Shown in pieces: positions 1-64,000 of a stretch of 64,000 nucleotides of DNA; within the stretch, counting starts at the first letter, position 1, and the number at the start of each line of letters is the position of its first letter. The DNA comes from an uncultured Bacteroidota bacterium (GTDB taxonomy: Bacteria > Bacteroidota > Bacteroidia > Bacteroidales > F082), in contig CAJXKB010000005.1 in NCBI GenBank assembly GCA_913055825.1, positions 1 through 64,000 on the forward strand, read 5' to 3'. The notes under the pieces were generated by a model. The model did no database searches. It saw only the letters and a list, made by a program, of their open reading frames with translations, and was not told the DNA's origin. The translations under genes and the position numbers were made by a program.

Positions 1-1227
1 CTCCGGTTTATGTTTATATTTAAACAATAACATAAATGTTACACCAATTACCAGGGCATAAGCGGCAAAAATAAACCAGATGGTTTGCCAGTCGCGATTT
101 CCGTTGTGGGTAAACAAATCAATGATCACACCACTTCCGTATGCACCAATCATAGCCCCCAAACCATTGGTCATAATCATAAACAGTCCCTGGGCACTGG
201 CCCTGATTTTCGGCTCGGCTTCCATCTCCACAAAAAGCGAACCTGAAATATTGAAAAAATCAAATGCCATACCGTAAATAATCATGGAAAGGACTAAGAA
301 TCCCAATCCTATTCCCACCGGCGAACCGATACCGAAAAGAGCAAACCGGAAAACCCAGGCAAACATACTCATCAACATAACCTTTTTAATTCCAAATCGT
401 TTCAAAAAGAAGGGAATGGTGAGGATAAACAGCGTTTCTGACATCTGCGAAACTGACATCAATATGCCATTGTGCGTGACTGCAAAAGCACCTTTGTAAG
501 CAGCAATTTTTCCAAAATCATGCAAAAAAGCTTCACCCCACATATTGGTAATCTGCAAAGCAGCTCCCAGTAACATAGAGAAAATGAAAAAGATCGCCAT
601 TTTTTTATCCTTGAACAGAACAAAGGCATCCAGCCCAAGTGCCTGAACCAAAGTTTTCTTTGCTTTTGATTTCTCAATAGGACAACCTGGAAGCGTAAGC
701 GAATAAAGCCCCAAAACCAGCGAAAATGCAGCTGAAAAATACAATTGCATATTACTCAATCCCCATCCCAAAATATCAATAAGCCAAACGGCAATGATGA
801 ATCCAATTGTTCCCCACACCCGGATGGGTGGAAAATCTTTAACTATATCGTATCCTTCCTTTTCCAAAATACAGTACGACACTGTGTTATCCAGTGCGAT
901 GGTAGGCATATAGAGCATTAAATAAAGCAGCATGATCCAATACAGACCATCAAAACCGGTCTCCTGGGCAGCCAGGTATAACAATCCCGCACCCAGAATA
1001 TGAACCAGGGCATATAACTTATCCGGTCGTATCCACCGGTCGGCAACAATGCCCAACAATCCCGGCATGAATAGGGATGCTATTCCCAATGTCATAAAAA
1101 TAGCACCAATCTGTTCTCCGCTAAAATGTAAGGTTACCCCCAGATATTTTCCAAATGAAAGAAGCCACGCTCCCCACACAAAAAATTGCAGGAAGTTCAT
1201 GACAACAAGCCGAAATTTAATTCCCAT
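1..1227 (-). CDS. Nucleoside:H+ symporter, NupG/XapB-like MFS permease (3' end cut by window edge)
   Basis: The frame reads open from an ATG at 1227 to the left edge (409 codons), so the C-terminus is missing. The N-terminus contains VVMNFLQFFVWGAWLLSFGK, the typical opening of the nucleoside:H+ symporter branch of the major facilitator superfamily. Many hydrophobic segments follow, with a charged cytoplasmic loop near the middle (about residues 175-200). The family carries nucleosides inward with protons across the inner membrane. It stands alone: the next minus-strand gene upstream starts at 1947, with 195 bases between. The substrate class is inferred from family resemblance only; a sugar-transporting MFS relative is the main alternative. 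Confidence 0.87.
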   Translation of the reverse strand, partial: MGIKFRLVVMNFLQFFVWGAWLLSFGKYLGVTLHFSGEQIGAIFMTLGIASLFMPGLLGIVADRWIRPDKLYALVHILGAGLLYLAAQETGFDGLYWIMLLYLMLYMPTIALDNTVSYCILEKEGYDIVKDFPPIRVWGTIGFIIAVWLIDILGWGLSNMQLYFSAAFSLVLGLYSLTLPGCPIEKSKAKKTLVQALGLDAFVLFKDKKMAIFFIFSMLLGAALQITNMWGEAFLHDFGKIAAYKGAFAVTHNGILMSVSQMSETLFILTIPFFLKRFGIKKVMLMSMFAWVFRFALFGIGSPVGIGLGFLVLSMIIYGMAFDFFNISGSLFVEMEAEPKIRASAQGLFMIMTNGLGAMIGAYGSGVIIDLFTHNGNRDWQTIWFIFAAYALVIGVTFMLLFKYKHKPE

Positions 1228-1422
1228 AATGGTATTTTTTATATTACCGCTTTACGCTTTTGCAAAAAATTAATCGCAAATTTAAACTAAAAACATAAAA
1301 AACCCCACATCTGTTAGCAATGGATGTAATTTAGAACCAATTGAAAGAAAACGAATATAACGAGCCGGCCTTCGTAAACCGGTCACAAATAAGCTGATTA
1401 TCTTTACCTCAAAGGAATTGTA

Positions 1423-1947
1423 TTAATCATCGGAGAGCAAAGCTGCAATTTTATCTTTCATTGCATTGAACTCTTTGGGCTCGTACAACCGGGTAAGAAA
1501 AACAATTTTTCCAGTTGTGTTGATAACTACATTCCGGGTAACGCCGGCACCTTTATTGGCAAAATGTTGAAAAAGTTTTGCTCCCGGATCCAAGGCAAAA
1601 GGATAAGTGACTTTCATCTCTTTCTGAAATGCCTGAACTTTTTTGAGCGGTTCATCATAATCAACACCTATTAAGATAAAATTCTTGTCTTTGAATGCCT
1701 GCCATATTTCACTTTCCAGATGGGGCATCTCTTTCCGACATACCGAACACCAACTTGCCGTAAATTGCAAGACTACAATTTTCCCACGCATTTGGTTGAG
1801 TGTAACCGTTTTACCATTAGTCAGATGAAGTGTAAGATTAGGCACCTGCTCGCCTACGGTTACATGATAGCCCCTGTTACCTTTGACCTGGGCAAAAGTG
1901 TTCATAAAGAATAAAACAAACACACTTGTGAGAAGAAATGATCGCAT
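1423..1947 (-). CDS. TlpA/ResA-like thioredoxin-fold protein, exported
   Basis: This 174-residue protein starts at the ATG at 1947, which gives a clean signal peptide (MRSFLLTSVFVLFFMNTFAQ). An upstream in-frame start at 1989 would place extra hydrophobic residues before it and is less likely. The redox motif WCSVC lies at about residues 66-70, in an AhpC/TSA-type thioredoxin fold that runs to the end. Members of this family reduce or reshuffle disulfides, or support cytochrome c maturation, on the periplasmic side. The middle text about Asp-rich GVDYDEP and a conserved Pro region (TYPFAL) fits the fold. There is no partner gene next to it, so the substrate is unknown. Confidence 0.88.
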   Translation of the reverse strand: MRSFLLTSVFVLFFMNTFAQVKGNRGYHVTVGEQVPNLTLHLTNGKTVTLNQMRGKIVVLQFTASWCSVCRKEMPHLESEIWQAFKDKNFILIGVDYDEPLKKVQAFQKEMKVTYPFALDPGAKLFQHFANKGAGVTRNVVINTTGKIVFLTRLYEPKEFNAMKDKIAALLSDD

Positions 1948-2030
1948 AAAAATAGTTTTTAGAAAAAAAATTAGAGACAAAAATAGCAATATCTTATTTT
2001 GTTCAAGGACAAATTCAAATATTTAATTTT

Positions 2031-2621
2031 CTATATGTATTTGCAGAAGTGATTCTGATCCACTATTTCCCGGTATTTTACTATTACTTTTTTAAAATCT
2101 TCCCATGTATCTCTTTTCAGATTTGGGTTTCGCAACAAAGCAGAAGGATGGAAGGTAGGCATTACCAGATAATTTTGCCATAATTTCCAGTTTCCGCGCT
2201 CACGTGTTATTCGGAGATTCTCACCAAAGAGCCCTTTCAACGCGGTTGAGCCCAGCGTTACAATAATTTGAGGGTGTACCAACTCTATTTGTTTTTCCAG
2301 ATATGGAAGACAAGCAGCTTGTTCAACTGTAGCAGGTACCCGGTTTTGCGGTGGCCGGCATTTTACAATGTTGCTCATAAAGACGTGCTTCTCGCGATTG
2401 AAATTACAGGCCAGTAATATTTTTTCCAGTAATTGTCCGGATTTTCCAACGAAAGCAACACCCGTTTTGTCTTCTTCAAACCCGGGGGCTTCCCCAATTA
2501 AAAAAATAGGAGCCTCAGGATTACCACTACCAAAAACCACCTGCTTTCGCGAATGGTACAAGGGACATTTTGTGCAATGTTCTACCTCGTCCCTAAGTTT
2601 GTCCATTTCGGTTACCCTCAT
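2031..2621 (-). CDS. Uracil-DNA glycosylase, family 4 (iron-sulfur)
   Basis: The 196-residue protein matches family 4 uracil-DNA glycosylases, which remove uracil from DNA to start base excision repair. The active-site motif GEAPGFEED sits at residues 43-51, followed by the GxSGQLL segment, and the second motif FHPSALLRNP lies near residue 156. Four cysteines at 16, 19, 88 and 104 have the spacing expected to bind a [4Fe-4S] cluster. The ATG at 2606 (MDKLRDEVEHC) is a reasonable alternative start. Nine bases upstream, in the same reading frame, ends a truncated Rossmann-fold fragment, so the present upstream context may be the product of a deletion. Confidence 0.93.
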   Translation of the reverse strand: MRVTEMDKLRDEVEHCTKCPLYHSRKQVVFGSGNPEAPIFLIGEAPGFEEDKTGVAFVGKSGQLLEKILLACNFNREKHVFMSNIVKCRPPQNRVPATVEQAACLPYLEKQIELVHPQIIVTLGSTALKGLFGENLRITRERGNWKLWQNYLVMPTFHPSALLRNPNLKRDTWEDFKKVIVKYREIVDQNHFCKYI

Positions 2622-2630
2622 TTTAATGCT

Positions 2631-2828
2631 TTATTTTATTGAAAAAGTTTCTGGCTGAAGTAAATTACCGCAAACAGCAATAATACGTTTATGATCAATA
2701 AATTGACTGCATTTTCCCCTCTCCCTGCATTGAACAATAATTTGCCATGGCGTATTGTTAAGGAGTTCGTTTATAATGGCTTTCCCCAAATAACCATTTA
2801 CACCTGTTATGAGCACGGTTTCCTTCAT
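2631..2828 (-). pseudogene. Truncated NAD(P)-binding (SDR/epimerase-like) fragment
   Basis: This 65-residue frame begins MKETVLITGVNGYLGKAIIN, the dinucleotide-binding start (GxxGYLG) of extended short-chain dehydrogenases and nucleotide-sugar epimerases. Such proteins are normally about 300 residues, and nothing resembling the rest (YxxxK active site, substrate domain) follows. The frame stops at 2631, ten bases before the uracil-DNA glycosylase start, and the two share the same reading frame. I read it as the N-terminal remnant of a gene whose remainder was deleted. It could instead be a small expressed protein. There is no sign of frameshifted continuation in the short space available. Confidence 0.55.
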
Positions 2829-2883
2829 ACTGATTACAAAGGTATAAGAAATGTGAGAAATTTAACTGAATAAACAAAGGATG

Positions 2884-2907
2884 TTGAACAAATGTTCAAT
2901 ATATTTG
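2884..2907 (+). promoter_or_regulatory. Promoter -7 element with abutting perfect palindrome (operator candidate)
   Basis: TTGAACA-AA-TGTTCAA at 2884-2899 is a perfect 7-bp inverted repeat. It directly touches TATATTTG at 2900-2907, which fits the Bacteroidota -7 consensus TAnnTTTG. The coding start follows 20 bases later at 2928. A dimeric regulator bound here would cover the space between the -33 and -7 elements, so repression is the simplest reading. The DUF134 helix-turn-helix protein encoded just downstream is an obvious candidate for self-regulation, but that is inference. Confidence 0.6.
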
Positions 2908-2927
2908 TGCTCAAATTCAAATATTAA

Positions 2928-3566
2928 ATGTCGCCCAGGCCGAAAAGAAGACGTATGATGAGTGAGCCCCCTTTTGTATCGGGCTTTATGCCAGAAGGAG
3001 GTGATTATAACCCGGAAGAAGTTGTTGTATTGCTTTTTGAAGAATATGAAGCCATTAAACTGTCGGATTATACGCATTTAACCCAGTTGGAAGCTTCCAA
3101 AAAACTTGGGGTCTCACGACCTACTTTTACCCGGATTTATGATTCCGCACGGAAAAAAATAGCATTGGCTTTTGTTGAAAATAAGCGAATTGTTATTCAG
3201 GGTGGAGAGGTGGAATTTGAAGAAAACTGGTATCGCTGTGGCAATTGCGGAAGTGTTTTTAAGCAAAATAAAAAGTCCGGCAAAAAGCTAAAATGCCCGG
3301 TTTGCGATTCGGAAGAGGTAACTTTATTGCAACACGACAGGGAAGTCAGAAGCGGAGGACCGGGTTTTGAACCGGGTTTTGGCAGGCAACGTCGAAGGGG
3401 GCGTGGGCCACAGGGCTTCTGTATTTGCCCCAAGTGCGATTATAAAATTGCACATGAACCGGGTGTACCATGCAATAGCTTATTGTGCCCGCATTGCGAT
3501 ATTCGCATGATTAAAGAAGACTCTGAACATTATCAGACAATATTAAAAAAACGAAAAATTAATTGA
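2928..3566 (+). CDS. DUF134 family HTH protein with C-terminal zinc-ribbon-like cysteines
   Basis: The first ~100 residues are a DUF134 domain: MSPRPKRRR start, the acidic LLFEEYEAIKLSDY segment and a helix-turn-helix (TQLEASKKLGVSRPTFTRIYDSARKKI). The rest is an extension with CGNC and CPVC pairs (about residues 104-126) and a second set CICPKC ... CNSLLCPHC (about 165-189). These are likely metal-binding ribbons, making the protein a candidate metal- or redox-sensing DNA-binding regulator. One base separates its stop from the NifX-like gene, so the two are almost certainly co-transcribed. Genes of this family are often found next to dinitrogenase-cofactor-binding-type proteins. Its ligand and targets are unknown. 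Confidence 0.88.
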   Translation: MSPRPKRRRMMSEPPFVSGFMPEGGDYNPEEVVVLLFEEYEAIKLSDYTHLTQLEASKKLGVSRPTFTRIYDSARKKIALAFVENKRIVIQGGEVEFEENWYRCGNCGSVFKQNKKSGKKLKCPVCDSEEVTLLQHDREVRSGGPGFEPGFGRQRRRGRGPQGFCICPKCDYKIAHEPGVPCNSLLCPHCDIRMIKEDSEHYQTILKKRKIN

Positions 3567-3567
3567 T

Positions 3568-3906
3568 ATGATGAAAAAATTAGCAATGCCATTAATGAAT
3601 GGACAACTGGCCGAACATTTCGGACATAGTCGCGAATTCGCATTTTATGAAATTGAAGACAATAAAATTGTGAAAGAATATCGTAAAGAGCCGCCCCCGC
3701 ATGCCGAAGGAACCATTCCTCGTTGGTTGGGTGCAGAAAAAGCTACTGATATTCTTGTGGGAGGCATCGGCCCCAAAGCAATTGATATTTTAAACAATTT
3801 TGGTATCGACGTGTATGTGGGTGTGGTAGTAGATGAAGCAGCCAATTTAGCCCTCGACTTTATTAACGGAAATTTAAAATACGGACAAAATTATTGTCAT
3901 CATTAA
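3568..3906 (+). CDS. NifX/NifB C-terminal-like (dinitrogenase iron-molybdenum cofactor-binding fold) protein
   Basis: This 112-residue protein has the single RNase H-like domain of the NifX/NafY/NifB-C family: it begins KLAMPLMNGQLAEHFGHSREF, and includes the ADILVGGIGPKAIDILNNFGIDVYVG core. Family members bind iron-sulfur or molybdenum clusters, but small stand-alone members occur widely in organisms without nitrogenase, and no nif gene is present here. The end NYCHH offers possible metal ligands. The start at 3568 is followed at once by a second ATG at 3571; either is possible. It lies between the DUF134 regulator (1 base) and a PLP enzyme (26 bases), suggesting a role in metal-cluster or sulfur handling. 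Confidence 0.9.
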   Translation: MMKKLAMPLMNGQLAEHFGHSREFAFYEIEDNKIVKEYRKEPPPHAEGTIPRWLGAEKATDILVGGIGPKAIDILNNFGIDVYVGVVVDEAANLALDFINGNLKYGQNYCHH

Positions 3907-3932
3907 ATATTCTCAAAACCTAAAATCATATT

Positions 3933-5114
3933 ATGGACACAAAAAATATCGGATTCAATTCCAAACTCATCCATTCAGGTGGCGTGGAAGACGCCCTGGG
4001 TAGTGCTGTAACACCCATTTATCAAACTTCCACATTTAGTTTTAAAAGTGCCGATCATGGTGCCCGATGCTTCTCCGGTGAAGAAGACGGCTATATTTAC
4101 ACCCGGCTTGGAAATCCTACCATTGACGACCTGGAAAATACGTTGGCAGAACTGGAAAATGGTTATGGGGCCGTAGCAACGTCCTCAGGAATGGCCGCGG
4201 TAAATACTGTTTATATGGCCTTGCTGGGGTCGGGCGACCACATGATCAGCCATAACTCGGTTTACGGCCCGTCAAGAAGCATCATGGAAAAACTTTATCC
4301 TAAATTCGGGGTTGAAAGCACTTATGTGGATTGCACTCATATTGAAAACATTGAGAAGGCCATTCGCCCTAATACAAAATTGCTCTATCTTGAAACCCCC
4401 GCTAATCCTACTATCGGTATCACCGACATCGCTGCAGCTTCAACCATAGCCCACAAACACAATATTCTGGTGTGTGTTGACAATACTTTTTGTAGCCCGT
4501 ATATCCAGAAACCGCTTGATTTGGGTGCTGACATCGTATTGCATTCCATGACCAAATTTATTAACGGCCACGCCGATATTGTGGCGGGAGCAGTAATTTC
4601 CAAAACCAAAGAAATCCATGCCCAAATGAGTTATGTAATGAAAAATATGGGATTTAATATGGATCCGCATCAGGCATGGCTTACGCGAAGAGGATTGAAA
4701 ACACTGGCTATTCGTATTGATAAAGCCCAGGCCAATGCTCGCAAAATTGCAGCATTTTTAGAAGCCCATCCCAAAATTGAATGGGTACGGTATCCCGGAT
4801 TAAAATCACATCCGCAATATGCGTTGGCATTAAAACAAATGAGTGGCCCGGGTGCAATGATGTCATTTGAAGTAAAAGGAGGCCTTGAGGCCGGTAAGAA
4901 AGTGATGGATAATGTTCAACTGGCTTTGCTTGCCGTTTCGCTGGGAGGCATTGAAACCCTGATCCAACATCCCGCTTCAATGACCCACTCCAAACTTTCC
5001 AAAGAAGAAAAAGATGAGGCAGGTATCAGCGATGGCCTGGTTCGCCTGTCGGTGGGTATTGAAGATGCCGAAGACATCATTGCCGACCTGGAGCATGCCC
5101 TGTCATTTGTTTAG
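3933..5114 (+). CDS. Cys/Met metabolism PLP enzyme, methionine gamma-lyase-like
   Basis: The 393-residue protein is a fold type I PLP enzyme of the Cys/Met metabolism family. Visible landmarks are YTRLGNPT (residues 56-63), the VDNTF segment with Asp183, and the Schiff-base lysine Lys208 in [10 protein letters not shown]. The overall pattern is closest to methionine gamma-lyase, which splits methionine to methanethiol, ammonia and 2-oxobutyrate. However, where Pseudomonas putida methionine gamma-lyase has Tyr114-Gly-Cys116, this protein has Tyr111-Gly-Pro113. Cystathionine gamma-lyase/synthase or O-acetylhomoserine sulfhydrylase activity is therefore possible. It is the last gene of the unit with the DUF134 and NifX-like genes and is followed by an intrinsic terminator. 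Confidence 0.85.
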
Positions 5115-5155
5115 GGCTTTCTATTTGAACAGCACAGGTTACAACTATTCCATAA

Positions 5156-5191
5156 ACGCCCGCCACACAATATTGGCGGGTGTTTTATTTC
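5156..5191 (+). terminator. Intrinsic terminator after the DUF134 unit
   Basis: ACGCCCGCCA (5156-5165) pairs with TGGCGGGTGT (5174-5183) through an 8-base loop with one G-T pair. TTTTATTT follows. It sits 41 bases after the stop of the PLP enzyme. Confidence 0.85.
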
Positions 5192-5202
5192 TAAATTATT
5201 CC

Positions 5203-5224
5203 CTAAGTGTTTGTAAGGAATAAA
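5203..5224. repeat. Short dispersed repeat, copy 1
   Basis: CTAAGTGTTTGTAAGGAATAAA here resembles CTAAGTGCTTGTTAAGGACTAAA at 41143-41165 (two substitutions and one inserted base). Both are in spacers just past a terminator. It may be chance or part of a degraded repeat family. Confidence 0.3.
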
Positions 5225-5293
5225 TATTACTAACTGAATTTTTCAGATATTTGCAAACAGCAAACAGGCACAATAAGTTTAAAAACCTACACC

Positions 5294-6781
5294 TTGGGAG
5301 TTATTCAAAAACAAAGCATTACCGGAACCATATACTCTTACGTGGGTGTATTGTTAGGTTTCATAACTACTGGCCTGTTACTCCCGCGTTTACTTTCGAC
5401 CGATGAAGTTGGATTGTTACGTATTTTGGTTTCCTATTCAACGCTTCTTGCCCAGTTTGCAGCGCTCGGTTTTAATTTTGTAACGATTAAATTCTTCCCC
5501 TATTTCCGCGATAAGGAGAAAAATTATCATGGTTTCCTTGGCCTGGCACTCATCGTCGGACTGCTTGGTTTTTTACTCACTGCTTCGGTTTATATGGGAT
5601 TCCATAATCCCGTTGTAGAGCATGCCAGGCAAAAATCAGCCTTGTTTATCCCCTATTATTATTACGTAGTACCGCTGATATTTTTTACTCTCTTATTTGG
5701 GATATTCGACACTTATTACAGGGTACTGTACAACGCTGTGAAAGGAATTGTTTACAAAGAAATTGTCCAGCGGAGCCTGATTCTCATATCCATCCTTCTC
5801 TATTATTTTAAGGTTGTGGATTTTCATGTTATGGTAATTATTTACACGCTTGCCATTATCAGCCCGGCGATTTTCCTGCTTTTTGCCCTAATAAAAGACA
5901 AGTTGCTCTTTATTAAACCTGATTTTGGCTTTATCGATAAAAAGATGATAAAGCAAATGCTCAGCGTGGCATTTTTTGGGATTATTGCCAGTTATTCAGG
6001 TGTGTTGGTTATGAATATTGATGTAATTATGGTTGACCATTATTTGGGATTGGGACAGGCAGGTATTTACACCATTGCATTCTTTTTCGGGACACTTATT
6101 CTGGTTCCCATGCGGACTATGGGGAAAATAGGTTCGGTAGTAATTGCCGATGCCTGGAAGAAAAACGATAAATCAATTATTTTCGATATCTATCAAAAAA
6201 GCACGCTGAGCCTTGGCGTGATTGGCCTTTTGTTGTTCATTGGGGTAATTGGTAACCTAAACAATGTTTTTTCTATCATTGGAAAAGATTATGAAGCGGG
6301 AAAATACGTTATACTGTTTATCGGATTAGCCAATGTATCAGATATTTTCATGGGAATCAGCCCGCAGATTATCGCCAACTCAAAATATTATCGATGGCTT
6401 TCCTACCTAATGCTTGTTTTTGCTGTTTTGGTCATCGGCACCAACTTAATTTTTATCCCCATGTATGGCATTACGGGAGCGGCATTGGCTTCTTTTATCT
6501 CAAAATTTATTTATAACACCCTGAAATATATCTTTTTATATAAAAAATTCCATTTTCAACCCTTCAACTATAAACACCTTCTCATCTTACTTTTAGCAGG
6601 ATTGTCATTGGGGTTGTCCACACTAATTCCGGTTTTTAATTCATTCATTATTGATATTATTGTGCGAAGCATGGTCATCGGCTTACTTTTTCTGCTACCG
6701 GTTTACTTTTTTAAGGTTTCAAACGAAATCAATAATAAAGTTGATCAAATTTTACGAAGATTATTTTCTGTTAATAAATAG
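5294..6781 (+). CDS. Polysaccharide biosynthesis flippase (Wzx/MATE-like, MOP superfamily)
   Basis: The 495-residue protein is a multi-spanning membrane protein rich in long hydrophobic stretches. It begins with the pattern usual for Bacteroidota oligosaccharide flippases: GVIQKQSITGTIYSYVG, followed by GLLLPRLLSTDEVGLLRIL. It should translocate lipid-linked saccharide units across the inner membrane. No ATG is available at the conserved N-terminus, so a TTG at 5294 is the best start; it keeps the conserved residues that any downstream ATG would remove. A GpsA-like gene follows 109 bases later in the same direction, and glycosyltransferase and YfhO genes lie beyond on the other strand, which suggests surface-glycan assembly. 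Confidence 0.88.
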   Translation: MGVIQKQSITGTIYSYVGVLLGFITTGLLLPRLLSTDEVGLLRILVSYSTLLAQFAALGFNFVTIKFFPYFRDKEKNYHGFLGLALIVGLLGFLLTASVYMGFHNPVVEHARQKSALFIPYYYYVVPLIFFTLLFGIFDTYYRVLYNAVKGIVYKEIVQRSLILISILLYYFKVVDFHVMVIIYTLAIISPAIFLLFALIKDKLLFIKPDFGFIDKKMIKQMLSVAFFGIIASYSGVLVMNIDVIMVDHYLGLGQAGIYTIAFFFGTLILVPMRTMGKIGSVVIADAWKKNDKSIIFDIYQKSTLSLGVIGLLLFIGVIGNLNNVFSIIGKDYEAGKYVILFIGLANVSDIFMGISPQIIANSKYYRWLSYLMLVFAVLVIGTNLIFIPMYGITGAALASFISKFIYNTLKYIFLYKKFHFQPFNYKHLLILLLAGLSLGLSTLIPVFNSFIIDIIVRSMVIGLLFLLPVYFFKVSNEINNKVDQILRRLFSVNK

Positions 6782-6890
6782 AATAAGCTGTTGTAACAGT
6801 GTTTTTTAAAATTCAGCTTGATTGAGATTTCAAATCAGGTAATAAAAAGACAGAATATTGGTTAATTTTACCGCTCAATTATAACAAACC

Positions 6891-7907
6891 ATGACCGAAC
6901 CAATAAAAATATGCTTTGTGGGAAGCGGTGCCATTTCAACTGCATTTGCCCAAATACTGAGCAAAAAAAAGAAGTATCTCGTGGAGTTAATATCCATTGA
7001 AACGGATGTTATCAAATCGATTAACGAAGATCATATAAATCACAAGTATTTCCCAACCATTATTTTGGATGACGATCTAAGTGCAACACCGGAACTCAGC
7101 AGCATGCAAAATGCCGATGTAATTTTTTTAGGAATTCCTTCTCCTGTTGTTGCGGGCTATGTGGAAAAACAAAAAAAACACATCAATCCAAAAGCTATTT
7201 TGGTAAACCTTGCCAAAGGCTTCGGAAAGGAAGACAGCACAATTCCGCAATGCCTTGAAAAGATTGTTCCCAATTCAGTGGTGAGTTTTAAAGGGCCATC
7301 TTTTGCCCGTGAAATTATCAATTACGTACCTACCGGAATGACTGTAGCTACTAAAAATTCAAAGAATTACGACTTGTTTAAGGAACTTTTTGCGGACACT
7401 TCCATTTTTTTGGATTTTACAAGCGACGTAACCGGTTCTGAACTTTCAAGCATCCTCAAAAATATCTATGCCATCATCATTGGCATTGTTGATGCCCATT
7501 ACGATTCGCCTAACCTACGGTCGTTAGTGCTGACGCGTGCAATCAATGAGATGCGGTATCTGCTTTCACGCTTTGGCGGGAAAGAAAAAACTATTTTTAA
7601 CTACTGTGGTTTTGGCGATTTCAGTTTGACTGCGTTAAACGACATGAGTCGGAACCGGACGCTGGGTTTATTAATTGGGAAAGGTTTTTTTACAGATTAT
7701 ATCTCTGAAAAAGTAGTTCTTGAAGGAAGGATTGCCACCAATATCTTTGTGGATAAAATTGCCACAAAACGCAATATCCGAACCCAGGATTTGATGATGA
7801 AAGAACTTTACCGCGTCTTTAACGAAAGAGATTACGACATCTCAAACTTTGTAAAAAATATTCTTGCTGCCAAGCCCATTAAAGAAGACCTGTTTACCTG
7901 GTTTTAG
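6891..7907 (+). CDS. gpsA: NAD(P)H-dependent glycerol-3-phosphate dehydrogenase
   Basis: The 338-residue protein has the N-terminal Rossmann motif FVGSGAISTAFA (residues 9-20), the GPSFARE segment (135-141), the catalytic lysine in SSILKNIYA (Lys190), and the C-terminal GFGDFSLTALND...SRNR region. These match GpsA, which makes sn-glycerol 3-phosphate for phospholipids from dihydroxyacetone phosphate in the cytoplasm. It is rather divergent: the usual GTE/GNNVKNxxA patterns are altered (ILKNIYAIIIGI), so an unusual cofactor or substrate preference is possible. TAATTTTA at about 6863-6870 is a one-mismatch -7 element. The last 4 bases overlap the end of the convergent glycosyltransferase gene. 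Confidence 0.87.
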   Translation: MTEPIKICFVGSGAISTAFAQILSKKKKYLVELISIETDVIKSINEDHINHKYFPTIILDDDLSATPELSSMQNADVIFLGIPSPVVAGYVEKQKKHINPKAILVNLAKGFGKEDSTIPQCLEKIVPNSVVSFKGPSFAREIINYVPTGMTVATKNSKNYDLFKELFADTSIFLDFTSDVTGSELSSILKNIYAIIIGIVDAHYDSPNLRSLVLTRAINEMRYLLSRFGGKEKTIFNYCGFGDFSLTALNDMSRNRTLGLLIGKGFFTDYISEKVVLEGRIATNIFVDKIATKRNIRTQDLMMKELYRVFNERDYDISNFVKNILAAKPIKEDLFTWF

Positions 7908-9229
7908 GGGTTTTTTTGCTTATTGACCTGCATTCCGGTTAACACCTCAGCCATGTGTGCGGTCAAATTTCTTCGCTCATACCGCTCCACATTTTTACAT
8001 GGGTTTTCTTTTTTATCCTTCAAAAAGTCATGAAACAGACGGAGCATCTCCGCCTTCAAACGATTCGTTTCATCAAAACCAAACACATTACCGCATTCGG
8101 TTTCACGAATAATGGTGGCAGCATCCCCATCCTGCGGGCCAATGCAAACAATAGGTCGTTTCGAAGCCAGATATTCAAATAGCTTGCCCGTCAAAATCAG
8201 TTTGGCATTGGGAGTATTGTTTATCAACAACAACAAAACGGCAGCATTTTGTTGCTCAGCAATAACTTGCTGATGGGGCAAATAATCAATGCGTGTCAAA
8301 TAGTTTTCCATACCATATTTACGCAATGATTCAATAGCACTTACATCTATTTTTCCCACAATTCTAATCTCAAGTTTTTGAGCAAATTCGGGATATTCGA
8401 TGCTGAGCTCCCTCAAAACCTGCCACAGATTTTCTGCATTACGGGTTTTGGTGAGAGACCCGATATGAGCTACACTGAATTTTTTTTTGTCGGTACGTGG
8501 CAGGTTTACATTCTTAACATCTTCCCAATCATATCCATTGGGAATCACATGAATCTTTCTATTTACAATGGAAACAAATTCCCGTTCCATGCCCGGGCTT
8601 ACAACCGTAATAGCATCAGCAAAGCTAAGCACCTGCTTTTCGAGGCGGTGATGTATTTTGTCGGCACGACGGCCCAATTTCAAATCATGGTAATAATCTA
8701 TATTGGTCCACGGATCCCTGAAATCGGCTAACCAGGGAATGCCAAACCGTTTTTTAAGGTGCATTCCTATGAGGTGTGCGCTGTGTGGCGGCCCTGTGGT
8801 TATCAATACATCCACCTGCCTGGTCTCTAAATACTTCGAGAGCAATTTCACCGATGGTTTAATCCAGAATTTCCGGGCATCCGGAATAAAAAGATTTCCC
8901 CTTATCCAAACGGAAATATCCTCCAACAGATTTATCTTACTTTTTTTTTCAGCGAGAAAAGCAGATTGTATTTTATCATCTTTCTTTCGGCCGGTTACCT
9001 TTTTATAAAATGAATAGGGTTCCCAAATCTTATTCCTGATGACCTGTAAACTAACAGGAATCTCATTCATAAGGGAGTCATCTACCGAAGGTACTTCAGG
9101 ATTAGAAGGTGTAAAAACAATGGGTTCCCATTGGAATTCACGCAGATATTTTACAAACTTCAACCAGCGCTGGACTCCTGCCCCACCGGATGGCGGCCAA
9201 TAATAAGTTATGATAAGTACCTTTTTCAA
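7904..9229 (-). CDS. Glycosyltransferase, GT4-like (GT-B fold)
   Basis: The 441-residue protein starts with ITYYWPPSGGAGVQRWLKFV, the glycine-rich acceptor-domain opening common in GT-B glycosyltransferases. A linker leads to a donor-domain half with VIPNGYDW (about 235), SVAHIGSLT and KLFEYLASKRPIVCIG near the C-terminus. It should add a sugar to a lipid- or surface-glycan acceptor on the cytoplasmic face. Its start overlaps the end of the YfhO gene by 4 bases (9226-9229), so the two are likely translated together. The sugar and linkage cannot be told from sequence. Confidence 0.88.
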   Translation of the reverse strand: MKKVLIITYYWPPSGGAGVQRWLKFVKYLREFQWEPIVFTPSNPEVPSVDDSLMNEIPVSLQVIRNKIWEPYSFYKKVTGRKKDDKIQSAFLAEKKSKINLLEDISVWIRGNLFIPDARKFWIKPSVKLLSKYLETRQVDVLITTGPPHSAHLIGMHLKKRFGIPWLADFRDPWTNIDYYHDLKLGRRADKIHHRLEKQVLSFADAITVVSPGMEREFVSIVNRKIHVIPNGYDWEDVKNVNLPRTDKKKFSVAHIGSLTKTRNAENLWQVLRELSIEYPEFAQKLEIRIVGKIDVSAIESLRKYGMENYLTRIDYLPHQQVIAEQQNAAVLLLLINNTPNAKLILTGKLFEYLASKRPIVCIGPQDGDAATIIRETECGNVFGFDETNRLKAEMLRLFHDFLKDKKENPCKNVERYERRNLTAHMAEVLTGMQVNKQKNP

Positions 9230-11727
9230 GAAATATTTTCTTTTTTCAATAATTTCTTTATTTCAAAAGCGGCAACTGAGGCAATCAACAACAAAAGGAT
9301 GAGTGATGAAACCAATGAAACATGCTCTCCAATCCGCCATGATTTCGGCTCAAACTTAAAAATAATCCGGTGTTTTCCGGCCGGGACGACCATGGCCCGC
9401 AACACATAATCGGCACGGAAATAAGGTGCTTTTTTACCATCAATAAATACATCCCATCCAACGGGATAATAAATCTCTGAGAAAACTACCAGTTGCTGTG
9501 CTTTTGCATTAAAATCATAAATCAATTCATTGGGTGCATATTTTTTCAACGTAATTGTTGCCGAAGCATCAAGCGGAAACTTTTTACCTTTGAGTTGCTC
9601 CTCAAAAACCTTATCCACAACAGCTACCGAACGCAAATCTTCTTTACCCAAAGCTGCAATTGCTTCATCAGCATTTTTCACCAGTTTAAAATCATTTACC
9701 ATCCATGCATTACCAAAAGCAAATGGATTTAAAATAGGCTGTGCCTTAGGATTATAAATGAGATATTTGGTGTTGAGCATATTGAGCTCCTGCTGTTGTT
9801 TCAGGGTATTTTCCACATCCTCCGGACTCGGTTTTGTCGAGAGCATGTTACGCAATTTAGCGATTTCAGGTGCCAGGTAGGCCTCAATCAAATCCTGATA
9901 CCGTTGAAGTTTTGCCCCGTGATATCCGCCAATAGATTCGTGATAATAAGAAGTACTGGCATCGTTGAAAATATTTTTCGTTAAATCAACCACCCTGAAA
10001 TCAGGATGTTGGTCCTGTAAAATAAACCGATCGGCCAGGGTTTTCTGAAAAGGGTGTTCTGCTTTGCGCGAATATTCATAATTAGTATCGTTCAAATATC
10101 TTCTATCAACACCACTCATGTCAATGAGAATCAACAGTCCAAGGCCCAGCAACAACCAAGTCTTGTTAATTTTACGGGAAGCAAACAGCAAAATCAGTAT
10201 GGCTGCCAAAAAGATAAAGAAGAACGAACGCAAGGCATCCTGCCTGAAAATAGAAATTCGAACATTTTCCAAACTATTCATAAATGCAGCTACCTGAGTG
10301 GGATCGTTACTTTTCTTCAACATACCAAATTGTTGGACTTCCATTTTACTGAAGAATGAAAAGAAAGCGGTAGGAAAAAGATAAAACAGCAAACTTATGC
10401 CCGCTGTAAGCCCCAGAGCCGTATAAAAAGCTTTTCTCTTTCTCAACAATAAATCAGGCTGTTTTATCAATTTATCCAACACCAGAATACCCAATAATGG
10501 TATTGTTAACTCGACAATCACCAGTATCATCGACACCGCCCTGAATTTATTATACCCGGGAACATAATCAATGAAGAAATTGGTAAATCCCATAAAATTC
10601 TTCCCCCACGAAAGCAAAATGGCCAGGACAGTAGCCGCAAGGATGGCCCATTTAAAATCATCATCAAGAATAAGTAATCCCAATATAAAAAGAAATACAA
10701 GGATGGAGCCCACGTACACAGGCCCCGATGTTCCAGGTTGGTCACCCCAATACGCACTTTGTCGTTCAACATACTTTTTATATGCGGGAGCTGCCTTTTC
10801 CATAGCATTAGTATGATCACCGAGGTAACCGGAAGCGCCCCCTTTTACATCAGGGATCATCAACGACCAGGTTTCGCCCACGCCATAACTCCAGGCAGTG
10901 ATATAATCGCGGTCGAGACCACTCGATTTATTTTCTTTTTCTTTGGTAAGTACGGGCTTGCCACGCATTGAATATTTTCCGTATTCCCATGTGCCCCATA
11001 AGCTTGTGATGTTGGAAGCCACCGCCAAAGCCGCAACAAGAAGTAGCATCCCCGTTGCTTTCATAAAGCGGTCCATCTGCTTTTTACGCCACAAATCAAT
11101 GAAAGCATAAATACCATAAACAAGAACAAGAAGCAGTAGATAATACGTAATTTGCAAATGGCCGGCCCTGATTTCAAGTGCCAGTGCCAATCCTGTTAAA
11201 GCTGATCCTTTGAGATATTTTCCGCGAAAAGTCCAGATAATCCCGGCCAAAACCGGTGCCATATAACCTATTGTATGTGCTTTTGACATGTGGCCGGCGC
11301 CCAAAATAATAAAAAAGTAGGACGACAACGCATAAGCTATGGCTCCCACGATACTAAGCCAGACATCAACACCCAACACCAATAACAGTACAAAAAATCC
11401 AAGAAAATAAAGAAAAACATAACCTGTGGGAGAAGGAAGCCCCAACTGTAATGCTTTATCGACATACTGAAATAAGTTACCTGCATATTTAACAGAAATT
11501 TGCCAGGCCGGCATACCTCCGAACATCGAATTGGTCCACAAGGGTTCCTCGCCGGTTTTCGCCCTAAAATCCACAATTTCTTTCGACATTCCTTTAAACA
11601 TGGCTATGTCGTGCTGTTTCAGGCTTTTTCCCTCAAAAACAGGAGAAAAATAGACCATCGTGATACCTAAAAATACGACAAAGGCAATCAGATAGGGAAT
11701 TAACTTTTTAAATAAACTTTTATTCAT
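9226..11727 (-). CDS. YfhO-like multi-spanning membrane protein (GT-C-type)
   Basis: The 833-residue protein has a run of transmembrane segments over the first two thirds, an extracytoplasmic C-terminal domain of about 250 residues (with WMVNDF, VFSEIYYPVGWDVFIDGKK and PAGKHRIIFKFEP), and a last membrane segment. This is the YfhO arrangement, a family with GT-C-like architecture associated with modifying cell-wall or teichoic polymers with sugars. I chose the ATG at 11727 (MNKSLFKKLIPYL) over one at 11778, because it places the first membrane segment at once and overlaps the DUF4834 stop by 8 bases. It forms a run with the DUF4834 gene upstream and the glycosyltransferase downstream. Confidence 0.87.
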   Translation of the reverse strand: MNKSLFKKLIPYLIAFVVFLGITMVYFSPVFEGKSLKQHDIAMFKGMSKEIVDFRAKTGEEPLWTNSMFGGMPAWQISVKYAGNLFQYVDKALQLGLPSPTGYVFLYFLGFFVLLLVLGVDVWLSIVGAIAYALSSYFFIILGAGHMSKAHTIGYMAPVLAGIIWTFRGKYLKGSALTGLALALEIRAGHLQITYYLLLLVLVYGIYAFIDLWRKKQMDRFMKATGMLLLVAALAVASNITSLWGTWEYGKYSMRGKPVLTKEKENKSSGLDRDYITAWSYGVGETWSLMIPDVKGGASGYLGDHTNAMEKAAPAYKKYVERQSAYWGDQPGTSGPVYVGSILVFLFILGLLILDDDFKWAILAATVLAILLSWGKNFMGFTNFFIDYVPGYNKFRAVSMILVIVELTIPLLGILVLDKLIKQPDLLLRKRKAFYTALGLTAGISLLFYLFPTAFFSFFSKMEVQQFGMLKKSNDPTQVAAFMNSLENVRISIFRQDALRSFFFIFLAAILILLFASRKINKTWLLLGLGLLILIDMSGVDRRYLNDTNYEYSRKAEHPFQKTLADRFILQDQHPDFRVVDLTKNIFNDASTSYYHESIGGYHGAKLQRYQDLIEAYLAPEIAKLRNMLSTKPSPEDVENTLKQQQELNMLNTKYLIYNPKAQPILNPFAFGNAWMVNDFKLVKNADEAIAALGKEDLRSVAVVDKVFEEQLKGKKFPLDASATITLKKYAPNELIYDFNAKAQQLVVFSEIYYPVGWDVFIDGKKAPYFRADYVLRAMVVPAGKHRIIFKFEPKSWRIGEHVSLVSSLILLLLIASVAAFEIKKLLKKENIS

Positions 11728-11995
11728 CTTCCGGTTCTTTTTCAGGTTCGACTTCCTCAAAATCAACATATTCTCCAAAATTAGGGTCAGCGGTTTTCGC
11801 CTTTTCCTGTTTTTCTACATTTATATTTACCTTTCCATCTTTTTTGGTAGAAGACGGATTAAAGCCTTTATGAAACTTATCTTGCTGTTTATTAATAAAG
11901 TGAAGGATCAGCCAAGGCAGGACATATTTAAAAAACAGTTTAGTTCCGTACCAAACTACTAATAGAATAAGAATAAAAGTAAGAAATCCGTTCAT
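11720..11995 (-). CDS. Small DUF4834-family membrane protein
   Basis: This 91-residue protein has one N-terminal hydrophobic segment (about residues 3-33), a basic stretch after it, and an acidic tail with GEYVDFEEVEPEKEPEDE. That layout matches DUF4834 proteins of Bacteroidota, whose function is unknown. It is the first gene of the minus-strand run with YfhO and the glycosyltransferase, overlapping YfhO by 8 bases, which suggests an envelope role coupled to that protein. Confidence 0.78.
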   Translation of the reverse strand: MNGFLTFILILLVVWYGTKLFFKYVLPWLILHFINKQQDKFHKGFNPSSTKKDGKVNINVEKQEKAKTADPNFGEYVDFEEVEPEKEPEDE

Positions 11996-12269
11996 GCTTT
12001 ACAATTTACCCTGCGAAAGTATTGAATTTTAAGCAGAGGAGAAAAAGCATCGGGTTTAATTTAAGAAATTTTAAGCAGCACATATCTTATTTTTCAAGAT
12101 GCCGGGTGTAATCAGTTAATTTTTTAAGATAATGAAATCAAATTGTGAAATTTTGGTATTACCTAATACTGAGGGCATTTAATTCACTATTTTTACCTGA
12201 AATAACATAATCAGTTCTGTTATTCTACGGAAAATCTACAATCTTATAAAAGACACAACATCTTTAATT

Positions 12270-13382
12270 ATGGAAAACATTATTATCACAGAAGTTGAAA
12301 TCATAAAATTAAACCTTCCCTACAAAGAACCTTTTGTTATTTCGCTGGGAGTTATTGAAAGTGCCACAAATGTGGTGATTAAGATACATACAAACAGCGA
12401 ATTGACAGGCATTGGTGAATGCGCACCTTTTGTAACCATTGTGGGCGAAACACAGGAAACCGTTTTTGAATTGTCCAAATCGGTTGCCAGATTATTGAAA
12501 GGAAAGGACCCTTTTGCCATTGCAGACAGGTTAGCAGAAATTGACCGTGCCATTGCCGGAAATTACACCATGAAAAGTGCTTTCGATATGGCACTTTATG
12601 ACTTATTGGCTAAAAAAGCACAAATGCCCTTATACAAACTTCTTGGCGGGAGCAACACGCGTGAAATCCACACCGATATGACCATCAGCATTGGCAAACC
12701 GGAAAAAGTAGCTAAAGATGCACTGGCATTTAAAAAAGCAGGGTTCCCGGCCATCAAAGTTAAATTAGGAACCACCACAAAAGCGGATGTAGCCCGGATT
12801 AAAGCTATCAGGAAAGCCGTGGGTGCTGATTATCCTATCCGTATTGATGCCAATCAGGGTTGGGATACTGTTACAGCCATTAACACATTGACCGCATTAG
12901 CACAATTCAACATTGAACATTGTGAAGAGCCCATCCCGAAATGGAATAACCGGGAACTTGTAAAAGTAAGGGAACGCAGCCCCATTTCTATCATGGCCGA
13001 CGAATCTGTATTTGACCACCACGATGCTTTCAAATTGGCCAGCATGGGAGCTTGTGATTTTTTTAATATTAAGTTTTCTAAGTCGGGAGGGATTTTTAAT
13101 GCGTTAAAAATTAATGCGATAGCCGAATCTGCAGGCATTAAGTGCCAGGTAGGCTGTATGTCGGAATCGCGCTATGCATTAACTGCTTTGATGCACTTTG
13201 TACTTGCCAGTAAAAATGTGGTTCATTTCGACATGGATTCATCCTTGATGTTGGCTGAAGACCCTGTAATCGGAGGAATCCAGTATCAGGGAAAAGGAAA
13301 ATGGACTTTGGAAGATGCCATTGGAATTGGAGCCGGCTTTGACGAAGATGTCCTGAATAGCATGGAAAGTATAACCGTTTAA
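12270..13382 (+). CDS. L-Ala-D/L-Glu (dipeptide) epimerase, cytosolic
   Basis: The 370-residue enolase-superfamily enzyme has all the residues expected: the KxK acid-base pair Lys163/Lys165 (IKVKLG), metal ligands Asp193 (DANQGW), Glu219 (EEPI) and Asp244 (ADES), the opposite lysine Lys271 (KFSKSGG), and the DxD motif Asp321/Asp323 (FDMDSS) that marks dipeptide epimerases. It converts L-Ala-D-Glu, released from murein peptides, to L-Ala-L-Glu, which peptidases can then split. There is no signal sequence, so it acts in the cytoplasm, unlike its exported paralogue at 24115-25266. A KBL/AONS-like gene follows 12 bases later. The exact dipeptide preference in this family varies and is not proved by sequence. 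Confidence 0.88.
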   Translation: MENIIITEVEIIKLNLPYKEPFVISLGVIESATNVVIKIHTNSELTGIGECAPFVTIVGETQETVFELSKSVARLLKGKDPFAIADRLAEIDRAIAGNYTMKSAFDMALYDLLAKKAQMPLYKLLGGSNTREIHTDMTISIGKPEKVAKDALAFKKAGFPAIKVKLGTTTKADVARIKAIRKAVGADYPIRIDANQGWDTVTAINTLTALAQFNIEHCEEPIPKWNNRELVKVRERSPISIMADESVFDHHDAFKLASMGACDFFNIKFSKSGGIFNALKINAIAESAGIKCQVGCMSESRYALTALMHFVLASKNVVHFDMDSSLMLAEDPVIGGIQYQGKGKWTLEDAIGIGAGFDEDVLNSMESITV

Positions 13383-13394
13383 ATATTTGATGAA

Positions 13395-14528
13395 ATGACA
13401 GCAAAACGTCAAGAGCCAAAGGAAAGTCCGTTCAAACACATAATGGAAAGCAAGGTCGGGACCAAAACTAAACTCAACGGAAAAGAATATCTTTATTTTG
13501 CAGGCACGGGTTATTTTCAGTTGCAGTCGAATCCCGAAATGATTCAGGCCGCTGTAGAGGCCACCCAAAAATTCGGGATCGGAAGTGCCACTTCCCGTAC
13601 CATTAGCGGTACCACACCGCTATTATTGCAACTTGAGGAAAAAATAGCCGACTTCTTTGGAACGGAAGACGCTGCTTATCTACCATCGGGCTATTTAAGC
13701 AATATTGCAGGTTTTCAAGCCCTTGAAAAATTAAATGTTTTTAATATCATTTTTATTGATGAAAGTTCACATTACTCCAATATAGGTGGAGCACTGATAA
13801 CCGGCAAAAAGGTTGTTAAATTTAAGCATCGTGATGTGGATGACTTGAGGGAGAAAATCAGGACACACCTAAAAAACATGGAAAAGCCGCTTATTGTATC
13901 CGACGGTTTATTTCCCATCTGGGCTGAGTTGGCCCCGGTTGAAGCTTATTTAAAAATTGCTGAAGAATTTGATGGGGCTGTTTGGGTTGACGACTCCCAC
14001 GCCGTAGGAATTTTAGGGGAGAACGGCCGGGGCATTTATGAATATTTTCATCTGGATTCAGACCGATTGTTCATGGGCGGTACTTTATCCAAGGCTTTTG
14101 GTGCTTACGGTGGGTTTGTAACAGGAAACACTGCATTTATCCGTGAAGTGAAAACAGGTCATGTGATGACCGGCAGCAGCGCTCCGCCCAATGCTCTGGT
14201 TGCGGCGGCCATTAAAGGACTGGAAATTGTAAAAAACCATCCGGAAATTCGTCAAAATTTATGGAATAATGCCTTTTATCTTAAAAACGGAATAAAAAGC
14301 CTTGGGCTCAAAGTAGATGAAAATCATTTACCGATCGTAACTTTCAGGTTGTCAGACAGCAACAAAATGAGACACATTCACCAAAAACTAATGGATAAAG
14401 GTATTTACATTCAGTTCGTTAAATATGTAGGCTCGGGAGCCGATGGTGTTTTGCGAATTGTTGTTACCTCATCGCACACGAAACCACAAATTGATTATCT
14501 TGTTTCATCTTTGGGTGTTTTGCTTTAG
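13395..14528 (+). CDS. PLP-dependent alpha-oxoamine synthase family enzyme (KBL/AONS-like)
   Basis: The 377-residue protein is a fold type I PLP enzyme of the alpha-oxoamine synthase family. It shows GSATSRTISGTTPLLLQLEE, the cofactor-binding VDDSHAVGILG (about residues 199-209) and the Schiff-base lysine in GGTLSKAFGAYGG (about 235). The family condenses an amino acid (glycine, serine or alanine) with an acyl-CoA. Relatives include 2-amino-3-ketobutyrate ligase, 8-amino-7-oxononanoate synthase, serine palmitoyltransferase and CqsA. No biotin genes are nearby. It follows the dipeptide epimerase by 12 bases, so the two are co-transcribed. That may mean alanine released from murein peptides is used, but this is only a guess. 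Confidence 0.82.
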   Translation: MTAKRQEPKESPFKHIMESKVGTKTKLNGKEYLYFAGTGYFQLQSNPEMIQAAVEATQKFGIGSATSRTISGTTPLLLQLEEKIADFFGTEDAAYLPSGYLSNIAGFQALEKLNVFNIIFIDESSHYSNIGGALITGKKVVKFKHRDVDDLREKIRTHLKNMEKPLIVSDGLFPIWAELAPVEAYLKIAEEFDGAVWVDDSHAVGILGENGRGIYEYFHLDSDRLFMGGTLSKAFGAYGGFVTGNTAFIREVKTGHVMTGSSAPPNALVAAAIKGLEIVKNHPEIRQNLWNNAFYLKNGIKSLGLKVDENHLPIVTFRLSDSNKMRHIHQKLMDKGIYIQFVKYVGSGADGVLRIVVTSSHTKPQIDYLVSSLGVLL

Positions 14529-14537
14529 GCATTTTAA

Positions 14538-14697
14538 GTTTGGAGTGCCTAGAGTTTGGAGTGCCTAGAGTTTAGAGTGCCTGGAGTTTGAAGTGTCTGG
14601 AGTTTGGAGTGCCTGGAGTTTGAAGTGTCTGGAGTTTAGAGTGCCTAGAGTTTGGAGTGCCTAAAGTTTGGAGTACTTCGAGTTTGAAGTGCCTGGA
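14538..14697. repeat. Minisatellite: ten tandem 16-bp units
   Basis: Ten contiguous 16-bp units with consensus GTTTGGAGTGCCTRGA fill 14538-14697, ending with a partial GTT. Variation is confined mostly to units 3, 4, 6, 7 and 9 (GTTTGAAGTGTCTGGA, GTTTAGAGTGCCTAGA and so on). It begins ten bases after the stop of the AONS-like gene and lies in the 409-base spacer between convergent genes. No reading frame runs through it in phase, because 16 is not a multiple of three. It resembles a slippage-prone spacer repeat, not a CRISPR array: there are no unique spacers. Confidence 0.95.
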
Positions 14698-14769
14698 GTT
14701 ATAGATAAAGTTGAATAGAAACTGAAAACATGTTAAACTGATGACAGTAAATAACTTTAGGTACTGATT

Positions 14770-14935
14770 CTGCGGCAAGGATGGGAACGGCAGCCGGTGG
14801 AAGACGGGGGCTTGGTTTTTGCAGGTGCGAGGAGGCTGACGCAGGAAGCCCCCGGAGCATCTTTGCAAAACCTGGCCCCGGCGACAACGCTAAAGTGGAC
14901 AGCCTGACCTCGCCCCAAGCGAGGGCCGCCCAAAA
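14770..14935. other. GC-rich, hairpin-forming intergenic segment
   Basis: This segment is clearly richer in G and C than its neighbours. CGGGGGCTT (14805-14813) pairs perfectly with AAGCCCCCG (14846-14854), with an inner TGCG/CGCA stem (14826-14829 and 14840-14843). A second hairpin, CCTCGC-CCCAA-GCGAGG, lies near 14908-14924. No poly-T follows either one, so neither is a standard terminator. It could be a dispersed repeat element (REP-like) or a structured RNA. It ends three bases before the stop of the NhaC-like gene on the other strand. Confidence 0.55.
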
Positions 14936-14937
14936 AA

Positions 14938-16419
14938 TCATCCCATTAAATACCCCATTATCAGATACATAACAGCGGTTATACTTCCCACAAATAAAGC
15001 ATAAGGCAATTGAGTGTTGACGTGATCGATATGATCGGAAGCCGAGGCCATGGACGATATAATGGTTGTATCGGAAATGGGAGAGCAGTGATCGCCGAAA
15101 ACGCCACCCCCAATAGTGGCAGCAACAACAAGGTATAAATTTGCCCCCTGCGCGTGGGCCATGGGAACCGAAATGGCCATCATAATGGCAAATGTACCCC
15201 ACGAAGTACCTGTTGAGAAAGCTATAAACGAACTAATTACAAACAAAATAAAGGGAAGCAACTGAGGAGTCAACCACGATTTGGTTACGTTTGCAACATA
15301 GACACCTGTCCCCAATTTATTGCTAACATCGCTAATGGAAAATGCCAGCATCATTAATAAAGCCAATGGCATAAGCTCACTAATCCCCTTCAATGTCATA
15401 TCAACCATCTCTTTCATGTTCATAATTTTCTGGCTGCGATAAAGCACCATCGCCACCAGAATGGAAGTAACCACAGAATACAATACAGCTGATGAACCTG
15501 AGCCTGCCCCAATTGCACGGGTCAAATGATCAAAAAAGCCATCAGATTTTTCAACCGCCCCCCACCCCGTATAGGACAAATATATCGGCATCATCATCAC
15601 CATTGTTAAAATAGGGATATACATATTAAATGCCCTGAATTTGATACCCGGTTTTGATTTAAGTGAAGTAATTGTATCCGAAAGCAACGGATGAGCGTTG
15701 TCGTTCAACAGTTTACCGGTTTCCCTTGTTCTCTTCTCGGCCTTTGCCATAGGGCCGAAATCCTTTTTACTTACAATAATTACAAAGACCAATAAGATTG
15801 TCAAAATCGGATAAAAATCATACACCATGGCTTTACCTAAAACCAGCATCGGATTTTTAATGCCCTGCGTAAGTAACAGGCCCATGATAAAAGCACCCCA
15901 TGCGTTAAAAGGAATCAGAATTGACGAAGGCGCCGAAGTTGAGTCGGCAATATAGGCCAGTTTTTCCCTGGGAATTTTCAACTTATCAAACAAAGGCCGG
16001 TAAAGCGTACCTACCGTAAGCGAACTGATACTGGTTTCCACAAAAAGCACAATACCGGTAACCATGGCAAGGAGTTGCACAAACATCCGGCTTTGGATAT
16101 TTCGTTTACTTTCCACACGACTGATAAACCTGCTAACACCAATCATAAATCCATCTACACCACCTGAAAACTGAATAAAAAGAAGCAATGCACCAACTAA
16201 TGCACTAAACATGATGACCCGTGTATTACCCGGCGATTTGAATACATTAACAAAAGCTTCCAGCGTTGCAAAGGTTCCGGTAACAACATTCCAGTCGCTG
16301 ATAATAAGCCATCCAAGCCAGGTACCAAATATCAATGCCACGTACACCTGCTTGGTCCTTAGGGCAAGTAGAATGGCTAAAACAGGAGGTAAAACTGAAA
16401 GGAACCCATAATCACTCAT
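14938..16419 (-). CDS. Na+/H+ antiporter, NhaC family
   Basis: The 493-residue inner-membrane protein has many hydrophobic segments and NhaC-family signatures: SDYGFLSVLPPVLAILLALR at the start, DSTSAPSSILIPFNAWGAF in the middle, and HCSPISDTTIISSMASASD near the C-terminus. It exchanges sodium for protons, or transports an organic solute with these ions, as some NhaC relatives do. The ATG at 16419 gives the conserved N-terminus; an upstream start at 16497 would add 26 unsupported residues. It stands next to, and divergent from, a PBP4-type gene. Whether it carries murein-derived amino acids is not evident. Confidence 0.88.
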   Translation of the reverse strand: MSDYGFLSVLPPVLAILLALRTKQVYVALIFGTWLGWLIISDWNVVTGTFATLEAFVNVFKSPGNTRVIMFSALVGALLLFIQFSGGVDGFMIGVSRFISRVESKRNIQSRMFVQLLAMVTGIVLFVETSISSLTVGTLYRPLFDKLKIPREKLAYIADSTSAPSSILIPFNAWGAFIMGLLLTQGIKNPMLVLGKAMVYDFYPILTILLVFVIIVSKKDFGPMAKAEKRTRETGKLLNDNAHPLLSDTITSLKSKPGIKFRAFNMYIPILTMVMMMPIYLSYTGWGAVEKSDGFFDHLTRAIGAGSGSSAVLYSVVTSILVAMVLYRSQKIMNMKEMVDMTLKGISELMPLALLMMLAFSISDVSNKLGTGVYVANVTKSWLTPQLLPFILFVISSFIAFSTGTSWGTFAIMMAISVPMAHAQGANLYLVVAATIGGGVFGDHCSPISDTTIISSMASASDHIDHVNTQLPYALFVGSITAVMYLIMGYLMG

Positions 16420-16602
16420 ACCTGATCTTAAAATATTTTTTACATGAAATTGTTTGAAACCACTAAAATCCCAATTGATAATTGGTAATAGGAGCAAATA
16501 TAGCCATCTTTCCGAAAGTAATGGTCTGCAAAGAGGTTTATTTTTTATCAGATTAACCCGAATCCGTTAAAAATATAAAGGTCATTTTTCATATTAAGTT
16601 TC

Positions 16603-16610
16603 TATCTTTA
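16603..16610 (+). promoter_or_regulatory. Candidate -7 element for the PBP4 gene
   Basis: TATCTTTA differs from TAnnTTTG at the last base only and lies 24 bases before the start at 16635. No clear -33 element is visible. Confidence 0.4.
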
Positions 16611-16634
16611 TCCTATTATTTAAAAAGTTGTCAC

Positions 16635-18125
16635 ATGCGAAAATTTTTGCTGGTTTTAATTATCTGTCTCACATTTAACAATGGATATGCGCAGCGGCGC
16701 CTCTATAAAAAGCACCACATCGTTAATAAAGTTTTATCTGAAATAAAAAAGGATAATGATTTTAAAAATGCCGGTTTTGGTTTTATCGCCATCGATTCAA
16801 AAACAGGGCAGGTTATTTCATCTTATAATCCCGATAAAGCACTCAGGCCCGCATCCAATCAAAAATTAATCTCCACTGCAACGGTTCTACAGCTATACGG
16901 CCCTGATTATAAATTTGAAACAAGGCTGGAGTACACCGGTAGTATTGACACAGTATCGCACATACTTTATGGCAATATCATCATAAAAGGTGGCGGAGAC
17001 CCTACGCTGGGCTCAAAATATTTCGATGATACAAAAAACAAGCAGTTTCTTACACAGTGGGTAAAAGCCATAAAAAATTTGCATATCGATTCAGTTGCCG
17101 GTGCCGTTATTGCCGATGCCGGAATTTACAGCAGGGATATTGTACCCGTATCCTGGTCGTGGACCAATATGGGTAATTATTATGGTGCCGGTGCATGCGG
17201 CCTTAGCATATTTGATGATTACTACACGATCTTTTTTGATACCGACAGCACCATTGGCGACACAGCCAAAATAGTAAAAACCGTTCCTGACATTCCTTAT
17301 TTGGTTTTTGATAATGCAATACTTGCCGATACCGTTTCGGGTGATCACTCAAATATCATGGGAGCACCATACTGTAATACACGCTATTTAAGGGGAAAAC
17401 TCCCTTTAGGAAAAACCGGTTTTGGTGTAAAAGGGTCTGTGCCTGACCCGGCCTACTTTGCTGCTTTTGAGCTGAATAAAACTTTGCATGATAACGGCAT
17501 AAAAGTAAAGGATAAACCAACGACTATTCGGTTGCTTAAAATACCCGGAAATCAGATTTCAGGTCAATCAACTGTGATTACAACAACTTATTCTCCCCCT
17601 CTCTCAAAAATTATCGAGCAAACCAACATCCACAGTATCAATTTATTTGCAGAACATTTTTTAGATCAGTGCGGATTAAAGCTCATTGGCAGGGCGCAAA
17701 CAGAAGCTGATGCCAAAGCGGTCATGGATTTTTGGAAAAATAATGGCATGGACATACAGGGGATGAAGCTCACCGACGGGAGTGGCTTGTCGCAATACAA
17801 TGCCGTAACACCCCGCCAGATGGTATTTTTACTGAATTATATGAAACATAACAGCCCTTATTTTGACGTGTATTACAATTCGCTTCCCATTGCCGGGGAA
17901 GAAGGAACCGTAGAGGGAATGTTTAAGAATAGCCCGGCTGAAGGAAACCTCAGGGCGAAAAGTGGAACAATAGACCGCGTTAAAGCTTATACCGGATTTG
18001 TAAAATCACGTTCGGGACGGGAAATTATTTTTTCGATGATAGCCAACAGTTTTAGCTGCAAATCGCGGGAAGCAAGGGCAAAACTTGAAAGGTTAATGAT
18101 TGCCCTCGCCAAGCTTAAAAAATAA
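16635..18125 (+). CDS. dacB: D-alanyl-D-alanine carboxypeptidase/endopeptidase, PBP4 type
   Basis: The 496-residue protein has a signal peptide ending at about residue 19 (NNGYAQ) and the three serine-peptidase motifs of the S13/PBP4 family: SxxK at Ser74-Lys77 (PASNQK), SxN in HSINLFAEHF (about residues 336-338) and KSG in LRAKSGTIDR near the C-terminus. The long insertion after the first motif, typical of PBP4, is present. In the periplasm it removes terminal D-Ala or cuts D-Ala-mDAP cross-links, producing peptides that the genes at 18-28 kb could use. It has its own promoter and converges on the LD-carboxypeptidase gene. Confidence 0.9.
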   Translation: MRKFLLVLIICLTFNNGYAQRRLYKKHHIVNKVLSEIKKDNDFKNAGFGFIAIDSKTGQVISSYNPDKALRPASNQKLISTATVLQLYGPDYKFETRLEYTGSIDTVSHILYGNIIIKGGGDPTLGSKYFDDTKNKQFLTQWVKAIKNLHIDSVAGAVIADAGIYSRDIVPVSWSWTNMGNYYGAGACGLSIFDDYYTIFFDTDSTIGDTAKIVKTVPDIPYLVFDNAILADTVSGDHSNIMGAPYCNTRYLRGKLPLGKTGFGVKGSVPDPAYFAAFELNKTLHDNGIKVKDKPTTIRLLKIPGNQISGQSTVITTTYSPPLSKIIEQTNIHSINLFAEHFLDQCGLKLIGRAQTEADAKAVMDFWKNNGMDIQGMKLTDGSGLSQYNAVTPRQMVFLLNYMKHNSPYFDVYYNSLPIAGEEGTVEGMFKNSPAEGNLRAKSGTIDRVKAYTGFVKSRSGREIIFSMIANSFSCKSREARAKLERLMIALAKLKK

Positions 18126-18177
18126 ATTGAGAGGCGTTATTTTCCTGCGAAAAAGCCGGCATGTTATACATAAAAGG

Positions 18178-19227
18178 CTAAATCACTGCACTTTCCAATA
18201 ATTTCAATGTTCTTCGGTTTGCATTAAATTTTGCGTGAATACCAACGGGCAGAGTCATGTTTGTTTTTATATGTCCGAATGGGAACCCATAAGCAACGGG
18301 GATATTCAACGGTTTTAGTATGTCTGCAATAGCTTGTCTTAGTGATAAAGTTGGTAAATCGTTTATATTGCATTTATAAAAAACACCCAGAACAATTCCA
18401 TTTGCATATTTAAGGTTTGTCGCCTGAACAAGCTGCGTCAACATGCGGTCGGCCCGGTATGTTTTTTCTTCAATTTCCTCAATAAAAGCAATTTTATTTT
18501 CAAAATCAGGTGCAAATGCACTGCCGGCCATAGAAGCCAGAACGCTCAAATTACCACCAATCAACTCCCCCTCAGCTTTACCTTCAGTGATGGTATAAAA
18601 ATCAAATTCAGGATTGTCTTCGGTATTTTCTTCCCGCTGATACGGATATTTATACCTTGGCTTTGGGTTAACCAGCACATTATCAAACGACTTTAACGTA
18701 TAATCGATAAAATGAGAAATACCAAGCGGCCCGTGAAAACAAACTAAGCCTGTCCTGTCATAAATTGCGGTCAGTAAAGCGGTAATATCACTATAGCCGA
18801 TAAGTATTTTGGGATTACCCCTTATTTGATTATAATTCAGCAAATCGACTACCCTGATTGAACCGTAGCCGCCACGCACGCACATAATAGCATCCACATC
18901 CTTATTAACAAACATATGCATCAATTCATCGGCGCGTTCCTGGTCGGTTCCGGCAAAATAGCCATACTCCGATAAAACCGAAGGTTTATAATAGGTTTTA
19001 TAACCCATATTTTCCAACTTTTTTACCGTTTCGTCAAGCTGTTCCTTAGTTATGGGGCTTCCAGGGGTAACCAGGCCGATAACATCGCCTTGTTTCAGTC
19101 GTTTGGGCAAAATCCGTTTGGGTCTGACTTTTAACAAATTGGTTTGTGAATATGCATTCAGAGTTGGCAATGTTGACAAGACACCGATTGCGGCCATATT
19201 TTTCAGGAAAGTTCTTCTATCTGACAT
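18178..19227 (-). CDS. LD-carboxypeptidase, S66 family, Tat-exported
   Basis: The 349-residue protein begins MSDRRTFLKNMAAIGVLSTL, a twin-arginine signal (RRTFLK followed by a hydrophobic stretch). The S66 nucleophile is Ser146 in IGYSDITALL; a Glu-rich FIEEIEE (about residue 235) and the FGHIKTN histidine near the C-terminus complete the likely triad. S66 enzymes remove the terminal D-Ala from the L,D-bond of murein tetrapeptides. The Escherichia coli enzyme is cytoplasmic, so export is a notable difference. B. subtilis YkfA belongs to the same family. It is last in the minus-strand set and is separated from susD by a terminator-like hairpin, so its expression may be partly separate. Confidence 0.88.
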   Translation of the reverse strand: MSDRRTFLKNMAAIGVLSTLPTLNAYSQTNLLKVRPKRILPKRLKQGDVIGLVTPGSPITKEQLDETVKKLENMGYKTYYKPSVLSEYGYFAGTDQERADELMHMFVNKDVDAIMCVRGGYGSIRVVDLLNYNQIRGNPKILIGYSDITALLTAIYDRTGLVCFHGPLGISHFIDYTLKSFDNVLVNPKPRYKYPYQREENTEDNPEFDFYTITEGKAEGELIGGNLSVLASMAGSAFAPDFENKIAFIEEIEEKTYRADRMLTQLVQATNLKYANGIVLGVFYKCNINDLPTLSLRQAIADILKPLNIPVAYGFPFGHIKTNMTLPVGIHAKFNANRRTLKLLESAVI

Positions 19228-19273
19228 TTTCTTGGGGAATTTAATTATTCAACGTTTTTAATTTTTGGCAAAA

Positions 19274-19325
19274 AAAAGAAAGAATGGTGCAAGGTAAACA
19301 TTTATACCTGACCATTCTTTCTTTT
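19274..19325 (-). terminator. Terminator or attenuator between susD and the LD-carboxypeptidase gene
   Basis: AAAAGAAAGAATGGT (19274-19288) pairs with ACCATTCTTTCTTTT (19311-19325), and an inner AGGTA/TACCT pair extends it. Read on the minus strand the stem ends in a long T run. Transcripts from susCD should mostly stop here, with read-through feeding the carboxypeptidase gene. Confidence 0.75.
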
Positions 19326-19343
19326 AATACTAATTAGTTAACA

Positions 19344-20825
19344 TTACTGCCACCAAACCGGATCAACAGGTGATTTTTGGTTTGCCGTAACATTATCCGG
19401 ATTTCTCTGGGCCTCAGTTGAAGGGTATTGAGCCCTATTAAACCATTTACCCGGAAATTCACCCTGATCATTATCTGCCGGTAAGGCAAGACCCGGGAAA
19501 ACATCAGTGGAATAATTGTATTTTCTTAAATCGACATAAGTTTCAGGATTCAGGAAATTAGCAATATATTTTTCTTTCATGATGTTTTGCAATTTCAAAT
19601 TGGCAGCTCCCATACTTACGGAAGGATCAGCCAGATAATCAGATGATGATACACCCAGCTTGGCCATGTTGGCTTTGATACCTGCTAAATAAGCATCGTA
19701 GCCGGACTGTGTAGTTCCCACACTGGTTGTGGTACCGCCATTGGCCAAAAATTCAGCTTCAGCTTTGATAAACAAGGCTTCGGCATAAGAAATCACCACG
19801 ATTGGAGAAGCTTGGTTAGTATAATAGCCCTCTTCTTTAAAGTCGGTATTAGCAGAAGTTCCGTCTCCGGAAACTCCCTGTCCACCACTTACATAACCTT
19901 TATAATTATCACTGCCATCATCGGTTTGAGCATAAACAGGCAGGCGAGGATCTCTCGTTACAACACCTCCTGTGAAAGGAAATGATGTACCATCCATATA
20001 ACTAACCAGATGGTCACAAATTACATCGTGATAGTTTCCAGTATGTTTTGCCAATACTTCCAATGAGTACCAGGGATTAATTGTCTTTTCCGTGAAAGTC
20101 ATTTGAAAATCATCGGAATTTGAGGTAAACCCTTTAGCAATGGCAGCCAATGCTTCATTTGCTGCTTTTGCAGCACCCTCTTTATTAATCAAATGCAATT
20201 TATACCTGGCTTTCAGCGTATAGGCAGCTTTAAGCCATTTCGTTAAATCGCCGTGGTAAATAAGATCGGAAGACGAATTAGGCGCATAACCCGAATTATC
20301 GGGACCTTCTAACTCAGCAATAGCATTATCGAGCAAACTAAAGATTGCGGTGTAAATAGATTCCTGCGTATCAAAAGCGGGAGTAAAATTATTTGATGCC
20401 TGTGTTGCCTCTGAATAAGGAATGTTTTCGTAACTATCGGTGCCAATTCCCAGATTTATTGCAATTAAAATCTGTGCTACGGCATCGAAATGTTTCGCAC
20501 CCACTTCCTCTGCTTTATCTCTGATTACTTTCAGGTCAGGAAGTGTGTATAAATAGATGTCGCTCCATGTTCCTGAAACAGAAGTTACCCCGGCGGCTGA
20601 ACCACCTTGTCCAACAAAATTCTGGGCATAATTCCCAAAACTTCTTTCGGCACTATACTGACCATAAATGGTATGGAAAATAACAGGGCCCAATAAGTCA
20701 TTCATACTTAATTTAGAAGCATCAACTGCAGTGTTAGGAACGTTTACATCAAAGAAGTCTTTGCCACACCCTGAGATGAGTGTGATAAGCAAGACGACAA
20801 CGACTGATTTTAGTATATTTTTCAT
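19344..20825 (-). CDS. SusD/RagB-family outer-membrane lipoprotein
   Basis: The 493-residue protein has a lipoprotein signal (LISGC, lipidated Cys20) and the SusD/RagB pattern: N-terminal DVNVPN, helical repeats in the middle, and the C-terminal NYSTDVFPGLALP ... WFNRAQYPSTEAQRNPDN. It is a surface-exposed substrate-binding partner that caps a SusC-type transporter. Twelve bases separate it from susC, the normal arrangement. Most pairs handle glycans, but peptide-importing SusCD pairs such as RagAB are known. The surrounding murein-peptide enzymes suggest that peptides or muropeptides are the cargo; this is inference. Confidence 0.92.
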   Translation of the reverse strand: MKNILKSVVVVLLITLISGCGKDFFDVNVPNTAVDASKLSMNDLLGPVIFHTIYGQYSAERSFGNYAQNFVGQGGSAAGVTSVSGTWSDIYLYTLPDLKVIRDKAEEVGAKHFDAVAQILIAINLGIGTDSYENIPYSEATQASNNFTPAFDTQESIYTAIFSLLDNAIAELEGPDNSGYAPNSSSDLIYHGDLTKWLKAAYTLKARYKLHLINKEGAAKAANEALAAIAKGFTSNSDDFQMTFTEKTINPWYSLEVLAKHTGNYHDVICDHLVSYMDGTSFPFTGGVVTRDPRLPVYAQTDDGSDNYKGYVSGGQGVSGDGTSANTDFKEEGYYTNQASPIVVISYAEALFIKAEAEFLANGGTTTSVGTTQSGYDAYLAGIKANMAKLGVSSSDYLADPSVSMGAANLKLQNIMKEKYIANFLNPETYVDLRKYNYSTDVFPGLALPADNDQGEFPGKWFNRAQYPSTEAQRNPDNVTANQKSPVDPVWWQ

Positions 20826-20837
20826 GTTCTTAGTCTT

Positions 20838-23800
20838 TTAAAATTGAAATTTAACACCAAAAGTATAGCTTTGGCTTAACGGAACTGTTAAACCTGTAAA
20901 TCCGTAGATATTAGTACCTGCGCCAAAGTAGTTTGCTTCCGGATCAAATCCGTCGAAAGGTGTCCACAGAATAATGTTATGCGCACTGGCGAAAACATCG
21001 AAACTCCTCATATGTTTCACTTTGAAACGGTATGTAATGCCTATGTTTCTCAGTTTAACCCATGAAGCGTCTTTTAACAATACTTCTGCAGCACTGTTAT
21101 AGTTATTCCAGTCTCTGTAGTAACTATTTGCCGTAATCATCAAAGGGATATCATTTTTGACGTAACCGCCATTGCCATCATCCCTTTCTCCCTCGAGGAC
21201 ACGTTCCTGATCACGGAACTGAGTTTCAAGAAGGTTTCCGTTACGCAAAGCATTTCTATAACCCTTGTCATACACATCACCACCTTTTTTCCATTCAACA
21301 AGGAAGTTAAAGCTCAAATTTTTCCAGGTGAAATTAGTACCTATCGAGGATACGAAATCGGGAAAAGCATTCCCTACTTTTACCATCTGATTTGTACCGG
21401 TATAGAAATAACCTTTGTTATCTGATCCGGTTATCACCCATTTACCATCGGAACCCACATAACGTGAGCCATCAGGCGTGGTCTGGAATACCCAGCCGTA
21501 TAAACTTCCTATTTCATCACCCACTTTGGCTTTGGCAGTAATTCTGTCGCCAAAGAATACAATTTCTTTCAAATCTTCTGGTAAAGCAACCACTTTACCA
21601 TGAGTTGTTGACCAGTTGATATAAACTTCCCAACGTACATTATCGCTTCTTATGATATCGCCGCTAACCAATATTTCATGTCCCCAGGTTTTATAATCTC
21701 CGGCATTTCTTGTAACACCGGACAACCCTGAAGAGTAAGCCGTTCCTACAGTGAATATCTGATTGGTAACGTTTGTATTGTAATAAGAATAATCAATGCG
21801 TAAACGGTTTTCAAAGAAGTGTAAATTCGTTCCTACTTCAAAACTGTTGTCTTTTTCAGGCTGAATATTCATATCACCGGATGCAGTACTGGCACGATAA
21901 CCCCCGGCACCATTAAAAGGAAAGTTAGGCTCGGAAATAAAATAATGCCCTACCTTCCCAAAGCGAGGGCCTTTACCTACCTGTGCCCAAGATATCCTGA
22001 TTTTACCAAAGGTAAAAGCACTACTGTGTTTAAACAAATCCTGGGTAAAGACGTACGAAGCGCTAACCGATGGGTAAAAGAATGACCTGTTACCATCCGG
22101 TAATGTTGAAACCCAGTCGTTTCTACCGGTGGTATTCACAAATAATTTGTTTTTGAAGCCAAATTGCAGAGAATAGAACAGTCCCACATTTCTCAAGCGG
22201 GTAAGGCTTGTACCGGCAAATGTGTTAATCGTATTGCTTAGATCATCAACACCGGGGACATTTAAATTTTCACCTCTAATGTAATTATAATTTCTCTGCG
22301 TTTCTGTAACCTGGTTTCCAATGGTCAGATTCGTATTGAAATCCTTTGTCCAATCATGGTTAAAATGTACCAACAGGTCAGACTCCAAGCCTGTGTAGTT
22401 TATATTTTCATCCACAATAAAACCGTGAACATGCGTTCCAACATCCAAATCGGGTGGAACAAACCGGTTCCTCATTTCCGAATAGTTATCCACTTGAAAC
22501 GAATAAGTAGCCGACATCCATTTGTAAGGATCCCATTTCAGTTTGGCATTGGCTATCCAACGATTAAGATTACTTTTCTGATTACTTTTCTCCAGAAAAT
22601 ACCGTGGATTGTCAATAATACCCCTGGTATAATTCTTCTGAGTTCCATCTGGATACTCATAATCGTTTATGGGGAAAGTAGATGACCAGTAAGACAGCGA
22701 ACTAAATACTGACTTGTCACCACCGTTAGCCCTTACAGAATTAGTTCTTGTATAGGCTATCGAAGTGTTAAACTGAAGATTTTTCAGTATTTTATAACCC
22801 GCATTAACCCTGAAAGTTTTTTTGTCAAATTTAGTATTGGGCAAAATACCATTATCTCTTGTCCAGTTGGAAGAGAAGAAATAATTAAACTTGTCACTTG
22901 CTCCGCTAATATTAAAATTCAGCTGGTTATTAACGCCCGTTTTAAATAATTCGTACGGGCTATGAAAAGCATCATGAGATAAGTCTATTACCGAACCATC
23001 AGGCATCGTAAAAGAATCATCAGTAAAAGGGACGCCCCATGAATAGAATGCGAAACTACCGGGATGGAGGTATCCATCGGGTTGACTGGGGTCGATAACT
23101 GCCCCCGGAATTTTTGTAGTCCGGTTACCTTCACGAAAAGTTGTTTGCAATGAAGGGGTTTTTACAACATCTCTGAAGGTTGTGTTAAGCGTTAAATTAA
23201 CTTTAGGTTTCCCCTTTTTACCTTTTTTTGTTGTAATCACAATAGCGCCATTTGCAGCCCTTACACCATACAATGCAGTAGCGGCAGCCCCTTTCAACAC
23301 AGAATAACTTGCAATGTCATCCGGGTTTAAGTCGCCGGCCCTGTTTGAAAAGTTAAACTGTTCATTACTGCCCGTAGCATTTGAGCCCGAACTTGGCAAC
23401 ACATTACCGGCAAAAGTCGTATTGTCAACAGGTAAACCGTCAACAATAATCAATGGCTGATTATTTCTACCGGGGTCGATAGATGTAATACCCCGAATTA
23501 AAATATCGACACCACCGCCTGCCGAGCCACCGGTTTGAGAAATCTGTAAACCGGCCACTTTACCTTGCAGCGCCTGAACAGCACTGGTTTGGCCTACTAC
23601 ATCAATATCTTTAGGCTTTATCTGGGTTACAGAATAGCCTAATGCCTTTGTTTCTTTCTTAATACCAAAAGCAGTAACCACAACTTCGTTGAGTTTACTT
23701 ACGCTTTCCTGAAGAGTAACGTTAAGTGTTGAGCCGGAAACCTTAACTTCTTTTGTGTCATAACCAACAAATGAAAAAACCAAAACATTGCCGTTTGAGG

Positions 23801-23996
23801 CTTGAATTTTGAATTTTCCATTTAAATCGGATGTGGTTCCACTAGTAGTTCCTTTAATGCGAATATTTACCCCTGGCAATCCGGCTCCGGAGGCATCTGA
23901 CACTACACCTGTAACAGTTTGCACTTGCGCAAACAACAACTGTGTGGCAGAAATAAACACCATTAACAGGAATAAGAACCTGTACTTTTTTTTCAT
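20838..23996 (-). CDS. SusC/RagA-family TonB-dependent transporter
   Basis: The 1052-residue protein begins with a signal peptide (ends LLFAQ at about residue 24), then a carboxypeptidase-regulatory-like domain (VQTVTGVVSDASGAGLPGVN), the SusC signature LNEVVVTAFGIKKETKALG and a plug with the ILIRGITSI and GVRAANGAIVITTKKGK segments. A long beta-barrel follows and ends in an aromatic strand (YTFGVKFQF). It imports large substrates through the outer membrane with energy from TonB, and pairs with SusD. A TonB/ExbB/ExbD set is encoded at 48.7-50.8 kb, though that need not be its only partner. The start at 23996 is well supported by the signal peptide. Confidence 0.95.
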   Translation of the reverse strand: MKKKYRFLFLLMVFISATQLLFAQVQTVTGVVSDASGAGLPGVNIRIKGTTSGTTSDLNGKFKIQASNGNVLVFSFVGYDTKEVKVSGSTLNVTLQESVSKLNEVVVTAFGIKKETKALGYSVTQIKPKDIDVVGQTSAVQALQGKVAGLQISQTGGSAGGGVDILIRGITSIDPGRNNQPLIIVDGLPVDNTTFAGNVLPSSGSNATGSNEQFNFSNRAGDLNPDDIASYSVLKGAAATALYGVRAANGAIVITTKKGKKGKPKVNLTLNTTFRDVVKTPSLQTTFREGNRTTKIPGAVIDPSQPDGYLHPGSFAFYSWGVPFTDDSFTMPDGSVIDLSHDAFHSPYELFKTGVNNQLNFNISGASDKFNYFFSSNWTRDNGILPNTKFDKKTFRVNAGYKILKNLQFNTSIAYTRTNSVRANGGDKSVFSSLSYWSSTFPINDYEYPDGTQKNYTRGIIDNPRYFLEKSNQKSNLNRWIANAKLKWDPYKWMSATYSFQVDNYSEMRNRFVPPDLDVGTHVHGFIVDENINYTGLESDLLVHFNHDWTKDFNTNLTIGNQVTETQRNYNYIRGENLNVPGVDDLSNTINTFAGTSLTRLRNVGLFYSLQFGFKNKLFVNTTGRNDWVSTLPDGNRSFFYPSVSASYVFTQDLFKHSSAFTFGKIRISWAQVGKGPRFGKVGHYFISEPNFPFNGAGGYRASTASGDMNIQPEKDNSFEVGTNLHFFENRLRIDYSYYNTNVTNQIFTVGTAYSSGLSGVTRNAGDYKTWGHEILVSGDIIRSDNVRWEVYINWSTTHGKVVALPEDLKEIVFFGDRITAKAKVGDEIGSLYGWVFQTTPDGSRYVGSDGKWVITGSDNKGYFYTGTNQMVKVGNAFPDFVSSIGTNFTWKNLSFNFLVEWKKGGDVYDKGYRNALRNGNLLETQFRDQERVLEGERDDGNGGYVKNDIPLMITANSYYRDWNNYNSAAEVLLKDASWVKLRNIGITYRFKVKHMRSFDVFASAHNIILWTPFDGFDPEANYFGAGTNIYGFTGLTVPLSQSYTFGVKFQF

Positions 23997-24114
23997 AAGC
24001 GATTTGATTTTAATGAATAGATTAAGTGAATAATTGTAATTTAATACTCTTTTTTTTTAAATTTTTCTAAAGAATAGAAGCTATCAACAAGCAAACTATT
24101 TGATTTTCAAAATA

Positions 24115-25266
24115 TCATATCTTTTTTACACCAATACCAGGTAAATCGTTTAGCGTAACCTTTCCGTCTATTACTTTCATACCAACAAACGGATTGTTTT
24201 TGATTAACAGATTTCCATCGAGGTCGGCCCAATCAACAAGTGGCGCAAGCTGTGAAACAGCAGAAACACCACAGGAGGTCTCAGTCATGCAACCAATCAT
24301 TACCTTCATTTTCAAAGCTCTGGCAACGGTAATCATTTTCTTTGCTTCGTAAAGTCCGGTACTTTTCATTAGTTTTATGTTGATACCTGAATAAACCCCG
24401 TGAATTTTATCCACAATGTCGGGCAACCTTTGAAATGCTTCATCGGCCATAGTGGGCAAAGGGCTGTATTCTGTCAACCAGGCCATGTCATCAATCTGGT
24501 TTTTCGGCATGGGCTGTTCAACGAAAACAACACCTTTCTCTTTTAGCCAATAAATCATATCCAGTGCTTTGTTTCTGTCTTTCCATCCCTGGTTTACATC
24601 CACATACAATGGCAGGTCGGTTACTGATCTCACCGTGTCAATCATTTGCTGATCGTGGCCGCGTCCCAGTTTTACTTTTAACACCTTAAGATTTTCTTTC
24701 ATTTTTACGGCTTCTATCGTTTTTTTACGCACGACATCGGGTGTATCCATACCAATAGTAAAATCGGTATAAGGCGTTTTTTCGGGATTTAATCCCCATA
24801 ATTTGTAAAGCGGTTGATTTACAAGCTTCCCGATCAAATCGTGCAGGGCAATATCGACAGAGGCTTTTGCCGCCGGGTTTCCTAAAGCAATGGAATCCAC
24901 ATAATTCAGGATATCATCTACCCGGAATGGGTCAGAGAATTGTTCAAGATTCACCTGTTGCAAAAATTTTGTAGCAGTAGCCACTGATTCGCCAAGGTAT
25001 GGAGGCATCGATGCTTCGCCATACCCCACAAACCCTTCATACTCAATTTGCGTCAACACATCGGGAGTTGAGTTACGTGAATATTCAGCTACCGTAAAAG
25101 TATGCTGCATTTGCAGTGGATATGGTTTAAATGTCAATTTCATTTTACCGTGACCTTTCGATTTAATAAAAGGTGGTGCTGAAGCGAAAATATCCTTCGG
25201 CAACATCAAAGCGCTAAGTGAAGCAACACCCAGTGTTTTCGCAAAATTTCTTCTGTTTATTTGCAT
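24115..25266 (-). CDS. Dipeptide epimerase with a twin-arginine signal (exported)
   Basis: The 383-residue protein is a second enolase-superfamily epimerase. Its catalytic set is complete: Lys197/Lys199 (LKVKLG), Asp223 (VDVNQGW), Glu250 (VEQP), Asp275 (ADEA), Lys301 (KLMKSTG) and the DxD pair Asp348/Asp350 (ADLDGN). Unlike the paralogue at 12270, it begins MQINRRNFAKTLGVASLSAL, a twin-arginine signal ending in IFASA. L-Ala-D/L-Glu epimerases are normally cytoplasmic, so a periplasmic form implies that murein dipeptides are converted before uptake. Five bases separate it from the NlpC/P60 gene upstream. The match to B. subtilis YkfB is by family and context. Confidence 0.9.
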   Translation of the reverse strand: MQINRRNFAKTLGVASLSALMLPKDIFASAPPFIKSKGHGKMKLTFKPYPLQMQHTFTVAEYSRNSTPDVLTQIEYEGFVGYGEASMPPYLGESVATATKFLQQVNLEQFSDPFRVDDILNYVDSIALGNPAAKASVDIALHDLIGKLVNQPLYKLWGLNPEKTPYTDFTIGMDTPDVVRKKTIEAVKMKENLKVLKVKLGRGHDQQMIDTVRSVTDLPLYVDVNQGWKDRNKALDMIYWLKEKGVVFVEQPMPKNQIDDMAWLTEYSPLPTMADEAFQRLPDIVDKIHGVYSGINIKLMKSTGLYEAKKMITVARALKMKVMIGCMTETSCGVSAVSQLAPLVDWADLDGNLLIKNNPFVGMKVIDGKVTLNDLPGIGVKKI

Positions 25267-25271
25267 GTTAT

Positions 25272-26471
25272 TTATCTTAAAATCTTATAAAAATCATTAT
25301 TCTTAATACGCTGTATTGTCTTACCGTTTTCTTGTCCTATGATTCTTACTGCCCGAACAAAACGAGAGGGATAAGATGGTATAAAATTTGATTTTGTACT
25401 GTCCATGCTACTTAATCTCACTTTCCCCGATGAATGTATAAATTCACCATCGCCAATATACATTGCCACATGGGTTACTTTTTCAGGCAACGAATCAGTA
25501 GCTCTCCGTCCGAAAAATAGCAAATCCCCCGGTTTTAACTTCGTAAAATCAAAATCGGTTGTAATTTCTTTGCCGGATTTTGTCTGCTGTGAGGCATCAC
25601 GCTGTAAAATTATCCCATTCATAAAATAAATATTGGACGTGAAACCACTGCAATCAATGGCCTTTGATGAAAAGCCACCCCATAGATAAGGGATTCCGTT
25701 AAATTTCAAAGCGGTTTGAACCAGCCCTTTACCCGTTGGTTTTCGACCGATTAGTGTCTGAAAATTAATTACTTCATCTTTTCTCACAAAAGCTATCCGT
25801 CCATCGGGGTATTCCACCTTATAATATTGGTTTTTATTTCCTGTTACCGGAAGAATATCACCGATAACCAAGTCGGAAACCACCTGTGAATGGTTATCAG
25901 GTTTAGAATAAGAAAAACCATATTGCCTGTTAAAAACAATTTTTCTTTCGTTTTGCAATTTGTGAAGCCTGGCAGCGTTCAGCATAATAATATCAGCTTT
26001 GTTAATCCAGCCAAAATATTGATTGGGTGTTTGAATTAAATACCAGTCCCCTTTTTTCTTAAACACTTTAACCGGGGTTCCAAGTAATGCCTGAGTAAGC
26101 ATTTCCGAACTACGCGTTGTTTTTCGTCTGATACTTGAAACGGAATTATTTATAAGGGCAAAATGTGTAGATTTAGGATTGGATTCGGGCAAAAGGATGA
26201 CATAAAATTTGACGGAAGGAAATTTTGTTTTCAAACTCAACAACGCTGTATAAGCATTATTGTCCCCCACTTCACCAGCAACTGAGATTGCAGCATCATT
26301 CTTCTTTATCGAAACAGTCCACAATGCGATTCTGGTGTCGGGTGCATAAATTTGTTTCAGCGAATCAATGCTACCTGTGATCTCCGAAACCAATGACGAC
26401 TCATTGGTTTCGGAGCAGGAAACAAAAATTACAATCGCTATAAGAAAAATTACCAGATGTTTTATTCTCAT
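25272..26471 (-). CDS. NlpC/P60 lipoprotein with SH3 domains, gamma-D-Glu-diamino acid endopeptidase-like
   Basis: The 399-residue protein carries a lipoprotein signal (IFVSC, Cys19), two SH3-like domains (about residues 115-163 and 185-237), and a C-terminal NlpC/P60 domain. The catalytic Cys274 lies in AIDCSGF and the histidine His334 in KVTHVAMYIGDG, with His346 in EFIHSSGK as the third polar residue. This domain order matches B. subtilis YkfC and similar dipeptidyl-peptidase VI-type enzymes, which cut between D-Glu and the diamino acid of murein peptides, giving L-Ala-D-Glu and mDAP-containing products. It would act at the outer membrane or in the periplasm. It lies between lysA (45 bases) and the exported epimerase (5 bases). 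Confidence 0.92.
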   Translation of the reverse strand: MRIKHLVIFLIAIVIFVSCSETNESSLVSEITGSIDSLKQIYAPDTRIALWTVSIKKNDAAISVAGEVGDNNAYTALLSLKTKFPSVKFYVILLPESNPKSTHFALINNSVSSIRRKTTRSSEMLTQALLGTPVKVFKKKGDWYLIQTPNQYFGWINKADIIMLNAARLHKLQNERKIVFNRQYGFSYSKPDNHSQVVSDLVIGDILPVTGNKNQYYKVEYPDGRIAFVRKDEVINFQTLIGRKPTGKGLVQTALKFNGIPYLWGGFSSKAIDCSGFTSNIYFMNGIILQRDASQQTKSGKEITTDFDFTKLKPGDLLFFGRRATDSLPEKVTHVAMYIGDGEFIHSSGKVRLSSMDSTKSNFIPSYPSRFVRAVRIIGQENGKTIQRIKNNDFYKILR

Positions 26472-26516
26472 TTTTTATCTATTTCTTCTCATTTTAAAAA
26501 TCTAAAACACATTACC

Positions 26517-27728
26517 CTACATCCCAGCTGCCTGCGGAAATACCAGTTGCCCCTGTCCATCAGTAAGCTCATCCGAATAAACGGCATGCGGCTTGTCGCG
26601 CAATGTATATTGCGAAACCATGATTTCGCCATAAGCCCCTGTACTTCTGATAGCTACAAGGTCACCGCGTTTAGTGATAGGCAGCATCACATTATCATCA
26701 AAACTGTCCGACGATTCACAAACGGGGCCTACTACATCGTATTTATAATTCATAATTTGCGCTTCCGGTTTTGAGATATTCTGAATTTTATGTTGTGCGC
26801 CATAAAGTGCCGGACGTATCAAATCGGTCATCCCGGCATCTAATATCATAAATTCTTTATTCAATCCCTTTTTTATGTACAAGACCCTCGAAATTAAACT
26901 ACCCATTTGCCCTACTACCGAGCGTCCAAGCTCAAAATGTACCTTTTGTCCTTTTCGTAATTTAAGATGTTTATGAATCGTTTCAAAAAAATTGCCATAG
27001 TCGGGAATAAGTTCACTGTCAGGATTTTCATAATTAATACCGAGCCCTCCTCCCAGGTTAATATGCTCAAGGTTAATTCCGTATTTATGAGATAAGGTAC
27101 CCTGAATAGCATTTACTTTTTCACAAAGTTCGACATAAGGCCCCAGCTCCCTGATTTGTGAGCCAATATGAAAATGAAGCCCGATAAGTTTGACATGGGT
27201 TAAGATTTTAAACTGATGAATAACTTTGCCCAAAAACTGAAGTGGAATCCCAAATTTATTTTCGGGCAATCCTGTGGTCAGGTATTTATGCGTAACAGCA
27301 TCTATATCAGGATTCAGCCGTAATGACACAGCAACCACTTTTTTCTTTTTACGTCCCCACTCGTTTATTACATTAATTTCTTCAATTGATTCGCAATTAA
27401 AACTAAAAATAGAATGGTCAATCGAATAACAAATTTCATCATCACTTTTCCCCACACCGGCAAAAACAATTTTTTTAGGGTCAAACCCGATTTCAATGGC
27501 CCTCTTAACTTCATTTCCACTCACACAATCAACTCCGAAACCATAATCACGGATTATTTCAAGAATGCGATTATTGGCATTGGCCTTTATGGCATAGTGT
27601 ACCTGATAGTCGTATTTATCAGCAGAATCCCTCAGCCGGGTTAAACTTTCATGCAACAAATGGATGTCATAATAATAAAACGGTGTCTTCATACTCGTAA
27701 AATAACGATACAAATCTTTATTGTGCAA
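26517..27728 (-). CDS. lysA: Diaminopimelate decarboxylase
   Basis: The 403-residue protein is a PLP-dependent fold type III decarboxylase. It shows VHYAIKANANN (Schiff-base lysine at about residue 48), HFHIGSQI, GGGLGINY, the ELGRSVVG phosphate site, GPVCESSDSF and AYGEIMVSQY. The ELGR and CESSD forms are usual for Bacteroidota LysA. It converts meso-DAP to lysine in the cytoplasm. As the first gene of a minus-strand run ending in murein-peptide enzymes, it could also use mDAP recovered from murein, though simple lysine biosynthesis is sufficient to explain it. A divergent ACT-domain gene lies 128 bases away and shares the promoter region. Confidence 0.92.
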   Translation of the reverse strand: MHNKDLYRYFTSMKTPFYYYDIHLLHESLTRLRDSADKYDYQVHYAIKANANNRILEIIRDYGFGVDCVSGNEVKRAIEIGFDPKKIVFAGVGKSDDEICYSIDHSIFSFNCESIEEINVINEWGRKKKKVVAVSLRLNPDIDAVTHKYLTTGLPENKFGIPLQFLGKVIHQFKILTHVKLIGLHFHIGSQIRELGPYVELCEKVNAIQGTLSHKYGINLEHINLGGGLGINYENPDSELIPDYGNFFETIHKHLKLRKGQKVHFELGRSVVGQMGSLISRVLYIKKGLNKEFMILDAGMTDLIRPALYGAQHKIQNISKPEAQIMNYKYDVVGPVCESSDSFDDNVMLPITKRGDLVAIRSTGAYGEIMVSQYTLRDKPHAVYSDELTDGQGQLVFPQAAGM

Positions 27729-27856
27729 TGGTCAAATCTTTTAATTATTCATAATTTTTTAAACTAACGAGTCCAAAAATAATTTTCTTTTCATCTTTCT
27801 CAAATTTTTTAAACTATTTTTACTAATTTTACACAAAATGTTAAAATTATAACGAA

Positions 27857-28513
27857 ATGAGGACAATTGGAGAAGTCGTAAAAGACCTAATTCGTAAAAC
27901 TCCTTTCATGGAGGAAGCTTTGGATGAAGGATTAATCAATGTTTCATCGTTGGCCAGGAAGCTTAAACCACAGATTGAAAATGAATTGCACAAGACTATT
28001 CAAATAGGTGCAATTGTTATGGCAATAAAGCGTTATGATCCCGGGTATAACTATAACCTAAATTTTGGGTTAAAACAATTTGTAAAAAGCCTTGGAGATT
28101 TTATTGTTCAATCGGGGTTAATGCACTACACTTTTGAAAACTCTAATACACTTGCTCTGCGACAGCGCGAACTCATCAACCAAATTGTAAACGACCAGAT
28201 TTATTACTCGGTATCGCGGGGGATTTTTGAAACCACCGTTGTGGTAAGTAAATCTACAACAAAACTTGTGGAAGAAATATTTGCAAAAGAGAAGTTAATT
28301 TTTCAAAAATACGGACTATCCTCTATTACGCTTCGTTTACCGAAACATGGAGATGAAACTACCGGATTTTTTTATTACATCTTAAAAAGCCTGGCTCTCG
28401 AGCGCATCAATATCGAGGAACTGATTTCAACAACCAATGAATTTACTGTTTTAGTTGGTGAGAAAGATATTGACCGGGCTTTTTCCATATTAATGCGTTT
28501 AAAAAAATCCTAA
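27857..28513 (+). CDS. ACT-domain-like protein (conserved Bacteroidota family, function unknown)
   Basis: The 218-residue protein starts MRTIGEVVKDLIRKTPFMEEAL, followed by a helix-turn-helix-like stretch (INVSSLARKLKPQIENEL). Its C-terminal half resembles tandem ACT domains, with the last at about residues 168-218 (GFFYYILKSLALERINIEEL ... FTVLVG). Relatives in Bacteroidota are sometimes labelled as aspartate kinase, but no kinase domain is present. It is divergent from lysA over a 128-base spacer, so a role in sensing lysine or another amino acid and controlling lysA is a reasonable guess, not shown by the sequence. Its end overlaps the convergent AnmK gene by 4 bases. Confidence 0.7.
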   Translation: MRTIGEVVKDLIRKTPFMEEALDEGLINVSSLARKLKPQIENELHKTIQIGAIVMAIKRYDPGYNYNLNFGLKQFVKSLGDFIVQSGLMHYTFENSNTLALRQRELINQIVNDQIYYSVSRGIFETTVVVSKSTTKLVEEIFAKEKLIFQKYGLSSITLRLPKHGDETTGFFYYILKSLALERINIEELISTTNEFTVLVGEKDIDRAFSILMRLKKS

Positions 28514-29568
28514 GGATAAAAAATAATTCCCGCAGAAGTATTATGCCTTGCCCCTGTTGCCGAAGCAAGACAATTGGTACGTCCAAGATGCCTCAATACA
28601 CCCATGAATGCAAAAATGAGGGCTTCTTTAAAATCAACAAGTTGTGCTTTGGGAATAAACAATTCAAAGCCCCCTTCTTTGCGAATCATTTCCATTAAAA
28701 ACTTGTTGTGTGCACCGCCACCGGTGGCTAAAATTTTTCCAGACGAATGCCCTTTTCCAGTTTGGGCAATTTGAAAAGCAATGTGTTTCACCACCGTGAA
28801 CATTTTATCTTCCACTGATGCTTCAAAATTATCCACAAGCGGGATAAATTCTGTTTGTACTGTTTCGTTGTTCAACGATTTGGGGAAACCTGACCGATAA
28901 AACCAGTGAGCATTCAATAAATCAAATAGAGCAGGAATGAACTGACCTTTCCGGGCTATTTCGCCACCTTTATCAAAAGGCTTGCCCAGCTGCAGACTCA
29001 GATAATTCAGAAGCTGGTTGGCCGGACAAACATCCAGCGCCACACGGTTCCCATTTTCTGCAAAAGAAATATTTGCAATACCACCAATGTTCAAACAAAA
29101 ATCATACCTACCGAAAAGCATTTCGTCACCGATAGGTACCAATGGGGCGCCCTGCCCTCCCAGTAAAATATCTTTATTACGAAAATCGCTAATGGTTTCT
29201 ATACCGGTTTTAATGGCAACAGCCCTGCCGGAACCTAATTGAAAACTAAAACCACGGGCTGGTTGGTGAAAAAGTGTATGGCCGTGAATGGCTATCAAAT
29301 CAGGCTTTATTTGATGCTGTTTTAGGAACTTATTGATTAGATCGCCAAGATAATTACCAAATTCCACATCCATTTCCAGCAGTTCGGCGCCTCCGGCGTG
29401 GAGGCTATTTTTCAAAAATTGCTTCCACTCATTAGGGTAAGAAAAAGTTTCGGCAAAAACAATCCGATATTGCCATGATTGCCCGTCTTCAAAAAAACGG
29501 CAAAAAGCCAGATCAACACCATCCAACGAGCTACCCGACATTAATCCCAGAGCTGTGTATTCATTCAT
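28510..29568 (-). CDS. anmK: Anhydro-N-acetylmuramic acid kinase
   Basis: The 352-residue protein begins NEYTALGLMSGSSLDGVDLA, the phosphate-binding opening of AnmK, and contains AIHGHTLFHQP, ISDFRNKDILLGGQGAPLVPIGD and the ATP-site GGIANIS and ATGGGAHNKFL segments. It hydrolyses the 1,6-anhydro bond and phosphorylates anhydro-MurNAc from murein recycling, giving MurNAc-6-phosphate. I chose the ATG at 29568; an in-frame start at 29685 would overlap the end of uvrD by over 100 bases. It lies 16 bases after the UvrD stop and follows it in the same direction. AnmK here fits the murein-directed content of the 12-30 kb region. Confidence 0.93.
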   Translation of the reverse strand: MNEYTALGLMSGSSLDGVDLAFCRFFEDGQSWQYRIVFAETFSYPNEWKQFLKNSLHAGGAELLEMDVEFGNYLGDLINKFLKQHQIKPDLIAIHGHTLFHQPARGFSFQLGSGRAVAIKTGIETISDFRNKDILLGGQGAPLVPIGDEMLFGRYDFCLNIGGIANISFAENGNRVALDVCPANQLLNYLSLQLGKPFDKGGEIARKGQFIPALFDLLNAHWFYRSGFPKSLNNETVQTEFIPLVDNFEASVEDKMFTVVKHIAFQIAQTGKGHSSGKILATGGGAHNKFLMEMIRKEGGFELFIPKAQLVDFKEALIFAFMGVLRHLGRTNCLASATGARHNTSAGIIFYP

Positions 29569-29584
29569 ATGCATCAATTTTTTA

Positions 29585-31864
29585 TTAATAGGAAATAATC
29601 TTAAGCTTAGCAAAACGCAGCAGAAGACTTTTGTTACCCACGCCGTTAAAATGTACAGTAGCCTTTTTATTTGGGCCTGCCCCATCGACGGATATCACTT
29701 TCCCCTTTCCAAATTTAGGATGTTCTACCTGCATACCGGCCATCAGCGAAGTAGTATCGTCCGCATGAAAATCAGTAGTTGCAGCAGCTTCCCGAACCGA
29801 TTTCAGGTTTCTTTTTTGAAGTTGGGTGCTTTCCGGGGCTTTCTTTTCAACACGTCCATAACTGCGGTTACCCATTCCCTGGCTACGATGAGGGATATCG
29901 AGCAACGATTCGTCAATTTCATCCAAAAAACGGCTCGGCTCGGTAATTGTAAACTGTCCCCAGCGATAACGGCTTTCTGCATAGGACAAAGTAGCCTTGG
30001 TCATGGCACGGGTTAAAGCCACATAAAACAAACGACGCTCCTCTTCTAACTCGGTACGTGTGCTGATACTCTGAACAGAAGGAAAAAGATTTTCTTCCAA
30101 CCCAACAATATAAACATATGGAAATTCAAGGCCTTTGGCAGCATGGATGGTCATAAGCGAAACCTTATCATTGTTTTCCTCATCATCCTTGTCAGCATCT
30201 GTAAGCAAAGCCACCTCCTGCATAAATTCTTCCAGGCTGCCCTGGAATTCCATGTCGCCTTCGTTTGCTTCGGCACCTCTTTCGCTGAATTCCTTAACTC
30301 CGTTAAGTAATTCTTCCATATTTTCAACCCGGCTAATGCCCTCAGGCGTATCTTCCTCTCGAAACATACGCATCAGACCCGATGAATTCGCAATCAGCGT
30401 AGCAACTTCATAAGCCTCTTTTTTACGCATCTCCGCACTGAAGCTTTTGATCATCGTGGCAAAATTAGCCAGTTTGTTTAGCGTGCCTGTATTCACTTTG
30501 AGTTGATATTTTACCGGCTGATTAATCACTTCCCACATGCTTACCTGGTGATCGTCGGCAGCCACAATAATTTTCTCCATCGTAGTTTTACCAATTCCGC
30601 GTTGTGGGGTATTGATAGCGCGCTGAAGGGCATCTTCATCGTTATGATTGATTACAATCCGAAAATAGGCCAACAGGTCTTTGATTTCTTTACGACTGTA
30701 AAACGATTGCCCGCCGTAAATCCGGTAGGGAATATTCAGCTTCCGCAAGGCTTCCTCCATCGCCCTTGACTGGGCATTGGTACGGTATAAAATCGCAAAA
30801 TCGCTGTTTGGCCGTTGTTCGTTCATTTTGGCGGCAAAAATAGCATCGGCAACCAGCTTGCCTTCTTCATTATCGCTGGTGGCACGTATAAATCCTATTT
30901 TTTCGCCTTCGGAGTTTTCTGTCCAGACGGTCTTTTTGATTTGCTCTTTATTAAAGGTAATCAGTTTGTTTGCCGCTGCCACAATATTTTTGGTAGAACG
31001 GTAATTTTGTTCCAGTTTAAACAGCTTATAATCAGGATAATCATTTCTAAAATTTAGGATATTCTGAATATTTGCCCCACGGAAAGCGTAAATACTTTGG
31101 GCATCATCGCCAACCACACAGATATTTTCGGTGTTGGCGGCCAGTTTTTTTACAATTGAATATTGAGCCTCGTTGGTGTCCTGATACTCATCCACCAGGA
31201 TGTAGCGAAATTTTTGCTGGTATTTGTAAAGGACATCTGCAAAATCCCTGAAAAGCACATACGTATTAAATAGCAAATCGTCAAAGTCCATGGAATCGGA
31301 CCGTTTTAAACGCGCATTATAATTTTTATAGATCTCTTTAATAAGAGGCTTTCCCGAACTTTCATCGGCAGATATAATATCAGGATTATCGGCATATTCA
31401 GCAGGACTCATCAAATGCGATTTTGCCATGGAAATGCGTGCCCGTACGTAATTTGGGGCATACTGTTTGGGATCGAGCTGCATCTCACCTATTATATTAC
31501 GAATCAACCGTTTGGTGTCATCGCTATCATAAATAGTAAAATTAGAAGGGTATCCCAAAAAGTGACCTTCAATGCGTAATATTTTTGCAAAAACCGAGTG
31601 GAAAGTACCCATCCACACATTGCGGGCTTCGCCGTCGCCAATGAGGTTGATAACACGCTCTTTCATTTCACGGGCTGCCTTATTGGTAAAAGTCAGCGAA
31701 AGCACATGAAACGGATCAACTCCCTTACTTAAAAGATAAGCTATGCGATAGGTAAGCACACGGGTTTTTCCTGATCCTGCACCTGCAATTACCATAGTGG
31801 GGCCTTCGGTTTTCACCACGGCCTCATATTGTTCTTTATTTAATTCCTTTAAAAAATCTTTCAC
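29585..31864 (-). CDS. ATP-dependent DNA helicase, UvrD/PcrA
   Basis: The 759-residue protein is a superfamily 1A helicase. It shows Walker A AGAGSGKT (about residues 26-33), DEYQD (motif II), the GDDAQSIYAFRGA segment (motif III), LMTIHAAKGLEF (motif V) and LFYVALTRAM (motif VI). The last ~65 residues form the small PcrA/UvrD C-terminal domain (GMQVEHPKFGKGKVISV). It unwinds DNA in repair and replication. The start at 31864 is the first ATG of the conserved KDFLKELNKEQYEAV opening. It is followed by anmK with 16 bases between, so the two are probably on one transcript, without an obvious functional link. Confidence 0.95.
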   Translation of the reverse strand: MKDFLKELNKEQYEAVVKTEGPTMVIAGAGSGKTRVLTYRIAYLLSKGVDPFHVLSLTFTNKAAREMKERVINLIGDGEARNVWMGTFHSVFAKILRIEGHFLGYPSNFTIYDSDDTKRLIRNIIGEMQLDPKQYAPNYVRARISMAKSHLMSPAEYADNPDIISADESSGKPLIKEIYKNYNARLKRSDSMDFDDLLFNTYVLFRDFADVLYKYQQKFRYILVDEYQDTNEAQYSIVKKLAANTENICVVGDDAQSIYAFRGANIQNILNFRNDYPDYKLFKLEQNYRSTKNIVAAANKLITFNKEQIKKTVWTENSEGEKIGFIRATSDNEEGKLVADAIFAAKMNEQRPNSDFAILYRTNAQSRAMEEALRKLNIPYRIYGGQSFYSRKEIKDLLAYFRIVINHNDEDALQRAINTPQRGIGKTTMEKIIVAADDHQVSMWEVINQPVKYQLKVNTGTLNKLANFATMIKSFSAEMRKKEAYEVATLIANSSGLMRMFREEDTPEGISRVENMEELLNGVKEFSERGAEANEGDMEFQGSLEEFMQEVALLTDADKDDEENNDKVSLMTIHAAKGLEFPYVYIVGLEENLFPSVQSISTRTELEEERRLFYVALTRAMTKATLSYAESRYRWGQFTITEPSRFLDEIDESLLDIPHRSQGMGNRSYGRVEKKAPESTQLQKRNLKSVREAAATTDFHADDTTSLMAGMQVEHPKFGKGKVISVDGAGPNKKATVHFNGVGNKSLLLRFAKLKIISY

Positions 31865-32143
31865 GGTTTTATCTCATTTTACCCAAGGCAAAATTAATTT
31901 TTATTGCCATGTAACCCTTTCTCAGCTCCATCGGTTTATTAACAAAATATACCTGAAGTTTAAAAAGGAATGTATTTGTAATAGACAACAATCTGACGGT
32001 AACAAGTCACCGACGGGATTAATAACCCTTATATCCGCAAGAGTCTGTCTGCTGCAAGCTCAAATAGTGAAAATAAGTAAGTGAAAACGGTCAACGCTAT
32101 TCAGGCATCTACAACCATTCACTATTCACCATTTCACCATCTC
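31865..32143. other. Spacer with short imperfect TTCACC-type repeats
   Basis: No gene, RNA or terminator is evident in these 279 bases. The last 40 bases hold an imperfect 7-8 bp repeat (ATTCACT-ATTCACC-ATTTCACC). It contains the promoter region of uvrD on the minus strand, but I see no clear -7 element. Confidence 0.6.
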
Positions 32144-32791
32144 TCAAATCACGTACTCATAAATTGCCAGATAATGGCAGATACTTCCACCTAAAACGAA
32201 AAGATGAAAAATACTATGATGATAAGGTAATTTAGTTTGCATATAAAGCACAGCTCCGGCAATATAGCTGGCACCCCCTGCAATCAGCCAATACAATCCC
32301 GGCAAAGGAAGTTGTTGAATGAGCGGTTTGATAGCCACCAGCACAATACTACCCATAACCACATAAGCAATGGTTGAAACCAAATCGAAACGTCCGGTAT
32401 AAAATATCTTGAAGATTATCCCCCCGATAGCGGCAGCCCAAATCACGCCAAAAAGGCTCCAGCCCCAAGGGCCCCGCAAAGTAACAAGTACAAAAGGGGT
32501 ATAAGTTCCGGCAATGAGCAAATAAATGGAAGCGTGGTCAAAAACATTAAGCCGATGTCGCCTTTGAGGATCTTTTGCAGCATGGTACAGCGTGGAAGCG
32601 AGATAAAGCGTAATCATGGATGCACCATAAATACTAACACTCACAATTTGCCATGCATCACCATGCAGTGAGGCTTTAATGATTAAAAAAACCGTTGCAG
32701 GGATTGCCAACAAAAAGCCAATGCCATGCGTAATAATATTTAACTTTTCTTCCAGCGGAGAATAAACCCGGGTTTTAGTGTAAGCTTTCAT
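32144..32791 (-). CDS. TrhA/hemolysin III (PAQR-like) membrane protein
   Basis: The 215-residue protein has seven likely transmembrane segments and the family motifs HGIGFLLAIPATV, STLYHAAKDPQRRH and DHASIYLLIAGTYTPF, with a histidine pair HHSIFH near the C-terminus. The conserved His/Asp residues form the metal site typical of the PAQR superfamily. Despite the hemolysin III name, bacterial members are now linked to membrane lipid or fluidity homeostasis. It lies downstream of, and in the same direction as, the pseudouridine synthase with 44 bases between. Confidence 0.9.
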   Translation of the reverse strand: MKAYTKTRVYSPLEEKLNIITHGIGFLLAIPATVFLIIKASLHGDAWQIVSVSIYGASMITLYLASTLYHAAKDPQRRHRLNVFDHASIYLLIAGTYTPFVLVTLRGPWGWSLFGVIWAAAIGGIIFKIFYTGRFDLVSTIAYVVMGSIVLVAIKPLIQQLPLPGLYWLIAGGASYIAGAVLYMQTKLPYHHSIFHLFVLGGSICHYLAIYEYVI

Positions 32792-32835
32792 AAACAGTTT
32801 TCAACTTGTTGTATTTTCAATACGAAATCAGCTTT

Positions 32836-33546
32836 CTACTTCATAATTTTCTCAAAATAATCCCACAGCACATCATTTGGAGGAGGGGCAACAATAGTAA
32901 TCGGCTCTTTTTTCACCGGGTGCATAAAGCTCACCTTGCAAGCATGGAGGCTAATGGAAGCATCCGGATTACTTCGCGAAAAGCCATATTTTAAATCGCC
33001 TTTTATCGGGCAGCCAATAGCTGCCAATTGCGCCCTTATTTGATGATGACGGCCGGTTTTAAGGTCAACTTCCAATAAATGATAATCCCTGCTCGACGCC
33101 AACAGCCTATAATTGAGGACTGCTTTTTTGCTATTATCGCGAGGCTGTTTATATACAAACGATTTGTTTTTCTTTTCGTTACGCACCAAATAATGGATTA
33201 ATTCGCCCTCAGGCGATACCGGCAGATTTTTTACCAGTGCCCAATAGGTTTTCTTCATTTCCCGTTTCTTCACCAGCTCATTCATACGGCTGAGCGCCTT
33301 GCCGGTTTTAGCAAATACCACCACCCCACTCACCGGCCGGTCCAACCGGTGAATTACACCGAGAAAAACATTTCCCGGTTTCTGATATTTCTCTTTTAAA
33401 TAGTGTTTCAGGCTTTCACTCATAGGTTCGTCGCCGGTTTTGTCGCCCTGCACAATCTCCGATGGCAGCTTATTGACTGCAATAAAATGATTATCTTCAT
33501 ACAAAATTCTACGGGAAACGGGAAGTAGCAAAGTGTGATATTTCAT
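32836..33546 (-). CDS. RluA-family pseudouridine synthase
   Basis: The 236-residue protein carries the RluA catalytic segment HRLDRPVSGVVVFAKT (catalytic Asp at about residue 69), followed by KTYWALV, KAVLNYRLL and LETGRxHQIRAQLAAIG-like LKTGRHHQIRAQLAAIG. It isomerises uridine to pseudouridine in rRNA or tRNA. There is no N-terminal S4 RNA-binding domain, which suits short RluA/TruC-type members. The target position cannot be told. It sits between panB (35 bases) and the TrhA gene, all on the minus strand. Confidence 0.92.
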   Translation of the reverse strand: MKYHTLLLPVSRRILYEDNHFIAVNKLPSEIVQGDKTGDEPMSESLKHYLKEKYQKPGNVFLGVIHRLDRPVSGVVVFAKTGKALSRMNELVKKREMKKTYWALVKNLPVSPEGELIHYLVRNEKKNKSFVYKQPRDNSKKAVLNYRLLASSRDYHLLEVDLKTGRHHQIRAQLAAIGCPIKGDLKYGFSRSNPDASISLHACKVSFMHPVKKEPITIVAPPPNDVLWDYFEKIMK

Positions 33547-33581
33547 AAATTAAACTAGAATGACAAAAGCCAAAAAACAAA

Positions 33582-34406
33582 TTAATATTGTTCTTTATCA
33601 GAGGGGAATTCCACTGATTTCACATCGTGGATGTATGATAAAAAAGCATTGATAATTTCATCGTGTAAATTATGATAACGGCGCAAAAAACGTGGAGAGA
33701 ACTCCTGGTTAATGCCAAGCATATCGTGTAACACAAGTACTTGCCCATCTACATTGTGGCCGGCACCAATACCAATAGTCGGTATTTTTACCGATTGTGT
33801 AACTTCGGCAGCCAGTTTAGCCGGAATTTTTTCCAATACAATGCCAAAACAACCGGCCTCTTCAAGAAATTTAGCATCGTCGCGCAATTTATCCGCCTCT
33901 TTTTTATCTTTGGCGCGTACCACATAAGTTCCGAACTTATTGATAGACTGGGGGGTAAGCCCAAGATGCCCCAAAACGGGAATGCCTGCACTTAAAATTC
34001 TATCGATACTTTCGGCAATTTCTTTACCTCCTTCTAATTTAACAGCATTTGCACCCGATTCTTTCATAATCCGTATAGCCGAATGCAGTGCCTCTTTTGA
34101 ATTTCCCTGATACGACCCAAAGGGCAAATCGACCACAACCAGAGCTCTTTTTACTGCCCGCATAACAGAAGAAGCATGGTAAATCATCTGGTCAAGAGTA
34201 ATAGGAAGCGTGGTAACATTCCCTGCCATCACGTTGGAAGCCGAATCACCTACTAATATAACATCAATTCCTGCTTCGTCCAACAAACGCGCCATAGAAT
34301 AGTCGTATCCGGTAAGCATAGCAATTTTTTCGCCCTTAAGCTTCATCTCCTGAAGTACATGAGTAGTTATTTTAGGGAAATCCCTTGATGTATTCATATT
34401 GGTCAT
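33582..34406 (-). CDS. panB: 3-methyl-2-oxobutanoate hydroxymethyltransferase
   Basis: The 274-residue protein is a TIM-barrel PanB. It shows [28 protein letters not shown] (magnesium-binding Asp), [15 protein letters not shown] and [10 protein letters not shown]. It transfers a hydroxymethyl group from methylene-tetrahydrofolate to 2-oxoisovalerate, the first committed step to pantothenate and coenzyme A. The N-terminus has two candidate starts, at 34406 and 34397 (MTNMNTS), both ahead of the conserved region. Its length is near the family norm of about 265-275. No other pan gene is present in the window. Confidence 0.96.
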
Positions 34407-34470
34407 GATTAAATTTTTTTACAAATGTAATAAATTACACAAGCGCAAATATTTCTTTCATTAGTAAAAC

Positions 34471-34505
34471 AAAAAAAAGCCGTTGCCCCAATAACAACGA
34501 CTTTT
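34471..34505 (-). terminator. Intrinsic terminator after nifJ
   Basis: On the minus strand AAGTCGTTG pairs with CAACGGCTT (one G-T pair) across TTATTGGGG, followed by a run of Ts. It lies just beyond the nifJ stop at 34528. Confidence 0.8.
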
Positions 34506-34527
34506 AATCAGTTAACCTTAAGCGGTT

Positions 34528-37500
34528 TTAGTCTTCCGCAGAAAAATCGATGGAAGCCTGACGTTTATAAAAATTATAACGCCATTGCGCATTTTTCAAT
34601 GCTACTTTTTCCAACTCTTTGGCCCTTTCGGGGAAGGTTTTTTTCAGAGAAGCAAAGCGCACTTCCAAATCGTGGAACTCTTTCAATTTACTAAAATCAG
34701 GTTCTTTGGAATCAAGTTGCAACGGGTTTTTCCCTTCTATCTCCAACAAAGGGTTGTAGCGGTACAGGTTCCAATATCCTGCTTCTACTGCCAGTTTTTC
34801 CTCATGTTGCGAACGGTTCATCCCATTGCGCAAGCCATGGGCAATACATGGTGAGTATGCAACAATTAATGAAGGTCCGGGATAAGACTCTGCTTCCTTC
34901 AGCGCTTTGAAATACTGGTTGAAGTTGGCTCCCATAGCGACCCTGGCCACATACACATATCCATAAGTCATGTAAATAGCGCCAAGGTCTTTTTTGCTGA
35001 TATCTTTACCAGCGCTGGCAAATTTAGCCACCGCACCGGTTTGGCTGGCCTTTGAAGCTTGTCCGCCGGTATTGGAATAGACTTCGGTATCAAGTACCAA
35101 AACGTTAACATCTTCTCCGGAAGCCAACACATGGTCAAGTCCACCGTATCCGATATCGTAAGCCCAACCGTCGCCACCGATGATCCACATAGACTTTTTA
35201 ACAAAGTATTGCTCCAGTTCCATAAGTTGTTTGGCCAAATCGTCATCAGCACCTTTAAGCACTTCAACAACCTTATTAGAAGCTTCTTTTGACTCTTCTC
35301 CTAATTCTTTGGCATCAATCCAAGCTTCAAAAGCTTCTTTTCTTTCGTCGCTGGTTCCTTCTTCAATGGCAGTTTTCATCAAACGTTCGATACGATCGCG
35401 CATTTTACGCATTCCTGTTGCCATACCCAATCCGTACTCGGCATTATCTTCAAATAAAGAGTTAGCCCAGGCAGGACCTTTTCCTTCGGCATTTACCGTA
35501 TAAGGGGTAGATGGTGCCGAAGCGCCATAAATTGAAGAACAACCCGTTGCATTGGCAATCATCATACGATCACCATAAAGCTGGGTTGCACTTTTAATAT
35601 AAGGTGTCTCGCCACAACCTGCACAAGCACCGGAAAATTCAAACAAAGGTTGTGCAAATTGACTATTTTTTACATTTACAAATTTATTAACCTGTCCGGT
35701 TAACGTTTTATCAGAAACATTGTCGATAAGGTAATCCCAATTTTTAATTTCGGCATTTTGTGTTTCCAATGCTACCATTACAAGCGATTTTTCAGGAGAA
35801 GGGCAAACATCGGCGCAACTGCCACATCCGGTACAATCAAGCACATCTACCTGGATACGGTATTTGAGTGGTTTCAGTTTACCTTTTGTTTCAAGGAACA
35901 ACATACCTTCAGGCGCATTTTTCTCTTCCTCTTCGTTAACCAGGAAAGGACGAATGGCAGCATGAGGGCAGACATAAGCACATTGATTGCACTGGATACA
36001 ATTGTCTCCTATCCATTCGGGAACATTAACTGCTACGCCTCGTTTTTCATAAGCGGCAGTCCCGGCAGGAAAAGTACCGTCTTCGCGGCCTTTGAAAGCG
36101 CTAACCGGCAAATCGTCGCCTTTCAGGTGATCGATGGGTTTCACAACTTCACGAATAAATTGAGGCATATCTTTGTAAGGATCGTCACCCTCCGTTAATT
36201 CTATAGCTGCCCACTCTTTGGGAATTTCAATTTTATGCACATCTCCACCGGCATCAACAGCAGCATAATTCATACGGACAATCTCATCACCTTTACGGCC
36301 ATAGGTTTTATTGATGAACATTTTCATCTTTTCAACAGCATCATCGTAAGGAATTACTTCAGAAACTTTGAAGAAAGCTGATTGCATGATAGTATTGGTA
36401 CGGTTACCAAGACCTATTTCCTCAGCAATTTTAGTAGCATTAATGGTATAAAGGCTAATATTATGTTCTGCCATGTACTTTTTCATATCAGCGGGCAGGC
36501 GGCGTTTGGTTTCTTCCTCATCCCAAATACTGTTCAAAAGGAACGTACCACCATCTTTTAAGCCTTTCAACATATCGTATTTACCCAAATAAGCAGGCAC
36601 ATGGCAAGCTACAAAGTCGGGAGTATTTACCATGTAAGTAGATCGAATAGGAGAATCACCAAAACGGAGGTGAGAAATGGTAATACCACCAGATTTTTTG
36701 GAATCATAGGCAAAATAAGCTTGTGCATATTTATCGGTAGAATCCCCGATAATTTTAATGGAGTTTTTATTGGCCCCCACGGTACCGTCAGCACCTAAAC
36801 CATAAAATTTAGCTTCATAAGTACCGGCATCGCTGATACTGATTTCCGGAAGCAAAGGCAACGACTTGAATGTCAGGTCATCAACTATACCAATAGTGAA
36901 ATGATTCTTAGGTTCGGGTTGTTTTAAATTGTTGAATACTGAAACAATTTGTGAAGGGGTTGTGTCTTTGGAACTCAAACCGTAACGACCGCCAACAATG
37001 ATTGGCTCATTTTCTTTTCCGTAGAACGCTTCTTTAACGTCAAGGTATAAAGGCTCGCCATTGGCCCCAGGTTCTTTTGTACGGTCGAGAACAGCAATTC
37101 TTTTTACTGATTTGGGAATAGCTTTCATCAGGTAATCCGTTGAGAACGGACGGTAGAGATGAACAGCGACCAAACCAACATTTTCACCTTTTGCATTCAG
37201 GTAATCGATGGTTTCGCGGATGGTTTCGGTTACCGAACCCATTGCAATTACGATATTTTCAGCATTTTCTGATCCGTAATAGGTGAAAGGATGGTATTCA
37301 CGGCCGGTCAATTTTGTAATTTCCTGCATGTATTCTTCAACCAAGTCAGGAATAGGATCGTAGAAACGGTTAGCTGCTTCACGTGCCTGGAAATAAATGT
37401 CGGGATTCTGAGCAGAACCCCGTGTTACAGGATGTTCAGGGTTCAAAGCGCCATCCCTGAATTTTTTGAGGTCTTCCCATGGGAAAAACTGTTTCAAATC

Positions 37501-38073
37501 ATTTAATTCAAGGGTTTCAATTTTTTGGATTTCGTGTGAAGTACGGAACCCATCAAAGAAATGCATAAATGGAATCCTGGAGCGAAGTGCAACAAAGTGA
37601 GCAACTCCTGCAAGATCCATAATTTCCTGTACACTTCCGGTAGCTAACATTGCGAAACCAGTATTACGGGTAGCCATTACATCGCTATGGTCACCAAAAA
37701 TAGACAATGCCTGAGCAGCAAGGCTACGGGCACTTACATGGAAAACGCCAGGCAACAACTCACCCGAGATTTTATACATATTCGGGATCATTAACAACAA
37801 GCCCTGCGATGCGGTAAAAGTAGTCGTAAGAGCGCCAGATTGTAAAGAACCATGGACAGCGCCGGAGGCACCGCCTTCCGATTGCATCTCAACAACTTTA
37901 ACGGTGTCACCGAAAATATTTTTCTGACCCACAGAGGCCCATTGGTCAACATACTCGGCCATGGTCGACGAAGGGGTGATGGGATAAATAGCAGCAACTT
38001 CGCTAAACATATAGGCAATATGGGCTGCAGCATAATTCCCGTCACAAGTAATAAATTTTTTCTTTCCTTTCAT
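34528..38073 (-). CDS. nifJ: Pyruvate:ferredoxin (flavodoxin) oxidoreductase
   Basis: The 1181-residue single-chain enzyme is of normal length. In order it has the N-terminal pyruvate-binding domain (YAAAHIAYMFSEVAAIYPITPS), the gamma domain (GGITISHLRFGD), a two-cluster ferredoxin domain with CIQCNQCAYVCP and CTGCGSCADVCP (about residues 685-755), and the thiamine diphosphate domain with FSGACAGCGETPY and GDGWAYDIGYGGLDH. It converts pyruvate and CoA to acetyl-CoA, CO2 and reduced ferredoxin in the cytoplasm. Its presence points to anaerobic metabolism. The 310-base spacer upstream is shared with the divergent DHOD-like gene, an arrangement I have seen as common in Bacteroidota. Confidence 0.97.
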   Translation of the reverse strand: MKGKKKFITCDGNYAAAHIAYMFSEVAAIYPITPSSTMAEYVDQWASVGQKNIFGDTVKVVEMQSEGGASGAVHGSLQSGALTTTFTASQGLLLMIPNMYKISGELLPGVFHVSARSLAAQALSIFGDHSDVMATRNTGFAMLATGSVQEIMDLAGVAHFVALRSRIPFMHFFDGFRTSHEIQKIETLELNDLKQFFPWEDLKKFRDGALNPEHPVTRGSAQNPDIYFQAREAANRFYDPIPDLVEEYMQEITKLTGREYHPFTYYGSENAENIVIAMGSVTETIRETIDYLNAKGENVGLVAVHLYRPFSTDYLMKAIPKSVKRIAVLDRTKEPGANGEPLYLDVKEAFYGKENEPIIVGGRYGLSSKDTTPSQIVSVFNNLKQPEPKNHFTIGIVDDLTFKSLPLLPEISISDAGTYEAKFYGLGADGTVGANKNSIKIIGDSTDKYAQAYFAYDSKKSGGITISHLRFGDSPIRSTYMVNTPDFVACHVPAYLGKYDMLKGLKDGGTFLLNSIWDEEETKRRLPADMKKYMAEHNISLYTINATKIAEEIGLGNRTNTIMQSAFFKVSEVIPYDDAVEKMKMFINKTYGRKGDEIVRMNYAAVDAGGDVHKIEIPKEWAAIELTEGDDPYKDMPQFIREVVKPIDHLKGDDLPVSAFKGREDGTFPAGTAAYEKRGVAVNVPEWIGDNCIQCNQCAYVCPHAAIRPFLVNEEEEKNAPEGMLFLETKGKLKPLKYRIQVDVLDCTGCGSCADVCPSPEKSLVMVALETQNAEIKNWDYLIDNVSDKTLTGQVNKFVNVKNSQFAQPLFEFSGACAGCGETPYIKSATQLYGDRMMIANATGCSSIYGASAPSTPYTVNAEGKGPAWANSLFEDNAEYGLGMATGMRKMRDRIERLMKTAIEEGTSDERKEAFEAWIDAKELGEESKEASNKVVEVLKGADDDLAKQLMELEQYFVKKSMWIIGGDGWAYDIGYGGLDHVLASGEDVNVLVLDTEVYSNTGGQASKASQTGAVAKFASAGKDISKKDLGAIYMTYGYVYVARVAMGANFNQYFKALKEAESYPGPSLIVAYSPCIAHGLRNGMNRSQHEEKLAVEAGYWNLYRYNPLLEIEGKNPLQLDSKEPDFSKLKEFHDLEVRFASLKKTFPERAKELEKVALKNAQWRYNFYKRQASIDFSAED

Positions 38074-38384
38074 CCTATTTAAAATTTAAGTTTATTAATT
38101 TTCATTTTTTAATGTATCCCCAGTATCTCAATAAGCAAATTTGTACAAAGTAATAAATTCCAAACTATTGTTTATCAACATCTTATATAAGTCATGCTTT
38201 TTGAAATTTCCAATTGCGAAAATACACAATTTATTTTCTTTTCCGTTGGATTTCAAAGCATAATAAATTCATAAATTATCAATTTAAAATGAATTTAGAT
38301 TAAAACGTTTTCGGAAAATTGATATATTTGTTTTACTTTTACTCATTCGACCGTTTTTAATCAAAAAATTATAAATTGAAGACT
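38074..38384. other. AT-rich divergent promoter spacer, nifJ / DHOD-like gene
   Basis: These 311 bases are very AT-rich and hold no gene. TATATTTG at 38323-38330 fits the -7 consensus for the DHOD-like gene. No comparable element is clear for nifJ on the minus strand. Confidence 0.6.
38323..38330 (+). promoter_or_regulatory. Candidate -7 element for the DHOD-like gene
   Basis: TATATTTG matches TAnnTTTG exactly and lies 54 bases before the ATG at 38385. The -33 position has no recognisable TTG. Confidence 0.5.
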
Positions 38385-39398
38385 ATGGAACTGAAAACAA
38401 AATACTTAGGCTTAGATTTAAAAAATCCAATTATCGTTGGAGCCAGCAATCTTGTAACCGATTTAACGGTTTTGAAAAAGCTGGAAGACGCCGGTGCAGC
38501 TGCTATCGTGTATAAATCATTGTTCGAGGAACAGATCAATCTGGAAAACATGCAGATGCATGATGCAATGACCGAATATGATGAGCGAAATGCGGAAATG
38601 ACCAGTGTTTTCGCCCATGAACTGTATGAAGCCAGTCCCGAAGAGTTTCTGATGCACTTTAAGGAAGCTAAAAATGCAGTTGACATACCGATGATTGCCA
38701 GTTTGAATGCAGTTTTTGATGACAGCTGGTATCAATGGGCTAAAAAACTGGAAGATGCCGGAGCAGATGCCCTGGAGTTAAATTTTTATAATAACCCTCG
38801 TGAATTCGAGATGCAGGGCCGATCGATTATTAATGAAGAGCTAGACGTTATTAAAGGGGTGAAGGCTGCGGTTAAAATTCCTATTAGCGTAAAATTGAGT
38901 GCTTTTTATACCAATCCGCTATACGTTTTTAAAGAAATGGATAAGCGGGGAGCAGATGGATTTGTGTTGTTTAATCGGTTGTTCCAGCCCGATATCAACA
39001 TTGAAGAAGAAAAAATGGAATTTCACTATAACCTGAGCACATCGCAGGACAACCGCCTGCCACTGCGTTATGCCGGTATGCTTTATGATCATTTGGATGC
39101 TGATGTTTGCGCCAATACGGGTATTTTTACCGGTGAAGATGTAATTAAGATGATTTTGGCCGGAGCCGATGCCGTACAGGTGGTAAGCACTATTTATAAA
39201 AACGGACCACAACAAATAACTAAAATGTTGGAAGATATTGAAATTTGGATGGCCAGCAAGCAATACGCAAACCTGGATACGTTCAGGGGTATGCTTTCTA
39301 TGAAAAAGGCGAAAGACCCTTATGCTTATCGCAGGGCGCAATACGTGGATATTTTGATGAAATCTAGCGAAATCTTCAAAAAATACCCGATAATATAA
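38385..39398 (+). CDS. Dihydroorotate dehydrogenase-like FMN protein (PFOR-associated)
   Basis: The 337-residue protein has a DHOD-like TIM barrel, with KTKYLGLDLKNPIIVGASNLV at the start, PMIASLNAVF, ALELNFYN, VKLSAF and the FMN-phosphate region GEDVIKMILAGADAVQVVSTIY. It is annotated as DHOD-like and not as PyrD because the catalytic segment differs from the standard PyrD pattern and it is found next to pyruvate:ferredoxin oxidoreductase. The ATG at 38385 (MELKTKYL) replaces a TTG at 38376 that only adds three residues. Its biochemical role is not known. A strong terminator follows. Confidence 0.88.
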   Translation: MELKTKYLGLDLKNPIIVGASNLVTDLTVLKKLEDAGAAAIVYKSLFEEQINLENMQMHDAMTEYDERNAEMTSVFAHELYEASPEEFLMHFKEAKNAVDIPMIASLNAVFDDSWYQWAKKLEDAGADALELNFYNNPREFEMQGRSIINEELDVIKGVKAAVKIPISVKLSAFYTNPLYVFKEMDKRGADGFVLFNRLFQPDINIEEEKMEFHYNLSTSQDNRLPLRYAGMLYDHLDADVCANTGIFTGEDVIKMILAGADAVQVVSTIYKNGPQQITKMLEDIEIWMASKQYANLDTFRGMLSMKKAKDPYAYRRAQYVDILMKSSEIFKKYPII

Positions 39399-39422
39399 GA
39401 TAAGGTAAAAATTCTCAAGTTG

Positions 39423-39448
39423 ACCGACTGGAAAGTCGGTTTTTTTTA
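39423..39448 (+). terminator. Intrinsic terminator after the DHOD-like gene
   Basis: ACCGACT (39423-39429) pairs with AGTCGGT (39434-39440) across a GGAA loop, then eight Ts. Confidence 0.9.
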
Positions 39449-39583
39449 ATTAAAAAAAGACCCCAAAAAAATATCTGTAAAACACCATACGTGATACCCT
39501 TAATTTCATCAGTATTATACCCAATTTGATTTGTGAATTAATAACCTTCCATTTTATTTTATTACTTTCGGGCATGTTTATGA

Positions 39584-40960
<1,377 letters not shown>

Positions 40961-40980
40961 TATTTTACAGCTTATTTTTT

Positions 40981-41012
40981 AAAGGCTGTTTGCTGGAGCA
41001 AACAGCCTTTTT
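40981..41012 (+). terminator. Intrinsic terminator after gdhA
   Basis: AAAGGCTGTTTG (40981-40992) pairs with CAAACAGCCTTT (40999-41010), loop CTGGAG, followed by TTTG and more Ts. Confidence 0.92.
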
Positions 41013-41142
41013 TGTTTTTGATATTTGTTAACCCGGCAGCCCCTGATGGCTGGCACCAAAAAATTATTTTCAACAATAAAAACTGTTATTAATTGCCTTG
41101 TTTAGCTTGACCTCTTTGTTTTGCTACCTCATATTTGGCACA

Positions 41143-41165
41143 CTAAGTGCTTGTTAAGGACTAAA
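41143..41165. repeat. Short dispersed repeat, copy 2
   Basis: CTAAGTGCTTGTTAAGGAC followed by TAAA matches 5203-5224 with two substitutions and one inserted base. Both copies sit downstream of an intrinsic terminator in a gene-free spacer. Confidence 0.3.
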
Positions 41166-41330
41166 AGTGAAGGGTCTAATATGTATTTGTATTTCAGTAA
41201 TTACAGATTCTTCCTTTCAATCAGAATAACAATAAACAGTTGCAAGTACCCTCAAATAAATAATTTGGGATAGTGATAAGCGTAACTCCCGGTAATTTAT
41301 TTAAATCGATTCCAAATAATGAAATTATAG

Positions 41331-41338
41331 TATCTTTG
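41331..41338 (+). promoter_or_regulatory. Candidate -7 element for slyD
   Basis: TATCTTTG fits TAnnTTTG and lies 33 bases before the ATG at 41372. The -33 position is not evident. Confidence 0.55.
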
Positions 41339-41371
41339 CTGTGATTTTTTTCACTTTAAAACAAATATATT

Positions 41372-42010
41372 ATGCGTATTACACAAGATACAACAGCTGT
41401 TTTGGCCTATAAAATGCATACTGACCGGCCTGACGGTGAATTGATTGAATTTTTTGATGAATCCACACCCAAGCAAATGATGTTTGGTTACGATCAGCAA
41501 ATTGATGGCTTAGAAAAAGGCCTTATGGGTAGGGAAAGCGGTAAATTTTCTTTTGAAATAGAGCCGGAAGACGCTTTTGGAACCTATCAGGAAGCATTAA
41601 ATATATGGGTTCCCAAAAGTGCCTTTATGGACCAGGGTGAACTACGTACTGATTTGCTCATCCAGGGAAACACGATAAATATGATGGATAATCAAGGCCA
41701 TAAAATTACTGGAACCATTAAAAATATTGATACTGATAGTGTTTTCATGGATTTTAACCATCCGTTTGCAGGCAAAAAATTATTTGTCTCCGGTGAGATT
41801 ATGTCCATTCGTCCGGTCAATGAAAGGGATTTGGCATCACTTCAAAGGCAGGGAAGCTGTGGTTCAGGATGCGGTTGTGGCAGTAATGAAAGCCATAGTG
41901 GAGATTCTTGTTGCTCATCTGGTGATGATAGCGAAGAGGGTTGTGAAGTTTGTGGCAACCCACCCGAAAAAATGGGACAAGGGTACGGCAATTGTCAATG
42001 TGGGAGTTAG
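41372..42010 (+). CDS. slyD: FKBP-type peptidyl-prolyl isomerase, SlyD-like, with Cys-rich tail
   Basis: The 212-residue protein has an FKBP domain split by an insert-in-flap domain, the SlyD layout: DTTAVLAYKMHTD, FGYDQQIDGLEKGLMG, EPEDAFG, then the IF region and the closing NHPFAGKKLFVSGEI. It catalyses prolyl isomerisation and acts as a chaperone. The tail (about residues 160-212) has 12 cysteines, several in pairs (CGSGCGCG, CC, CEVCG, CQCG), plus a histidine. This is a likely nickel/zinc-binding region of the type that lets E. coli SlyD assist metalloenzyme assembly, but it is rich in Cys and poor in His. A perfect hairpin terminator follows 13 bases after the stop. Confidence 0.92.
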   Translation: MRITQDTTAVLAYKMHTDRPDGELIEFFDESTPKQMMFGYDQQIDGLEKGLMGRESGKFSFEIEPEDAFGTYQEALNIWVPKSAFMDQGELRTDLLIQGNTINMMDNQGHKITGTIKNIDTDSVFMDFNHPFAGKKLFVSGEIMSIRPVNERDLASLQRQGSCGSGCGCGSNESHSGDSCCSSGDDSEEGCEVCGNPPEKMGQGYGNCQCGS

Positions 42011-42023
42011 AAAATAGTTATAA

Positions 42024-42063
42024 AGAAAGCCGTATTTCAGAATGAAATACGGCTTTCTATTTT
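42024..42063. terminator. Bidirectional terminator between slyD and mltG
   Basis: AGAAAGCCGTATTTCA (42024-42039) pairs perfectly with TGAAATACGGCTTTCT (42043-42058). T-rich sequence follows on both strands, serving both convergent genes. Confidence 0.92.
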
Positions 42064-42064
42064 G

Positions 42065-43144
42065 TTACTTAAATATTTTCAACTTATCGAGTGCGTTCTG
42101 GTATTTTTTGGCGTTAAGCATATGCTGACGATTAGTCTTTGCAAAGGCATGGTAACCTGACATATCGTCCTTTGCACAGAAATACAGGAAATGGCTTTTG
42201 TCATAATTCAACACCGCATCAATAGATGAAATGGAAGGGATACAAATAGGCCCCGGTGGCAATCCACGGTGACGGTATGTATTATAAGGTGAATCCACTT
42301 TTTTTTGAGCATTCAAAACCCGGTGAATATTAAAATTGCCCAGAGCAAAAATAACAGTTGGATCAGCCTGTAAACGCCATCCTTTTTCGAGACGGTTGAT
42401 ATAGACAGAAGCAATTTTCGGCTTTTCGTCATTTTTGTTGGTTTCCTTTTCAACGATGGAAGCCAGTATCACCACCTGATCTGGCGTAAGCCCAATTTCT
42501 GCTGCTTTTTGTTTTCGTTCTTTATTCCAGAATTTTGTATATTCCTGAAACATTCTGCTAACAAAATGGTTGGCTGTGATGTTCCAGTAAAATTCATACG
42601 TATTAGGGATAAAAATGGTAGCTGCCGTTTCGGCTGTTTTGCCCATCCTTGACAGATAGACAGAGTCAGAAAGCAAATTTACAATTGAAGCGGAATCAGC
42701 TTCAATTTGCCGTCCAACCTTTCCGGCAAGCTGATAAATGTTCCGCACATTATTAAAAACGACCTTTACCGGAGTCTGTTTTCCCGTTCTTAACATCTCT
42801 ATTAAATCGTTATTATTCATTCTGTCATTTACAACGTAATGGCCGGGTTTAACCAGATTGGGCAGATTTTTCTTCCTGGCCCACCAGTCAAAATTATTTC
42901 GATGGATAATTAATCCTTTCGAAAAAAGAATATTTTCCAAATCTGAAAAGTTTGCCCCTGTAGGAACATATAAACTTTCCGACTTCCCGTTTTCAGTCCA
43001 AACGTTGGGGGCATAAACTACTTCGTAAAGCATATAACCGGCACCTAAAGCCAACAAAATGAGCAAAAATAGCAAACGGAGGATAAACTTTTGAAATCCT
43101 GTTTTTTTCTTTTTTCTTGCATATTTGGAATGATAATAGGCCAT
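42065..43144 (-). CDS. mltG: Endolytic murein transglycosylase MltG (YceG-like)
   Basis: The 359-residue protein has a cytoplasmic basic stretch (SKYARKKKKTGF), one N-terminal membrane anchor (about residues 24-46), then a LysM-like region and the YceG catalytic domain with the catalytic glutamate in ILASIVEKETN, followed by RLEKGWRLQADPTVIFALG and YNTYRHRGLPPGPICIPS. It cuts nascent glycan strands at the inner membrane and so ends peptidoglycan chains. The ATG at 43144 is taken; a GTG at 43150 would overlap the acetyltransferase stop by 4 bases. It follows that gene tightly, so the two are co-transcribed. Confidence 0.93.
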   Translation of the reverse strand: MAYYHSKYARKKKKTGFQKFILRLLFLLILLALGAGYMLYEVVYAPNVWTENGKSESLYVPTGANFSDLENILFSKGLIIHRNNFDWWARKKNLPNLVKPGHYVVNDRMNNNDLIEMLRTGKQTPVKVVFNNVRNIYQLAGKVGRQIEADSASIVNLLSDSVYLSRMGKTAETAATIFIPNTYEFYWNITANHFVSRMFQEYTKFWNKERKQKAAEIGLTPDQVVILASIVEKETNKNDEKPKIASVYINRLEKGWRLQADPTVIFALGNFNIHRVLNAQKKVDSPYNTYRHRGLPPGPICIPSISSIDAVLNYDKSHFLYFCAKDDMSGYHAFAKTNRQHMLNAKKYQNALDKLKIFK

Positions 43145-43146
43145 AA

Positions 43147-43704
43147 TCACTTCTTATTTTTAAATAATAATTTTGTATTATTGATTTTTTGCAATAAAAA
43201 TTCATCCTCCCATTTACCGTTTCGCCAATTCCAATCTCTTTTTAATCCAATTTTATCGAAGCCCTGATTTATGAATAATTCAAGACTTTGAAGATTGTCA
43301 TGCTCCACATTACAAAACAATTGGTGTAAATTCAAATCATCAAAAGCATATCCGGTACAAAGCGACAAGGCAATCCCGGCGAACCCCCTACCCCGTTTTT
43401 CTTCAGCAATAACAATACCTATGCCAGCCCGACGATTTAAGGCATCCAAATCAAACAAGTCTATAGCGCCAATGGTTTCAGCATTTCCATTCTCCTCAAA
43501 TTCTATCATCAAACGCACTTGTTTGGCTACAAACGGATTGTTTTTATCAGTCGAAAGTATATAACTTTCCAAATCAAAACGCGAAAACGGCACCAACGTT
43601 TGAGTAACATGCCAAAGGCGATGGTCGTTTTCCAGTTGAAACAGAAAATCCACATCTGCCGGCTCCGGAGAACGTAAGCTTATGGGGGGATGTTGTAAAC
43701 TCAT
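43147..43704 (-). CDS. GNAT acetyltransferase (RimJ/RimL/SpeG-like)
   Basis: The 185-residue protein has the GNAT fold: ISLRSPEPADVDFLFQLEN at the start, the acetyl-CoA site EEKRGRGFAGIALSL (about residues 102-116), and NLHQLFCNVEHDNLQSLELF with a closing GFDKIGLKRDW. I chose the ATG at 43704 (or its twin at 43707), because the longer frame to 43812 adds residues with no GNAT character. The acceptor (a protein N-terminus, polyamine or small molecule) is unknown. It is upstream of, and nearly overlaps, mltG. Confidence 0.85.
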   Translation of the reverse strand: MSLQHPPISLRSPEPADVDFLFQLENDHRLWHVTQTLVPFSRFDLESYILSTDKNNPFVAKQVRLMIEFEENGNAETIGAIDLFDLDALNRRAGIGIVIAEEKRGRGFAGIALSLCTGYAFDDLNLHQLFCNVEHDNLQSLELFINQGFDKIGLKRDWNWRNGKWEDEFLLQKINNTKLLFKNKK

Positions 43705-43936
43705 CATGCTGCAAATTTCAACAATTCCGAACACTTTTGCGAATATTTTTTTCATTTCTTTATAAAAACACATAGGCACGATTTTTGCGATTAAAACATA
43801 ATAGGATATCAAAAAAAATTATACGACTGGTTTTGCATTAAATGGTTTGGTATTTTTATTAATTTTGGAGGGTATTATTAATGTAATATCAGTTTATTAG
43901 TAATCTAATTTGTTAATCACATAAAAACTAAAAAAA

Positions 43937-44233
43937 ATGAGTAACGGAAATTCAGGATTTGCATTTTTCTCCGGTTTAGTAGTTGGTGCTGCTATCGGAG
44001 CAATTACCGGTTTACTTTTAGCCCCGGAGCCGGGCGAAGAAACCAGAAAAAAATTATCAGAAAAAACCAAAGAGATTTCAGACGACCTCTTGGATCAGTT
44101 TGACGACCTAAAAGAAAATGTAAGCAAGGTACTGGAAGATGTTAAAAAAACCGGTACCGAGGTAATTGAGGACGTTAAAAAAACCGGCTCAAAAGTTATT
44201 GAAGACGTTAAATCAACAGCCAAAAAAGCTTAA
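43937..44233 (+). CDS. YtxH-domain protein
   Basis: The 98-residue protein has one glycine-rich hydrophobic segment (FAFFSGLVVGAAIGAITGLL, with LLAPEPGEETR after it), which is the YtxH pattern. The tail is a coiled-coil-like acidic/lysine stretch with a near-repeat of VKKTGTEVIEDVKKTGSKVIED. YtxH proteins are small envelope or stress-related proteins of unknown function. The gene precedes a holin-like membrane protein, with a perfect 15-bp hairpin in between. Confidence 0.85.
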   Translation: MSNGNSGFAFFSGLVVGAAIGAITGLLLAPEPGEETRKKLSEKTKEISDDLLDQFDDLKENVSKVLEDVKKTGTEVIEDVKKTGSKVIEDVKSTAKKA

Positions 44234-44249
44234 TGACCGCCTTACAAAT

Positions 44250-44286
44250 CCGGCATCATTGAACAACAACCGTTCAATGATGCCGG
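44250..44286 (+). other. Perfect 15-bp hairpin between the YtxH and holin-like genes
   Basis: CCGGCATCATTGAAC (44250-44264) pairs perfectly with GTTCAATGATGCCGG (44272-44286), with a 7-base loop. No T run follows, so it is not a standard terminator. It may stabilise the upstream mRNA or reduce read-through. Confidence 0.75.
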
Positions 44287-44326
44287 GCTAATTGTCAAAT
44301 TTAAATATCCCGAAATTCCAGGTTAG

Positions 44327-44950
44327 ATGAAAGACAACGAATTTAAAACACCTATGAAAGAAGCCCTCGATGAAATAAAAAAATACATTGATGGTCAGAT
44401 GGAATATAACAAGGTTCTTTTCAGAAAGAAAGCGGGCGAATTTTCAGCCCAGTTTATTCTGTTTATGATGCTATTCGGGGTATTTGTATTCATTACCATG
44501 TTTCTGTCCTTCGCTTTCGTAAACTGGTATGCCGAAAACGGGGGTACCCGGACATCAGGTTTCTTGATTGTCAGTGTAGCTTATCTTTTTATCGCTCTCA
44601 TTATCTTTGCCTTTCGCGAGCCTCTGATTTTTTCAACATTGAGAAAAATTTTAGCTAAAAAGCTATCCAGCACCGAAGAAAGAGAGTTTTTCAAAGGAGT
44701 CCCGTTTGCAAGCGATGCCTCCTCAATGGATAAATACATTGAATATCTGCGTAAGCAAAACCGCAAGCAGGAAACACACCTTCAACAGCAGTTTAATAAA
44801 CTCAGTGAAAGTTTCAACATGGTAAATATTACCAAAAACCTGATTAAGCAAGGCATAAAAGCTTTTATGACCACTACTAACATCATTAAAACCGCTTACC
44901 GGCTCAGTAAAAAGGTAAAAACGAAGAACAGGAAAAAGTTAAATCAATAG
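44327..44950 (+). CDS. Two-span membrane protein, phage holin/DUF1469-like region
   Basis: The 207-residue protein has two transmembrane segments (about residues 44-68 and 78-97) separated by a short loop, resembling the holin-3-6/DUF1469 family often encoded beside YtxH in Bacteroidota. The C-terminal ~100 residues are charged and helical (KYIEYLRKQNRKQETHLQQQF) and end in a basic tail (KKVKTKNRKKLNQ). Despite the holin name there is no phage gene nearby. I infer an envelope stress or structural role. Confidence 0.65.
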   Translation: MKDNEFKTPMKEALDEIKKYIDGQMEYNKVLFRKKAGEFSAQFILFMMLFGVFVFITMFLSFAFVNWYAENGGTRTSGFLIVSVAYLFIALIIFAFREPLIFSTLRKILAKKLSSTEEREFFKGVPFASDASSMDKYIEYLRKQNRKQETHLQQQFNKLSESFNMVNITKNLIKQGIKAFMTTTNIIKTAYRLSKKVKTKNRKKLNQ

Positions 44951-44986
44951 CTTCCTACTGCTTCCCGTTTTCCGGCCACACCAAAT

Positions 44987-45550
44987 TTAAAGTGTCATAA
45001 TATCTCTTTCTTTTACTTCAAGCAGCTTATCAATCTTCTCAACGTATTTATCGGTTAATTTCTGAATTTCATCTGATAATCGCTTGGCCTCATCTTCAGG
45101 AAGACCTTCTTTCTCCAACTTTTTTGCATCATCATTGGCGGAACGCCGAATATTCCTGATCGAAATTTTAGCTTCTTCGCTAACCTGTTTAGCCTTTTTA
45201 ACCAATTCAATTCGCCTTTCTTCGGTAAGTGGCGGCACATTTATACGAATAATCTCACCTTCGTTCATCGGGTTAAAACCCAGATTGGCATTCATTATCG
45301 CCTTCTCAATATCGTGTATAGTGCTTTTATCAAAAGGCTGAACCACAATACTATGCGCATCGGGCGTATTAATGTTTGCTGTGCGTTCAATGGGGGTTTG
45401 AGTGCCATAATATTCTACCAATACCCCATACAACATCGAAGGGGAGGCTTTACCCACCCTTATTTTAAGAAATTCTTTTTCCAAATGCTGTATGCTGTGC
45501 TGCATCCGCTCTTCTGATTCATCTAATACAAATACCGCTTCGTCAGTCAT
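44987..45550 (-). CDS. frr: Ribosome recycling factor
   Basis: The 187-residue protein has the frr pattern: EERMQHSIQHLEKEFLKIRVGKASPSML at the start, then QPFDKSTIHDIEKAI, LGFNPMNEGEIIRINVPPLTEERR and NIRRSANDDAKKLEKEGLPEDEAKRLSDEIQKLTDKYVEKID. It splits post-termination ribosomes with EF-G. The length is normal for the family (about 185). The frequent partner pyrH is not next to it here: the region upstream is ftsE in the other direction. Confidence 0.97.
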   Translation of the reverse strand: MTDEAVFVLDESEERMQHSIQHLEKEFLKIRVGKASPSMLYGVLVEYYGTQTPIERTANINTPDAHSIVVQPFDKSTIHDIEKAIMNANLGFNPMNEGEIIRINVPPLTEERRIELVKKAKQVSEEAKISIRNIRRSANDDAKKLEKEGLPEDEAKRLSDEIQKLTDKYVEKIDKLLEVKERDIMTL

Positions 45551-45707
45551 GATTGTAATAATTTGATTACAAATTTAGCATTTTCCTTCATTTAGCAAAC
45601 TTTTGGCCTACTTTTGATAAAATTTGTGTCATCTATAATATAATTACCTGAAGCTGTGAACAAAGTTTATGACGACCTTAGGTTATGAATTACGTTAAAA
45701 GATTTTC

Positions 45708-45715
45708 TATCTTTG
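45708..45715 (+). promoter_or_regulatory. -7 element that fixes the ftsE start
   Basis: TATCTTTG fits TAnnTTTG and lies 21 bases before the ATG at 45736. An in-frame ATG at 45685 is upstream of this element and so is unlikely to be used. Confidence 0.6.
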
Positions 45716-45735
45716 TTGAGAACAAATACACACCT

Positions 45736-46422
45736 ATGGAAGATACTTCCGTTATATCAATACATGATGCCTCGGTATTCCAAAAAAACAAAATGGTTTT
45801 GGCTCATGTAAATGTTGATATCCATACCGGAGAGTTTGTCTATTTAATTGGCAAAACCGGAAGTGGAAAATCAAGTCTGTTACAAACCATTTACGGCGAC
45901 TTACCGGCAGAAGGCCAGCAGGTAGAAGTATGTGGTTATGATATAAGAAACATTAAAACAAAACAGGTACCCTTTTTAAGGCGAAAAATCGGTATTGTTT
46001 TTCAAGATTACCAATTATTCGAAGACCGTACCATCAGTGAAAACCTTAAATTTGTTTTAAAGGCAACCGGATGGAAAAACAAAAGTGAAATTGTTTCCCG
46101 CAGCCTTGAAGTTCTTTCGGATGTAAATTTGATAAGTAAATTTAATGCCATGCCCCATCAGCTTTCCGGGGGAGAGCAGCAAAGGGTAGCTATTGCACGT
46201 GCTTTGCTAAATAAACCGGATCTGGTTTTAGCCGACGAGCCCACCGGTAACCTCGATCCGGAAACTTCCAATGAAATTATGCATATTTTAAAAAATATCT
46301 GCAGCAGCGGTCGTGCTGTAGTGATGGCCACTCATAATTACAGTCTGATTAATAAATTTCCGGGAAGAATACTGAAATGTGAAGAAGGTACTATTACCGA
46401 CTCAGAAGATCAGCTCAATTAA
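45736..46422 (+). CDS. ftsE: Cell-division ABC ATPase FtsE
   Basis: The 228-residue protein is an ABC ATPase with Walker [10 protein letters not shown] (about residues 38-46), the FtsE-like [21 protein letters not shown]-loop region, signature [15 protein letters not shown], and Walker [16 protein letters not shown]. It partners FtsX to signal to murein hydrolases at the division site. The ATG at 45736 is preferred because of the promoter. No ftsX is adjacent, which is usual in Bacteroidota. Its last 21 bases overlap the end of the convergent glycosyltransferase gene. Confidence 0.92.
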
Positions 46423-47520
46423 ACGTGCCACATTATTACCGTTATTGTATAATTTCGTTAAGGTTGCCTCACGGCTGTCTTTCATTTCCAATGTAAATTC
46501 GCGTTGCATCAGCCTGACAATCTGTTTCTTGATACTGCGAACATCATTAGCCACCTCGCAAAGTACATCTAAACCATTTCCACTCAACATTTTATCGTTA
46601 ACCACACAAAACCGGCCATTGTAAAGTGCATTTAAAAGTTTTAGTTTCATGCCGGTTGCCTGACCGGTTATAGAAATATTTACATGCGCTTGTTTAATCA
46701 AGTTCTTTAGATTTTCATCATTCGGGTTGGCAACCAGTTTTACATTTGAGAGTTCACCAGCCATATTTTGTAAAGTCCGGGAGGGATTCAGCCCGGCAAT
46801 AATTACCGGAATATTGAGATCGTTAAAGACTTCAGTCAACAAAAACCGTACAACGTCTGAATTTTCGGGTACCGACAGGTTTCCATGATACAATACATAA
46901 CTACCTTGACCAGTCAGGCTTTCCACCTTTTTATGTGGATGAAAAGCAGGGATATAACTTACATTTTTGAATCTTTTAGAAAAATGCTGAAAATCTTTTT
47001 GTGAAATGGCAACCAAATGATCTGCACTTGCCAATACTTTTTCAAATTTTTTTAATTTTCCGGCCTCCGTATAGAAATAATATTTTTTAAAAGGATCAGT
47101 CTCAGCGCGTGATAAGTTGGTGTAATAATCATGCTCAATATTGTGGGTACGCACGAGACGTTTCCTGTTTTTCAACCTTTTTTCCAACAATAACATACTG
47201 GTATGAATTCCCTCCATTAAAATGGGATAATCATCTTTAAGCAGGTTTTCAACCAACCGGGCAGAATTTCGGGTTTCGATAATGTAAGGATATCGCTTGA
47301 ACAAATATTTTTTTGAAATATTTCTTTTATAATAATCCACCGAATGAAACAGCTGCTCAAGTTCGGGGGCCCGTTTGCGATCATATTCAAAACAGTGCAA
47401 ATGAACTTTTACACCGGCTCCGGCCAATGCCTTTGCCTTATAAAAAACGTCAATTACACCGCCATAATTGGCCGGATATGGAACGTTAAATGAGATAATA
47501 TGCAGATGTTTATCAGACAT
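46402..47520 (-). CDS. Glycosyltransferase, GT4-like
   Basis: The 372-residue protein has a GT-B layout: NVPYPANYGGVIDVFYKAKALAG at the N-terminus, VRTHNIEHDYYTNLS, VAISQKDF and the donor half with YVLYHGNLSVPENSDV and GMKLKLLNALYNGRFCVVND. The acceptor and sugar are unknown. Its start overlaps the end of the second glycosyltransferase by 8 bases, so the pair is translated together. Its end overlaps ftsE by 21 bases on the opposite strand. Confidence 0.85.
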   Translation of the reverse strand: MSDKHLHIISFNVPYPANYGGVIDVFYKAKALAGAGVKVHLHCFEYDRKRAPELEQLFHSVDYYKRNISKKYLFKRYPYIIETRNSARLVENLLKDDYPILMEGIHTSMLLLEKRLKNRKRLVRTHNIEHDYYTNLSRAETDPFKKYYFYTEAGKLKKFEKVLASADHLVAISQKDFQHFSKRFKNVSYIPAFHPHKKVESLTGQGSYVLYHGNLSVPENSDVVRFLLTEVFNDLNIPVIIAGLNPSRTLQNMAGELSNVKLVANPNDENLKNLIKQAHVNISITGQATGMKLKLLNALYNGRFCVVNDKMLSGNGLDVLCEVANDVRSIKKQIVRLMQREFTLEMKDSREATLTKLYNNGNNVARLIELIF

Positions 47521-48634
47521 ACTTATTATACACTTGAGTTAATATTATTGACTCTTTTTCCCAGTTTAATTCTGCAGCCGCTTTTCGTGTATTTTTTTTC
47601 CATAGGATGAGCCAATCTTCATGCAAAAATATCTCATTTATCTTAGCGGCAATCTCTTTTGGGTGATGATTTGGAATAAAATCGCCCACATCGTATTTCT
47701 CAATCACCTTTTTAATTTCAACCAGGGGCGTAGCCAAAACAGGCACACCGGCAGAAAGATAGTCAAAAAGTTTATTGGGCAGGCTAAAGCGATAGTTTAA
47801 ACTCAAAGCTTTATCCAGCGAAAGCCCTAAATCGGCCACGGCAGTATATTGCATCAATCTGTCATAAGGTTGACGTGGGATAAAAACGACTTTTTTTTCA
47901 AGATGCAATTTTTGAACTGTTTCCTTCAAAAAAGATAGAACATCACCACTGCCAACAATAAGCAAAATGGCTCCCTCAACCCATTGCATCGCCTCGACCG
48001 TTTCTTCGGCCCCTCGCTGAATATTTATACCCGATCCTTGTAATATCAGGATTTTTTTGTCTTCGGGAAGGCCCAACTTTTCACGCGATGGCTTTTTATC
48101 CGGTTTCCAAACGGGGGGCACATTCCGGATTACCGTAGGGCGGATACCATATTGCTTTTCAAATAAACCGGCAATGGAATCATTTACAGTAAAAACATCT
48201 TTCAATTTTGGAAAAATAAATGCTTCCACTTGCTTCCACATCCACTGTTTCACACGATGATGTTCCAATTCGGGAACACCCGTAAAATATTCATGGCTAT
48301 CATAAACCAAAGGTATCTGCTTCAAGCGGCTTATCAAGAAATTAGGCAACAACGTATCAAGATCGTTGGAAACCAATAATGAGACATGTTTCCGGAAAAG
48401 TAAAAATAGAAATAATCGGAATTGAAATTCAGCATAAAACAGAGGGCCTTTTTCAAAAATCAGATGCATCCGTTTTACTGCATAAGGTCGTTCATCCATA
48501 GCCGGACTGCGTTTCGTCTGCCTACCCACCAAAAAGATATCAAATCCCATGGAATGTAGTGAAGCACAAACTTTTCGCACCCGCTGGTCTGTAACGAGAT
48601 CATTAATTACCGATACTATTACTTTTTTTGTCAA
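47513..48634 (-). CDS. Glycosyltransferase, GT4-like
   Basis: The 373-residue protein has VSVINDLVTDQRVRKVCASL, the acceptor-domain LVYDSHEYFTGVPELE, and donor-site sequence LPNKLFDYLSAGVPVLATPLVEI near residue 320. These fit the GT4 family of retaining enzymes that use nucleotide sugars. It overlaps the next gene by 8 bases. The two probably add successive sugars to a surface glycan, by context only. Confidence 0.88.
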   Translation of the reverse strand: MTKKVIVSVINDLVTDQRVRKVCASLHSMGFDIFLVGRQTKRSPAMDERPYAVKRMHLIFEKGPLFYAEFQFRLFLFLLFRKHVSLLVSNDLDTLLPNFLISRLKQIPLVYDSHEYFTGVPELEHHRVKQWMWKQVEAFIFPKLKDVFTVNDSIAGLFEKQYGIRPTVIRNVPPVWKPDKKPSREKLGLPEDKKILILQGSGINIQRGAEETVEAMQWVEGAILLIVGSGDVLSFLKETVQKLHLEKKVVFIPRQPYDRLMQYTAVADLGLSLDKALSLNYRFSLPNKLFDYLSAGVPVLATPLVEIKKVIEKYDVGDFIPNHHPKEIAAKINEIFLHEDWLILWKKNTRKAAAELNWEKESIILTQVYNKYV

Positions 48635-48704
48635 ACAAAAGGTTTTTAAACAAACATGTCGTCTACAATCGTCATTGATACATTGTTACGAAACCCATAA
48701 TTTC

Positions 48705-49610
48705 TTACTTTTTTAATATAAAGTTATAGGTAATGGTTCCTATTTGTTGGGCAGGGGCTGCCGGATCATTGCTAAAACTTGAATTTCTGGCGGCCCGCAC
48801 AGCCATTCTACGCAAGCTTTCATCCACAACAGTAGTCCCTTTGGCAGAAATCTGTGCTTTAATAACATTTCCCCTTGGGTTTACCCAGATCTTCACCACA
48901 ACCGTCCCCTGCTCGGTAAAACCCGATGACGGTTTATCAAGAAAGCGTGCACCCCTGTCGCCCAAACTGTATGAAATACCACGTCCTTCGCCGCCTTTGC
49001 CTGAATATGAATTACTTTTCTTAGAACCTTTTAACTGACCCTGATCGCCCAATCCTTTAGTTATACCTTGCCCCTGCGTGTTATGTGAAACCGGGACTTT
49101 AAAAAGGGCACGCTTATTCACGACTGGTTTTTGGGGAACAACTTCTTTCTTTTTCCGGGCGACTACCTTCTTAAAAGGTTTTTTCTCAACAGCCTTAGGT
49201 TTGGGTTCTGTTTTATTCACTACAGGTACTGTGTTTACTTTCTTTCGCACAACTTTTTTGGGCTTATGTTTTGCCGGTTCTTTCTTTTTCTTCTCCAACG
49301 AAGGTGCTTTTTCGGTTTTCTGTGTTAGTTCTTTCGCCTTATCAGATACCGGTTTGGAGATGGAAGGCGATAGATGTTTTTCAATTTTCTCAATTCGCTT
49401 TTTCTTAGGTTGAACTTGCTTCGGCTGAGGTTTTTGGGTAGCCACAGCACCCTTTCCCCGGTCGGCATAACCTAAATTCACTTCAACCCCCTGCTCACCA
49501 GGTAATGGCAATGGCGTTCGCAATGCAAGAAACATGAAAGCAATTAGTAACAAAGCATGAAACAGAATTGTCCCGACGATCGCCTTCAATCTATTATTGT
49601 CCACTTGCAT
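48705..49610 (-). CDS. TonB-family energy-transducing protein
   Basis: The 301-residue protein has one N-terminal membrane segment (about residues 9-31), a long Lys/Pro/Glu-rich middle (about 60-190) that spans the periplasm, and a C-terminal TonB/TolA-like domain (GTVVVKIWVNPRGNVIKAQIS ... ITYNFILKK). Together with the ExbD and ExbB genes just upstream it forms an inner-membrane motor that energises outer-membrane transporters. The three genes share one direction with short gaps (20 and 12 bases). Whether it works as TonB (transport) or TolA (envelope integrity) is undecided. Confidence 0.88.
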   Translation of the reverse strand: MQVDNNRLKAIVGTILFHALLLIAFMFLALRTPLPLPGEQGVEVNLGYADRGKGAVATQKPQPKQVQPKKKRIEKIEKHLSPSISKPVSDKAKELTQKTEKAPSLEKKKKEPAKHKPKKVVRKKVNTVPVVNKTEPKPKAVEKKPFKKVVARKKKEVVPQKPVVNKRALFKVPVSHNTQGQGITKGLGDQGQLKGSKKSNSYSGKGGEGRGISYSLGDRGARFLDKPSSGFTEQGTVVVKIWVNPRGNVIKAQISAKGTTVVDESLRRMAVRAARNSSFSNDPAAPAQQIGTITYNFILKK

Positions 49611-49630
49611 AGGTTGTTTTTTTACCGTTT

Positions 49631-50044
49631 TCAGGAATTTGGCTTTGTGGCTAATATTATTTTGTATCTACTGTGGTATTCGTCATTTATCTGATTTACG
49701 GCATCGATTACCGTAACGATATCCTGCACCGGAACTGATTTATCGGCCCGTAAAACGATGGTGGCTTCCTTTTGTGATTTAATTTTGCTGTAAAGCGATT
49801 GTTTAAAGCCGGCCTGTGAAACCGGTTTTTCTTCAATATAAAAATGCCGGGAAGCGTTAATGTAAACCGTCAGTGTCTGGCGGGCCATAGTTTTGCTATG
49901 GCTGCTTGGCAACAATAATTTAATGGCATTTGGAGCAACTAATGTGGAAGTAAGCATAAAGAAAATAAGCAGCAAAAACACCAAATCTGACATGGAAGCC
50001 GTGCTGAAGTTGGTATCGATTTTATTTCTGGTTTCTATAGCCAT
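49631..50044 (-). CDS. ExbD/TolR biopolymer transport protein
   Basis: The 137-residue protein has one N-terminal transmembrane helix with the essential aspartate in ASMSDLVFLLLIFFMLTS, and a periplasmic domain with VLRADKSVPVQDIVTVID. It forms the proton-channel core with ExbB and couples the proton gradient to TonB. It lies between the ExbB and TonB genes. Confidence 0.93.
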   Translation of the reverse strand: MAIETRNKIDTNFSTASMSDLVFLLLIFFMLTSTLVAPNAIKLLLPSSHSKTMARQTLTVYINASRHFYIEEKPVSQAGFKQSLYSKIKSQKEATIVLRADKSVPVQDIVTVIDAVNQINDEYHSRYKIILATKPNS

Positions 50045-50056
50045 GATTTTAAATTA

Positions 50057-50752
50057 TTATTTAGCCGGCTGATGCAATAAGTCCATAAATTCAGAAGTCC
50101 TGATTTCGAGAATATAAACCACTTTTTGAATCCTTGCCACTAATATATTGTAAAAGATATAAGCAGTAATTCCTACAATTAAACCGCCTACCGTAGTAAT
50201 CATAGCCTGGTATATACCGCCGGAAAGTAATCCGATATTGATGTTATTTCCCGCCATCGACATATCATAAAAAGCCCGGATCATTCCAATCACAGTTCCC
50301 AGGAAACCAAGCATTGGTGCAGCACCGGCAATAGTTGCCAGTCCGGCTACATTCTTTTCCAGCCGGGAAATTTCAAGTTTTCCCACATTTTCGATAGCAG
50401 CATTAATATCATTAAGCGGTTTCCCCAAACGCGACAGTCCCTTATCAATCATATGTCCGATTGGCGTATTATTGGTTTGGCACAGGGCTTTGGCCGAATC
50501 TAATTTACCATCTAAAATAAAATTCCGGATATTATCCATAAAGGTTTTATCTTCGTGCGATGCCTTTGTAATCACAAAATACCGTTCCAGAAACACATAA
50601 ACTGCAATGATTGAAAGTAAGCCGAGGATGGCCATAATCCAGCCTCCTTTAATAACAAGGTCGATAATCGGGAGGCTTATTTCCCCTTTATTTGCCAACG
50701 TACCCATTACATGGGCACTTTCGTGCAATTGAAGAATGATGGCTGTTGTCAT
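50057..50752 (-). CDS. ExbB/TolQ/MotA-family proton channel protein
   Basis: The 231-residue protein has three transmembrane segments (about residues 36-54, 140-165 and 180-210). The GLATIAGAAPMLGFLGTVIGMIRAF and LLSGGIYQAMITTVGGLIVGI segments are the ExbB/TolQ signature. It forms the pentameric channel of the TonB motor. The start at 50752 (MTTAIILQLHESAH) gives a slightly long periplasmic N-terminus. It is first in the set. Confidence 0.94.
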   Translation of the reverse strand: MTTAIILQLHESAHVMGTLANKGEISLPIIDLVIKGGWIMAILGLLSIIAVYVFLERYFVITKASHEDKTFMDNIRNFILDGKLDSAKALCQTNNTPIGHMIDKGLSRLGKPLNDINAAIENVGKLEISRLEKNVAGLATIAGAAPMLGFLGTVIGMIRAFYDMSMAGNNINIGLLSGGIYQAMITTVGGLIVGITAYIFYNILVARIQKVVYILEIRTSEFMDLLHQPAK

Positions 50753-50978
50753 AAAATATATATTTTAAATATCAAAATTAGACGTAAGATAAACTCCCCC
50801 ATTATAATTTGGCTGATTCTTTTAAACAATGTACTGTTGAATAACTTAAAAAATGAGAAATTATTATCGTAACCAAGATACAAATTGTTAACCTGAGTTA
50901 GTTTATTTAGACACCCTATAAATTTTGAAACTGATATATATTTAGAAGCAATGCATATTTTCACCTCGAATCTTTCCT

Positions 50979-50986
50979 TATTTTTG
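50979..50986 (+). promoter_or_regulatory. Candidate -7 element for the first nhaD
   Basis: TATTTTTG fits TAnnTTTG and lies 29 bases before the ATG at 51016. The 263-base divergent spacer also serves exbB on the other strand. Confidence 0.5.
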
Positions 50987-51015
50987 TCGCTAATTTTTAA
51001 CAAACCTCAAAAGAT

Positions 51016-52461
51016 ATGTTTAGTTTTACATTAATGATGGTGGTATTCATACTCGGATATACTGCTATTGCCCTTGAGCATCCTATTAAAGTGGATAAAG
51101 CTGCCTCAGCGCTACTGCTGAGCGTTTTGATTTGGGCAGTATTTATTTTGGATGTTTCAGGGATTCTCAATTTAGGATTTAGTAGCTCCTGGGAAGAATT
51201 CAAAAATAGTTCACTGTTGGCAACGTTTACAACAAGGCATCCCGATGCCAGTCTGATTGAACAAATGAGATATTTTGTTGTTGACAACCAGATAGTGGAA
51301 CATCTGGGAGAAATCTCTGAAATATTATTCTTCCTTTTGGGTGCGATGACCATTGTTGAGACTATCGACCAGCATCAGGGATTTAAAATTATTACCGACA
51401 AAATTACCACCACCAACAAGGTAAAACTTTTATGGATATTAAGTTTCCTCACCTTCTTCATGTCTGCACTGCTTGACAATTTAACCACTACAATTGTAAT
51501 GGTTGCCTTGCTGCGCAAACTGATTGACGACAAAAAATCGCGCTGGTTTTTTGCCAGTATGATTGTGATTGCCGCAAACGCGGGTGGAGCCTGGTCGCCA
51601 ATAGGTGATGTAACTACCATTATGCTGTGGATTGGGAAACAAGTTACCGCCGGCAACATCATTGCCATGGTATTTGTTCCTAGTTTGTTCAACATGCTTT
51701 TCCCTCTCCTCGTGGTATCTATCTACATGAAAGGTCATGTGGAAAAACCAAAACTGAGTGCAGAAGATGCTAGAGAATTTACCACTTTAGGCGAACGCAA
51801 ACTGATGCTTATTATGGGTATTGGTGCGCTACTCTTTGTTCCTATTTTCAAAACAACAACCCATCTTCCACCTTACATGGGGATGTTGTTTGGTTTAGGG
51901 GTTCTCTGGGTGACTACTGAAATTTTACACCGCAATAAATCGTTTGAGGATAAACGCAAACTGGCCATTGTGGGAGTCCTTAAAAAAGTGGACGTTCCTA
52001 CCATCTTTTTCTTCCTGGGTATTTTATCGGCTGTAGCTGCCCTTGAAGTTGCCGGACACCTTCATTTATTATCCAATTACCTGGATAAAAATGTACATGA
52101 TATTTATGGTATTAATGCTGCCATTGGTCTCTTGTCATCCATCGTTGACAACGTTCCGCTTACAGCAGGGGCTATGGGGATGTATCCCATCATGACCCAT
52201 GCACTTGTGGCTGCTTCAGCTGAGCCTACGTATCTACATCATTTTGTTCAGGATGGTGCTTTCTGGGAACTGTTGGCTTATGCTGCCGGAACCGGTGGAA
52301 GTATCCTGATTATTGGTTCGGCTGCCGGTGTAGCCGCCATGGGCCTCGAAAAAATCGATTTTATCTGGTATATGAAAAAAATTAGCTGGTTAGCTTTGAT
52401 TGGCTATTTCGGGGGAATTTTGATTTATTGGTTACAAGACATCGTTTTATTCCACATGTAA
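51016..52461 (+). CDS. nhaD: Na+/H+ antiporter NhaD, copy 1
   Basis: The 481-residue inner-membrane protein has many hydrophobic segments and the NhaD motifs: ALEHPIKVDKAASALLL, EILFFLLGAMTIVETID, SALLDNLTTTIVM, ANAGGAWSPIGDVTTIMLW and IVDNVPLTAGAMGMYP. It exports sodium in exchange for protons. It is followed, with a terminator between, by a close paralogue in the same direction. A two-gene set suggests a saline or sodium-rich habitat. Confidence 0.95.
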   Translation: MFSFTLMMVVFILGYTAIALEHPIKVDKAASALLLSVLIWAVFILDVSGILNLGFSSSWEEFKNSSLLATFTTRHPDASLIEQMRYFVVDNQIVEHLGEISEILFFLLGAMTIVETIDQHQGFKIITDKITTTNKVKLLWILSFLTFFMSALLDNLTTTIVMVALLRKLIDDKKSRWFFASMIVIAANAGGAWSPIGDVTTIMLWIGKQVTAGNIIAMVFVPSLFNMLFPLLVVSIYMKGHVEKPKLSAEDAREFTTLGERKLMLIMGIGALLFVPIFKTTTHLPPYMGMLFGLGVLWVTTEILHRNKSFEDKRKLAIVGVLKKVDVPTIFFFLGILSAVAALEVAGHLHLLSNYLDKNVHDIYGINAAIGLLSSIVDNVPLTAGAMGMYPIMTHALVAASAEPTYLHHFVQDGAFWELLAYAAGTGGSILIIGSAAGVAAMGLEKIDFIWYMKKISWLALIGYFGGILIYWLQDIVLFHM

Positions 52462-52484
52462 CCGGTCAACATATTCAATAATTT

Positions 52485-52518
52485 AAAGCCTGTTGATTAA
52501 AATATCAGCAGGCTTTTT
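52485..52518 (+). terminator. Intrinsic terminator between the nhaD copies
   Basis: AAAGCCTGTTGA (52485-52496) pairs with TCAGCAGGCTTT (52505-52516) with one G-T pair, followed by Ts. The two nhaD genes are therefore probably transcribed apart. Confidence 0.85.
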
Positions 52519-52638
52519 TGTGCCTGCGTGTTAATCAATTGATTATCACAATAGAGATTATTTAATTTAGAGGGCGTATAAATTCCTGAATTTAAGGTTA
52601 TTTTAAGATTTATAAAAGGTTTATCATAAATCAATGTC

Positions 52639-52646
52639 TAAATTTG
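52639..52646 (+). promoter_or_regulatory. Candidate -7 element for the second nhaD
   Basis: TAAATTTG fits TAnnTTTG and lies 41 bases before the ATG at 52688. It supports separate control of copy 2. Confidence 0.5.
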
Positions 52647-52687
52647 CAGTTAATAATTAACAAGATTTCTTAATTAAAAAATTTGTA

Positions 52688-54127
52688 ATGTTTACTCTGA
52701 TTTTAATGTTAATTGTATTTATCTTAGGCTATCTGGCAATTGCCTTGGAAGGTCCTATTAAAGTTGATAAAGCAGCTTCCGCTTTGTTTTTAGGTGTAGT
52801 TATTTGGGTGGTTTATATTTATGGTTTGCCAAGTGTTTTGAACCTTGGATTTAGCCCTTCATGGAATAACTTTTTAAAAAGTTCCGAATTGGCTGATTTC
52901 AAAAACAAATATCCAAATATCGGCCTGCTCGGGCAAATGAAATATTTTGTTACCAGCCATGAAGTTGTTGCCCACCTTGGAGACTTGTCTCAAATATTAT
53001 TCTTTCTGCTTGGAGCAATGACTATCGTTGAGACCGTTGATCAACATGAAGGCTTTCGCGTAATTACCGACCGGATTAAAACCACTAAAAAAGTAAAACT
53101 TCTTTGGATATTGGGAACCATTACCTTTTTCCTTTCCGGTGTTTTGGATAATATGACCACAACTATTGTAATGATTGCCCTCCTTAGAAAACTGATCGAT
53201 GATAAAAAAACGCGTTGGTTCTTTGCCAGTGTAATTGTAATTGCCGCCAATGCCGGAGGAGCTTTTACCCCCATTGGTGATGTTACTACCATTATGCTGT
53301 GGATAGGTGGACAAGTCACTGCAATAGACATTATGGGCATGGTATTTTTGCCCAGTATTATAAGTTTAATTATTCCGCTTGCAGCAATTTCACTTTACAT
53401 TAAAGGTGAAGTAGAAAAACCGCATGTCTCCGACAACGGATCGCGAACAAAACCTAACGAACGCATGTTGATGTTGGCTATGGGAATAGGTGGACTAATA
53501 TTTGTCCCTGTTTTTAAAGAACTTACCGATCTCCCACCGTACATGGGCATGCTGCTCAGCTTGAGTGTTTTGTGGATCACTACTGAGATACTCCATAAAA
53601 AAGCATCGGAAGAAGATCGACGGCGTTTCACTGTTGTGGGCGTTTTAAAGAAGGTAGATATACCCACAATTTTGTTTTACCTTGGAATTCTTTCTGCTGT
53701 TGCTGCCCTGGAGTCAGCTGGGCATTTACAGATTATGGCTTCTTACTTAGACAAGAATATGCACAATATTTACGGCATTGACGGAATAATCGGACTGCTT
53801 TCTTCCATCGTGGATAATGTTCCTTTAACCGCTGCTGCCATGGGGATGTATCCCATTATGACGCATGCCATGGTTGCTGCATCCGCAGAACCTGCCTTTA
53901 TGCATCATTTTATTCAAAATGGGGCCTTTTGGGAATTGTTGGCTTTTACAGCGGGAACAGGTGGAAGTATCCTGATTATTGGTTCTGCTGCAGGCGTAGT
54001 TGCCATGGCTCTCGAAAAAATAGATTTTATCTGGTACATGAAAAAAATTGCATGGTTGGCTTTGCTGGGTTATTTTGCCGGTATATTTACTTATTGGCTA
54101 CAAAACGAATTTATTTTCCACCATTAA
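52688..54127 (+). CDS. nhaD: Na+/H+ antiporter NhaD, copy 2
   Basis: The 479-residue protein aligns with copy 1 along its whole length without large gaps, sharing DKAASALFLGV, ILFFLLGAMTIVETVDQHEG, NAGGAFTPIGDVTTIMLWIG and SSIVDNVPLTAAAMGMYPIM. The differences are spread throughout, so this is an old tandem duplication and not a recent one. Copy 2 has its own -7 element and follows a terminator, which suggests that the copies respond to different conditions (for example pH versus sodium). Its stop overlaps murF by 4 bases on the opposite strand. Confidence 0.95.
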   Translation: MFTLILMLIVFILGYLAIALEGPIKVDKAASALFLGVVIWVVYIYGLPSVLNLGFSPSWNNFLKSSELADFKNKYPNIGLLGQMKYFVTSHEVVAHLGDLSQILFFLLGAMTIVETVDQHEGFRVITDRIKTTKKVKLLWILGTITFFLSGVLDNMTTTIVMIALLRKLIDDKKTRWFFASVIVIAANAGGAFTPIGDVTTIMLWIGGQVTAIDIMGMVFLPSIISLIIPLAAISLYIKGEVEKPHVSDNGSRTKPNERMLMLAMGIGGLIFVPVFKELTDLPPYMGMLLSLSVLWITTEILHKKASEEDRRRFTVVGVLKKVDIPTILFYLGILSAVAALESAGHLQIMASYLDKNMHNIYGIDGIIGLLSSIVDNVPLTAAAMGMYPIMTHAMVAASAEPAFMHHFIQNGAFWELLAFTAGTGGSILIIGSAAGVVAMALEKIDFIWYMKKIAWLALLGYFAGIFTYWLQNEFIFHH

Positions 54128-55419
54128 AGATATTGAACAAGTTGTTCCAATTGCATTCCCCTTGATCCTTTGATAAGAATTTGGCTGTTCCGGATGGGGT
54201 ATTTTTGAAGATATTTAGCTGCTTCATCTGTACTAACAAAGGTTTTACGGCTTCCTCCTACGGTTGTCTTCACAAATTCTTTGCCCACCAACATAACATC
54301 CTGAAATTTATATTTATCCAATAGTGTAAGTATAAACTCATGTTCTTTGGCCGCAGCTTCGCCTAATTCAAACATATCGCCCAAAATCAATACCGGCTTC
54401 GCAAAAGCATGTTCGGCAAAATCGGTAATTGCCAGTAACATGCTATCAGGATTGGCATTGTAGGCATCTAAAATTATATGATTATGACCGGTTTCCAACT
54501 GTTGTGAACGGTTATTCCGCGTTTCCCATCCCGAAAGGGCATGAACAACATGGCCTACAAGTATTCCAAAAAATCGCCCTATGGCAATCGCCGCAGCCAA
54601 ATTATAAAAGTTATAGCTTCCATACAGCTGACTTTCAACAGTATATTTCTTATTATTTTCCTGCCATTGTAGTTGAAGGGACGGCTGAGCACTCAATAAC
54701 TGCACATTAAAATCAGCATCGGTTTTTCCATAGGTAAACCGATGAATTCCTTTCGACAAACTCATCAGCAGTTGATCCTCCTTATTAACAAACAAAGTAC
54801 CGCCATTTTTTTTAACAAAATTGTACAGCTCTTTTTTTGTTTCAATTACACCCTGCATACTGCCAAAACCTTCCAGGTGTGCTTTACCAATATTTGTTAT
54901 AAGCCCGTGCGTAGGCTCGACTATTTTGCATAGAGAACCAATCTCGCCGGGATGATTAGCCCCCATTTCGATAACAGCAACCTCTGTTTCCCTGTTAATA
55001 TGTAACAAATTAATGGGCACGCCAATGTGATTGTTAAAATTACCTTCTGTTGCAACAATTTTTTTTTCAGAAGCCAACACCCTGGCAATTGCTTCTTTTG
55101 TAGTGGTTTTGCCATTGGTTCCGGTAATGGCAATCACCGGAATGGAGAAATGCCGGCGATGAAAAAGAGCCAAATCCTGTAAAGCTATTAAACAATCCTC
55201 CACAAAAAAGTATCGGTTATCGCCGGCAACCAAATAAGATCTATCGTCAACCACGGCGATAACAGCGCCTTTGTTCAAAGCTTCTAATGCAAATTTATTT
55301 CCATTGAAATTTTCGCCCGACAAGGCAAAGAAAATACTGTTGTTCAATTCTTTACGCGTATCCGTACTGATATTTGGATATTGTAAAAAAAGCTTATACA
55401 GTTGTTCTGTTTTTTTCAT
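54124..55419 (-). CDS. murF: UDP-N-acetylmuramoyl-tripeptide--D-alanyl-D-alanine ligase
   Basis: The 431-residue protein is a Mur ligase. It shows STDTRKELNNSIFFALSGENFNG at the N-terminus, the ATP-binding VIAITGTNGKTTTKEAIARVL (about residue 98), ATEGNFNNHIGVPINLL, EMGANHPGEI and DAYNANPDSMLLAI. It adds D-Ala-D-Ala to the UDP-MurNAc-tripeptide in the cytoplasm, the last cytoplasmic peptide step. The ATG at 55419 fits the conserved N-terminus better than 55446. It follows gldJ, separated by a terminator. Confidence 0.95.
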   Translation of the reverse strand: MKKTEQLYKLFLQYPNISTDTRKELNNSIFFALSGENFNGNKFALEALNKGAVIAVVDDRSYLVAGDNRYFFVEDCLIALQDLALFHRRHFSIPVIAITGTNGKTTTKEAIARVLASEKKIVATEGNFNNHIGVPINLLHINRETEVAVIEMGANHPGEIGSLCKIVEPTHGLITNIGKAHLEGFGSMQGVIETKKELYNFVKKNGGTLFVNKEDQLLMSLSKGIHRFTYGKTDADFNVQLLSAQPSLQLQWQENNKKYTVESQLYGSYNFYNLAAAIAIGRFFGILVGHVVHALSGWETRNNRSQQLETGHNHIILDAYNANPDSMLLAITDFAEHAFAKPVLILGDMFELGEAAAKEHEFILTLLDKYKFQDVMLVGKEFVKTTVGGSRKTFVSTDEAAKYLQKYPIRNSQILIKGSRGMQLEQLVQYL

Positions 55420-55432
55420 AGACAATAAAAAG

Positions 55433-55460
55433 GGGCTGTTTTGCAACCTGAAAACAGCCC
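55433..55460 (-). terminator. Intrinsic terminator after gldJ
   Basis: GGGCTGTTTT (55433-55442) pairs with AAAACAGCCC (55451-55460). On the minus strand the stem is followed by CTTTTTATTG, so it stops gldJ transcripts just before murF. Some read-through into murF is possible. Confidence 0.85.
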
Positions 55461-55485
55461 TTAAAATTATAAAACATTTTCCGAT

Positions 55486-57021
55486 TTATTTATTTTTCCT
55501 GTTCTTGCTTGAAACAACACTGCCAACACGCGTCATAGCACATCTGAAACCTACAGTAGCCGAGGCCTTATCTTCGTCCATAAAACGGCGGACACCAGGA
55601 CTCAAATAGTAAGGGCCGTCTTTCCACGAACCTCCTTTTATCACCCTCGACTTATCGCTGATAAGTGTCGTTACACCATATTCGTACATTTTATTGGTGG
55701 TGTTTTTCAAATCCGATTTGGAAGCATTGTTCCAGTCAGAAGCAATTGTAGATTGGAAATCACCATCCTTATAATTAATATTATTGGCTTTGCGGTAATT
55801 ATTACGCTGTGCCACATCCGCCGAATTAATTGGCACACGTGGAATCCTTCCGAGACTGTCCTTTTGTGCAATACGGCCATCGGCATCACGTTTAATATTG
55901 GTGAACACATTTCCCCTAAAAGGATCAAAATCACTGACTTCTTCGGGCGAAAGCGGACGATACACATCCAGCACCCATTCGCTCACATTACCGGCCATGT
56001 CGTAAAGCCCATAATCGTTTGGCGGATAAGAACGTACCGAAGCAGGAATACTGGCGCCATCATTCAAATGACCGGCAACGCCCATATAATCTCCCTCACC
56101 AATTTTAAAATTGGCCATATATTTTCCGTACGATTTTTTATCGCCCGACCGGACACCCTGCCCATTCCAGGGATAAATTTTACGTTCTACAACACGGTTA
56201 TTTACCGTATTACCAACAAGGCCCAATGCTGCATATTCCCATTCTGCTTCAGTGGGGAGCCTGTATCGCGGAAGGAGGATCCCATCTTCAGAAGATATCC
56301 TACGCATGACACTTGTATCCGCAGTTTTTACTTTTTTTCTTTTAAAATGTAAACCTTTCCTTCTTCCTCTGACTTTCCCCTGGTATTGCCCTGCCAAATA
56401 AGCCTCTGTATTAAAATTGTTATCATCTTTTTGGTTGGGATCATAATCCAGAACCCCTGCTTTGATAAGCAACATCTCATTCACCCTGTCTGTACGCCAG
56501 GCAGCATAATCGTTGGCCTGCAACCAGCTAACACCTACAACCGGATAATTATGATAGGCAGGATGACGGAAATAAGTTTCTACCATAGGCTCGTTATAGG
56601 CCAGTTTGTCACGCCACACATTTGTGTCGGGCAATGCTTTACGGACTACAGCAGGATAATCTTCGCCATACACTCTTTTTAGCCAGAAAATATATTCCTG
56701 ATAATCAAGGTTGGTTACTTCCGTTTCGTCAATATAAAAACTATTGACTGTAACACGATGAGGTTGGTTGTCCCATTCGTAAAATGGCGTTTCCTGAGTT
56801 GCTCCCATGGTAAAAGTCCCACCTTCAATAAAAACCAAACCGGGGCCGGTAGCCTGTTCTTTGGCAGGAGCCACTTTAAAATCACCATTTTTCTCATCAT
56901 TGTATGCCCACCCGGTGGTCCGCGATACCTCTTTCCCTGTTTTTTTACTACAGGAAGTACTTATTACTGATAAACTTCCTACGAGAAAGAGGACTAAAAA
57001 TAACTTATTGAGCTTTAGCAT
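55486..57021 (-). CDS. gldJ: Gliding-motility/type IX secretion lipoprotein GldJ
   Basis: The 511-residue protein has a lipoprotein signal (VISTSC, Cys24) and a formylglycine-generating-enzyme (SUMF1)-like domain: GPGLVFIEGGTFTMGATQE, TEVTNLDYQEYIFWLKRV, YRLPTEAEWEYAALG, YPPNDYGLYDMAGNVSEWV and VIKGGSWKD...VGFRCAMTRVGS. The basic insert (KGKVRGRRKGLHFKRKK) and the CAMxRVGS end are characteristic of GldJ more than of GldK. GldJ is needed for type IX secretion and, in flavobacteria, for gliding. The ATG at 57021 starts the signal peptide; a start at 57072 would extend it without support. It is divergent from porU over about 300 bases. Confidence 0.9.
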   Translation of the reverse strand: MLKLNKLFLVLFLVGSLSVISTSCSKKTGKEVSRTTGWAYNDEKNGDFKVAPAKEQATGPGLVFIEGGTFTMGATQETPFYEWDNQPHRVTVNSFYIDETEVTNLDYQEYIFWLKRVYGEDYPAVVRKALPDTNVWRDKLAYNEPMVETYFRHPAYHNYPVVGVSWLQANDYAAWRTDRVNEMLLIKAGVLDYDPNQKDDNNFNTEAYLAGQYQGKVRGRRKGLHFKRKKVKTADTSVMRRISSEDGILLPRYRLPTEAEWEYAALGLVGNTVNNRVVERKIYPWNGQGVRSGDKKSYGKYMANFKIGEGDYMGVAGHLNDGASIPASVRSYPPNDYGLYDMAGNVSEWVLDVYRPLSPEEVSDFDPFRGNVFTNIKRDADGRIAQKDSLGRIPRVPINSADVAQRNNYRKANNINYKDGDFQSTIASDWNNASKSDLKNTTNKMYEYGVTTLISDKSRVIKGGSWKDGPYYLSPGVRRFMDEDKASATVGFRCAMTRVGSVVSSKNRKNK

Positions 57022-57189
57022 ATTTATTGCTATTTTGTTTTTTTCTTGTTTAATAACTAAAATAAGGTCCATTTATTGCCCTGTAATCCCCTAATTTCAC
57101 CCAAACCGTAATTCTCTTTAAACAATATTGTTCTAACGTTTTCGAGTCGATTTTGAGCACTTTGTAAAGGATACCTTTTCAGTCAGCTG

Positions 57190-57197
57190 CAAATATA
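57190..57197 (-). promoter_or_regulatory. Candidate -7 element for gldJ
   Basis: Read on the minus strand this is TATATTTG, an exact TAnnTTTG match, about 170 bases before the gldJ start. No -33 element is clear, and the leader would be long. Confidence 0.35.
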
Positions 57198-57282
57198 AAA
57201 GATTCGGACAAATAGTTTCATTTAAATATAGAAGTCTCTTAACATTTTTTGAAAAATAAAAAGCAGGTTAAGCCGTTTAATA

Positions 57283-57311
57283 TTGAAAGGTAAATTTTAA
57301 GTTTATATTTG
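57283..57311 (+). promoter_or_regulatory. Promoter for porU (-33 and -7 elements)
   Basis: TTG at 57283-57285 and TATATTTG at 57304-57311 are separated by 18 bases, close to the Bacteroidota spacing. The start codon follows 17 bases later at 57328. Confidence 0.65.
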
Positions 57312-57327
57312 CCACGAAAATTACTGC

Positions 57328-60300
57328 ATGTCGATTAAAAAGCTAACATTTATAATTAGTCTGTTTATTTTTCCCATGTTGGGATTTGGTATCGGGTATC
57401 ATTTTACCGGACATATCAACTGGCAGGGTATTCAACGGTTTTCAACCGTACAAGGTGACACTATTCGGCGAATATCCTTTGAAAATGCCTATTACAAGCG
57501 GTTAGCGGGCCTCCCCCATTTCTCGCAGTTGTATCCCATTCACACTTCAAATGCCGTACTTTCTGTTTCGCTTGACAGCATAAAAACAGTGATCGTTTCC
57601 ACGGAAGAACAAAAGCTTTTAAAAAGTATTTCTTTTTCTGACACTATTTTTAAGGTGAAAGCAAGCCTTTCGGTAGCGCGCAAGCAACCTTATGCCGGAA
57701 TCGACCTACTCCCCATCAGATGGAATCCTTCAAAAAAGGCGTATGAAAAACTTTTGTCCTTTCAACTAATAATAAACATTGTTGAAAAAAAAACCAACGA
57801 AAAAAACCTGTGGCACGTAACAAACTCTAATTCGGTATTAGCTAAAGGTAAATGGTTTAAGATTAGTATTCCAAAGAGCGGACTTTACCAAATAACTTAT
57901 GACCAGCTAAAGAGCATAGGCTTTCCTGTGGATGGTAACCCGAATAATATTGGCCTTTTTGGTAACGGAGGCGGCATTTTACCTGAGAAAAACAATGCAC
58001 CTCGTCCGGCAGGACTGACCGAAAATGCCATTGAAGTGGTAGATGGCGGTGATAATAGTTTCGATGCTGGCGATTATATTTTATTTTACGGTCAGGGACC
58101 GGTGGTTTGGAAACCGGATAATGCAGGTCATTTTGTCCATCAAAATAATTATTACGACGATTCTGCTTATTATTTTATCAGTATGATGGATCATCCCGGA
58201 TTACGTATACAAGAGCAAACTGTTCCCACCGCTAATGCTGATGTAGAAGTGAACGATTTTACCGATGTAGCTTTTCACGAAAAGGATGAACACAATCTCG
58301 GGGGCACAGGTCGTACGTGGTATGGCGAAACTTTTGATTTTAACACAAGCCGGAATTTCGACTTTGATTTTCCAAATATTATTCCTTCGTCAAAAGCTTA
58401 TGTAAAAGTGGCTTTTGCTTCTAAAGCCTTTTCTACCAACAGTTTTTCAATCTTTACTAATAACAGACTTCTGAAAAAGATTAACATGCCCATTACCGGC
58501 AATAGCGGATATGATGTGGGAAAAGGGGGATCTGCCGCGTTCGGGTTTAACCCCGAAGCTGATAAAATTACCCTGAAAATTACTTTTCAACGTAGCAGCA
58601 ACAATTCGGTGGGCTACCTCGATTATATCGATGTCAATGCAAAACGTCAATTAATTTTTACGGGAAACCAAATGATAATCAGGAAACTATTTTCATCGGG
58701 ACAAATTGCCCTTTATCATTTAAAAAGTCCGGGAAACATAAATATCTGGGATATCACAAACCCCCTGCATCCGGTTAAAATGGCGGCAACACAGACAAGT
58801 TCAGGACAAGATTTTAAAACAACCGTCTTGCCCGCCAAAACTTTTCTTGCTTTTAACAACAAAGCATACCTGAGCCCCAATATGGATGGGCCTATTGAGA
58901 ATCAGGATTTACACAGCGTAAAAAATATTGATTACCTTATTGTTACCTATCCTGATTTCATGCAGCAGGCACAACGTTTGGCTGAATTTCACAGCAGCCA
59001 TGACGGAATGGTGGTTTTTGTTACCACACCACAGAAAATTTACAACGAATTTTCGTCCGGAACCCACGACATAACAGCCATTCGCGATTTTGTTAAACAC
59101 ATTTACGATCAAAGTGATGAAGGAAAGGAAATCAAATACCTGTTACTTTTCGGCGATGCTTCTTACGATTACAAAAACCACTTGCCCGGCAATACCAATT
59201 TTGTTCCATGTTGGGAATCTATTGCTTCGCTTAACACCATATCTTCCATAGCTTCAGATGATTATTTCGGTTACCTTGATGATGGTGAAGGCAATTCATC
59301 CAGCGATAAAGTAGATATCGGCATTGGCCGTTTTCCGGTGGATAACGAGACGGAAGCAAAAAACGCAGTTGATAAATGTATCCGTTATGCTACACCTTCG
59401 ACTGCTAACATGGGCCCATGGCGCAACACGTTGACATTTTTAGCTGATGATGACGACAACAATCACCACTTAAACGACGCCGAAACACTCACAAAATTTG
59501 TTTCGGACCATTACCCTGCCTATGGCATAAACAAACTCTACCTTGATGCATTTCCGCAGGTTTCGACGCCCAGCGGCCAACGAGCCCCCGCACTTAACAA
59601 CGCCATAGATGATCAAATCGACAAAGGAACGCTGATTTTTAATTATTCCGGCCACGGGGGTGAAATTGGCTTAGGCCACGAGCGTTTTATGCAGATTTCC
59701 GATATTAACTCCTGGACGAACTATAACAGACTCGCCGTATTTATTACAGCCACCTGCGAATTTACACGTTATGACGATCCTACACGTACATCGGCCGGTG
59801 AGTTGACTTTTACAAATGAGAATGGAGGAGCTATTGCCCTGTTTACCACTACCCGGGCAACGTACGCGAGCTCTAACCTGGCACTGAACATGGCCATCTA
59901 CAATCAAAATCTTTTTGAAAAACCAGGGGGTCAATTTCCGTGTTTCGGCGACGTGATACGCCGCTCAAAAGTATTGGGTGGCGACAACGACAAAAAATTT
60001 GTACTTATTGGTGATCCGGCTTTAAAATTGGCCTATCCCGATTACAAAGCACAAACCACAAGCATCAATGCAAAGGCAGTTAACACAGAAGAACCCGATA
60101 CCCTTAAAGCATTGTCGCATGTTCACATAAACGGGCAAATAGTTACTGACGACGGACAAATCCTCAGCAATTACAACGGAACCCTATATCCGGTTATCTA
60201 TGATAAAGAGTCGGCCATTTCAACGCTCGGTACTGATCCGGGAAGCCGCGTTACCACTTTTTATGAGTGGAACAACATTATATTTAAAGGAAAAACAACG

Positions 60301-61125
60301 ATTAAAAACGGATTGTTCAATTTTTCATTTGTAGTACCCAAAGATATCGCTTACCAATACGGGCCGGGAAGAATCAGTTATTACTTCAATAACGATAAAA
60401 CTGATGGCCACGGAATCAGCAAAGACATTGTAGTAGGCGGTTACGACCAAAATGCCGCACCCGATACACAGGGCCCCGACATAAAATTATATCTGAACGA
60501 CAGCACATTTCGAAGCGGTGAAATTACACATGCCGACCCGGTCCTTTTTGCCAAAATCAGCGACCAAAGCGGTATCAACACCACCGGTAACGGCATCGGG
60601 CACGACATTATCGCCACCTTGGATGATGACCCCCATCAAAGTTTTAACCTGAATGCTTACTATCAGGCTGATGAAGGCAATTTTTCGCGAGGGAGCATTC
60701 ACTTTCCACTACACAATTTGCCGGAAGGCGAACATAAGCTGAGGCTGAAAGTCTGGGACGTTTATAATAATTCATCTTCAGCCGATATTTTGTTTGAAGT
60801 GAAACCGGCAACCACACTGGTTATACAAAATGCCAGGGCATTTCCCAACCCCATGAAAAACACAACTGATTTTGTTTTTGAACATAACCAGGCCGGCAAA
60901 ACTTTAAATATATTGATTAATATTTACACCCTCAACGGGCAACTCATCAAAAGATTCCAAAAAACGGTTATCCCCGATGGCTTTCTTTCTCCGCAAATCC
61001 ACTGGAACGGTGCAGGTGATGGTGGCAGGCAGGTAAGCAACGGCATATATATTTATCAAATTTTGGTTTCTGATGAACAGGGACGAACAAAAAGCCTTCA
61101 TGGGAAAATAGTTGTAAACCGCTAA
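57328..61125 (+). CDS. porU: Type IX secretion sortase PorU
   Basis: The 1265-residue protein begins with a signal peptide (ends around GFGIG, residue 22) and has the gingipain-type C25 peptidase domain. The catalytic histidine is His776 (NYSGHGGE) and the cysteine Cys810 (ITATCEFT). The C-terminus ends in an Ig-like domain with the FPNPMKN...NGIYIYQILV...KIVVNR pattern of type IX cargo-type C-terminal domains. PorU removes the C-terminal signal of type IX cargo proteins and attaches them to the cell surface. It precedes porV by 115 bases, and ispF follows, as in Porphyromonas gingivalis. Confidence 0.95.
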   Translation: MSIKKLTFIISLFIFPMLGFGIGYHFTGHINWQGIQRFSTVQGDTIRRISFENAYYKRLAGLPHFSQLYPIHTSNAVLSVSLDSIKTVIVSTEEQKLLKSISFSDTIFKVKASLSVARKQPYAGIDLLPIRWNPSKKAYEKLLSFQLIINIVEKKTNEKNLWHVTNSNSVLAKGKWFKISIPKSGLYQITYDQLKSIGFPVDGNPNNIGLFGNGGGILPEKNNAPRPAGLTENAIEVVDGGDNSFDAGDYILFYGQGPVVWKPDNAGHFVHQNNYYDDSAYYFISMMDHPGLRIQEQTVPTANADVEVNDFTDVAFHEKDEHNLGGTGRTWYGETFDFNTSRNFDFDFPNIIPSSKAYVKVAFASKAFSTNSFSIFTNNRLLKKINMPITGNSGYDVGKGGSAAFGFNPEADKITLKITFQRSSNNSVGYLDYIDVNAKRQLIFTGNQMIIRKLFSSGQIALYHLKSPGNINIWDITNPLHPVKMAATQTSSGQDFKTTVLPAKTFLAFNNKAYLSPNMDGPIENQDLHSVKNIDYLIVTYPDFMQQAQRLAEFHSSHDGMVVFVTTPQKIYNEFSSGTHDITAIRDFVKHIYDQSDEGKEIKYLLLFGDASYDYKNHLPGNTNFVPCWESIASLNTISSIASDDYFGYLDDGEGNSSSDKVDIGIGRFPVDNETEAKNAVDKCIRYATPSTANMGPWRNTLTFLADDDDNNHHLNDAETLTKFVSDHYPAYGINKLYLDAFPQVSTPSGQRAPALNNAIDDQIDKGTLIFNYSGHGGEIGLGHERFMQISDINSWTNYNRLAVFITATCEFTRYDDPTRTSAGELTFTNENGGAIALFTTTRATYASSNLALNMAIYNQNLFEKPGGQFPCFGDVIRRSKVLGGDNDKKFVLIGDPALKLAYPDYKAQTTSINAKAVNTEEPDTLKALSHVHINGQIVTDDGQILSNYNGTLYPVIYDKESAISTLGTDPGSRVTTFYEWNNIIFKGKTTIKNGLFNFSFVVPKDIAYQYGPGRISYYFNNDKTDGHGISKDIVVGGYDQNAAPDTQGPDIKLYLNDSTFRSGEITHADPVLFAKISDQSGINTTGNGIGHDIIATLDDDPHQSFNLNAYYQADEGNFSRGSIHFPLHNLPEGEHKLRLKVWDVYNNSSSADILFEVKPATTLVIQNARAFPNPMKNTTDFVFEHNQAGKTLNILINIYTLNGQLIKRFQKTVIPDGFLSPQIHWNGAGDGGRQVSNGIYIYQILVSDEQGRTKSLHGKIVVNR

Positions 61126-61208
61126 AACAAAATACTTTACAGATTAAATATTAACACAATAGATAAAAATATTAAAAACAGCAGATACTAATACAAAATT
61201 TTATTCGT

Positions 61209-61216
61209 TAGATTTG
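61209..61216 (+). promoter_or_regulatory. Candidate -7 element for porV
   Basis: TAGATTTG fits TAnnTTTG and lies 24 bases before the ATG at 61241. porV may thus be transcribed both from here and with porU. Confidence 0.5.
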
Positions 61217-61240
61217 CAGCAAGTATTAATTTAAAATTAT

Positions 61241-62443
61241 ATGAAAACAAGAATTCTTATCCTCTCCGGCTTCCTTTTTTTATCTTTTGTTGCAGGGGCA
61301 CAATCATACAACAACTTAAGCGGACAAAACAGTGGAAACAGGGTTATTACCACAGCGGTACCATTTTTGATGATTGGCCCCGACGGCCGGGCCGGGGGGC
61401 TTGGTGACGGTGGCGTGGCAACCTCTCCGGATATCAATTCAATGCATTGGAATGCTGCCAAATATGCCTTTATCGAAAATCCGAGTGGTTTTTCCATTTC
61501 ATACACGCCCTGGTTAAGGAATCTTGTGAACGACATCAACCTGGCTTATGTATCTTATTTTCACCGACTCGACGATCAATCGGCAATTGCAACTACTTTG
61601 CGTTATTTTTCGCTGGGCGATATTCAGTTTACAGACGATCAGGGGTTTCCGCTTGGAACTTATAAACCCAACGAATTTGCCTTTGATGCAGCCTATGCCC
61701 GTAAGCTATCCCAAAATCTATCATTGGCAGTTACCGGACGTTTTATCTATTCAAACCTTACTGCAGGTTTTGTTACACAAGGCGTTGAATCCACTGCCGG
61801 GGTGTCGGTAGCCGTTGATGTTTCGCTATACTGGCAAAAAGACATTACCTTATCAAATATGGACGGACAGCTTGCCTTGGGTTTGAATATTTCAAATATC
61901 GGAAAAAAGATTTCCTATAACAAATCAAATATCGAGACAGATTTTCTCCCTACCAATTTCCGGTTTGGCCCCCGGTTGACCCTTGATTTGGATTCATACA
62001 ACAAGATTTCATTTAATATCGACATTAACAAATTACTGGTACCTACACCACCCATTTATGCAACCGATTCGTTGGGAAATCCCATTGTAAATCCCGATGG
62101 TTCCTATAAAATTGAAAAAGGAAAAGACCCCAATGTGGCTGTTGTCAAAGGCCTGGTACAATCGTGGTACGATGCCCCGGACGGATTCAAGGAAGAATTG
62201 CAGGAATTTAATTTCTCGGCAGGTATAGAGTATTGGTACAACGATATTTTTGCCCTTAGGGCAGGGTATTTCTATGAAAATCCCCATAAAGGCGATCGTC
62301 AGTACGTAACAGTAGGTGTGGGCCTTCGCTACCATGTTTTTGGGTTGGACTTTTCCTATCTGATTCCTACGGTTTCGCAACAAAATCCACTGGAAAAAAC
62401 CCTGCGTTTTTCTTTACTGTTTAATTTTGGTAATAGGCCGTAA
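61241..62443 (+). CDS. porV: Type IX secretion outer-membrane protein PorV (LptO)
   Basis: The 400-residue protein has a signal peptide (ends VAGAQS) and a FadL-like beta-barrel: TTAVPFLMIGPDGRAGGLGDGG near the N-terminus, repeated aromatic strands (GFSISYTPWLRNLV, ALGLNISNIGKKISY), and a C-terminal YLIPTVSQQNPLEKTLRFSLLFNFG. In type IX secretion PorV binds cargo at the outer membrane and passes it to PorU. The length and context (porU before, ispF after, 21-base gap) match the conserved porV order. Confidence 0.94.
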   Translation: MKTRILILSGFLFLSFVAGAQSYNNLSGQNSGNRVITTAVPFLMIGPDGRAGGLGDGGVATSPDINSMHWNAAKYAFIENPSGFSISYTPWLRNLVNDINLAYVSYFHRLDDQSAIATTLRYFSLGDIQFTDDQGFPLGTYKPNEFAFDAAYARKLSQNLSLAVTGRFIYSNLTAGFVTQGVESTAGVSVAVDVSLYWQKDITLSNMDGQLALGLNISNIGKKISYNKSNIETDFLPTNFRFGPRLTLDLDSYNKISFNIDINKLLVPTPPIYATDSLGNPIVNPDGSYKIEKGKDPNVAVVKGLVQSWYDAPDGFKEELQEFNFSAGIEYWYNDIFALRAGYFYENPHKGDRQYVTVGVGLRYHVFGLDFSYLIPTVSQQNPLEKTLRFSLLFNFGNRP

Positions 62444-62464
62444 ATACTAATTTTAATTAATATT

Positions 62465-62947
62465 ATGCAAGCTTCCCGAATTGGTCATGGTTACGATGTT
62501 CATCCGCTAACAGAAGGCCATCCCTTAATTTTAGGGGGAGTAGCAATTCCACATACCCATGGCTTAGTGGGACATTCGGATGCCGACGTACTTATTCATG
62601 CCATCTGTGATGCATTGTTGGGCGCTGCAGCCCTCGGCGATATTGGCAACCACTTTCCTGATACCAATCCCGAATACAAAAATGTGGACAGTCGTAAACT
62701 TTTGCGGTCGGTTTCTCGCAAACTCTCCGGGGCCGGTTACTACATTGGGAACATTGATGCCACACTTGTCATACAAAAACCAAAAATTCAACCTTATTTC
62801 GCTCAAATGCGGGAAAACATTGCCGATGACCTGCAATTGGAAATTGATGCCGTTTCTGTAAAAGCTACTACCACCGAAGGTCTTGGTTTTACAGGCACAG
62901 GCGCAGGCATAGCCGCCCATGCCGTAGTTTTAATCGAGCGATTATAA
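62465..62947 (+). CDS. ispF: 2-C-methyl-D-erythritol 2,4-cyclodiphosphate synthase
   Basis: The 160-residue protein has the IspF metal-binding start [11 protein letters not shown] (Asp10, His12), the [26 protein letters not shown] segment and the closing [23 protein letters not shown]. It cyclises CDP-methylerythritol 2-phosphate in the non-mevalonate isoprenoid pathway. Its position directly after porV is a conserved gene neighbourhood in Bacteroidota, with no obvious functional tie. Confidence 0.97.
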
Positions 62948-63074
62948 AAGGTTCTTTTCACCGTTTTAATTTTGTCGCGGACTTTTTCTTTTTAAATTTG
63001 TTTTTTCTTTGGCCATGATAAAAATACAGGTTAGATATTGTTTACATAGAATTAAACTTCATTAATTATACTTT

Positions 63075-64000
63075 ATGAAAGCATTTAAAGCTTATGATAT
63101 CAGAGGTGTTTACGGAAAAGACCTGACCCCTGAAATTGTTTATCGCATTGGATATTTCTTACCCCGGGTTTTACCTGCCGGGGAAATTTTAGTTGGTCGC
63201 GACATCCGCATATCCTCGGATGAAATGTTTGATGCGTTGGCCGACGGTATTACTGATGCAGGCGTAAATGTAGCTGATGCCGGACTTACTACCACACCGA
63301 TGGTTTACTGGGGAACCGGAAAATACAATTTTGATGCTTCGGTGATGATTACCGCCTCACATAATCCCAAAAACCACAACGGTTTGAAAATATCGGCTAA
63401 AAATGTACTTCCCGTAGGATTTGATACCGGTTTGAACCAATTGGAGAAACTGGTGGAATCGGACACCACAGTAACAAAAAAAACCAAGGGTAACATCCGC
63501 AAATTGGATATGAAACCAGATTATCTGTCATTTTTAAACGGCTACAAACAGGACTATTCCAATTTGAAACTGGCCATTGATTTTTCAAACGGCATGGCAT
63601 CGCTCTTTGCCAACGATTTGTTTGGCCACGATTTTATAGCCTTAAACGGCGATGCCGACGGCAACTTTCCCGGACATGAACCCAACCCGTTAGACCCTGT
63701 AAACCAAGATCAAATCAAGGAAGCCGTAAAGAAAAACCAATGTGATCTGGGAATTATTTTTGATGGTGATGCCGACCGTGTGATGTTTATCGATGAAAAA
63801 GGAGACTTTATTTCACCTGATCTGATCATTGCACTATTTGCCCACTATTTTCTTGAAGGAAAGCATAAAAAAGAAACTGTTGTCCACGACATTCGTACTT
63901 CCAAAGCTGTAGGTGAATACCTGGAGAAATTCAATGCCGAAACTGCTATCTGGAGAGTAGGACGGGCTTACGGCGCCACCAAATTGCGCGAACTTGACGG
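63075..64000 (+). CDS. Phosphomannomutase/phosphoglucomutase (5' part, cut by window edge)
   Basis: The frame is open from the ATG at 63075 to the right edge (308 codons). It shows the alpha-D-phosphohexomutase start KAFKAYDIRGVYGKDL, the phosphoserine loop ITASHNPKKHNGLK (about residue 98), and the metal-binding FDGDADRVMFIDEKGD. The enzyme interconverts hexose 1- and 6-phosphates, feeding nucleotide-sugar synthesis. The C-terminal part lies outside the window. The preceding 127 bases hold no clear promoter element. Confidence 0.93.
   Translation, partial: MKAFKAYDIRGVYGKDLTPEIVYRIGYFLPRVLPAGEILVGRDIRISSDEMFDALADGITDAGVNVADAGLTTTPMVYWGTGKYNFDASVMITASHNPKNHNGLKISAKNVLPVGFDTGLNQLEKLVESDTTVTKKTKGNIRKLDMKPDYLSFLNGYKQDYSNLKLAIDFSNGMASLFANDLFGHDFIALNGDADGNFPGHEPNPLDPVNQDQIKEAVKKNQCDLGIIFDGDADRVMFIDEKGDFISPDLIIALFAHYFLEGKHKKETVVHDIRTSKAVGEYLEKFNAETAIWRVGRAYGATKLRELD

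Follow-up and report, generated by a model that had tools for sequence, protein, structure and literature searches.

The perfect palindrome TTGAACA-AA-TGTTCAA at positions 2884–2899 of the window (the whole analysed stretch, 64,000 nucleotides from an uncultured Bacteroidota bacterium) is most probably the operator of the DUF134 protein encoded downstream, which would act as an autorepressor with a small Fe-S carrier/sulfur regulon. Judged from sequence comparison, this reading has a probability of about 0.85. The computed evidence comprises the site itself, its conservation, the gene set that follows it, its co-occurrence with DUF134, its covariation with the protein, and homology to a solved domain with a near-identical operator. 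Three lines point to DUF134 as the likely reader: a helix-turn-helix (HTH) homologous to that of DeoR, covariation between recognition helix and operator, and operators specific to individual paralogues. Self-regulation by DUF134 was the first option of the original prediction; this main idea is well supported and appears to extend to a regulon with a candidate recognition code.

Palindrome, promoter and downstream genes

The letters and coordinates originally given for the palindrome, which is assigned to neither strand, are exact. It is adjoined with no gap by TATATTTG (2900–2907, forward strand), leaving 20 nt before the DUF134 ATG at 2928. Bacteroidota sigma-A promoters have the consensus TAnnTTTG for the −7 element and TTG for the −33 element. 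The former is present at 2900–2907, while no TTG was found at the usual −33 distance upstream of the window copy. The proposal that the site lies between the −33 and −7 boxes therefore applies to roughly half the sites in the family, where TTG precedes the 16-mer by exactly 7 nt (50/113; starting 6–9 nt before it in 64/114), but not to the window copy, where a −33 box is not recognisable. In those 50 cases the operator fills the spacer between the two boxes.

The argument that such a palindrome is unlikely by chance also stands only in part. Perfect 7-2-7 palindromes alone are ordinary, as the window contains 12 of them and 60 simulated first-order Markov windows contain 6.9 on average (maximum 14). 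The abutment to TAnnTTTG, however, occurs once in the window and, with both strands counted, in none of the 60 simulations. TTGAACANNTGTTCAA has a single mismatch-free occurrence in the window. An RNA structure at 2400–3600 was rejected, Rfam giving no match over the gathering score.

The DUF134 gene (2928–3566, forward strand) encodes a 212-aa HTH protein whose PF02001 match (83.2 bits, gathering cut-off 27) is the sole DUF134 match in the host genome. Its recognition helix starts with SRPTFTR at residues 63–69, and the C-terminal side carries a zinc-ribbon-like segment followed by a second Cys-rich segment. In a 44-sequence alignment S63, R64, T66, T68, and R69 are invariant, as are ten cysteines (104, 107, 123, 126, 165, 167, 170, 182, 187, and 190). 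The structure model has a mean pLDDT of 82, with helices at 53–60 and 64–83 and values below 50 at 139–157. The C-terminal Cys-rich segment (window 3390–3563) is paralogous to a stand-alone 70-aa Cys-rich protein encoded elsewhere in the host genome (G000:C16, L003:1252–1464, minus strand), with 46% identity over 39 residues.

A NifX/MTH1175-like gene (PF02579; 3568–3906, forward strand) starts 1 nt after DUF134, and its product resembles the C-terminal domain of MrpORP with a score below the cut-off of that model. The presumed third gene of the operon (3933–5114, forward strand) encodes a Cys/Met PLP enzyme whose best matches are methionine gamma-lyase models, again below their cut-offs. In one relative (G029) the operator lies directly upstream of a gene of this last kind, and likewise, judged by coordinates, in G052.

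Conservation upstream of DUF134 genes

The original prediction proposed looking for the same palindrome before DUF134 genes in related genomes, and this search found it conserved. In a motif-free scan of the 200 nt preceding each of 161 DUF134 genes, any palindrome touching TAnnTTTG was scored out of 13, with mechanically picked ORFs from the same kind of loci as controls. Six duplicate loci were removed, and eight were omitted because no DUF134 start was found by pattern (L133, L161, L169, L170, L171, L174, L185, and L191). Scores of at least 11 were obtained for 102/161 DUF134 upstreams vs 8/521 control ORFs, and scores of at least 12 for 78/161 vs 1/521. The single control hit at the higher threshold (L170) is in fact a variant operator next to a DUF134 gene. 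Shuffled upstreams reach these two thresholds in 1.1% and 0.06% of cases, respectively. Some DUF134 starts are misassigned; in L150, for instance, the ATG falls inside the operator and was counted as a miss.

The scan also separates one group of proteins from the rest. None of the 30 SR[PQ]TFGR-type DUF134 proteins (29 from one phylum-level family, taken for Chlorobi, plus L061) has a site at score 10, so the operator is claimed for the other helix types only. Without this group, 114/131 DUF134 upstreams score at least 10 (controls 52/521), although a few of these 114 best-scoring places miss the operator, as in L056 and L207, where it is the second one listed. Both halves end in TG....CA in 102 of the 114, and the commonest frame, shared by most sites, is ATGAACA-NN-TGTTCAT. 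Among six genus members the 16-mer and the −7 element are almost fully kept while the flanks have diverged. The DUF134 gene of G001 has no good site upstream.

Besides these sites, a second operator copy lies 25–29 nt downstream (start to start) in 11/114 promoters (L042, L075, L114–L116, L132, L137, L165, L167, L177, and L181). In other phyla, only single metagenome bins labelled Verrucomicrobia, Ignavibacteriales, and Chlorobiota hint at the same operator.

Co-occurrence in 100 relatives

DUF134 was found in 58 of 100 relatives, with further matches in two named methanogens used as control genomes. The promoter pattern TGAACANNTGTTCAWTANNTTTG occurs with at most one mismatch at 61 sites in the 100 relatives, 59 of them in DUF134-positive genomes, and all 25 exact sites belong to such genomes. 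Counted by genome, a near-exact promoter site is present in 43/58 DUF134-positive vs 2/42 DUF134-negative relatives (Fisher p 4e-13, relatedness ignored). At up to two mismatches 122 sites are found vs 20 for a reversed control pattern, but the contrast between genomes weakens to 53/58 vs 19/42. TGAACANNTGTTCA on its own is found 52 times among the 58 DUF134-positive genomes and 18 times among the other 42.

According to gene kinds assigned in the relatives by short regular expressions, 53 of the 61 near-exact sites precede DUF134 (36), Cys-rich (11), DUF5320-like (3), Mrp (2), or methionine-gamma-lyase-like (1) genes; the remaining 8, one of them because its contig ends, precede none of the five. 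Near-exact sites despite no detected DUF134 occur in G016 and G069, in the latter before a DUF5320 gene. DUF5320, typed by HMM, is present in 44/100 genomes, 41 of them DUF134-positive. DUF134 lies just upstream in 11 of 30 inspected DUF5320 loci, and among the other 19 an operator matching at 11–12 of 12 positions stands 42–68 nt before the gene in 13. Three DUF134-negative genomes have DUF5320 (G092, G069, and G026): G092 lacks the site, as expected, whereas G069 (91% complete) unexpectedly carries the gene together with the site.

An exact palindrome of a different sequence, TGAACAATTGTTCA, recurs in G022, G025, G035, G047, G057, G065, and G081. Only the copy in G022 fits the promoter pattern within two mismatches, and TGAACAATTGTTCA is perhaps the site of another factor.

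Predicted regulon in the host genome

The best named hits, at about 50% identity, suggest that the host is Bacteroidales-like. Exact TGAACANNTGTTCA occurs twice in the host genome, before DUF134 and before a DUF5320-Mrp-Mrp-NifX-like unit on contig C14, whose genes, like the other host units, were typed by HMM. With one mismatch allowed there are 10 sites, three of which precede DUF134, DUF5320-Mrp, and the gene for the 70-aa Cys-rich protein on C16, the last with one mismatch. Six of the seven remaining one-mismatch sites are inside ORFs of at least 60 aa, and the seventh (C113) is in no listed ORF, frames running off the stretch being unlisted. The C14 site overlaps an 87-aa ORF on the opposite strand, taken as spurious, and, read by eye, has no TAnnTTTG directly downstream in the gene direction. 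The predicted targets include NifX-like proteins, methionine gamma-lyase, and Mrp ATPases, the last with 4Fe-4S motifs.

Genes for Ppnp (PF06865) and a TPR protein follow the C14 unit on the same strand (G000:C14, L301:250–855). Among the relatives, operator-like promoters near heterodisulfide-reductase-like Fe-S genes (G007:C10, L263; G008:C2, L264) and, in the former locus, near a small CGGC-motif protein, all named by eye, mark possible further regulon members.

Covariation of operator and recognition helix

Among the 102 operators kept by a TG-frame filter, all 194 half-sites of proteins with T or S at residue 68 have C at position 5, and 9 of the 10 with A68 have another base there. Where residue 72 is N, position 6 is G or C in 12/16. 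These counts are inflated by shared descent. The SRSTFxRLI type has TGCACA in 8/14 half-sites. The covariation as a whole is confounded by shared descent, and its helix classes were drawn after the data had been seen. Exceptions are L050 (G088), removed by the filter, which has Ala68 yet C in both degenerate half-sites, and L137, L146, and L177, with a TGCACA half-site and an ordinary SRPT helix.

Paralogues within one genome differ in the same respect. G066 has two DUF134 paralogues with operators ATGAACATATGTGCAT and ATGAGATTATTCTCAT, and G086 two with ATGAACGTAGGTTCAT and TTGAACATTTGTTCAT. In G064 the operator of an N72 paralogue, ATGAACGTACGTTCAT, stands in front of a small ORF some 250 nt upstream, and another paralogue has ATGAACATTTGTTCAC. 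A single host-wide factor does not easily fit these data, as paralogues in one genome have different operators.

The prediction that TGAGAATATTCTCA promoters (at most one mismatch) occur only in genomes with SR[AP]TFAR-type proteins was written down beforehand; all five sites found are in the four predicted genomes, a result that is largely circular given that four of the five are the promoters that gave the pattern. The fifth has no clear target, and at two mismatches three further sites appear in G075, G097, and G098. A variant operator, TGAGAATATTCT(C/T)A before TAnnTTTG, was also seen at L170:946 upstream of an MBL-like ORF (named by eye), and an extra TGAGAATATTCT site at G066:C3:51559 (L296) has no clear target.

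Likeness to a solved DNA-binding domain

With an 11-row profile, the DUF134 HTH matches that of Bacillus DeoR by sequence (7bhy, E 9.5e-5; 8r7y, E 0.0013). The model of the HTH superposes on DeoR at 0.7 A over 40 columns (Foldseek E 0.14). For the whole DUF134 model Foldseek gave no hit at E ≤0.001, and good alignment, to sigma region 4 and to DeoR, is confined to the HTH. According to PMC11229326, the left operator of DeoR is ATTGAACAAAATTTCAAT, with base contacts on TTGAACA. This left half-operator, TTGAACAAAATTTCAA, is identical to the window palindrome at 14 of 16 bases. The same paper describes base contacts of R34 and R39 at limited resolution; in the sequence alignment, with a six-residue tag offset, these residues align with DUF134 R64 and R69. 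In size exclusion neither half-operator alone formed a complex with DeoR, as reported there. The SorC sugar-binding domain PF04198 has no match in the DUF134 protein (E 0.001) or in the 97% complete host genome (E 0.01). A SorC protein as reader was rejected, none being detected in that genome.

Proposed mechanism and alternative explanations

We infer direct binding, dimerisation, the signal, the organisation of the genes as an operon, and that the protein represses rather than activates. A DUF134 dimer would set its DeoR/sigma4-like HTH on the two TTGAACA half-sites and, bound in the promoter spacer directly upstream of the −7 element, would block RNA polymerase; steric autorepression is the likeliest mode because the operator sits in the spacer. 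DUF134 would in this way repress its own DUF134-NifX-like-methionine-gamma-lyase operon and also control the DUF5320-Mrp-Mrp-NifX-like unit and the 70-aa Cys-rich protein. Through its C-terminal Cys clusters the protein probably responds to a metal, Fe-S, or sulfur state, which would release or alter binding; this putative signal is suggested by the Cys-rich C-terminus and by the target genes.

DUF134 may bind and yet activate, or both activate and repress according to its metal or cluster state. MerR-type activators likewise use operators placed in the promoter spacer, and the C14 site without an adjacent TAnnTTTG would suit such a mode. Most DUF134 promoter sites, however, touch the −7 element, which is the classical position of a repressor, and the second copies towards or over the transcription start (11/114) are hard to reconcile with activation, which makes it unlikely, though by no means negligible. 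That the palindrome lies beside the promoter by chance could be argued from how common 7-2-7 palindromes are in the window, but it is refuted by positional and sequence conservation across Bacteroidota relatives and by repetition of the palindrome before functionally linked genes; its probability is as good as nil.

Other readers of the operator can be considered as well. ArsR/SmtB-type repressors usually autoregulate, their 6-2-6 consensus TGAACA..TGTTCA closely resembles the operator, and the host genome has eight PF01022 matches, so that a metal repressor of this type might read the site with DUF134 merely its target. For the eight matched genes (one a 407-aa ORF), however, the best site within 250 nt of the start scores 9/12, and TGAACA as an ArsR/SmtB site was not found in the literature among the matches listed. 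The site moreover follows DUF134 presence (43/58 vs 2/42 genomes), and its bases vary with the DUF134 recognition helix and between paralogues of one genome, which leaves an ArsR-type reader very unlikely. An Fnr/Crp-type factor had been the second option of the original prediction. The TTGA...TCAA ends do resemble Fnr boxes, and the gene set suits an anaerobe, but the Fnr box is TTGA-N6-TCAA and the palindrome is TTGA-N8-TCAA, with the variant operators TGAGAATATTCTCA and TGCACATATGTGCA still further away. This option was accordingly not borne out and is extremely unlikely.

Beyond autorepression by DUF134, a broader reading is offered tentatively, as one that is somewhat less probable than even. 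The DUF134 family might be one-component Fe-S/sulfur/metal sensors with an operator code of their own, set mainly by recognition-helix residues 68 (with 65, 70, and 71) and 72. They might govern the Mrp/NBP35-MTH1175-DUF5320 module of Fe-S trafficking in anaerobes. In the feedback loop of this reading, the Cys-rich protein might be a free-standing copy of the sensor domain that competes for, or delivers, the same ligand.

Comparison with known systems

DUF134 is still of "unknown function" in Pfam, though present in more than half of the relatives, and no operator site or regulon for it (UPF0251, COG1342) is named in the titles or abstract openings of the papers listed. It now gains a candidate operator, a gene set, candidate specificity residues, and a solved template, while the poorly understood Mrp, NifX-like, and DUF5320 proteins would, as far as sequence can tell, be tied into one regulated module.

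ArsR/SmtB metal sensors are similar to DUF134 in autoregulation, in a palindromic promoter operator, and in a probable metal/thiol signal, but differ in HTH family and sensor domain. B. subtilis DeoR (SorC family; PDB 7bhy and 8r7y) has the homologous HTH, with SRPTVSR in place of SRPTFTR. It carries a SorC sugar-binding domain, which DUF134 lacks, having metal-binding-like Cys clusters instead. As described in PMC11229326, the DeoR tetramer acts at an operator of 39 bp and its gene is upstream of, and outside, the operon it represses, whereas DUF134 is proposed to act as a dimer on 16 bp from inside its presumed operon.

Regarding the targets, the ORP/MrpORP proteins of Desulfovibrio are an Fe-S carrier system (PMC6345978). 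MrpORP shares its Mrp/NBP35 ATPase and dinitrogenase-cofactor (MTH1175-like) domains with the DUF134 gene set; it joins both in one protein, while in the DUF134 gene set they are two separate proteins. The orp operons of D. vulgaris are reported to be linked to sigma54 and IHF (PMC3897727), whereas the regulator proposed here is DUF134.
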